Below are positions 1 through 35,201 of a stretch of 35,201 nucleotides of DNA, one piece after another. The stretch spans positions 1-35,201 of the forward strand of contig RHBP01000002.1 in assembly GCA_010030955.1 (NCBI GenBank), written 5' to 3'. The translations under genes were made by a program, and so were the position numbers. Numbering within the stretch: the stretch's first letter is position 1; each line of letters starts with the position of its first letter. The notes below the pieces were generated by a model. The model was not told the DNA's origin, searched no databases, and worked only from the letters and a program-made list of their open reading frames with translations. The DNA is from Synechococcaceae bacterium WBB_10_009 (GTDB taxonomy: Bacteria; Cyanobacteriota; Cyanobacteriia; PCC-6307; Cyanobiaceae).

Positions 1-544
1 CGGCCTGGGGGCGCAGCTCCCAAGACGCAGCCAGGGTTTCGGGCTCCGGCCAATCGGCGCTGATGCGTTGCGCCTCCCCGCGCCACGGGCCACTCAATTG
101 CTCCAGGTCGAGGGGCGGACACTCGGCCTGCGGCGTGCCGTTGCGCCACTCGCGGATCAGCACCAGCTGATCAAAGCGGCCGTCGTCGCGGTGCAGCTGC
201 ACGAGGCGGTGGCGGCGGTCGCCATGGATGAAGCCAAACTCGCCGCCGAACACGCTGCCCGGTGCCACCTGCAGGGTGCCCTTGCAGAAGCTGCCGGAGC
301 TGAAGAACACCACCTGGCGCCCAAGGCTGCGGTAGTCCTCGCTGTGGTCACGAATGGGGGTTCCTCCCCGGTCGCCGGCGGCGTAGCGCCGCAGGCGGAA
401 GTGCACCAGGCGCTCCTCCGACCCCTGCTCAAGGCAGAGGATTGAATCGGTGCTCTCCAGCTCCTGGGCCTCGCGGCCGATGCCGGTGAAGGTGCCCAGC
501 CATTCGCCGAGGTTGCCGAGGAAGTTGTCCCACTGGCTGGCCAT
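1..544 (-). CDS. DUF3598 family protein, C-terminus beyond the window
   Basis: Reading the minus strand from the ATG at 544 gives an open frame of about 181 codons to the window edge, beginning MASQWDNFLGNLGEWLGTFT. This opening resembles the cyanobacterial DUF3598 family, as I remember it a lipocalin-like beta-barrel family of unsettled function. The ORF track does not list this frame as a protein because it has no stop inside the window; the listed ORFs here are other frames. Family membership is judged from the N-terminus only. It begins 33 nt after the 4Fe-4S ferredoxin stop, in the same direction, so the two are probably co-transcribed. I cannot assign a biochemical role. Confidence 0.72.
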   Translation of the reverse strand, partial: MASQWDNFLGNLGEWLGTFTGIGREAQELESTDSILCLEQGSEERLVHFRLRRYAAGDRGGTPIRDHSEDYRSLGRQVVFFSSGSFCKGTLQVAPGSVFGGEFGFIHGDRRHRLVQLHRDDGRFDQLVLIREWRNGTPQAECPPLDLEQLSGPWRGEAQRISADWPEPETLAASWELRPQA

Positions 545-577
545 GGAGGTGTGCGGGGGTGGTGTGCGGCCCGCGGC

Positions 578-802
578 TCAGCCGGCCTTCTGCAGGGAGG
601 GTTGCTCCTCCGGCAGGATCGCGCCCGCCACGGGGCACACCTGCAGGCAAATGCCGCAATCGATGCAGGTGTCGAAGTCGATCCAGAAAAAGGCGGTGCC
701 CTTGGCGTTGGCCCCGGTGCCCGGCTGGATGCAGGCCACCGGGCAAGCGTCCACGCAATCGGCCACCCCTTCACAAATGTCGGTGACGATGGTGTGGGCC
801 AT
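578..802 (-). CDS. Small bacterial-type 4Fe-4S ferredoxin (74 aa)
   Basis: Soluble electron carrier. I start at the ATG at 802 (MAHTIVTDICEG), not at the listed ORF start, because that is the usual beginning of this cyanobacterial family and the extra upstream residues run into hisZ. Cysteines lie at 10, 16, 20 and 24 and then 46, 49, 52 and 56. The second set is a canonical CxxCxxCxxxCP motif. The first set is spaced like a degenerate 7Fe/8Fe motif, so one cluster is certain while the type of the other (3Fe-4S or 4Fe-4S) cannot be read from sequence. The gene starts 26 nt after hisZ and precedes the DUF3598 gene. The redox partner is unknown. Confidence 0.9.
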   Translation of the reverse strand: MAHTIVTDICEGVADCVDACPVACIQPGTGANAKGTAFFWIDFDTCIDCGICLQVCPVAGAILPEEQPSLQKAG

Positions 803-825
803 GGGTGCGATGCCGGCGTGGCCGA

Positions 826-831
826 ATCCTA
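826..831 (-). promoter_or_regulatory. Candidate -10 element TAGGAT before the 4Fe-4S ferredoxin
   Basis: TAGGAT on the minus strand ends 23 nt before the ferredoxin ATG. Its first three bases are the TAG stop codon of hisZ. The position matches a recurring TAnnnT element in this window. I see no convincing -35 box, so activity is inferred. Confidence 0.35.
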
Positions 832-2010
832 GGCAGAGCCTTGGATCCAACGGGCCTCACGGCAGAGGCGCTGGCGGGCGATGGCCTCCGCCTCCGTGGC
901 ACTGCCGCAGGGCTGGTGGTGCAGCTCCGCCGCCTGGCCGGCCCCATGCAGCTGCTCCAGCAGATCCAGGGCCGGGCCCAGGTCCGCTGCGGTGGCCCAG
1001 GCCACCAACACCCTCCCCTGGGGCTCGGGTGCTGTGGCGTCGGTGCCCAGCAGCTCCCGCACCGCCTCCACATCCACCCCAAACCCAAGGCCGGTGGCTG
1101 CCCCCCCAAACCGGCTCACCAGGGCGTCGTAGCGGCCACCACTGGCGATGGCCACCGGGGCCTCCGCCCCTCGGCACACCAGCTTGAGCACCAGACCGTC
1201 GTAGAGGTCGAAGTGGGGCTGGAAGCTGGGGTCGAGCTGCAGGGTCACCCCCTGCCGGGCCGCCGCCGGGCCCAACCGTTTCAGGGTGTGGGCCAGCTGG
1301 TCGAGCACCGGGGTCGGTCCCAACAGCTGTTCCAGCTGGTAGAGCACCGGTTCCACATCGCCACGCAGGCGCATCAGCCCCTGCAGGGCCAGGCGTTGGT
1401 GGCCGGGCAGGTCGAGCTGCGCCAGGGCCAGGAGGTCGTACTGAATCAGGGCCCGGCGGGTGGCCAGCCGCTGCGGCTCGGGCACCTGCCCCAGCAACGT
1501 GGTGAGCACGGCGTGGTGCCCCACCAACAGCACCGGCCGGTGGGCAGCGTTGATCCCCAGCTGCCGCAGGCAGGCCAGCAGCAGCAGCAGCAATTCCCCA
1601 TCGCCAGCCCCGGGTTCCGAGCTGCCATCCCCCAGCAGCTCCACGCCGCTCTGCAAGCGCTCCTCAAAGCGGGGGCCGGTTTCCCCCTCCACCGTGCGGA
1701 ACACCGATCCGGCACTCCACAGCCGCAGGGGTCGCGGTCGCTGGCCCAGGCGGGTGCAGGCGGCACGGGCGATGGAGGCCGTCATCTCCGGCCGCAGCCC
1801 CAGGGGCTCGGCGGCCGCCACACGCACCAGTTCACGGTCGTTGATGCTGCCGCCGGCTTCGAGGGTTTCCAGCCGCTCCACCGCCGGTGGCGACACCTCG
1901 GCATAGCCCCACATCCGATACACGCCGGCCAGCTGCTCGCACAGCCAGCGGTTGGCCTCCACCTCGCGCGGGTTGAGGTCCCGGGCGCCAGCCGCCGGTT
2001 GCAGGGCCAT
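829..2010 (-). CDS. hisZ: ATP phosphoribosyltransferase regulatory subunit HisZ
   Basis: HisZ is a class II histidyl-tRNA-synthetase-like protein without aminoacylation activity. It partners the short form of HisG in the first step of histidine synthesis. The start MALQPAAGARDLNP (ATG at 2010), the segment PLGLRPEMTASIARAACTRL and a later LxFGVDVE-like stretch follow cyanobacterial HisZ. At 393 aa it is of normal length and lacks the HisRS anticodon-binding domain. The ORF track starts 36 codons upstream, inside the inositol-phosphatase gene, which I regard as wrong. hisG is not in the window, so the expected HisG partner lies elsewhere. HisRS is the main alternative but is less likely given the shortened architecture. 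Confidence 0.88.
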   Translation of the reverse strand: MALQPAAGARDLNPREVEANRWLCEQLAGVYRMWGYAEVSPPAVERLETLEAGGSINDRELVRVAAAEPLGLRPEMTASIARAACTRLGQRPRPLRLWSAGSVFRTVEGETGPRFEERLQSGVELLGDGSSEPGAGDGELLLLLLACLRQLGINAAHRPVLLVGHHAVLTTLLGQVPEPQRLATRRALIQYDLLALAQLDLPGHQRLALQGLMRLRGDVEPVLYQLEQLLGPTPVLDQLAHTLKRLGPAAARQGVTLQLDPSFQPHFDLYDGLVLKLVCRGAEAPVAIASGGRYDALVSRFGGAATGLGFGVDVEAVRELLGTDATAPEPQGRVLVAWATAADLGPALDLLEQLHGAGQAAELHHQPCGSATEAEAIARQRLCREARWIQGSA

Positions 2011-2036
2011 GGTGAGCGTGCCGTCCCGAAGGGGTG

Positions 2037-2042
2037 ATCCTA
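2037..2042 (-). promoter_or_regulatory. Candidate -10 element TAGGAT before hisZ
   Basis: TAGGAT on the minus strand ends 26 nt before the hisZ ATG. The TAG stop of the upstream inositol-phosphatase gene forms its first half. No clear -35 box is visible. It could let hisZ be transcribed apart from its upstream neighbours. Confidence 0.35.
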
Positions 2043-2960
2043 TGGAGCGGCGGCTGCGGCGCCATGGGGGGCATCCAGCTCCGGCGCCCCGAAACTGCTG
2101 CCCGGGAGGGGCCTGCATTGGGCCAGCCCGTCGATCAACGGCTGCCGCAGGCCAGGGGCGCAGGCAATGATCCGGCCCTCAGCCAGCTGGGCCGGCCCAC
2201 CGTCATAGGCGCAGACCACACCGCCCGCCCCTTCCACCAGGGCGATGCCCGCCGCCAGGTCCCACGGCGCCAGGCCCCGTTCCCAGTAGCCATCGAGGCG
2301 TCCGGCCGCCACAAAGGCCAGATCCACCGCCGCCGCCCCGCCCCGCCGCACGCCACGGCTGCGGTGGGTGAACCAGGCGAATTCGGCGTAGTTGTTGTCC
2401 AGTCGGGTGTGGCGGTCGTAGGCAAACCCCGTCACCAGCAGGGCCTGGCCCACCTCGGCGCACTGCGTGACCCGCAGGGGGCTGTCGTTGCACCAGGCCC
2501 CCAGACCCGGCGCCGACCAATACAGCTCCTGCAGCACGGGCACCGCCAGGGCCCCCAGCAGGGGCACGCCGGCCACCGTGAGCCCAACGGAGGTGCCGAA
2601 CAGCGGATAGCCGTGGGCGTAGTTGGTGGTGCCATCGAGGGGGTCGACACACCACTCCAGGGTTGAGCCGCGGCCTTCGCGTCGGCCCCCCTCTTCGGCC
2701 AACACCCCCAGCTCCGGCGTCTCCCGTTCGAGCACCGCCAGCACCGCCCGCTCCGCCGCCACATCGGCTTCGGTCACCAGGTCGCCGGCGCGGCCCTTCT
2801 CCCGGATCCGCTCCAGTTGACCGAAGTGCAGCCGCAATTGCTCGGCGCCCGCCTCCGCCGCACGGCGGGCCACGGCGGCCAGGGCCTCAAGCCGCCCCGC
2901 TGGCAGGGCCGCCGCCGCCAGTGCCGACGCGGTGAGGCAGGCGGGGGCTGGGCTGCTCAT
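2040..2960 (-). CDS. Inositol monophosphatase family protein (306 aa)
   Basis: Mg2+-dependent phosphomonoesterase of the IMPase/FBPase superfamily. Metal-site motifs are visible in order: LAEEGG, then WCVDPLDGTTNYAHG, and near the C-terminus APWDLAAG. Together they predict an active enzyme. The natural substrate (inositol phosphate, histidinol phosphate, PAP or another sugar phosphate) cannot be read from sequence. Because hisZ lies immediately downstream, a histidinol-phosphate phosphatase role is possible, but this is only a guess from context. The first 20 residues are Ala-rich and not conserved-looking. The ATG overlaps the stop of the upstream 2Fe-2S ferredoxin (ATGA), implying translational coupling. 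Confidence 0.88.
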   Translation of the reverse strand: MSSPAPACLTASALAAAALPAGRLEALAAVARRAAEAGAEQLRLHFGQLERIREKGRAGDLVTEADVAAERAVLAVLERETPELGVLAEEGGRREGRGSTLEWCVDPLDGTTNYAHGYPLFGTSVGLTVAGVPLLGALAVPVLQELYWSAPGLGAWCNDSPLRVTQCAEVGQALLVTGFAYDRHTRLDNNYAEFAWFTHRSRGVRRGGAAAVDLAFVAAGRLDGYWERGLAPWDLAAGIALVEGAGGVVCAYDGGPAQLAEGRIIACAPGLRQPLIDGLAQCRPLPGSSFGAPELDAPHGAAAAAP

Positions 2961-3322
2961 TCGTCGTCCAGCGGCAGGCCGGCCCGCACCTGTCCCCGGC
3001 CGAAGTGGCGGCCGAATTGCAGCTCATACACCTCGTCTTCGTCCTGGGTTTCCACCTCCAGGGGGCCGGTGGCGCGGGCCACGCACAGCAGGCCGTAGCC
3101 CCGGGAGCGCACCTCGCGGGAGAGGCCGAGGGCTTCGCGCTGGTCGATCGTGCCGTTGAGCACCCGCACGGCACAGGCGGTGCAGCAACCGTTGCGGCAA
3201 CTGAACGGCAGGGGCTGCCCCTGCTGCTCAAAACTGCGCAGGATGTAGTCGCCCTCCGGCACCTCGAGGGCAATGGTGCGGTTCTGCTGCCGCCAGTGGA
3301 CCGTGATCGGATGGGTGCGCAT
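2957..3322 (-). CDS. Plant-type 2Fe-2S ferredoxin (121 aa)
   Basis: Electron carrier of the beta-grasp ferredoxin fold. Cluster ligands are C42, C47, C50 and C80, which is the CX4CX2CX29C pattern of plant-type ferredoxins. An additional cysteine, C46, sits directly beside a ligand in SCRNGCCTAC. The acidic stretch TQDEDEVYEL near residue 92 could serve as a partner-binding surface. At 121 aa it is longer than photosynthetic PetF (about 97 aa), with a C-terminal tail, so it is probably a specialised ferredoxin and not the main photosystem I acceptor. It is the first gene of the minus-strand cluster and overlaps the phosphatase start by 4 bases. Confidence 0.9.
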   Translation of the reverse strand: MRTHPITVHWRQQNRTIALEVPEGDYILRSFEQQGQPLPFSCRNGCCTACAVRVLNGTIDQREALGLSREVRSRGYGLLCVARATGPLEVETQDEDEVYELQFGRHFGRGQVRAGLPLDDE

Positions 3323-3353
3323 GCCGGCGACCGGAGGCGGAAGAGGTGACTGC

Positions 3354-3359
3354 TACATT
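3354..3359 (+). promoter_or_regulatory. Possible extended -10 (TGC-TACATT) for tRNA-Ser
   Basis: TACATT preceded by TGC lies about 50 nt upstream of the tRNA, inside the 87-bp gap between the divergent ferredoxin gene and the tRNA. No clear -35 box is visible. It is the best candidate I see for the tRNA promoter, and it is weak. Confidence 0.25.
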
Positions 3360-3409
3360 CTCAACGTTGCCCCGCTCCGCTGCGCATTCCGCAGCGATTT
3401 GCCCCTCGC

Positions 3410-3496
3410 GGAGAGGTGGCCGAGTGGTCGAAGGCGCAGCACTGGAAATGCTGTATAGGGGCAACTCTATCGAGGGTTCGAATCCCTCCCTCTCCG
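3410..3496 (+). tRNA. tRNA-Ser (anticodon GGA)
   Basis: A class II tRNA of 87 nt. The acceptor stem GGAGAGG pairs with CCTCTCC and is followed by discriminator G. The anticodon loop CTGGAAA holds anticodon GGA, which reads UCC and UCU serine codons. A long variable arm follows (tataggggcaactctat), as expected for serine tRNAs. The T arm contains GGTTCGAATCC. No CCA is encoded. A strong terminator follows after 6 nt. Confidence 0.96.
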
Positions 3497-3502
3497 TTGA
3501 TC

Positions 3503-3533
3503 AGCCGCCCCTCCGCCCCTGGGGCGGCTTTTT
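3503..3533 (+). terminator. Rho-independent terminator after tRNA-Ser
   Basis: A perfect 9-bp GC-rich stem, AGCCGCCCC with GGGGCGGCT, encloses a 9-nt loop and is followed by a short T run. It lies 6 nt after the tRNA. It separates the tRNA from the dnaK-like gene, whose 185-bp upstream stretch holds no gene. Confidence 0.85.
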
Positions 3534-3718
3534 CATGGCGATGTTGCGGCCCGTTGATGTTGATCAACGGCTCCGATCCATCGGCCGTTGCAGACAGTGA
3601 ATCAACGGCTGATTGCCCTCGCCTCCGGGGTGCGGTGGCCATCGAGCCGGGCTGGTTTGGCCCGGGGCCGGTAGCGTTGGGGCTCTCCAATCCAGCCCCC
3701 GGGGGAACGGACAGGCAC

Positions 3719-5881
3719 TTGGCACGGATCGTTGGCATCGACCTTGGCACCACCAATTCGGTGGTGGCGGTGTTGGAGGGTGGACGCCCCCAGGTGATCG
3801 CCAGCGCCGAGGGCAGCCGCACCACCCCCTCGGTGGTGGGATTCAGCAAGGACCAGGAGCTGCTGGTGGGGCAGCTGGCCCGCCGCCAACTGGTGCTCAA
3901 CCCCCGCAACACCTTCGCCAACCTCAAGCGGTTCGTCGGCCGTCAGTGGGACGAACTCGAGGACAGCAGCCTGTCGGTGCCCTACACGGTGCGGGCCAAC
4001 GACCAGGGCAACGTGCGCGTGGTTTGCCCCGCCACCGAGCGGGAGTACGCGCCTGAGGAGTTGGTGGCGTCGATCCTGCGCAAGTTGGTGGACGACGCCG
4101 GCACCTACCTGGGGGAACCGGTGGAGGCGGCGGTGATCACCGTGCCCGCTTACTTCAACGACGCCCAGCGCCAGGCCACCCGCGATGCCGGCCGCCTCGC
4201 GGGCCTCACGGTGGAGCGCATCCTCAACGAGCCCACGGCAGCGGCCCTGGCCTACGGCTTCGACCGCAGCACCGTCAAGCGGGTGCTGGTGTTCGACCTG
4301 GGGGGCGGCACCTTTGACGTGTCGGTGTTGCGCATCGCCCAGGGGGTGTTTGACGTCAAGGCCACCAGCGGCGACACCCAACTGGGGGGCAACGACTGGG
4401 ATCGGCGGATCGTGGATTGGCTGGCGGATCGCTTTCAGGCGGAGCACAGCGTTGATCTGCGCCGCGACCGGCAGGCCCTGCAGCGGCTCACGGAGGCGGC
4501 TGAAAAGGCCAAGATCGAGCTGAGCGGCGTGCAGAGCACCCCCATCTCGTTGCCGTTCATTGCCACAGGCCCCGACGGCCCGCTGCACATCGAAACCACG
4601 CTGGAGCGCAGCGTGTTTGAAGGGCTGTGCCCCGACCTGCTGGATCGCCTGTTGCGGCCGGTGCAGCGGGCCCTGCGCGATTCCGGGCTGGCGGCGGAGG
4701 ACATCGACGACGTGGTGCTGGTGGGGGGATCCACCCGCATGCCGATGGTGCAGCAAATGGTGCGCACCTTGGTGCCCCTGGAGCCCTGCCAGTCGGTGAA
4801 CCCCGACGAGGTGGTGGCGATCGGGGCCGCCGTGCAGGCCGGGATCCTCACGGGTGAGTTGCGCGATCTGATGCTCAACGACGTGACGCCGTTGTCGTTG
4901 GGGCTGGAGACCATCGGCGGCGTCATGAAGGTGCTGATCCCGCGCAACACGCCGATCCCCGTGCGCAAAAGCGATGTGTTCAGCACCTCGGAGCCCAACC
5001 AGAGCTCCGTGGAGGTGCATGTGTTGCAGGGGGAGCGGCAGATGGCCGAGGGCAACAAAAGCCTCGGACGCTTCCGGCTCTCCGGCATCCCCCCGGCCCC
5101 CCGCGGGGTGCCCCAGGTGCAGGTGTCGTTCGACATTGACGCCAATGGCCTGTTGCAGGTGTCCGCCACCGACCGCACCACCGGCCGTCAGCAGAGCGTC
5201 AGCATCCAAGGCGGCTCCAACCTCAGCGAAGGGGAGATCAAGCAGCTGATCGAGGAGGCGGAGCGCAAGGCCTCGGAGGACCGCCGCCGCAAGGCGGAGA
5301 TCGACCGTCGCAACCGGGCGCTCACATTGGTGGCCCAGGCGGAGCGCCGCCTGCGGGATGCCGCCCTGGAGTTGGGGCCCTACGGCGCTGAACGCCAGCA
5401 GCGGGCGGTGGAGGTGGCCATGCGCGATGTGCAGGAGCAACTCAACGCCGACGACCTCACGGATCTCGACCTTTCGGTGAGCCAGCTGCAGGAGGCCCTC
5501 TATGGCCTCAACCGGCGGCTGGCCAAGGAGCGCAGCCAGGACAGCAATCCGCTGCAGGGCCTCAAAAACACCCTCGGGTCCCTCAAGGATGAGTTGTTTG
5601 CCGACGACGATTGGGATGACTGGGACCGCGGCCGCAGCCGTGATCCGTGGGCCGACAGCAGTTGGGGCGCCAGTGCCCGCTCGGGGTTGGGCTTCAACGG
5701 CGGATCCGGTGCGAGCAATGGCTACCCAAGCCGCTACGACCGTGATCGCTATGACCAAGACCGCTACGACCAAGGCCGCTATGACCAAGCCCGCTACGAC
5801 GACCGTGACCGCGACCCGGTGACCCCGCGGCGCACCTCACGGCAGGACCCCTTTGATGGGGATCCCTGGGCTGAGGACTGA
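3719..5881 (+). CDS. dnaK3: Hsp70 chaperone, DnaK3-like, with repetitive C-terminal tail (720 aa)
   Basis: ATP-dependent chaperone. I choose the TTG at 3719 because it gives MARIVGIDLGTTNSVVAVLEGG, the standard Hsp70 opening; the listed ORF runs back through the tRNA. The nucleotide-binding domain covers about residues 1-380 (DLGTTNS, VFDLGGGTFDVS, VGGSTRMP), then comes the substrate-binding domain and a charged helical lid. Beyond about residue 610 there is an acidic DDDWDDW segment and an Arg/Tyr/Asp repeat tail, in place of the EEVD-like end of standard DnaK. Length, tail and the J-protein gene 5 nt downstream fit cyanobacterial DnaK3, reported as thylakoid-associated. A TAGCGT hexamer at 3672-3677 is a possible -10. 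I see no CIRCE element. Confidence 0.88.
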   Translation: MARIVGIDLGTTNSVVAVLEGGRPQVIASAEGSRTTPSVVGFSKDQELLVGQLARRQLVLNPRNTFANLKRFVGRQWDELEDSSLSVPYTVRANDQGNVRVVCPATEREYAPEELVASILRKLVDDAGTYLGEPVEAAVITVPAYFNDAQRQATRDAGRLAGLTVERILNEPTAAALAYGFDRSTVKRVLVFDLGGGTFDVSVLRIAQGVFDVKATSGDTQLGGNDWDRRIVDWLADRFQAEHSVDLRRDRQALQRLTEAAEKAKIELSGVQSTPISLPFIATGPDGPLHIETTLERSVFEGLCPDLLDRLLRPVQRALRDSGLAAEDIDDVVLVGGSTRMPMVQQMVRTLVPLEPCQSVNPDEVVAIGAAVQAGILTGELRDLMLNDVTPLSLGLETIGGVMKVLIPRNTPIPVRKSDVFSTSEPNQSSVEVHVLQGERQMAEGNKSLGRFRLSGIPPAPRGVPQVQVSFDIDANGLLQVSATDRTTGRQQSVSIQGGSNLSEGEIKQLIEEAERKASEDRRRKAEIDRRNRALTLVAQAERRLRDAALELGPYGAERQQRAVEVAMRDVQEQLNADDLTDLDLSVSQLQEALYGLNRRLAKERSQDSNPLQGLKNTLGSLKDELFADDDWDDWDRGRSRDPWADSSWGASARSGLGFNGGSGASNGYPSRYDRDRYDQDRYDQGRYDQARYDDRDRDPVTPRRTSRQDPFDGDPWAED
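5732..5806 (+). repeat. Five tandem 15-bp units in the dnaK3 tail
   Basis: Units begin CGCTACGAC or CGCTATGAC and encode RYDRD, RYDQD, RYDQG, RYDQA and RYDDR (residues about 672-696). The alternating TAC/TAT and changing last codon show that the units have begun to diverge. Such an array can gain or lose units without breaking the frame. Confidence 0.9.
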
Positions 5882-5886
5882 GCGCC

Positions 5887-6873
5887 GTGGCCGCAGCCCC
5901 GGCTCAGGGAGCCCCCGTCAACCACTGGGCCGTGCTGGGCCTGGAGCCCGGTGCCGATGCCGTGAGCCTCAAGCGCGCCTTCCGGCAGCAGGCCCGCCGT
6001 TGGCATCCCGACCTGAACGGCAACGACCCCCACGCCGAGGAGCAATTCAAGGCGGTCAATGAGGCCTATGCGGTGCTCAGCGACCCCCAGCGCCGCCAGC
6101 AGTGGGAGCAGGCCATCGATCCCGCCGATGCCGCCGCCGCGGGGCTCGACCCCTTCGCCCGTGGCTTCCCCGACTTCGACGACTACCTCGACACGCTGTT
6201 TGGACGCCCCAGACGCCGCCAGCGCAACCCCATGCCGTGGCGCGATGCCGATGGCACCGACCTGGATGCCGACAGCGGGTCCGAGGCTGATCTGGATGCT
6301 CAGCCCGAGCCGGAACCCCCGCGGGGCCGCGGTGATGTGACGCCATCCCCATCCCCACCGCCCCCGGTGAGCCTCACCGCAGACCTGGAATCGGTGGTGG
6401 AGCTCACCCCGGACCAGGCCCTGCACGGCGAGCGGGTGGAGCTGGATCTGCCGGATGGCTCCTGCGTGGAGGTGTGGACCCCGGCGTTGGCGGGCGATGG
6501 TTGGCGTCTGCGACTGGCCGGTGTGGCCCCCGGCGGCGGCGACCATTTTCTGCAGTTGCGGGTGCGCACTTCGGAGGGGCTGCGCATCGATGGGCTGCGG
6601 GTGCTGTACCGCTTGGAGATCCCACCGGCGGATGGCGCCCTGGGGTGCATGGTGGTGGTGCCCACCCTGGAGGGCCCGGTGCAACTGCGTGTGCCGCCGG
6701 GGTCCTCCAGTGGCCGCCTGTTGCGGCTCCGGGGCCGGGGCCTCAGCCGCGGGCAGGAGCGGGGCGATCAATTGGTGGAGATCCGCTTGGTGGTGCCCCA
6801 GGACCTCACGGAGGCGGAGCTGGCGCTCTACCGCCGCCTGCAGGAACTGGCCACCCAGTGGGACGGCGGCTGA
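5887..6873 (+). CDS. J-domain co-chaperone paired with DnaK3 (328 aa)
   Basis: Stimulates Hsp70 ATPase. The J domain spans about residues 12-77, with HPD at 40-42 (RRWHPDLNGN). A Pro/Glu/Asp-rich linker follows (about 110-160), then a DnaJ-like C-terminal substrate-binding region ending in PPGSSSGRLLRLRGRG and a last helix. There is no CxxCxGxG zinc finger, so it is a type II/III J-protein and not canonical DnaJ. The GTG start lies 5 nt after the dnaK3 stop. The fixed pairing implies it serves DnaK3 specifically; that is inference from gene order plus what is known of cyanobacterial dnaK3-dnaJ loci. Confidence 0.88.
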   Translation: MAAAPAQGAPVNHWAVLGLEPGADAVSLKRAFRQQARRWHPDLNGNDPHAEEQFKAVNEAYAVLSDPQRRQQWEQAIDPADAAAAGLDPFARGFPDFDDYLDTLFGRPRRRQRNPMPWRDADGTDLDADSGSEADLDAQPEPEPPRGRGDVTPSPSPPPPVSLTADLESVVELTPDQALHGERVELDLPDGSCVEVWTPALAGDGWRLRLAGVAPGGGDHFLQLRVRTSEGLRIDGLRVLYRLEIPPADGALGCMVVVPTLEGPVQLRVPPGSSSGRLLRLRGRGLSRGQERGDQLVEIRLVVPQDLTEAELALYRRLQELATQWDGG

Positions 6874-6929
6874 GCCAGGCGCCAACCGCGTGATCAATGA
6901 GACACTGAGGGCCGCCCCCCTGCGCACCG

Positions 6930-7343
6930 ATGTCGGTCCACGTCCTGCTGTTTGACGCCGGCAGCGAGAACGAGGGCATCCATTCCCTCGAACTCAATGG
7001 CACCACGGTGGTGCTGCTGTTTGAGGACCGCGACGACGCCGAGCGGTATGCCGGCCTGCTGGAGGCCCAGGACTTCCCCGCTCCCACCGTGGAGGCCCTC
7101 GACCGCGCCGAAATGGAAGCGTTCTGTGGCAATGCCGGCTACGAAGCTCGCTTCGTGCCGGCGGGGTTCCTGCCGCAGACCGCCGAGGAGCGCCTGCTGA
7201 TTGCCCCCCCGGAGCGCAACATGGACGTGACCTCCTGGCGCGACCAGGAGGAGCCCGCAGCGGCCATGGCCGAGCCGGACACCGCGGGCGGTGGCAATGC
7301 CGAGCTCGAGGCGTTCCGCCGCCGGCTCGAGGGGCTGCTGTGA
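6930..7343 (+). CDS. DUF3110 domain protein (137 aa)
   Basis: Begins MSVHVLLFDAGSENEGIHSLEL, followed by VVLLFEDRDDAERYAGLLEAQDFPAP. This is the DUF3110 fold signature of cyanobacteria and plastids, a small domain of unknown function that looks like an alpha/beta sandwich. After residue 100 comes a low-complexity acidic/alanine stretch and a final helix (ELEAFRRRLEGLL). There is no signal peptide or membrane segment, so it should be cytoplasmic. It is 56 nt downstream of the J-protein and overlaps the murQ start by 4 bases (GTGA), so it is probably translated with murQ. I do not know its function. Confidence 0.8.
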   Translation: MSVHVLLFDAGSENEGIHSLELNGTTVVLLFEDRDDAERYAGLLEAQDFPAPTVEALDRAEMEAFCGNAGYEARFVPAGFLPQTAEERLLIAPPERNMDVTSWRDQEEPAAAMAEPDTAGGGNAELEAFRRRLEGLL

Positions 7344-8287
7344 GCGGAACCCCATTCGACGAGGTGCAGCGCGGACACCTGCTCACCGAGCAGCCCCATC
7401 CCCGCAGCACCGATCTCGATGCCCTCAGCACCGCTGCGCTGGTGGAGCTCTTTTGCGACGAGGACCGCCGCCCCCAGGAGGCCGTCGCCGCCGCGGCGCC
7501 GGCCCTGGCCCAGGCCATCGATGCCATCACCGCGCGCCTGGCCCGCGGCGGTCGGCTGTTCTACCTGGGGGCGGGGACATCCGGTCGCCTGGGGGTTCTG
7601 GATGCGGCGGAATGTCCGCCCACCTTCTGCAGCCCACCTGAGTTGGTGCAGGGGGTGCTGGCCGGCGGTGCCGCGGCCCTGCTGCGCAGCTCCGAGGGCC
7701 TGGAGGACCTGCGCGATGCCGGCGGGCGCGACGACCTGGTGGCCCGCGGACTCCAGCCGGGCGATGCCCTGGTGGGCATCGCCGCCGGTGGCACCACCCC
7801 CTACGTGCACGGTGGACTGGCCCACGCCCAACAGATTGGTGCCCTCGCCATTGCCATGGCCTGCGTGCCTCAGGACCAGGTGACGATGCCCTGCGACATC
7901 GACATCCGGCTGCTGACGGGCCCGGAGTTGCTGGCGGGCTCCACACGGTTAAAGGCCGGCACCGCCACCAAGATGGCCCTCAACATCCTCAGCACCGGCG
8001 TGATGGTGCGGCTGGGGAAGGTCTACGGCAACCGCATGGTGGACGTGGCGGTGACCAACAGCAAACTCGAGGACCGGGCCCTGCGCATGCTCCAGGACCT
8101 CGGTGGCATCCCACGCCCGCAGGGGCGCCAGTGGCTGCAGCGCAGCGGCGGCTCGGTGAAGGTGGCGTTGTTGATGGCCACCTCTGGCCTCAGCTTCGAA
8201 CGGGCCCAGGCGCTCCTGCACCGCTGCCAGGGGCAGTTGCGCCAGGCCCTGGCGGAGGCGCCTCAGCCGCCGAACGGCCCCCAGTAG
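7340..8287 (+). CDS. murQ: N-acetylmuramic acid 6-phosphate etherase MurQ (315 aa)
   Basis: Cleaves the lactyl ether of MurNAc-6-phosphate to GlcNAc-6-phosphate and D-lactate, a step of peptidoglycan recycling in the cytoplasm. The SIS-domain core is clear: RLFYLGAGTSGRLGVLDAAECPPTF, with the catalytic-type glutamate in AAEC, then GIAAGGTTPYV and STRLKAGTATKMALNILST. Length is normal. The GTG start overlaps the DUF3110 stop (GTGA). The 3' end overlaps convergent mtnP by 25 bases. Whether it processes recycled or external MurNAc depends on a kinase or PTS partner that is not in the window. Confidence 0.95.
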   Translation: MSGTPFDEVQRGHLLTEQPHPRSTDLDALSTAALVELFCDEDRRPQEAVAAAAPALAQAIDAITARLARGGRLFYLGAGTSGRLGVLDAAECPPTFCSPPELVQGVLAGGAAALLRSSEGLEDLRDAGGRDDLVARGLQPGDALVGIAAGGTTPYVHGGLAHAQQIGALAIAMACVPQDQVTMPCDIDIRLLTGPELLAGSTRLKAGTATKMALNILSTGVMVRLGKVYGNRMVDVAVTNSKLEDRALRMLQDLGGIPRPQGRQWLQRSGGSVKVALLMATSGLSFERAQALLHRCQGQLRQALAEAPQPPNGPQ

Positions 8288-9174
8288 GGCTGGGTCAGCA
8301 GGTCGAGCCGGCGGCGGGTTTCCGCGGGCACGTGCTCCTGTGGGGTCATCAGCGCATCCCGCAGGGCGCCGTGGGCGCTGCTGGTGGGCCGCAGGGCCGC
8401 CACCCGCTCGGCGGTGATGCGCACGATTTGGGTGGCCAGGGCCGCGTTGGCCCGCAGGTTGGCGATCACCATGTCGACCGTGACGCTGTCGTGGCCCTCA
8501 AACCAGCAGTCGTAATCGGTGGCCATGGCGAGGGTGGCGTAGGCGATCTCCGCCTCCCGGGCCAGCCGCGCCTCGGTGTGGTTGGTCATCCCGATCACGG
8601 AGCAGCCCCAGGAGCGGTAGAGCTGCGATTCCGCCCGGGTGGAGAAGGCGGGACCCTCCATGCACAGGTAGGTGCCCCCCCGATGCAGGGTGCGATCGGC
8701 GGGCATCAGGCTGTCCGCCACATCCGCCAGCAGGCGGCTGAGGGCCGGGCAGAACGGATCGGCGAAGGTCACGTGGGCCACCGCCCCCTGGCCGAAGAAG
8801 CTCAGGGGCCGCTGGTGTGTGCGGTCGATGAATTGATCGGGCACCACCATGTCCAGGGGGCGCACCGCCTCCTGCAGCGATCCCACCGCCGAGGGCGAGA
8901 GGATCCAGCGCACCCCCAGGGATCGCATCGCCCAGATGTTGGCGCGGTAGGGCACCTCCGTGGGCAACAGGGTGTGGTGACGGCCATGGCGCGCCAAAAA
9001 CACCACCTCCATGCCCCCCAGACGCCCCAGCCGCAGGCTGTCGGAGGGGGCGCCAAAGGGGGTGTCAACGGTGAGCTCCTGGATCTCCTCCAGGCCTTCC
9101 ATCGCATACAGGCCGCTCCCCCCCAGCACCCCAAGCCGCGCCTGGCTGAGATCGGTGCTGCTGGGGCCGGTCAT
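8263..9174 (-). CDS. mtnP: S-methyl-5'-thioadenosine phosphorylase (303 aa)
   Basis: Phosphorolysis of methylthioadenosine to adenine and methylthioribose-1-phosphate in methionine salvage and polyamine metabolism. Family motifs are seen: GVLGGSGLY near the N-terminus, [19 protein letters not shown], then [18 protein letters not shown] and [16 protein letters not shown], which form the phosphate and purine sites. The ATG at 9174 (MTGPSS) is preferred over an in-frame TTG three codons upstream. The gene stands alone on the minus strand. Its last 25 bases are antisense to the murQ end, so no room remains for a terminator between them. A purine nucleoside phosphorylase is the alternative but fits the motifs less well. 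Confidence 0.93.
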
Positions 9175-9242
9175 GGCGATCAAGCGGATTCAACCCTTCT
9201 ACCGGAGCGCCCATACTGATCCGGTGTGCTCTTGATGCCCCC

Positions 9243-9683
9243 GTGACCAAAGCCCTGATGGAGACCGACGCCGGCACCATCGAACTGGAGCTGTTCGACG
9301 CCGACGCCCCCAACACCGTGGCCAATTTTGTGAAGCTGGCCAACGAGGGCTTCTACGACGGTCTGGCGTTCCACCGTGTGATCCCCGGCTTCATGGCCCA
9401 GGGAGGCTGCCCCAACAGCCGTGAGGGCGCACGCGGCATGGCGGGCACCGGCGGCCCCGGTTACCAGATCGACTGCGAAATCAACGGCCAGAAGCATCAG
9501 GCCGGCACCCTGGCCATGGCCCACGCCGGCCGCAACACCGGCGGCTCGCAGTTCTACATCTGCCACGAGGCCCAGCCCCACCTCGATGGGGTGCACACCG
9601 TGTTCGGCCTCACCGGCAACATGGATGTGGTGCTGGCCCTCAAGAACGGCAGCCGCATCAACAAGGTGAGCATCCAGGCCTGA
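9243..9683 (+). CDS. Cyclophilin-type peptidyl-prolyl isomerase (146 aa)
   Basis: Cis-trans isomerase of Xaa-Pro bonds. The cyclophilin core is intact: [13 protein letters not shown] with the catalytic-type Arg, [15 protein letters not shown], and LDGVHTVFG. There is no signal peptide, so it is expected in the cytoplasm. The GTG start at 9243 gives [19 protein letters not shown], the usual opening in picocyanobacteria. A CATACT/TACTGAT stretch about 25 nt upstream may be its -10. It is a single-gene unit that converges on ribBA with only 17 bp between the stops. Confidence 0.95.
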
Positions 9684-9700
9684 CGGGCTTGCTGCCCTGA

Positions 9701-11281
9701 TCAGCACCAGCGCATCAGCGTGCCCGCATCCACCCGCAGCTGCGGGCTCGCCGCCTGCAGCTCCACCAGCGGGCGGCGCTGGGCCTCCAGCGTGCTGCTG
9801 GGGTGGGCGCTGCGCTGGCTGTCGGGTGCCAACAACAGGCTGACGCTCTGGGTCGACGACCAGGCCGCCATGCGTTGCAGCCCCTCCGCCAGCAGCGCCG
9901 CGTTGCCCCCCTCCACCAGCACCGCCAGCTGCGGCTGATCCAGCAGCGCCAGCACCCGGGCGTGCTCCTCCCGCTCGAGCACCACCCCGTGTTGCTCCGC
10001 CCACTGGCGCAGGTCCTGCAGCCGCTCGGCCACCAACGTTCCGGTGCTGTCGCCGCCCACGGCGGTGCCGCCGCCGTTGCTGCCCATGGTCCAGGCCAGC
10101 ACGGCCGCGGGCCCCTCCTGGCCGCCGGGATCCATCAGGTGCCCCAATTTGGTGCGCTTGGTCTGCAGGTAGGCGGCGTTGTGCTGGCTGGCGTCCATCA
10201 CCAGCGGCACCCGATCCTCCACCTGCAGGCCATAGCCACCGAGGCCGGCGATCTTGCGGGGGTTGTTGGTGATCAGGCGCAGCCGGTGGATCCCCAGGTC
10301 GCTAAGGATCTGCGCGCCAACGCCGTAGTTGCGCAGGTCGGCGGGGAACCCCAAGCGTTCGTTGGCCTCCACGGTGTCCAGTCCGCCGTCCTGCAGCGAG
10401 TAGGCCCGCAGTTTGTTGATCAGGCCGATGCCGCGCCCCTCCTGACGGAGATACACCACCACCCCTTCGCCGGCGGCTTCGATCATTCGCAGGGCCGCCT
10501 CCAGCTGCGGCCGGCAATCACAGCGCAGGGAGCCGAAGGCGTCGCCGGTGAGGCATTCGCTGTGCACCCGCACCAGCACCGGATGGTCGGCCTGCTCCGG
10601 TTGCCCCTTCACGATGGCCACGTGCTCGCTGCCGTCGAGTTCGTTGCGGTAGCCGATGGCGCGGAACTGGCCGAAGGCGCTGGGCAGATCCGCCACCGCC
10701 TGCCTCCGCACGAACCGCTCGGTGTCGAGGCGGTAGCGGATCAGGTCGGCGATGTTGATCAGGCGCAACTGGTGCCGCCGGGCGTACTCCACCAGTTGGG
10801 GCAGGCGGGCCATGGAGCCGTCGCCGTTCTGGATTTCACAGATCACCCCGGCGGGATAGAGCCCCGCCAGCCGGGAGAGATCCACGGCCGCTTCGGTGTG
10901 GCCGGCCCGTTTGAGCACCCCCCCCTGCTTCGCCCGCAGCGGAAAGATGTGGCCCGGCCGCCGCAGGTCCGCCGGACGGCTTTGGGGGTGGATGGCCACC
11001 TGGATGGTGCGGGCGCGATCGTCGGCGGAAATGCCCGTGCTCACGCCGTGTTCCGGCCCGGCATCCACGCTCACCGTGAAGGCGGTCTGGTTGCTGTCGG
11101 TGTTGCGGTCGACCATCAGCGGCAGGTCGAGCGCATCCAGCCGTTCCCCCTCCATCGCCAGGCAGATCAGCCCCCGCGCTTCGGTGGCCATGAAATTGAT
11201 CTGCTCCGGCGTGGCGAACTGCGCCGCGCAGATCAGATCGCCTTCGTTTTCTCGGTTTTCGTCGTCCACCACCACCACCAT
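9701..11281 (-). CDS. ribBA: Bifunctional riboflavin enzyme RibBA (DHBP synthase / GTP cyclohydrolase II)
   Basis: Makes both riboflavin precursors. The N-terminal DHBP synthase has [12 protein letters not shown] and [11 protein letters not shown]. The C-terminal GTP cyclohydrolase II has [16 protein letters not shown] (zinc cysteines) and RQEGRGIGL. Both halves look catalytically complete. A further 120-130 residue C-terminal extension follows the cyclohydrolase domain; cyanobacterial RibBA proteins are often this long. The start given is the first standard codon (ATG). Family-like sequence ([17 protein letters not shown]) continues in frame upstream to about 11347 with no ATG, GTG or TTG before the next stop, so the true start is likely a CTG at 11347 or is hidden by a base error in the adjacent G run. 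I see no FMN riboswitch; the upstream gap is too short. Confidence 0.92.
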
Positions 11282-11374
11282 CTCGCCATTGCGGATCGCG
11301 GCCAGGCCGTCGGCGATGCTGTCGAACTGCAGGGCTGGCTGGGTCAGGGGGGGAGGAGCACGGGGCCCCGGGTG

Positions 11375-11402
11375 CTGTCACTTTTATAAAGCCCGGTACG
11401 AT
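11375..11402 (+). promoter_or_regulatory. Candidate argC promoter (CTGTCA-N16-TACGAT)
   Basis: TACGAT ends 22 nt before the argC ATG, with CTGTCA 16 nt further upstream as a weak -35. An intervening TTTATAAA is nearly symmetrical and could serve as a -10 for ribBA on the other strand. The whole divergent region is about 77 bp, so the two promoters must overlap or abut. Confidence 0.4.
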
Positions 11403-11424
11403 CTGGCGTTGCGGGAGTCCAGCC

Positions 11425-12489
11425 ATGGCCAGCCATCGGGTTGCGGTGATCGGCGCCTCCGGGTATGGCGGCCTGCAGACCCTGCGCCTGCTGCAGGGGC
11501 ACCCGGCCCTGGAGGTGACCTTCCTCGGCGGCGAGCGCAGCAGCGGCAAGCGCTGGAGTGAACTGACCCCCTTCCTGCCCCTGCCGGGCGACCCGGTGGT
11601 GCAGGCCCCCGAGCCCGACGCCATCGCCGCCAGCGCCGACCTGGCGGTGTTGAGCCTGCCCAACGGCTTGGCCTCCCAATTGGTCCCCCCCCTGCTGGAG
11701 CGGGGCGTCAAGGTGGTGGACCTCTCCGCCGACTACCGCTACAGCGCCCTGACCCAGTGGAAGGAGGTCTACGGCACCGAGGCCAGCCGCTTCCCCCGCA
11801 GCGATGACCACCTCTGCGCTGAGGCGGTGTATGGCCTGGTGGAGTGGGAGCAGGAGCGCATCGCCGCCGCCCGGCTGGTGGCCGCCCCTGGCTGCTTCCC
11901 CACCGCCAGCCTGCTGGCCCTCACCCCCCTGCTCAAGCAGGGTCTGATTGAAACCACGGGCATCGTCATTGACGCCAAGACCGGCACCAGCGGCGGCGGC
12001 CGTGCCGCCAAGGAGCACCTGCTGCTGGCGGAGGCTTCCGAGGGCGTGGCCCCCTACGGCGTGGTGGGCCACCGCCACACCAGTGAAATCGAGCAGCTGT
12101 GCAGCCGCGCGGCCGGCTCCAGCATTCAGCTGCAGTTCACCCCCCACCTGATCCCGATGGTGCGGGGGCTGCTGGCCACCGTCTATGGCCGCCTGCGCGA
12201 CCCCGGCCTCACCGCCGAGGACATCACCACGGTGTTGGGGGCCGCCTACCGCCATGCCGCCGGCGTCGAGGTGCTGCCCGTGGGCACCTACCCCTCCACC
12301 AAATGGGTTCGCCAGACCAACCGGGCCCTGTTGTCGGTGCAGGTGGACGGGCGCACGGGCCAGCTGATCGTGCTCAGCGCCATCGACAACATGGTCAAGG
12401 GTCAGGCTGGCCAGGGGGTGCAGTGCCTCAACCTGATGGTGGGCCTACCGGCGGACACCGGCCTGCCGCTGCTGCCCTTCTACCCCTGA
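11425..12489 (+). CDS. argC: N-acetyl-gamma-glutamyl-phosphate reductase ArgC (354 aa)
   Basis: Third step of arginine synthesis: NADPH-dependent reduction of N-acetylglutamyl phosphate to the semialdehyde. The N-terminal Rossmann motif GASGYGGLQTLRLL binds the cofactor. The catalytic cysteine lies in VAAPGCFPTASLLAL, and GVVGHRHTSEIEQ and FTPHLIPMVRGLLAT are typical of the family. Length matches type 1 ArgC. It is a single gene diverging from ribBA. Its stop lies inside the arm region of a palindrome shared with convergent purN. Confidence 0.97.
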   Translation: MASHRVAVIGASGYGGLQTLRLLQGHPALEVTFLGGERSSGKRWSELTPFLPLPGDPVVQAPEPDAIAASADLAVLSLPNGLASQLVPPLLERGVKVVDLSADYRYSALTQWKEVYGTEASRFPRSDDHLCAEAVYGLVEWEQERIAAARLVAAPGCFPTASLLALTPLLKQGLIETTGIVIDAKTGTSGGGRAAKEHLLLAEASEGVAPYGVVGHRHTSEIEQLCSRAAGSSIQLQFTPHLIPMVRGLLATVYGRLRDPGLTAEDITTVLGAAYRHAAGVEVLPVGTYPSTKWVRQTNRALLSVQVDGRTGQLIVLSAIDNMVKGQAGQGVQCLNLMVGLPADTGLPLLPFYP

Positions 12490-12490
12490 G

Positions 12491-12506
12491 CGCTCAGGCC
12501 TGAGCG
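12491..12506. terminator. 16-bp perfect palindrome between argC and purN, possible bidirectional terminator
   Basis: CGCTCAGGCCTGAGCG starts 2 nt after the argC stop and contains the purN stop codon. As RNA it can form a 6-bp stem with a 4-nt loop from either strand. There is no T run, so a terminator role is a guess from its position between convergent genes. Confidence 0.3.
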
Positions 12507-13186
12507 GACCCCAGCAGACCCGACCGTTGGGCCGCCAGCAGCACCGCCAGCGGCAGGATCCGGTGCTCCTGGCGGTGGATGCGCGCCGCCAGGCTCTCGA
12601 TGGTGTCCCCGCTGGCGATGGGCACCGCCGCCTGCACCAGGATCGGCCCGCTGTCCACCTCCAGGTGCACCAGGTGGGCGCTGCAGCCGGTGAGGGTGAC
12701 ACCCGCCGCCAGGGCTTGCTCCACGGCCCGGGCGCCGCGGAAGCTGGGCAGCAGGGAGGGGTGGATGTTCACCAGCCGGTCGGGAAATGCCGCGATCAGT
12801 TCGGCGGTCACGATCCGCATCCAGCCCGCCATCACCACCAGGTCCACCGCTGCCCCCTGGAGGCTGTCCACCAGGGCCCGGTCCAGGGCTTCGCGGCTGC
12901 CGTAACGACGGTGGTCGTGCAGGGTGCAGGGCACGTTGAGCCGTGCGGCCCGTTGCTCGGCGCCGCAGCCGGGGTTGTTCACCACCAGCAGGGCCACCTC
13001 CGCCGGCAGGGCATCGGCCCGGCAGGCCTCCACCAGCGCCTCAAAGTTGCTGCCCGATCCCGAGGCCAGCACCCCCAACCGCAGCGGGCGCAGCGGCGCC
13101 GGGGGCTGTGACGGTGGCAACGGCCACTGGACGGCCCTATCGAGCTCGCTAGGGTCTGAAAAAGCGGGCGTCGGGCCATGTCCCAT
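12494..13186 (-). CDS. purN: Phosphoribosylglycinamide formyltransferase PurN
   Basis: Transfers a formyl group from 10-formyl-THF to GAR in purine synthesis. The core starts at LRLGVLASGSGSNFEALVEA. The folate and catalytic regions are present (VVMAGWMRIVT, LVNIHPSLLPSFRGARAVEQAL with the Asn-His pair, GCSAHLVHLEVDSGPIL). The listed 914-aa ORF is an open-frame artefact reaching back antisense through the M61 gene. I take the ATG at 13186, preceded by GGAGAG, but it overlaps the divergent DUF1257 start by 9 bases. The TTG at 13120 (208 aa) is a realistic alternative that would leave room for promoters. Confidence 0.92.
   Translation of the reverse strand: MGHGPTPAFSDPSELDRAVQWPLPPSQPPAPLRPLRLGVLASGSGSNFEALVEACRADALPAEVALLVVNNPGCGAEQRAARLNVPCTLHDHRRYGSREALDRALVDSLQGAAVDLVVMAGWMRIVTAELIAAFPDRLVNIHPSLLPSFRGARAVEQALAAGVTLTGCSAHLVHLEVDSGPILVQAAVPIASGDTIESLAARIHRQEHRILPLAVLLAAQRSGLLGSAQA
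13150..13155 (+). promoter_or_regulatory. Candidate -10 element TAGGGT before the DUF1257 gene
   Basis: TAGGGT ends 22 nt before the ATG of the DUF1257 gene, matching the spacing seen before other first genes here. If real, it lies inside purN as annotated from 13186, which favours the shorter purN start. Confidence 0.35.
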
Positions 13187-13546
13187 CTCTCCATCCTGCC
13201 AACGGTTTTGCGCGACGAAACCCTGTTGGAAGCTGCGCTGCGGGAACTCAGGCTGCCGGTGCTGCACGGGGGATCCCTGCCGGGCTTCGCCGGTGAGGCG
13301 GAGCCGGTGCTGCTGCAGACCGAACTGGCCGGTGGACTGCGGATCGGCTGGCGGCGCCAGGGCGATGGCTCCCTGGCCCTGGTGGGCGACCTGCAACGCC
13401 TCGGTCGCACCCAGTCGCCCCAGCAGCTGATTGGGCGCATCACCCGCTGCTACGCCACCCTGCAGGCCCTGCGCTGTGCCGCTGAGCCTTGGGCCACTGG
13501 CGACCATCCGGTGTCGGTTCAGGTGTCGGTTCAAGGGCCGGCCTGA
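13178..13546 (+). CDS. DUF1257 / Ycf35-like protein (122 aa)
   Basis: Begins MSHLSILPTVLRDETLLEAALRELRLP, close to the MSHFS-type opening of Ycf35/DUF1257 proteins encoded in cyanobacteria and some plastid genomes. Their function is not established. The protein is a single small alpha/beta domain with no signal or membrane segment. The C-terminus (RITRCYATLQALRC) is helical, and the last residues are degenerate repeats of VSVQ. It sits 6 nt upstream of the M61 peptidase gene, so the pair is probably co-transcribed. The 5' end overlaps the annotated purN start on the other strand. Confidence 0.75.
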   Translation: MSHLSILPTVLRDETLLEAALRELRLPVLHGGSLPGFAGEAEPVLLQTELAGGLRIGWRRQGDGSLALVGDLQRLGRTQSPQQLIGRITRCYATLQALRCAAEPWATGDHPVSVQVSVQGPA

Positions 13547-13552
13547 GCGGCG

Positions 13553-15277
13553 GTGGTTTCGATCCAGCTCGATTGCCGTGACCCCCATCGCCATCTGGTG
13601 GGGGTTCGGCTCACCGTTAGCCCCCAGCGCCGATCCCTGCGGCTGCAACTGCCCTGCTGGACCCCCGGCTCCTATTTGATTCGCGATTACGTCCGTCATC
13701 TGGAGGGTCTGGTGGCCACCCAGGGCGAGTCCCCATTGGCCCTGCGGCGTCTCACCCCCTCCAGTTGGCAACTCCCCTGTGACCCCGACGCCGGGCCGGT
13801 GACCCTCACCTACCGGGTGATGGCCACGGAGTTGTCGGTGCGCACCTGCCACATCGACCACCAGCACGCCTTTTTGGCCCTGGCGGCCGTGGTGCTGGAG
13901 GTGGAGGGCGAGCGTTGGTCGCCCCATCGGCTGACGCTGCTGTTGCCGGAGGGTTGGACGGGCTTTGTCCCCCTGCCCGCCGACCCCGGCGGTGGCTGGC
14001 TGGCCACCAGCTTTGATCAGTTGGTGGACAGCCCGGTGGAGGCCGGGCCGCACCGGGCGCTGAGCTTTGATGTGGCCGGTGTGCCCCACCGTTGGATCAC
14101 CTGGGGGGCCTGTGCGGGCGGTGAAGGCTGGTTGATGCAGCGCTTTCCCTCGCTGCTCGATGACGTGCAGCGGGTGTGCCTGCGTTGTTGCCAGTTGATG
14201 GGGGTGGAGCGGCCCGCCAGCGATGGCTACCTGTTTGTGTTGCACCTGTTGGATGACGGCTACGGCGGCCTCGAGCACGACGACAGCACCGTGCTGGTGT
14301 ACGGCCGGCAGCGGTTGGAGCAACCCCAGGGCTACCGCCGGCTGTTGCAGCTGGTGGCCCATGAATACCTGCACCAGTGGAATGTGCGCCGCCTGCGGCC
14401 GGCCCCGTTGGCGCCGATCGACTACCAGCAGCCCGCGGTGGTGCCCAGCCTCTGGTTTGCGGAGGGGGTCACCAGCTACGTCGACCAACTGCTGCCCCTG
14501 GCCGCCGGAATCGGCGATGCCGAGGCGCTGCTGGTCGACTTGGGGGAGGACCTCAGCCGTTACCGGCTGACGCCCGGCCGGCACGTGCAGAGCCTGCGCA
14601 CCAGTGCCCAAGAGGCCTGGGTGAAGCTCTACAAGGCCGACGCCTACTCGGCCGATAGCCAGGTGAGCTACTACCTCAAGGGGGCGGTGGTGGCCCTGTG
14701 CCTCGACCTGCAACTGCGCCGTGACGGCTCCTGCCTCCCTGCGGTGCTGCAACAGCTGTGGCGGAGCCATGGCCGCTGCCGGCGCGGCTACGCCGAAGCG
14801 GACCTGCTCCAGGCCTTCACCGACCACAGCCCCGCCCTCGGCTCCCTCCTGCCCGCCTGGCTCGATGGACTCGACGATCCCGATCTGGATGGCTACCTCT
14901 GCGATGTGGGATTGCGATTGGAGGCGGAGATGGCCAGCACCCCTTGGGCGGGGATCACCACCACGGGTCAGGACGGTGCCCTCGTGGCCCAGCGGGTTTG
15001 GCGCGACGGTCCGGCCGAACGCGCCGGCCTGATGGTGGGCGATGAGATCCTGGCCCTCGACGGCCAACGGTTGCGCCAGCCCGCCCAGTGGACGGCGGCC
15101 TTGCGGGCTGGTGCGGTCCAGAGCCTGCTGATCTGCCGCCGCTCCCAGGTCCACACCTTGCCCCTGCAGCCCCTCCCCCCCACGGTGGAGCGCTACCGGC
15201 TGGTGTGCAGCGAGGCCGCCGACGCGGCCCAGTGCCATGCCCGGGAGCGCTGGCTGGCCCTGGCGGCACCATGTTGA
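13553..15277 (+). CDS. M61-family metallopeptidase with C-terminal PDZ domain (574 aa)
   Basis: Glycyl-aminopeptidase-like zinc peptidase. The zinc motif is HEYLHQWNVRRLRP near residue 269, with the third ligand glutamate in WFAEGVTSYVDQ and the family motif YGGLEHDDS before it. An N-terminal beta-rich domain (residues 1-170) precedes the catalytic domain. A PDZ domain lies near residues 465-550 (DGPAERAGLMVGDEILALDGQRL). No signal peptide is apparent, so it is probably cytoplasmic despite the PDZ domain. GTG start, 6 nt after the DUF1257 stop; the end overlaps the amidase start by 7 bases. Substrates are unknown; M61 enzymes prefer N-terminal Gly or Ala. Confidence 0.93.
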   Translation: MVSIQLDCRDPHRHLVGVRLTVSPQRRSLRLQLPCWTPGSYLIRDYVRHLEGLVATQGESPLALRRLTPSSWQLPCDPDAGPVTLTYRVMATELSVRTCHIDHQHAFLALAAVVLEVEGERWSPHRLTLLLPEGWTGFVPLPADPGGGWLATSFDQLVDSPVEAGPHRALSFDVAGVPHRWITWGACAGGEGWLMQRFPSLLDDVQRVCLRCCQLMGVERPASDGYLFVLHLLDDGYGGLEHDDSTVLVYGRQRLEQPQGYRRLLQLVAHEYLHQWNVRRLRPAPLAPIDYQQPAVVPSLWFAEGVTSYVDQLLPLAAGIGDAEALLVDLGEDLSRYRLTPGRHVQSLRTSAQEAWVKLYKADAYSADSQVSYYLKGAVVALCLDLQLRRDGSCLPAVLQQLWRSHGRCRRGYAEADLLQAFTDHSPALGSLLPAWLDGLDDPDLDGYLCDVGLRLEAEMASTPWAGITTTGQDGALVAQRVWRDGPAERAGLMVGDEILALDGQRLRQPAQWTAALRAGAVQSLLICRRSQVHTLPLQPLPPTVERYRLVCSEAADAAQCHARERWLALAAPC

Positions 15278-16104
15278 AGCCGTTCTCCCACCAGCGCCGC
15301 CAGGGAGCCCTGGCCTGGGCCGCCGTGGCCCTGGCCGGCGCCGCGGCCGTGGGGGGCACCGCGCTGGTGCTGCAGAACCTGCGCGACCAGGGACCGTTGC
15401 TGCTTCAGCCCCAGCGCCAGCGCGCCCCGGAACCCCCAGCCCAAGCGGCCTGGATCAGCCCGCTGACGCGCCAATGCAGCGCCGATCCGGCCCTACGCCA
15501 ACGCCTGCTGGCGTTGCAGCGCCGCCTTCCCGCGCGGGTGGAGCGCTTGCGCATCGACCCCAGCAACTACGCCGAGCGCCAACGCCGCGATGCCTATGGC
15601 AATCGCCTCAGCACCACGCCCTCACTGATTGTGTTGCACGAAACGGTCTATGGCTTGGGCTCCGCCATCAACACCTTCACCACCCATCACCCCAACGACG
15701 GCGACCAGGTGAGTTATCACCTGCTGCTGGGGGAGCACGGACGGGTGGTGGAAACCCTGGATCCCTCCAAACGGGCCTTCGGGGCCGGCTACTCCGCCTT
15801 CCAGGGGCGCTGGGTGATCACCAATCCAGCCATGGCGGGCTCCATCAACAACTTCGCCTTGCACCTCAGCTTGGAAACCCCCCTGGATGGGGAGGACAAC
15901 GACCCCAGCCACAGCGGCTATTCCGCGGTGCAGTACGACAACCTGGCCGTTGTGCTGGCGGATTGGATGCGCCGCTATCGCATTCCCTACACGGCGATCA
16001 CCACCCACCGCCATGTCGACCTCGGACTGGAGAGGGCCGATCCCCGCAGCTTCGATTGGTCAGCGCTGCAGCGCCGCCTGGCGGCCCTGGGGGCGTTGTG
16101 CTGA
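15271..16104 (+). CDS. Membrane-anchored N-acetylmuramoyl-L-alanine amidase, Amidase_2 type (277 aa)
   Basis: Expected to cut the bond between MurNAc and the stem peptide on the periplasmic side. Residues 13-36 form a hydrophobic signal-anchor (AWAAVALAGAAAVGGTALVL). A Pro/Gln-rich spacer follows. The Amidase_2/PGRP domain covers about residues 110-275, with zinc-type ligands H123 in LIVLHET and H246/H248 plus D250 in TTHRHVDLG. The ATG at 15271 is chosen because it follows a GC-rich peptidase end and opens directly into the anchor; the listed ORF begins inside the M61 gene in another frame. The coding regions overlap by 7 bases. With murQ and dacB in the window it is one of several wall-turnover genes. 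Confidence 0.88.
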   Translation: MLKPFSHQRRQGALAWAAVALAGAAAVGGTALVLQNLRDQGPLLLQPQRQRAPEPPAQAAWISPLTRQCSADPALRQRLLALQRRLPARVERLRIDPSNYAERQRRDAYGNRLSTTPSLIVLHETVYGLGSAINTFTTHHPNDGDQVSYHLLLGEHGRVVETLDPSKRAFGAGYSAFQGRWVITNPAMAGSINNFALHLSLETPLDGEDNDPSHSGYSAVQYDNLAVVLADWMRRYRIPYTAITTHRHVDLGLERADPRSFDWSALQRRLAALGALC

Positions 16105-16126
16105 CGGTTGAACAGGGCCGGCGGGT

Positions 16127-16987
16127 TTAGATCAGCGCTGACAGCGGTTTCTTGCGCTGCCCGAACACCAGCCCGTGCAGTTCGGGATCCTGCATGTAGC
16201 GGAGGATCCGGGCGGGGTAATCCAGCTTGCCGTTGTGCAGGTAGGCCAGGGTGGCCACGGTTTTGGCGTGGCTGCGCTGGCCGCTGACGTTGTTGGTGGC
16301 GCTGGGGTCCAGCTCCAGCAGTTGCAGCAGACGTGACAGTTTGCCGGCGAGCAGGGCCACATTGCGCTCCGGGTCGAGCAGCTGCTCGCGGGCCTCGGCC
16401 ACCTGATCGGCGCTGGGGTTCTCCGGCAGCAGCCCCTGTTTCACCATCTCGCTGACACCCAGCTGGGCGGGGCCGAGGGTGCTGAACAGGCCGGAGTGGG
16501 CGGCAATGGGTAGGCCTTCCCCGGGTTTGGCGTGCTGCAATTCGTCGAACAGGATCGCCGTGAGCAGCATGGGGTTGATGCCGCTGCGGCGGCTCACCTG
16601 CTGGATCACCGGCTGCAGATCCTGCAGCTGGGTGAGCGCATGGTTGCGCACGGGGGTGAGTTGGTCGACGCCATGGGTGAACAGCTGGGCCAGGCGCGGC
16701 TGGGGCCCATGCACCCCGAAGCGGCGCTGCAGGGCACGGATTTCCTCGGGGCTAAAGGTGGTGGGATCCAGACGATCGGCGGCCGGCAACAGGCCGCGCA
16801 GCGGAGCCAGGCTGGCGCTGTTCCATTCGCTGAGCACCAACCCCAGCACCAAGGCGGCGGTGAGCGTCCGTTTGATGCCCCGGGGCCATGGCCGTGCGCG
16901 CTGAACAGCCACCCGGGGGGTACGGGATCGCTGCAGGGTGGGGAACCAGCGGGGCAGGGGTGCCAGGGCGAAACCGCAGGGCTTCAA
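16127..16987 (-). CDS. Membrane-anchored lysozyme-like (SLT/DUF1402-like) protein, uncertain start
   Basis: After a short basic stretch there is one hydrophobic anchor (RTLTAALVLGLVLSEW, about residues 40-55), then a helical domain of about 220 residues. The section INPMLLTAILFDELQHAKPGEG followed by HSGLFSTLGPAQLGVSEMVKQG resembles the catalytic-Glu and GPAQ-type motifs of lytic-transglycosylase-like folds, so I suggest a wall hydrolase or a DUF1402-like relative. This is pattern resemblance, not a firm match. The only standard starts are TTG at 16987 and GTG at 16909, both poor. A TTATTTAAT stretch just upstream of the TTG may be a -10, which would favour a later start. It is convergent with the amidase and divergent from pgi. 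Confidence 0.6.
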   Translation of the reverse strand: MKPCGFALAPLPRWFPTLQRSRTPRVAVQRARPWPRGIKRTLTAALVLGLVLSEWNSASLAPLRGLLPAADRLDPTTFSPEEIRALQRRFGVHGPQPRLAQLFTHGVDQLTPVRNHALTQLQDLQPVIQQVSRRSGINPMLLTAILFDELQHAKPGEGLPIAAHSGLFSTLGPAQLGVSEMVKQGLLPENPSADQVAEAREQLLDPERNVALLAGKLSRLLQLLELDPSATNNVSGQRSHAKTVATLAYLHNGKLDYPARILRYMQDPELHGLVFGQRKKPLSALI

Positions 16988-17041
16988 GAATTAAATAAAG
17001 CTTACGAACCCCCTTCTGGTTTGCCCAGGGGGGGATCCGCA

Positions 17042-17059
17042 TGTGTGGTGGTCCACACA
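17042..17059. repeat. 18-bp dyad TGTGTGG-N4-CCACACA in the pgi upstream region
   Basis: Perfect 7-bp inverted repeat with a TGGT spacer, 105 bp before the pgi ATG and about 55 bp before the divergent gene. No T run follows, so an operator fits better than a terminator. The about 175-bp gap also holds an imperfect GC hairpin near 17093-17120 and the putative pgi -10. Confidence 0.5.
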
Positions 17060-17130
17060 GTCGCGTCTCGGACTTGTCTTTTTCAGGACATCCCTGGGCG
17101 GTGGGGGTATCCCCAGCGGGGTTTCGCAGA

Positions 17131-17136
17131 TAGCGT
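17131..17136 (+). promoter_or_regulatory. Candidate pgi -10 element TAGCGT
   Basis: TAGCGT ends 27 nt before the pgi ATG. No convincing -35 box is visible at the expected distance. Confidence 0.35.
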
Positions 17137-17163
17137 CGCCTTGCCGCTTTGCGCCTCGGCCCC

Positions 17164-18765
17164 ATGCCCCCCCTTTCCCCTGCCGCTGGCTTGGATCCCC
17201 AAAGCCAGTGGCAGCGGTTCTGCCACCTGCTCTGGCATGACGCAGGCATGGGGTTCTGGCTGGATGTGAGCCGCATGGGCCTCGATGCGGGGCAACTCGA
17301 GGCCATGGCGCCCCGCTTCGATCAGGCCTTTGCCGCCATGGCCGCCCTCGAGCAGGGGGCGATCGCCAACGCCGATGAACAGCGCCAAGTTGGCCATTAC
17401 TGGCTGCGGGCCCCCCAATTGGCGCCGGATGCCGCCACCGCTGACCACATCCGCGCCGAGGTGGATCGGATCGAGGCCTTTGGCCGCGATGTGCTGCAGG
17501 GCGTGATCTGCGCTTCCCCGGGGCAGCCCTTCACCGATGTGCTGTGGATCGGCATTGGTGGTTCCGGTCTGGGCCCCCTGCTGATGATCCGTGCGCTGCA
17601 GGATCCGGGGTCCGGCCTGCCCTTCCATTTCTTCGACAACGTCGACCCCGACGGCATGCGCCGCACGCTGGCCTCCATCGGCGAGCGCCTGCGCACCACC
17701 CTGGTGATCGTGGTGAGCAAGTCGGGGGGCACGCCCGAGCCCCACATCGGCATGCTCCAGGCCCGCCGCGCCGTGGAGGCCGCCGGTGGCCGCTGGATGC
17801 AACAGGCCGTGGCGGTGACCATGCTCGGCAGCCGCCTGGATCAGGAGGCGGAGCAGGGCGATTGGCTGGCCCGCTTCGACATGTTCGATTGGGTGGGTGG
17901 TCGCACCAGCATCACCAGCGCCGTGGGGCTGCTGCCGGGGGTGCTGATCGGCAGCGACATCCGCGCCTTCCTGGCCGGCGCCGCCGCCATGGACGCCGCC
18001 ACCCGCAACCGTGAGCTGCGCCACAACCCCGCCGCCCTGCTGGCGGCCGCCTGGTACCGGGCCGGCGACGGACGCGGCCAGCGGGACATGGTGGTGCTGC
18101 CGTATCGCGACCGCCTGGAGGTGTTCAGCCGCTACCTCCAGCAGCTGGTGATGGAAAGCCTCGGCAAAAAACTTGACCGCGACGGCCAGGTGGTGCACCA
18201 GGGTTTGGCGGTGTATGGCAACAAGGGCTCCACCGACCAGCACGCCTACGTGCAGCAGCTGCGGGATGGTGTCGACAACTTCTTTGTGACCTTCATCGAA
18301 GTGCTGGAGGACCCCGGTGACATTCCGCCCCTGGAGGGGGAGAACCCCGGCGATTTCCTGGACGGTTTCCTGCAGGGCACGCGCTCGGCCCTGACCGATG
18401 AGGGGCGCTTCAACCTCAGCATCACGCTGCAGCGTTTGGACGCCGCCAGCCTCGGCGCCCTGATTGCTCTGTTTGAACGCGCCGTGGGGCTCTACGGCGA
18501 GCTGGTGAATGTGAACGCCTACCACCAGCCCGGCGTGGAAGCAGGCAAGAAGGCTGCAGCCGCCCTGCTGGATCTGCAATCCCGCCTGGAGCAGGCTTTG
18601 GCTGACCGCCGTGAGCACACCCTGGCGGATCTGCAGGCCCGGATGGGCCTGGACTCACCGGAGTCGCTCTATTGGATCCTGCGTCACCTCTGCGCCAACC
18701 GCCGCCACATCGATGCCCGCGGCGATTGGGGCCAGCCCGACAGCCTGGTGTTCATCCACGACTGA
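17164..18765 (+). CDS. pgi: Glucose-6-phosphate isomerase (533 aa)
   Basis: Interconverts glucose-6-P and fructose-6-P, linking the Calvin cycle products to glycogen and the oxidative pentose phosphate route. Two SIS domains are seen: WIGIGGSGLGPLLMIRAL and VIVVSKSGGTPEP in the first, then GRTSITSAVGLLPG, with the C-terminal motifs VVHQGLAVYGNKGSTDQHAYVQ and NAYHQPGVEAGKKAA. The length fits bacterial Pgi of the cyanobacterial type. The ATG at 17164 (MPPLSPAAG) is preferred over the TTG five codons earlier. It converges on leuS with 12 bp between stops. Confidence 0.97.
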   Translation: MPPLSPAAGLDPQSQWQRFCHLLWHDAGMGFWLDVSRMGLDAGQLEAMAPRFDQAFAAMAALEQGAIANADEQRQVGHYWLRAPQLAPDAATADHIRAEVDRIEAFGRDVLQGVICASPGQPFTDVLWIGIGGSGLGPLLMIRALQDPGSGLPFHFFDNVDPDGMRRTLASIGERLRTTLVIVVSKSGGTPEPHIGMLQARRAVEAAGGRWMQQAVAVTMLGSRLDQEAEQGDWLARFDMFDWVGGRTSITSAVGLLPGVLIGSDIRAFLAGAAAMDAATRNRELRHNPAALLAAAWYRAGDGRGQRDMVVLPYRDRLEVFSRYLQQLVMESLGKKLDRDGQVVHQGLAVYGNKGSTDQHAYVQQLRDGVDNFFVTFIEVLEDPGDIPPLEGENPGDFLDGFLQGTRSALTDEGRFNLSITLQRLDAASLGALIALFERAVGLYGELVNVNAYHQPGVEAGKKAAAALLDLQSRLEQALADRREHTLADLQARMGLDSPESLYWILRHLCANRRHIDARGDWGQPDSLVFIHD

Positions 18766-18777
18766 GCCCTGGGGTGC

Positions 18778-21440
18778 TTAAGGCACCAGGTTGACCAGCT
18801 TGCCGGGAACCACGATCACCCGGCTGGGGGCCTTGCCCTCCAACCACTTGCTGGCGATGTCGCTCTCCAGCGCCAACTGCTCCAACGTGGCCTTGTCGGC
18901 GTCGGCGGGCACCTCCAGGCTGCCCCGCACCTTTCCCTTGATCTGGATCACCAGGGGCACCGTGTCGCGCACCAAGGCCGAGCCATCGGCCTCGGGCCAG
19001 CGCTGCCGGTGCACGCTTGTGGCGTTGAGGGAATCGCGCTGGTGCGACCCCCAAGCTTCTGCCAGAGCTCCTCGGCCAGGTGCGGCGCAAACGGGGCCAG
19101 CAGCACCACCAGGGTGCGCAGAGCTTCCGCGGCGAACACCGGGTGGCAGTCCGCCAGCAGGGGGGCCATGGCGTTGCTGAGCTTCATCAGCTCCGACACG
19201 GCGGTGTTGAACTGGTAGTCGCCGTCCAGGTCGTCGCTGATGGCGGCGATGGCGGTGTGCACGGCGCGGCGCAGGTCGGCATCGGCAGGGGCCAGGGTGC
19301 CGCCACCGGTGGCCATGGCCCCCCGCACGGCGTCCGGCGAGCCGGCCCCATCCGCCAGGCTCAGCCCTCGCTCCAGGAAGGCGTCTGCCAGGCGCCAGAT
19401 CCGCTGCAGAAAGCGGAACTGCCCCTCCACATCGGCATCGTCCCACTCCAGATCCTTCTCCGGGGGGGCCTTGAACAGGATGAACATGCGGGCGGTGTCG
19501 GCGCCGTAGCGGTCGATCACCTGGGCTGGATCAACGCCGTTGTGCTTCGACTTCGACATCTTTTCGAAGAACCTCTCCAAGGGCTCCCCGCTCACCGGAT
19601 CGCGGGGGTCCTCCGCATCGGCCACCGCTGAAGGGGGGATGTATTTGCCGCTGTTGGGATTTTTGTAGGTCACCCCCTGCACCATCCCCTGGGTGAGCAG
19701 CTTGGTGAACGGTTCGCCGCAGCTGAGCAGCTGGCGGTCGCGCAGGACCTTGGTGAAGAAACGGGAGTAGAGCAGATGCAGGATGGCGTGCTCGATGCCG
19801 CCCACGTATTGATCCACGGGCAACCAGGCATCCACCGCCTCCCGCCCGAACGGCAGCTGGGCGTTCATCGGGTCGCTGTAACGCAGGAAATACCAGCTGG
19901 AGCACATGAAGGTGTCCATGGTGTCCGTCTCGCGGCGGGCCGGCTGGCCGCAGCAGGGGCAGTCCACCTGCACCCAGCTCTCCAGCTGGGCCAGGGGTGA
20001 GGCCCCCTTGCCGGTGAAGGCCACATCCCGCGGCAGCTCCACCGGCAGCTGCTCCGTGGGCACGGGCACGGCACCACAGCTGTCGCAATGGATCACCGGG
20101 ATCGGGCAGCCCCAGTAGCGCTGGCGGGAGATCAGCCAGTCGCGCAGACGGAATTGCACCCGCTCATGGCCCCATCCCTCGGCCGCAGCGGCGGCGGTGA
20201 TGGCGGCCTTGGCCTGGTCGCTGGGGAGACCGTCAAACCGGCCCGAATGGATCAGCACGCCCGGCTCGGTCCAGGCGCCACCCTCAATGCCATCTCCAAC
20301 GCCATGTCCATCGCTGCCCTCCGGGATGATCACCTGCTGCACGGGCAGCTCGTACTGGCGCGCAAAAAGAAAGTCCCGTTGGTCATGGGCAGGGACTCCC
20401 ATCACGGCACCGGTGCCGTACTCCGCCAGCACGTAGTCGGCGATCCAAATCGGCAGCAGCTCACCGTTGGCGGGGTTGCGCACCCGGGCGCCGATGGCAA
20501 CACCGCGCTTGGGCCTGTCTTCGGCCGTGCGGTCCTGCTCGCTTTGGCGCGACACCTGATCGCAGAAGGCTTCCACCACAGCCCGTTGCTGGGGGGCGGT
20601 GAGGGCCGGCACCAGCGGATGCTCCGGGGCCAGCACCACATAGGTGGCGCCGAAGATGGTGTCGGGCCGTGTGGTGAACACGGTGATCGGCTCACCGGTG
20701 GTGCTGCCGTCGTCGCCCACCACCGCAAACTGCAGCTCCGCACCGGTGCTGCGGCCGATCCAGTTGGCCTGCATGGTGCGCACCCGTTCCGGCCACCCCT
20801 GCAGGCCATCGAGGTCGTCCAGCAGGGCCTGGGCGTAATCGGTGATCTTCAAAAACCACTGGCGCAGCTTTCGCTTTTCCACCAGTGCCCCGGAACGCCA
20901 GGAGCGGCCGTCCGCATCCACCTGCTCGTTGGCTAGCACGGTCTGGTCGATCGGATCCCAGTTGACCGTGGCCTCCTTGCGGTAGGCCAGGCCGGCGTCG
21001 AGAAACTGCAGGAACAACCACTGGGTCCAGCGGTAGTAGCTGCTGTGGCAGGTGGCCACCTCCCGATCCCAGTCGATTGACAGGCCCAGCTGGTCCAGCT
21101 GGCGTCGCATGGAGGCGATGTTCTGGTCGGTCCAGGCTCCGGGGTCCACCCCCCGTTCGATGGCGGCGTTCTCCGCAGGCAGTCCGAAGGCATCCCAGCC
21201 CATGGGATGGAGCACCTTGCGCCCCCGCAGCCGCTGCACCCGGGCCACCACATCGGTGATCACGTAATTGCGCACATGGCCCATGTGCAGGTTGCCGGAG
21301 GGGTAGGGGAACATCGACAGGGCATAGAAGCCCTGCTCACCGGGCCCCAGCTCCGGCGTGTCATGCAGCCCCTGCTCCTGCCAGGCCCGTTGCCAGCCCG
21401 CCTCAATCGCCTGGGGTTGGTAGCGGCTGGGGTCGCTCAC
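18778..21440 (-). CDS. leuS: Leucine--tRNA ligase, interrupted by an apparent one-base frameshift
   Basis: Charges tRNA-Leu. The first frame runs from the GTG at 21440 ([20 protein letters not shown]) through [11 protein letters not shown] (HIGH motif, residues 52-55), the CP1 editing region and KMSKSKHNG, to [11 protein letters not shown]. At 19048-19052 the minus strand has only five G. Reading on in frame gives nonsense and a stop near 18948. The other frame continues from here with [23 protein letters not shown] and the expected C-terminal domain ending [11 protein letters not shown]. One extra G restores a protein of about 886 aa. LeuRS is essential, so a sequencing or assembly error in the homopolymer is likelier than a true pseudogene. 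The listed ORF start at 21587 lies inside hfq and is rejected. Confidence 0.93.
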
Positions 21441-21478
21441 GGCTGGCAGAACGGCGTGCGGCTGATGCTCCCACAGCC

Positions 21479-21718
21479 TCAGGTCAGCGCCTGGATCAGG
21501 GCGATGGCGCCACGGTTCACCAGCACCGGTTCCCCCCCGGCGTCGGTCAGCAGGGCCAGATGGTCGCCATCCACCCACTGGGGGCAACCCTGCAGCAGGC
21601 GCCCCCCCTGCAGCTCCACCTGGATGGGGGTGCGGTCGCGGATCCAGCGCTGCAGGCAGCGGATGCCCGGCTGGGAGGGGTCAAACCCCGGGGGGTGGCG
21701 CTCCGTGCTGGTCCCCAT
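21479..21718 (-). CDS. hfq: Cyanobacterial Hfq-like Sm protein (79 aa)
   Basis: Too short to appear on its own in the ORF track; it is the tail of a 480-aa open frame antisense to dapF. From the ATG at 21718 the protein reads [26 protein letters not shown] and contains [20 protein letters not shown] and a final [15 protein letters not shown]. The layout (short N-helix, Sm1-like then Sm2-like strands) and the FDPS-PGIR opening match the divergent Hfq of cyanobacteria. As I recall, that protein lacks the usual RNA-binding residues and acts with the type IV pilus ATPase in Synechocystis. It lies back to back with dapF, a neighbour I recall from other cyanobacteria, and 38 nt upstream of leuS. 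Confidence 0.83.
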
Positions 21719-21723
21719 AGGAT
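21718..21723 (+). promoter_or_regulatory. Candidate dapF -10 element TAGGAT
   Basis: TAGGAT touches the first base of the divergent hfq start codon. It ends 19 nt before an in-frame GTG at 21743 and 37 nt before the GTG at 21761 used here, so it bears on which dapF start is real. Confidence 0.3.
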
Positions 21724-21760
21724 CGGCCCCATCCCCAAGCCTGTGGTCAGGCTGCCGCGC

Positions 21761-22915
21761 GTGTCTGAGTTCAGCAACCTCCCATTCAGCAAATACCAAG
21801 GTCTGGGCAACGACTTCCTGCTGCTGGATGCCCGCACCGCAGCCGATCCCGAGCAGGCCTTCGGACTCACCAGCGAGCGCGTGGTGCAGCTGTGCGATCG
21901 CCGTTTCGGCGTGGGCGCCGATGGGGTGATCCTGGCGCTGCCCTCCCAGGCCGGCGGTGAGCTGCGCATGCGCATCTTCAACGCCGACGGCAGCGAACCG
22001 GAAATGTGCGGCAACGGCATCCGCTGCCTGGCTCGCTTCCTGGCGGATGTGGACGGCGATGGGCCGGGCCGCTTCTGGCAGATCGACACCCTGGCGGGGC
22101 GGATCGTGCCGGAGTTGTTGCCGGATGGCACCGTGCGGGTGGACATGGGGGCGCCGTTCCTCGAGCCCCAGCAGGTGCCCACCACCCTGCCCGTGGGGGA
22201 TGCGGGCCTGCCCCAGGGGGAGCTGGACTTGGACGGGGAGCGCTTTGCGGTGGCGGCGGCGGGCATGGGCAACCCCCATGTGGTGATACCCGTGCCGGCC
22301 GTGGAGGAGATCGATCTCGAACGCTTCGGCCCGCTGTTTGAGCACCATCCAGCCTTCCCGGCCCGCACCAACGTGCATTTCGTGCAGGTGCTCAGCCCCG
22401 ATCACCTGCTGATGCGGGTCTGGGAGCGGGGGGCCGGCCCCACCCTCGCCTGCGGCACCGGCGCCTGCGCCACCCTGGTGGCCATGCACAGCCTGGGGCT
22501 GTGTGAGCGGCGTGCCCGGCTCGACCTGCCCGGCGGCCCGCTGCAGATCCACTGGGACGAATCCAGCGGCAGGGTGGTCATGGATGGGCCCGCGGAGCAC
22601 GTGTTCGACGGCGTCATCCCTGACCCGGAGGCGGTGGCCCTCTCCCGTCGCCAGGCCGCCGCCGCCACACCCATCGGCGAACCCGCAGCCGTGCTGGCGC
22701 CCTCCGGGCCGGAACCTGGGCCTGAGATCGATTGCGCCACGGTGTGCACCCAAGGCTGCATCCGGCCAGAGAGCTGCCCCAGTGCCGAGGCCCGTGCCCG
22801 GGTGGAGGCCCTGCTGCGTGGCACGTCCCTCGACGACCTCGTCTCCATCGCCACGAATTCCTTGGAATCCCGCACCCGGGCCCGGTTCGACAAGGGTCCA
22901 GGCTTCAACCTCTAA
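21761..22915 (+). CDS. dapF: Diaminopimelate epimerase DapF with Cys-rich C-terminal extension (384 aa)
   Basis: Converts LL- to meso-diaminopimelate for lysine and peptidoglycan. The PLP-independent two-cysteine site is intact: C83 in EPEMCGNGIRC and C231 in LACGTGACATL. KYQGLGNDFLLLD begins the fold. The normal enzyme ends near residue 286 (HVFDGVIP). Here about 98 residues follow: an Ala/Pro linker, then DCATVCTQGCIRPESC with cysteines at 325, 329, 333 and 339, then a helical segment ending RARFDKGPGFNL. The tail looks like a small metal- or Fe-S-binding module fused to DapF. The frame is unbroken, so this is not a missed stop. The start is GTG at 21761; GTG at 21743 is possible. The cysteine desulfurase gene begins 23 nt downstream. 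Confidence 0.93.
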   Translation: MSEFSNLPFSKYQGLGNDFLLLDARTAADPEQAFGLTSERVVQLCDRRFGVGADGVILALPSQAGGELRMRIFNADGSEPEMCGNGIRCLARFLADVDGDGPGRFWQIDTLAGRIVPELLPDGTVRVDMGAPFLEPQQVPTTLPVGDAGLPQGELDLDGERFAVAAAGMGNPHVVIPVPAVEEIDLERFGPLFEHHPAFPARTNVHFVQVLSPDHLLMRVWERGAGPTLACGTGACATLVAMHSLGLCERRARLDLPGGPLQIHWDESSGRVVMDGPAEHVFDGVIPDPEAVALSRRQAAAATPIGEPAAVLAPSGPEPGPEIDCATVCTQGCIRPESCPSAEARARVEALLRGTSLDDLVSIATNSLESRTRARFDKGPGFNL

Positions 22916-22938
22916 GGGCATTCGCCCGGGCGACCGCC

Positions 22939-24117
22939 ATGGGGCATGACCCCCTCCGCTACCTCGACTGCAGCGCCACCACCCCGATGGCCCCGGCGGT
23001 GCAGGCGGCCCTGCTGCGCTGCCAGGCGGAGGCCTGGGCCAACCCCTCCAGCCTGCACGGCTTCGGCCTGGCGGCTGCGGAGGAATTGGAGCGCCAGCGG
23101 CAACGCCTGGCCGCCATGCTCGGTTGTGATGCTGGCCGCGTGGTGTTCACCTCCGGCGGCACCGAGGCGATTCACCTGGCCCTGTTGGGCACCTGTTCGG
23201 GGGTGGCATCCGGTGCACGGCTGGTGACCACGGCGGTGGAGCACCCGGCCACCCTGGCGGCCGCGGAGCAGCGGCGGCGGGCGGGCTGGCAGGTGTTGCA
23301 GCTGCCGGTGGATCGCCGGGGCCTGGTGGACCCCGATCAGCTGAGGCCACTGCTGGCCCCGCCCACGGCCCTGGTGTCGGTGATCTGGGGGCAGAGCGAG
23401 GTGGGCTCCCTGCAACCGCTTCACGAGATCGGTGCCCTGTGCCGTCAGGCGGGCGTCCCGCTGCATGTGGATGCCGTGCAGGTGGTGGGGCACCGGCCGA
23501 TTCAGTTCGACTGCTTGCCGGTGGACGCCCTCAGCCTCACCGCCCACAAGCTGCAGGGCCCGCGGGGCATCGGGGCCCTGCTGCTGCGTGATGGTGTCAC
23601 CCTGGAGCCGCAGCTGGGCGGCGGCGGCCAGGAGGGGGGGCTCCGCGCGGGCACCGAACCGGTGGATCTGGTGGCGGGGCTGGTGGAGGCGGTGGCCCTC
23701 AGCCAGGGGCGCCTGTCGCAGCACGGGGGCCGCGATCCGATCGCCCCGTTGCGCGATCAGCTGTTGGAGCGGCTGCTGCTGCATCCGGGCCTCGAGCTCA
23801 CCGGTGTGGATCCACGCTTGGACTCCGACGCTCGGCTGCCGCATCACATCAGCCTGTTGGCCCGCGATCCTGAGGGCAGGCCCCTGCCGGGCCGCCAGCT
23901 GGTGCATGCGCTGTGGCGGCAGGGATTCGCCGTGAGCAGCGGTTCCGCCTGCAGCAGCGGGCAGCAGCGGCCCAGCCCCACCCTGTTGGCCATGGGCTAT
24001 GGCCCCGAGGAGGCCCAGGCGGGCCTGCGCATCAGCCTGGGCCCCTGGCACACCGACACCCTGCTGGAGCAGCTGCCACCGGCCATCGACCAGGTGTTGG
24101 CAGCCTTCGGCTTCTAG
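22939..24117 (+). CDS. Cysteine desulfurase, NifS/IscS type (392 aa)
   Basis: PLP enzyme that releases sulfur from cysteine for Fe-S clusters and thiolation. The fold-type I landmarks are present: YLDCSATTPMAPAV, VFTSGGTEAIHLAL, HVDAVQVVGH (PLP Asp), LTAHKLQGPRGIGALL with the Schiff-base lysine, and the catalytic cysteine in VSSGSACSSG. The loop length fits the IscS/NifS group rather than SufS. The ATG at 22939 gives MGHDPLRYLDCSATTP; the listed ORF starts inside dapF in another frame. It probably shares a transcript with dapF. Its TAG stop merges with a possible -10 box for the next gene. Confidence 0.93.
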   Translation: MGHDPLRYLDCSATTPMAPAVQAALLRCQAEAWANPSSLHGFGLAAAEELERQRQRLAAMLGCDAGRVVFTSGGTEAIHLALLGTCSGVASGARLVTTAVEHPATLAAAEQRRRAGWQVLQLPVDRRGLVDPDQLRPLLAPPTALVSVIWGQSEVGSLQPLHEIGALCRQAGVPLHVDAVQVVGHRPIQFDCLPVDALSLTAHKLQGPRGIGALLLRDGVTLEPQLGGGGQEGGLRAGTEPVDLVAGLVEAVALSQGRLSQHGGRDPIAPLRDQLLERLLLHPGLELTGVDPRLDSDARLPHHISLLARDPEGRPLPGRQLVHALWRQGFAVSSGSACSSGQQRPSPTLLAMGYGPEEAQAGLRISLGPWHTDTLLEQLPPAIDQVLAAFGF

Positions 24118-24120
24118 GGT
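24115..24120 (+). promoter_or_regulatory. Candidate -10 element TAGGGT before the DUF1995 gene
   Basis: TAGGGT begins with the TAG stop of the cysteine desulfurase gene and ends 22 nt before the next ATG. A TTGGCA lies upstream but with only a 12-nt spacer, too short for a standard -35. Confidence 0.35.
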
Positions 24121-24142
24121 CACGCCACTGGCTGCCACCGCA

Positions 24143-24787
24143 ATGCTCCCCGCCGACCTGCGCACCGCTGAATCGGAGCTGTTGACGGCGCTGCGGGCCG
24201 CCCTGGCCGAGGGGGGGAGGCGCCGCTGGACGGTCGAACTGCGGTTTGAAGGGCTGCGCATCATGCCGGTGGCGATCCGCCTGGCGGACGCCTTGCGGCC
24301 GCAGCTGCCCGCGCTGCGCCTGCTGTTCCCCGACGCCGGCGCCACCGCCCTGGCCAAACGCGATGCCCCGGAGCTCAGTGCCGCCATTGCCAGCGTGGGC
24401 GATCTGGAACGGCTGCAGCAGGCCGATGGTGGCAGCGACGGCGTGTTGCTGATCGCCGCCCCAACCCCAGCCGATTACGACGCCGTGGAGCGCACCTGCG
24501 GCCAACACCGTGGGCCGGTGGTGCTGCTCAATGGCCGGCTGGAGGATGCTGCCGTGGGCATCGGCACCGTGGCCCGCGAGCGGCGCAAGGGGTTTCTGGG
24601 GGAATGGCAGTCGGCCTATGCCCTGATTCCCACGGCGGATGGTGCCCTCCGGCATGCCCATCCCGATGCCTGGGGCTTTTACCGCCGCGATCCTGATGGC
24701 TACCGCTTCCTGACCAGCTTCGAGACCAAACCCGACACCGAGCAACTGCTGCTGGCCCTCGAGCAGGCGGCCGCCGCCGCCCCCTGA
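24143..24787 (+). CDS. DUF1995 family protein (214 aa)
   Basis: Opens MLPADLRTAESELLTALRAALAEGG, then WTVELRFEGLRIMPVAIRLADAL. This is the DUF1995 pattern of cyanobacteria and plastids. A plant relative (LPA3) has been linked to photosystem II assembly, but the role of the bacterial proteins is not established. The sequence is alternating alpha/beta with VLLIAAPTPADYDAV and VVLLNGRLEDAAVG strands, and a conserved-looking LGEWQSAYALIP near the C-terminus. No signal or membrane segment is seen. The listed ORF start is upstream in the desulfurase; the ATG at 24143 is the natural start. Gap to the previous gene is 25 nt. Confidence 0.78.
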   Translation: MLPADLRTAESELLTALRAALAEGGRRRWTVELRFEGLRIMPVAIRLADALRPQLPALRLLFPDAGATALAKRDAPELSAAIASVGDLERLQQADGGSDGVLLIAAPTPADYDAVERTCGQHRGPVVLLNGRLEDAAVGIGTVARERRKGFLGEWQSAYALIPTADGALRHAHPDAWGFYRRDPDGYRFLTSFETKPDTEQLLLALEQAAAAAP

Positions 24788-24800
24788 ACAGCGCAGCGCC

Positions 24801-24829
24801 TTGTTCCCCCTGCCCAGGCTCCGTACACT
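24801..24829 (+). promoter_or_regulatory. Sigma70-like promoter TTGTTC-N17-TACACT for DUF4330-dacB
   Basis: TTGTTC and TACACT are separated by exactly 17 nt, and the -10 ends 20 nt before the ATG of the DUF4330 gene. This is the best two-part promoter I see in the window. It lies in the 62-bp gap after the DUF1995 gene. Confidence 0.5.
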
Positions 24830-24849
24830 CCGGGCTCTGCACGCTTCCC

Positions 24850-25365
24850 ATGGCTGACCGCACGCGCCGCCTTTCTGCCTTGGATCTGGGGGCCGGAGCT
24901 GCGGTGCTGCTGGCGGTGGCCGGGGTGATCTGGAGCCCCAAGCTCAGCGGCGCCGTGGCCCGTGCCACCGGCAAACTGCAACCGGTGACCGTGCTCGTTG
25001 ACGTGCGCGGCGTGCCGGTGGCCAACCCGGCGGATGTGATCGATGCGGCCCGCCGCAGCGGTGCCGTGAGCCTCGTGATCCGCAACCAGCCCCACGGCCA
25101 GGTGGCTGTGAAGCAAGTGATTCCCCTGCAGCGCAAACTCTCCGCCGTGTTCGCCGACGGCCGGGTGGTGAGTGCCCCCGACCCCAACCAGCAGCAGTTC
25201 GCCACCATCGATGCCCGTTTTGTGCTCCAGGGAGAAGGCCGCAAGGGGGCTGAGGGGGTGGTGTTTGGCAACCAAAACCTCAAGATCGGCGCCCCGATCG
25301 AATTGGAAGGCACCAACTTCCGGGTGATCGGCTCCGTCACCGGCTTGCGGCTTGGGGCCAACTGA
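24850..25365 (+). CDS. DUF4330 family membrane-anchored protein (171 aa)
   Basis: A basic N-terminus is followed by one hydrophobic segment (residues about 10-28, LGAGAAVLLAVAGVIWSP), then a beta-rich domain of about 130 residues with VTVLVDVRGVPVANPADVI and LKIGAPIELEGTNFRVIGSVTGL. This layout fits DUF4330, a cyanobacterial family of unknown function. The soluble part should lie outside the cytoplasmic membrane if the first segment is a signal-anchor. One base separates its stop from the dacB start, so it is probably co-expressed with, and may help, wall synthesis; that link is inference from gene order. Confidence 0.75.
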   Translation: MADRTRRLSALDLGAGAAVLLAVAGVIWSPKLSGAVARATGKLQPVTVLVDVRGVPVANPADVIDAARRSGAVSLVIRNQPHGQVAVKQVIPLQRKLSAVFADGRVVSAPDPNQQQFATIDARFVLQGEGRKGAEGVVFGNQNLKIGAPIELEGTNFRVIGSVTGLRLGAN

Positions 25366-25366
25366 G

Positions 25367-26605
25367 GTGACTGCGCAGCGGTCCCTTGCCGTCCTGGCCC
25401 TGATCGGTGCGGCCCTGCAGCCCGCCGCCCTGGCCCAGATCCCCAGCATCGCCGCCAGTTCCCTGCCGGCGGCACCACCACCGGTGGGCTTGCCCTTGCT
25501 GCAGGCCCAGGTGAGCTGCCCGGCCCTGCAACAGCGCGTGCGTGCCGTCGTGGGGGGGGAGGCGTCGGTGTGGAGCGTGAGCATCGCCGATGGCCGCGGT
25601 CGCCTGTTGGCGGATCTGAACGGCACCCGGCCGCGGATTCCCGCCTCCAACCAGAAGCTGATCAGCACCGCCATCGCCCTGGACCGGCTGGGCCCCGATT
25701 ACCGCCTGGCAACCCGCCTGTGGCGCCAGCCGGATGGCACGTTGCGCATCACCGGGGAGGGCGACCCCGACCTCGACCTGGCCCAGCTGCGGCGCTTCGC
25801 CAAGCTCGCCCTCGGTGCCGGCAACGGCCGCATCCAGCTGGTGGAGGAACCGCCCCAACGCTGGTGGCCCCAGGGGTGGGACTGGGGCGATCGCGTTGAG
25901 GCCTACGGGGCACCGATCACGCGCCTGGCGCTCACCAGCAATGCCCTCGACATGGCTGTGCCCAACCCACCGAGCCGTCTGCAGCGTTTGCTCTCCCAGG
26001 AACTCAAACGCCAGGGCGGTAGCGCCGCCATCACCCTGGTGTCACCGGCGGCCGCCGAGGCCAGTGGGGCTGAGCTGCTGCACGAGGAGCGTTCCGTGGG
26101 CATGCACGGGCTGCTCAGCCTGGCCAACACCGACAGCCACAACTTCACCGCCGAGGTGCTGTTGCGGCAGGGCGCCGGCAGTTGGGATCTGCCCGTGGCC
26201 CGCCAGCAGACGATGCAATGGCTCTCCGCCCAGGGCCTGCCCATGGCCGGTGTGAACGTGGTGGATGGCAGCGGTCTCGACCGCGGCAACCGCGTCACCA
26301 GCCGTCTGTTGGCGGCGTTGCTGCTGCGCATGGCGCAGCACCCCTACGCCCACCAGTACACCGCTTCGATGGCCATCGCCGGCCAGCGCGGCACCCTGCG
26401 CAACCTCTGGCGGGGCAGCGCCCTGGAGGGTCGGTTCCGGGGCAAGACCGGCACCATCAGCGGTGTGCGCTCGATCAGCGGCGTGCTGGACAGCCCGGAT
26501 GGGCCCCGCTATGTGAGCCTCGTGTCGAACGGCGCGGGATCCCCCAACGGCACCATCGGCGCCATCCTTGAGGAGAGTCTGGTGGCCGGGCTCTGCCCGC
26601 TCTAG
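25367..26605 (+). CDS. dacB: D-alanyl-D-alanine carboxypeptidase, peptidase S13 / PBP4 type (412 aa)
   Basis: Periplasmic penicillin-binding protein that trims or cuts D-Ala cross-links in peptidoglycan. GTG start gives MTAQRSLAVLALIGAALQPAALAQ, a cleavable signal peptide (AxA near residue 22). The serine active-site set is present: SNQK in PASNQKLISTAIAL, the SxN-type region DGSGLDRGNRVTS, and KTGT in GKTGTISGVRSISG. Length fits the shorter S13 enzymes. It follows the DUF4330 gene by one base and ends one base from the convergent coiled-coil gene, with no terminator between. The listed TTG start 15 bases earlier is less likely. Confidence 0.92.
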   Translation: MTAQRSLAVLALIGAALQPAALAQIPSIAASSLPAAPPPVGLPLLQAQVSCPALQQRVRAVVGGEASVWSVSIADGRGRLLADLNGTRPRIPASNQKLISTAIALDRLGPDYRLATRLWRQPDGTLRITGEGDPDLDLAQLRRFAKLALGAGNGRIQLVEEPPQRWWPQGWDWGDRVEAYGAPITRLALTSNALDMAVPNPPSRLQRLLSQELKRQGGSAAITLVSPAAAEASGAELLHEERSVGMHGLLSLANTDSHNFTAEVLLRQGAGSWDLPVARQQTMQWLSAQGLPMAGVNVVDGSGLDRGNRVTSRLLAALLLRMAQHPYAHQYTASMAIAGQRGTLRNLWRGSALEGRFRGKTGTISGVRSISGVLDSPDGPRYVSLVSNGAGSPNGTIGAILEESLVAGLCPL

Positions 26606-26606
26606 C

Positions 26607-27557
26607 TCAACCCTGGCCGGCCACCCGGCGCAGCCGTTCGGCGGCCCGGCGGGCCCGGTTGATCGACACCGCCTGCTCCTGGCCCCGGGGTTGCTGGCCG
26701 GCGGGGGCCGTGGGATCGGCCCCCTGCAGCCGCACCAGCTCGCGGCGGCCGGCCGCCACCACCTGGCCCATGTCCCGCAGGCGCCCCTCGAGTTCACCCA
26801 GCACCTGTTCGGCGTAGCGGTTGGCCCCCTCCTGCACGGTGGCGGCCTCCTGGCGGGTGCGGGCAATCAGCGCTTCGCACTGCTGTTGGGTCTGCTGGCG
26901 GAACTGCAGGGCATCGGCCTGCACCCGCTCCGCCTCCGCCTGGCTGCCCTGCTGCAGCCGCATCGCCTCCTGCCGGATTTTCTCCAGCTCCAGCAGGCTC
27001 TGCTGGCGGGCCTGCTCGTGCTGCTCCGTGAGCTGGCGCTTGAGCTCGATCGCCTCCTGGTCGAGCTGTTGGCGCCGCTGCAGGGCCTCCTGTTCCAGGT
27101 GTTGGCGGTGTTGGCTGAACTGCTGCTCCAGCTGGGCCAGGCGACCCTGATGCTCCTGCTCCGCCTTCGCCATCTGCTGGCGTGCCTGGCCGATCATCTG
27201 CTCGCACTGCTGGCGGGCCTGTTCCCTCAGCTCCGCGACCTGGCGCTCGGCCTCCTGGCGCACGGCCTGGGCGTTGATCAGCTGTTCGCGCTGCTGCTTG
27301 GCCTGCTGCAGGATCTCCTCGGCCTGCTGGCGGGCGGTGCCGATGAACTCCTCCTTCTGCCGCACCAGGGCATCGGCCTGGCTGAGCTGGGCCGGCAGGG
27401 CTTCACGCACCGCATCCATTAGCTCGATGGCGTCCTGCTCGTTCACCAGGCGCCCGCCGCTGAAGGGAACGCGGGTGCCATCCAGCACGATCTCCTCGAG
27501 TTGATCGAGTTGATCGAGCACGGAGCTCACCTGGGTGCCGAGCGGAGCCTCAGACAT
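26607..27557 (-). CDS. Gln-rich long coiled-coil protein, DivIVA/ATPase-like (316 aa)
   Basis: A short N-terminal segment (LDQLDQLEEIVLDGTRVPFSGGRLVNEQDAIELMDAVREALP) precedes about 200 residues of uninterrupted heptad-like sequence rich in Gln, Glu and Arg, such as AEEILQQAKQQREQLINAQ. The C-terminus (EGRLRDMGQVVAAGRRELVRLQG) is again helical and ends in a basic stretch. No signal or membrane segment is visible. Cyanobacterial relatives are often labelled DivIVA-like or ATP synthase b-like because of the coiled coil alone; I would not assign a role. The ATG overlaps the coaD stop by one base (TGATG), so the two genes are translationally coupled. Confidence 0.75.
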   Translation of the reverse strand: MSEAPLGTQVSSVLDQLDQLEEIVLDGTRVPFSGGRLVNEQDAIELMDAVREALPAQLSQADALVRQKEEFIGTARQQAEEILQQAKQQREQLINAQAVRQEAERQVAELREQARQQCEQMIGQARQQMAKAEQEHQGRLAQLEQQFSQHRQHLEQEALQRRQQLDQEAIELKRQLTEQHEQARQQSLLELEKIRQEAMRLQQGSQAEAERVQADALQFRQQTQQQCEALIARTRQEAATVQEGANRYAEQVLGELEGRLRDMGQVVAAGRRELVRLQGADPTAPAGQQPRGQEQAVSINRARRAAERLRRVAGQG

Positions 27558-28051
27558 CACAGCGTTGCGGGGGATGCCTGATTAAAGAGCCTGGCCAGAT
27601 CCTCCGCCACTCCCGGCGGCACCATGTGATCAACCGCACCGCCGAAGCGGGCCACCTCCTTCACCACGGAGCTGCTGAGGAAGCTGTGGGCGGTGGCCGT
27701 GGCCAGAAACAACGTTTCCAGCCGTGGCGCCAGACTCTTGTTGGTGTGGGCGATCTGCAGCTCGTATTCGAAGTCGCTCAGGGCCCGCAGGCCGCGCAGG
27801 ATCACGCCGGCGCCGCACTGCTGGGCGAAGGCCACGGTGAGGCCATCGAAGGCGGCCACCTCCACCGTGGGCAGATGGCGCGTGGCCTGGCGGATCTGCT
27901 CCAGCCGCGCCTCAACGCTGAAGCAGGGGTTCTTGCTGGGGTTGCGCAGCACCGCCACCACCAGGCCATCGAACAGCTGGGCGCCGCGCTCGATCAGGTC
28001 GAGGTGGCCCAGGGTGAGCGGATCGAAACTGCCGGGGTAGAGGGCGCGCAT
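27557..28051 (-). CDS. coaD: Phosphopantetheine adenylyltransferase CoaD (164 aa)
   Basis: Transfers AMP from ATP to 4'-phosphopantetheine, the penultimate step of coenzyme A synthesis. The nucleotidyltransferase motif [14 protein letters not shown] is at the N-terminus, followed by [14 protein letters not shown] and the C-terminal [11 protein letters not shown] (ISSTxVR-like). Length is typical. The ATG at 28051 is fixed by the motif. A TAGGAT on the minus strand lies only 6 nt upstream, so if it is the -10 the message would be leaderless or nearly so. The gene is divergent from the flavin reductase gene across a 70-bp gap. Confidence 0.96.
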
Positions 28052-28057
28052 GGGCCG

Positions 28058-28063
28058 ATCCTA
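28058..28063 (-). promoter_or_regulatory. Possible coaD -10 element TAGGAT, very close to the start
   Basis: CATAGGAT on the minus strand ends 6 nt before the coaD ATG. A start point 6-7 nt further would fall at the start codon. The same octamer precedes hisZ and dapF. Confidence 0.25.
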
Positions 28064-28094
28064 TGGAGAGGATCCGTCCCTGGCTGGCGGTTTC

Positions 28095-28100
28095 TAGAGT
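28095..28100 (+). promoter_or_regulatory. Candidate -10 element TAGAGT before the flavin reductase-uvrC operon
   Basis: TAGAGT ends 21 nt before the flavin reductase ATG. It would drive the four overlapping genes through the photolyase. No good -35 box is seen. Confidence 0.35.
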
Positions 28101-28121
28101 CCAGCCAGCAGTTCCACACCA

Positions 28122-28616
28122 ATGGCCACCAGCCCCAGTCTCAACGCCGAGGCCAAAAAGGTTCTCCTGCGCAAGATCCCCCATGGGGTGTTCATTTGCG
28201 GTGTGGCGGAGGGCGATGAGGTGAACGGGTTCACCGCCAGCTGGGTGACCCAGGGCTCGTTTGAGCCCCCCCTGGTGGTGATGGCGGTGCGGGCCGACAG
28301 CACCAGCAACGGCATGATCCAGCGCAGCGGACGCTTCTCCCTCAACGTGCTGTCGGCCGATCAGAAGGACTTGGCGGCCGTGTTCTTCAAACCCCAGAAG
28401 GGGGTCGGCGGCCGCTTTGATGCGGCCCCCTTCCAGCTGGGGGAGCTGGGGTTGCCGATCCTGCAGGACGCGCTCGGTGCCGTGGAGTGTGAACTGGTGG
28501 GGCAGGTGGCCCACGGCGATCACACCGTGTTCGTGGGGGAGGTGAAAACCGCCACCCTGCACCGCGATGGGGCCGCCCTCGAACTGAGCAGCACGGGCTG
28601 GCAGTACGGCGGTTGA
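28122..28616 (+). CDS. Flavin reductase-like domain protein (164 aa)
   Basis: FMN-binding split-barrel protein. Sequence includes [57 protein letters not shown] and [12 protein letters not shown], the order typical of the flavin reductase-like domain that also ends cyanobacterial flavodiiron proteins. Here it stands alone. It should bind FMN and reduce it, or a partner, with NAD(P)H; the physiological acceptor is unknown. The last 4 bases overlap the uvrC TTG start, and it heads an operon with uvrC and an FeS photolyase, so a supply of reduced flavin to repair is conceivable but unproven. Confidence 0.87.
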
Positions 28617-30607
28617 CCCCCCTTCTGCAGGATCCGGCGCGGCTGAAGGCCCGGCTCAAGGAGCTGCCGGCGGAGCCGGGTTGCTACCTGCTGCGGGATG
28701 GTGAGGACCGCATCCTTTACATCGGCAAGGCCAAGGTGCTGCGCAACCGGGTGCGCAGCTACTTCCAAAGCGGCAGCGGCCACGGCCACAGCCCCCGCAT
28801 CGCCCTGATGGTGCGGCAGGTGTGCGAGATCGAATTCATCGTCACCGACAGCGAAGCCGAAGCCCTGGCCCTCGAGGCCAACCTGATCAAGAACCACCAG
28901 CCGCACTTCAATGTGCTGCTCAAGGACGACAAGAAATACCCCTATCTGTGCATCACCTGGAGTGAGGCCTACCCGCGCATCTTCATCACCCGCCGGCGCC
29001 GCTTCCGCTCACCGCTCGACCGCTTCTACGGCCCATACGTGGATGTGGGGCTGCTGCGCCGCACCCTGGCCCTGGTGAAACGGGTGTTCCCCCTGCGGCA
29101 ACGCCCCCAACCGCTCTACCGCGATCGCACCTGCCTGAACTTCGACATCGGCCGCTGCCCGGGGGTTTGCCAGCAGAAGATCAGTTCGGAGGATTACCAC
29201 CGCACCCTGCGCCAGGTGGCGATGGTGTTCCAGGGGCGTAATGACGAATTGCTGGATCTGTTGGACCAGCAGATGCAGCGCTATGCCGAGCGGCTTGATT
29301 TTGAAAGTGCCGCCCGGGTGCGTGATCAGCTGCAGGGCATCGGCACGCTCACGGCCGACCAGAAGATGAGCGTTGGCGACAGCACCATCAGCCGTGATGT
29401 GATCGCCCTGGCCTGCGACCAGCGGGTGGCGGCGGTGCAGGTGTTTCAGATGCGAGCCGGCAAGTTGGTGGGCCGATTGGGGTTCACCGCCGAGGCCCTG
29501 CCGGACCCTGGGCGGATCCTGCAGACGGTGATTGAGGAGCACTACGGCCAGGTGGATGGGGTGGAGATCCCGCCGGAACTGCTGTTGCAACATGCCCTCC
29601 CCCAGCAGGCGCTGCTGCAGGAGTGGTTGAGCGAGCTGCGCGGGCGGCGGGTGCGCCTCTCGGTGCCGCAACGGCAGCAGAAGGCCGACCTGATCGAGCT
29701 GGTTGAGCGCAACGCCCAGTACGAATTGCAGCGGGCCCAACGGGCCAGTGAGCAGAACCTGCTGGCCACCGAAGACCTCGCCCAGCTCTTGGATCTGCCC
29801 ACACCGCCGCGGCGGATCGAGGGTTACGACATCAGCCACATCCAGGGCAGCGACGCGGTGGGCTCCCAGGTGGTGTTCATCGACGGACTGCCCGCCAAGC
29901 AGCACTACCGCAAGTACAAGATTCGCAGCGCCTCGGTGCGGGCCGGCCACTCCGACGACTTCATGAGCATGGCGGAGGTGATTCGGCGTCGCTTCCGCCG
30001 TTGGTCGCAGGCCAAAGCGGAGGGGGCCGACCTGCAGGCCCTGCGCCGCTCGACCGCCAGCACGCTGCACACCGGTGGCCTCAACGACTGGCCCGACGTG
30101 GTGATGATCGACGGCGGCAAGGGGCAGCTCTCGGCGGTGATGGAGGCCCTGCGCGAATTGGACCTGGACCAGGAGCTGGTGGTCTGCTCCTTGGCCAAGC
30201 AGCGGGAGGAGGTGTTCCTGCCCGGCGCCTCCACGCCGCTGGAGAGCGATGCCGACCAGCTGGGGTTGCAGTTGCTGCGGCGCCTCCGGGATGAGGCCCA
30301 CCGTTTTGCCGTGAGCTTCCACCGCCAGCAGCGGGGCGAGCGGATGACCCGTTCACGGCTCTCCGACATCCCGGGGCTGGGGCCGAAGCGCATCCGCGAC
30401 CTGCTGGCCCATTTCCGTTCGGTGGATGCGATCCAGCTGGCCAGCCTGGAGGCCCTGCAGGCGGCACCGGGTCTTGGGCCCGGCCTGGCCCGCCAGGTGT
30501 GGAGCCATTTCCATCCCCAGGTCGACGATTCACCACCCGAGCAACCCTTGCCCGAAGATGGGCCACTGCCATTGGGCGATCCAGCCCCCCTGGAGGTCGC
30601 CCTGTGA
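28613..30607 (+). CDS. uvrC: Excinuclease ABC subunit UvrC (664 aa)
   Basis: Makes the dual incisions in nucleotide excision repair with UvrA and UvrB. The GIY-YIG nuclease domain is at the N-terminus ([19 protein letters not shown], then RNRVRSYF). The UVR motif near residue 220 ([16 protein letters not shown]) binds UvrB. The RNase H-like domain has [19 protein letters not shown] and [14 protein letters not shown]. Two helix-hairpin-helix units end the protein ([32 protein letters not shown]). A Pro/Asp/Glu tail of about 30 residues follows. The TTG start overlaps the upstream stop, and the stop overlaps the next GTG, so it is translationally coupled on both sides. Confidence 0.97.
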
Positions 30608-30924
30608 GCCCGCATCCCATCCGTGCCCTGATGGGGTTGGTGCTGGCCATCGCCCTGCTGATTCAGGCCGCCCCGGCCCTGGCGGGTCCGGGTTTGTGCA
30701 TTGGACCCGTCTGCGGCGACGGCATCACCCGCAGTGCCAAGCACCACTGGCAACTGCGGTTGCGGCTCAGCGACCAACGCGGCCACTTGGAGCGCATCAC
30801 GGTGGACTGCCGCCACGGGGTGCTGAGCCCGGAGCGGGGGCCCGTGGAGCGGGGCCATGCCCTGGCCGTGGCCCTCAAGGCCTGCCGGCTGGCGGGTGAA
30901 CAACCGGTCGACACCAGCGCATGA
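30604..30924 (+). CDS. Small exported protein with four cysteines (106 aa), function unknown
   Basis: The GTG at 30604 overlaps the uvrC stop (GTGA), and the stop overlaps the photolyase ATG (ATGA). Residues 1-27 form a classic signal peptide, with a hydrophobic core [15 protein letters not shown] and ALA before G28. The mature part of about 79 residues has cysteines at 32, 37, 69 and 94, suited to two disulfides, and a strand-like [24 protein letters not shown] recognise no domain. The listed ORF start upstream lies inside uvrC and is rejected. An exported protein between two DNA-repair genes is odd; it may just be positional. Confidence 0.7.
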
Positions 30925-32459
30925 GCCTCGGCATCTGGGTGCTGGGGGATCAGCTGTCGCTGGCCCAGGCGGCCCTGGCCAGCACGGCCCCCTGCGAGGC
31001 GCGGGTGCTGCTGGTGGAAAGCAGTTCCGTGCTGGGCCTTCGGGCCTACCACCGCCAGAAGCTGGTGCTGGTGTGGAGCGCCATGCGCCATTTCGCCGAG
31101 GACCTGCGCCAGGCCGGTTGGACGGTGGACTACCGCATCGGCGAACGGTTCGGTGACACCGTGCGCGCCTGGATCGAGGAGCACGGGATCCGGGAGTTGC
31201 GCTTGATGGAGCCCGCTGATCGGGGCTTCCGCGGCGCCATCGACGCCCTGGACCTGCCCGTGACCCTGCAGTGGCTGCCGAGCACAGCCTTCCTCTGGAG
31301 CCGTGAGGCCTTTGCGGAGTGGGCCGGTGGCTACCGGCAATTGCGGATGGAGCTCTTCTACAGGGAAGGTCGGCGCCGCTTTGGCGTGCTCATGCAGGGG
31401 GAGGGGTCCGGGGCTGAACCCCTCGGTGGCCAATGGAATTTCGACCACGACAACCGCAAGCCCCCCGCCAAGGGGCTGCAGGGGCCTGAGCCCCTGTGGT
31501 TTGAGCCCGATGCCATCACCCAGGCGGTGATCGCGCGGGTGGAGCAGTTGGATCAAGACCGCCAGAGCCAGGGCCATCACCCCCTGCCGGGACAGCTGCT
31601 GCGGTTTCGCTGGGCGGTGAGCCGCCAGCAGGCCCTGCAGGTGCTCGACCACTTCATCGACACCCGCCTGGAGGGGTTTGGCCCCTACCAGGACGCGATG
31701 GTGAGCGGCCAACCCACCCTGTGGCATGCCCTGCTGTCGCCATACCTCAACCTGGGCCTGCTCCACCCCCTTGAGGTGATTCGCGCGCTGGAGCAGCGCG
31801 GCTTGGAGCGGGCGGTGCCGTTGGCGGGGCTGGAGGGGGTGATCCGCCAAATTCTGGGCTGGCGCGAGTACACCCACGGCCTCTACCACTGGTTTGGTGC
31901 CGATTACGCCAGCTCCAACCACCTGGGGGCCGAGGCGCCCCTGCCGCCTTGGCTGGAGGGGGAGGGTGCCAGTGGCATGGCCTGCATGGACACGGTGCTG
32001 GCGGAGCTGGAGGAGAGCGGCTATGCCCACCACATCCAACGGCTGATGGTGCTGGCCAATTACGGCCTGTTGGCGGGGTTGAACCCCCAGGCCTTCACGG
32101 CCTGGTTCCACCGCCAGTTCATTGACGGCCACGACTGGGTGATGCAGACCAACGTGTTGGGCATGGGCCTGTTCGCCGACGGGGGTCGCCTGGCCAGCAA
32201 GCCCTACGCCGCCAGCGGCAACTACATCCGCCGCATGAGCACCTACTGCAAGGGCTGCGCCTACGACGTCAGCCAGCGCCATGGCCCCAGCGCCTGCCCC
32301 TTCAACAGCCTCTACTGGGATTTCCTGGCCCGCCATCAGGACCGGTTGCGCTCCAACCCCCGCATGGCCCTGGTGTTCAAGCAATTGGACAAGTTGCCGG
32401 CCGAAGACTTGGCGGCCATCCGCGGGGCCGCCGCCGCCCACCGCGACCAATGGGCCTGA
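30921..32459 (+). CDS. FeS-type bacterial photolyase/cryptochrome (PhrB/CryPro family, 512 aa)
   Basis: Predicted (6-4) photolyase or photoreceptor of the FeS-BCP family, with FAD, an antenna pigment and a 4Fe-4S cluster. The N-terminal part reads IWVLGDQLSLAQAAL. The FAD domain contains DHFIDTRLEGFGPYQDAMVSG and GWREYTHGLYHWF. Cysteines at 355, 443, 446 and 459 (GMACMD, TYCKGC, SACPF) have exactly the mutual spacing I recall for the cluster ligands of Agrobacterium PhrB (350, 438, 441, 454). It overlaps the small exported-protein gene by 4 bases and belongs to the uvrC operon. Activity on (6-4) photoproducts is family inference. Confidence 0.92.
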   Translation: MSLGIWVLGDQLSLAQAALASTAPCEARVLLVESSSVLGLRAYHRQKLVLVWSAMRHFAEDLRQAGWTVDYRIGERFGDTVRAWIEEHGIRELRLMEPADRGFRGAIDALDLPVTLQWLPSTAFLWSREAFAEWAGGYRQLRMELFYREGRRRFGVLMQGEGSGAEPLGGQWNFDHDNRKPPAKGLQGPEPLWFEPDAITQAVIARVEQLDQDRQSQGHHPLPGQLLRFRWAVSRQQALQVLDHFIDTRLEGFGPYQDAMVSGQPTLWHALLSPYLNLGLLHPLEVIRALEQRGLERAVPLAGLEGVIRQILGWREYTHGLYHWFGADYASSNHLGAEAPLPPWLEGEGASGMACMDTVLAELEESGYAHHIQRLMVLANYGLLAGLNPQAFTAWFHRQFIDGHDWVMQTNVLGMGLFADGGRLASKPYAASGNYIRRMSTYCKGCAYDVSQRHGPSACPFNSLYWDFLARHQDRLRSNPRMALVFKQLDKLPAEDLAAIRGAAAAHRDQWA

Positions 32460-32464
32460 GCGCC

Positions 32465-32485
32465 GGCGGGGCCGGATGGCCCGCC
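32465..32485 (+). terminator. GC-rich hairpin after the photolyase gene
   Basis: GGCGGGGCC and GGCCCGCC pair with one bulged G across a GGAT loop, 5 nt after the photolyase stop. It is followed by TTAGCTT rather than a T run, so it is at best a weak terminator. Confidence 0.3.
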
Positions 32486-32486
32486 T

Positions 32487-32492
32487 TAGCTT
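32487..32492 (+). promoter_or_regulatory. Candidate hemJ -10 element TAGCTT
   Basis: TAGCTT ends 26 nt before the hemJ ATG, directly after the hairpin that closes the photolyase gene. This suggests that hemJ starts a new transcript. Confidence 0.3.
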
Positions 32493-32518
32493 GAGGGCGA
32501 CTTGCACTGTCCCGGCCG

Positions 32519-33103
32519 ATGGTCCTGGCGGCCCTCCCCCCTGAGGCCTACCTCTGGTTCAAGACCCTCCACATCGTGGGTGTGGTGGTCTGGTTTGCCG
32601 GGCTGTTCTATCTGGTGCGGCTGTTCATCTACCACCGCGAGGCTGAGGATCTCGAGCCCGCCCTGAGCTCCGCCTTTCAGGACCAGTACGCCCTGATGGA
32701 GCGGCGCCTGGCCAACATCATCACCACCCCCGGGATGGTGGTGGCGGTGGCGATGGCGGTGGGGCTGCTGGTGAGCAACCCCGCCTGGCTTCACCAGGGG
32801 TGGATGCACGCCAAACTCGCCTTTGTGGCCGCATTGCTGGCCTACCACGCCTTCTGTTACCGGCTGATGGGTCAACTCCAGGCCGGCACCTGCCAGTGGA
32901 GCCCCAAACAGCTGCGGGCCCTCAACGAACTGCCCACCCTGCTGTTGGTGGTGGTGGTGATGCTGGTGGTGTTCAAAAACCAATTCCCCACCGGTGCGGC
33001 CACCTGGTTCATCGTGGCGCTGGTGGTGTTCATGGCCGCTTCGATTCAGTTTTATGCGCGATGGCGACGGTTGCGGGCCGAACGGCTAGCCACGGCCCCA
33101 TGA
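32519..33103 (+). CDS. hemJ: Protoporphyrinogen IX oxidase HemJ (194 aa)
   Basis: Integral membrane enzyme oxidising protoporphyrinogen IX to protoporphyrin IX for heme and chlorophyll. Four hydrophobic segments are visible (about residues 14-33, 72-92, 96-116 and 140-180 in two close helices). Conserved features are FKTLHIVGVVVWFAGLFYLVRLFIYH with its early histidine, LMERRLANIITTPGMVVAVAMA, and WMHAKLAFVAALLAYHAFCYRLM. These match HemJ, which replaces HemG and HemY in most cyanobacteria. The older label would be a CopD-like or UPF0093 membrane protein. The stop overlaps the PHP gene start (ATGA). Confidence 0.92.
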   Translation: MVLAALPPEAYLWFKTLHIVGVVVWFAGLFYLVRLFIYHREAEDLEPALSSAFQDQYALMERRLANIITTPGMVVAVAMAVGLLVSNPAWLHQGWMHAKLAFVAALLAYHAFCYRLMGQLQAGTCQWSPKQLRALNELPTLLLVVVVMLVVFKNQFPTGAATWFIVALVVFMAASIQFYARWRRLRAERLATAP

Positions 33104-33747
33104 CCCATCCGCTGCGACCGGTGCTGGAGCAGGTGCACCCCGGCAGTTGCCCAACGGAGCTGAACTTCCACTGCCACACCACCTGCAGCGATGGCAGCCT
33201 GCAGCCGGAGCACCTGGGGCGTCAGGCCCTCGCCATCGGGCTCCGCCATCTGGCGGTGACCGACCACCACAGCGTGGAGGCCCATGGCCCGCTGCAGCGC
33301 TGGTTGGTGCAGCAGCAAGACGCTGGGGAGCGGGTGCCGACCCTCTGGAGTGGCATGGAGATCAGCTGCCTGTTGGAGGGCTGTCTGGTGCATGTGCTGG
33401 CCCTGGGCTTTGAGCTGAGCAGCCCCGACCTTGCCCCCTACCGGCAGGGCCAAGCGGCCGTCGGCGAAGCCCTGCAGGCCGCCGAGGTGCGCCGCCGCAT
33501 CCATGGTGCCGGCGGCCTGGCCCTGTTGGCCCACCCCGGGCGTTACCGGCTGCCGTTCGCCCGTCTGATTGAGGCGGCCGTCGCCTTGGGCTTTGACGGC
33601 GCCGAGGCGTACTACGACTACGCCATGCAACCGCGCTGGTGCCCCACCCCCGTGGTGTGCGACGCGATCGCCGCCCAGTTGCAGCGCCATGGCCTTCTGC
33701 GAAGTTGCGGCACCGACACCCATGGTCTGGAGCTTTACGGCCGCTAG
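33100..33747 (+). CDS. PHP-domain phosphoesterase (215 aa)
   Basis: Metal-dependent phosphoesterase of the polymerase and histidinol phosphatase (PHP) superfamily. Metal-ligand motifs are in order: NFHCHTTCSDGSLQP, VTDHHSVEA, LLAHPGRY and CGTDTHGLE. It is shorter than YciV/TrpH-type enzymes (about 280 aa) but keeps the main motifs. The substrate may be a nucleotide or short RNA end, as in RNase AM and related enzymes, or a sugar phosphate; sequence alone does not decide. The ATG at 33100 overlaps the hemJ stop; the listed ORF starts inside hemJ in another frame and is rejected. Confidence 0.87.
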   Translation: MTHPLRPVLEQVHPGSCPTELNFHCHTTCSDGSLQPEHLGRQALAIGLRHLAVTDHHSVEAHGPLQRWLVQQQDAGERVPTLWSGMEISCLLEGCLVHVLALGFELSSPDLAPYRQGQAAVGEALQAAEVRRRIHGAGGLALLAHPGRYRLPFARLIEAAVALGFDGAEAYYDYAMQPRWCPTPVVCDAIAAQLQRHGLLRSCGTDTHGLELYGR

Positions 33748-33750
33748 GGT
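33745..33750 (+). promoter_or_regulatory. Candidate -10 element TAGGGT before the 33775 gene
   Basis: TAGGGT begins with the TAG stop of the PHP gene and ends 24 nt before the next ATG. It is the fourth case here of a stop codon forming half of such a hexamer. Confidence 0.35.
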
Positions 33751-33774
33751 TTCCGGAGCCATTGCTCCCCGTCG

Positions 33775-34296
33775 ATGGGCCTGTTTGATCGTTTGCTTGG
33801 TGGTAACAAGTCGGTGACCTCCACCACCCCGGCCAAGCCCGCCAAGCAGGAGGAAGCCTTCTTCCTGGATGCGGATACCTCCAGCAGCATGGGGGATGTG
33901 AATTTCATGCGGCGTTCGAACACCATCCGCCGCACCTTCCCCGGCACCGCCGACAACCCCGGCGGCAAGGAGCGCATCGAAGAAGTGGCGTCGATGGAAG
34001 CCCGCCTGGAGAAGGTCAGCCCTGGCCTCGGCGGCACCGTGGAGGTTGAGCAGGAGATCAACCTCACCGGCGGTGTGCCCAAGCCGGTGAAGAAGACCTT
34101 CGCTGAGCAGATGAGCAAAGCCGAGCTCGATCAGCGCATGAAGGGTTCGGCCGTGGCCGTGAACACCCCCGGCGTGGCGGCCCCCAAAAAGGCCTCTGAT
34201 CGCAGCGACGGCCAGCCCCAGATCAGCAGCCCCACCACCGCCAAGCCCGGCGACATCAACGCCTTCAAGGGCTGGGCCAAGGACCTCAACGGCTGA
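33775..34296 (+). CDS. Conserved-looking hypothetical protein (173 aa), probably disordered
   Basis: Begins MGLFDRLLGGNKSVTSTTPAK, a short amphipathic helix followed by a Lys/Pro/Thr/Ser-rich stretch. A central part has DADTSSSMGDVNFMRRSNTIRRTFPG, and the end is PGDINAFKGWAKDLNG. There is no cysteine, signal peptide or membrane segment. Codon use and GC content are like its neighbours, so I consider it a true gene and native. Composition suggests mostly disordered protein with short conserved end motifs that could dock partners. I do not recognise a domain and give no function. It is convergent with cobN, 14 bp apart. Confidence 0.72.
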   Translation: MGLFDRLLGGNKSVTSTTPAKPAKQEEAFFLDADTSSSMGDVNFMRRSNTIRRTFPGTADNPGGKERIEEVASMEARLEKVSPGLGGTVEVEQEINLTGGVPKPVKKTFAEQMSKAELDQRMKGSAVAVNTPGVAAPKKASDRSDGQPQISSPTTAKPGDINAFKGWAKDLNG

Positions 34297-34310
34297 CGCC
34301 GCCGCCTGCG

Positions 34311-35201
34311 CTAGCGCTCCACCAGCGCTTCCGACTCCAACACCAGCCCCCGCAGGCGCTGCAGCTGCTCGCCGGCGGCCCCCTGCCACAGGCCCCGGTT
34401 GTGGGCCTCCAGCAGCCGCTCGGCCATGTCCCGCAGGGCCCAGGGGTTGCTCTGGCGCAGGAAGGCCAGCACGTCAGGGTCACCGAGCCAGCGGTCGCAC
34501 ACGGCCCCGTAGCCCCAATCGGGCACGCGGTCGGTGCTGGCGTCGTAGGCGAACAGGTAGTCGAGGCTGGCGGCCATTTCGAATCCGCCCTTGTAGCCGT
34601 GCTGCTGCATCCCTTCGATCCAGCGGGGATTGAGCAGGCGCGAGCGCAGCACCTTGTCGAATTCACGCTCCAGGCGGTGGACCCGCGGGCGTTGCTGGCG
34701 GGAGTGGTCGCCGAACCACAGCTGCGGCGCCTCCCCCCGCAGGCGCTCCACCGCGGCGCTCAGGCCCCCTTGGAACTGGTAGTAATCGTCGGAATCGAAC
34801 AGGTCGTGTTCGCGGTTGTCCTGGTTGTGCAACACCACCTGAACCGCCCCCAGCCGCCGTTCCAAACCGCTGCGGTCGGCCTGGATGCTCAGGCTGCCGC
34901 CATGGCCATCGGTGCCCCCCAGCCCCTCGTAGCGCCAACTGCTCCAGTTGAGGAAGGCTTCCGCCAGGTCGTCGCGGCTCTCCCACTCGCCGCTGTCGAT
35001 CAACCCCTGCAGCCCTGCCCCGTAGGCCCCCGGCGCTGACCCGTACACCCGCCAGGCGTCACCGTCGCGGCGGCAGGCCGCCGCCAGGGGGTTGTCCGCC
35101 TCCGATTCATCGCAGGCGGCCACCAGGGCCGTGGCCCGGTTGAACCAGGCCACCAGCTGCGGAAAGGCATCGCGGAACAGCCCTGAGATCCGCAAGGTCA
35201 C
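34311..35201 (-). CDS. cobN: CobN-type cobaltochelatase subunit, C-terminal 296 residues
   Basis: Large subunit of a magnesium-chelatase-like enzyme that inserts cobalt into the corrin ring in cobalamin synthesis. Only the C-terminal part is in the window; the frame is open at the right edge, so the apparent M is not a start. Visible features are TLRISGLFRDAFPQLVAWFN, YGSAPGAYGAGLQGLIDSG, VVLHNQDNREHDLFDSDDYYQF and LLNPRWIEGMQQHGYKGGFEMA. These match the CobN side of the CobN/BchH/ChlH family. ChlH, its chlorophyll-pathway relative, is the alternative but is less likely from the RISGLFRD and PGAYGAGLQ segments. No riboswitch can be judged, as the 5' end lies outside. Confidence 0.88.
   Translation of the reverse strand: MTLRISGLFRDAFPQLVAWFNRATALVAACDESEADNPLAAACRRDGDAWRVYGSAPGAYGAGLQGLIDSGEWESRDDLAEAFLNWSSWRYEGLGGTDGHGGSLSIQADRSGLERRLGAVQVVLHNQDNREHDLFDSDDYYQFQGGLSAAVERLRGEAPQLWFGDHSRQQRPRVHRLEREFDKVLRSRLLNPRWIEGMQQHGYKGGFEMAASLDYLFAYDASTDRVPDWGYGAVCDRWLGDPDVLAFLRQSNPWALRDMAERLLEAHNRGLWQGAAGEQLQRLRGLVLESEALVER

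Follow-up and report, generated by a model that had tools for sequence, protein, structure and literature searches.

A leucyl-tRNA synthetase gene split over two reading frames in a draft Cyanobium/Synechococcus-group contig: a probable consensus error

Results and Discussion

Structure of the leuS locus

The window analyzed in this study, 35,201 nt in length, is a whole contig of a draft metagenome assembly of the Cyanobium/Synechococcus group (369 contigs totalling 1.97 Mb, with 82.8% completeness and 4% contamination). It carries on the minus strand a leuS gene in which a net loss of one base places leucyl-tRNA synthetase (LeuRS) in two reading frames (Table 1). The TIGR00396 profile is matched from position 1 to 765 in the first frame (1046 bits, against a family cut-off of 548), which identifies the product as a bacterial leucyl-tRNA synthetase, and from position 760 to 841 in the second frame (E 2.2e-14). 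No single frame of the gene runs continuously across all 843 positions of the profile. The second-frame piece, comprising the C-terminal 85 residues and ending in VNLVP, also aligns with the C-terminal domain in LeuRS structures from the PDB (E 4e-17). In view of the profile matches in both frames and of the match to this domain, the split is real in the sequence and not the product of chance. The window gene shares the full domain order of bacterial LeuRS (TIGR00396, same genus) from start to end, but in comparison with leuS of the same genus it is one base short near its 3′ end, which puts the last 85 codons in another frame.

Table 1. Features of the split leuS gene and other frame-broken genes of the assembly. 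Positions of the leuS features are those of the window; the last three rows refer to other contigs.
Feature	Position	Strand	Basis
LeuRS N-terminal part with catalytic, editing and anticodon-binding domains (one frame, ~800 codons, beginning with GTG 21440)	19039..21440	-	TIGR00396 positions 1-765; Pfam tRNA-synt_1, tRNA-synt_1_2, Anticodon_1; PDB LeuRS
Five-base G run proposed earlier as the site of the break; frame intact	19048..19052	-	Alignment to relatives and gap profile
Probable interval of the one-base loss (optimum 19037/19036)	19035..19044	-	Gap-placement profile, 22 relatives
False tail, first frame after the junction, ~29 codons, ends at TGA 18950-18948	18948..19036	-	Translation; no residues matching relatives
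LeuRS C-terminal 85 codons, second frame, ends at TAA 18780-18778	18778..19035	-	89% aa identity to nearest relative; most differences at codon position 3; PDB C-terminal domain, E 4e-17
Kinase-like gene, 11-nt deletion beside a short CGCGAC repeat	L121 near 3771 (G000:C4)		Absent from seven relatives
SNF2-type helicase, 11-nt tandem duplication	L124 near 2903 (G000:C7)		Absent from nine relatives
Glycosyltransferase-like gene, 20-nt tandem duplication	L131 near 8784 (G000:C14)		Absent from five aligned relatives

Position of the missing base

Within a 101-base stretch spanning the junction, each of the 22 loci of similar length from the same genus contains exactly one base more than the window and has a single open frame there. 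In order to place the loss, a one-base gap was slid along the window and the matches were summed over these 22 relatives. The highest sum, 1596, was obtained with the gap at 19037/19036, whereas a gap anywhere in the five-base G run gave 1499-1517. The individual optima of the relatives extended from 19046 to 19035, and in none of the 22 was the best gap located inside the run. The same-genus relatives share at this site the motif L-G-G-R, followed by three variable residues and D-x-L. In the window, the first frame is intact past the G run, via GGT CGC (the conserved Gly-Arg), and is lost only further on. On these alignments, the best-supported position of the one-base loss would lie approximately 14 bases downstream of the run. 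Because the gap profile peaks outside the G run and the optimum of no relative falls within it, the event is not homopolymer-related.

An earlier sequence-only reading of this DNA had claimed that LeuRS leaves one frame and resumes in another, one base short, with the loss of its C-terminal domain. These claims are borne out by the two-frame TIGR00396 matches, the 22 relatives (all one base longer) and the PDB match of the second-frame piece. The same reading had set the break exactly at the five-base run (19048-19052), but the gap profile rules out this placement. Moreover, the residues SHQR, at which it had LeuRS resume, most likely represent the conserved R-x-x-x stretch translated out of frame.

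Constraint past the junction, relatives and copy number

The nearest named relatives are genomes of the Cyanobium/Synechococcus group, the closest being the metagenome-assembled genome M_DeepCast_200m_mx_001. The amino acid sequence identity to the nearest relative is 87% for the N-terminal part and 89% for the C-terminal part. The corresponding differences at codon positions 1, 2 and 3 number 68, 62 and 250 in the N-terminal part, and 8, 9 and 23 in the C-terminal part. The relaxed codon pattern expected of a decaying pseudogene was not found past the break. Judged by these counts, the pattern there is that of a gene under selection, constrained like the N-terminal part and free of signs of decay.

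A survey of the family covered 151 genomes, 131 of which contain a match above the family cut-off. Among the matches listed, the window leuS is the only one whose frame is broken within a contig; the leuS genes of genomes G147 and G064 also stop short of the 3′ end, but both run off their contigs. In another draft genome of the genus (L191, G017:C455:2500-5600), an in-frame gap of ~87 residues affects the anticodon-binding region of leuS, which is possibly another assembly fault.

Profile and pattern searches for a second leuS elsewhere in the genome, a check proposed in the earlier reading, found none in the 82.8% complete assembly. The remaining matches were weak, with scores well under the cut-off, and resemble class I synthetases of other kinds. 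The exact junction pattern was not found in viral contigs.

Frame integrity of the surrounding assembly

The window genes other than leuS located at ~9.1-31.4 kb and 32.5-33.1 kb are unbroken in comparison with seven relatives; genes nearer the window ends were covered by protein families only. An apparent two-frame match at 9110-9677 proved to be an intact cyclophilin gene with an unrelated stretch before it.

Three further conserved genes, located in 188 kb sampled from other contigs, are frame-broken by changes absent from the relatives aligned across the sites (Table 1). Their names were taken from motifs and not from a family search, and the comparison of the glycosyltransferase-like gene comprised seven loci, two of which gave no useful alignment at the site. 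Judged from these alignments, the three breaks seem to have arisen in assembly or joining. A common cause with the break in leuS is not proven, since the leuS event is smaller. At another site of the assembly (L128 near 965, G000:C11), a DUF3531-like frame extends 120 bases into an apparent rsmE gene without a clear start; this overlap is possibly another indel.

A de novo codon scan using a window-trained model gave six candidate breaks in 188 kb of this assembly and none in 400 kb of two finished relatives, with sensitivities of 46% and 24%. With models trained per genome, seven and four candidates were obtained in the finished genomes. Only the homology-checked breaks were used as evidence, and the codon-scan rates were left out.

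Origin of the frame break

Programmed -1 frameshifting or transcript slippage could restore a full-length LeuRS, and the two frames do overlap, both being open across the junction. However, direct reading of the sequence from CTT GGG GGT to the junction revealed no correctly phased X XXY YYZ heptamer, and five G make a short run for transcript slippage. No frame change is conserved in the relatives: all 22 comparable loci use one open frame, so there is no conserved recoding signal. We therefore consider recoding extremely unlikely, in agreement with the sequence-only reading, which had ranked programmed slippage last. Even less credible is a split enzyme in which the C-terminal domain would be a chain of its own, in loose analogy to Aquifex LeuRS with its two subunits. 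Split LeuRS does exist, as indicated by PDB entries named subunit alpha, but a credible start is absent from the window gene (the sole in-frame candidate near the junction, GTG at ~19014, lies inside the domain and has no visible ribosome site), and none of the comparable relatives is split at this junction.

It is also unlikely, though less so than recoding or a split enzyme, that a very recent, true deletion of one base occurred in some or all of the sampled cells, leaving LeuRS without its C-terminal domain, in a lineage that is dying, in only part of the population, or with rescue by a leuS outside the incomplete assembly. A second leuS could indeed be missing from an assembly that is 82.8% complete, and the site lacks a homopolymer, the usual source of run errors. 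A real deletion is nevertheless at odds with the nature of LeuRS, which is essential and normally encoded by a single copy, with the undecayed downstream codons, and with the lack of any relative, among the matches listed, whose leuS is cut by a within-contig frame break. There is only a very small chance that the cells truly carry the shorter gene and either restore enough LeuRS by an unrecognised frame event or live without the C-terminal domain; if true, an essential tRNA synthetase would be read across a break in its frame, which is rare. The C-terminal domain of LeuRS has been described as mobile before tRNA binding (PMC9424281). A direct test of the loss of this domain was not found in the open literature.

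The one-base loss is very probably an error in the consensus of the draft metagenome contig, and the living cell most likely has an ordinary, single-frame leuS. A base near 19037/19036 was probably dropped during sequencing, assembly or the joining of mixed-strain reads, which broke the frame. A technical loss, absent from the cells, is the most likely explanation because (i) the assembly is a fragmented, incomplete and partly contaminated draft, (ii) the gene is in one open frame in each of the 22 comparable relatives of the genus, (iii) the window leuS contains the only within-contig break among the matches listed, (iv) the C-terminal part is as constrained as the N-terminal part, (v) no second leuS is present in the assembly and (vi) three other conserved genes in the 188-kb sample are frame-broken. 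Error was the first of the options listed in the earlier reading, and it is the leading one here. Four observations count against it: the comparable genes of the window are unbroken, the other three breaks are larger indels, none of them single-base, the codon scan gave no clean excess of breaks over the finished genomes, and the loss, lying outside any homopolymer, does not point to a run error typical of 454, Ion Torrent or nanopore.

Cooley and Wright (2024, PMC11017572) showed that many of the frameshifted "pseudogenes" of bacterial assemblies result from errors linked to coverage and to the assembler. Like such spurious pseudogenes, leuS is conserved and undecayed but frame-broken, in a draft assembly that has further indels; the leuS case, by contrast, was judged from the consensus sequence. 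Indels of this kind should be placed by alignment to relatives rather than at the nearest homopolymer, and when an essential gene appears broken in a draft metagenome assembly, this should be taken as a warning about the quality of the assembly.
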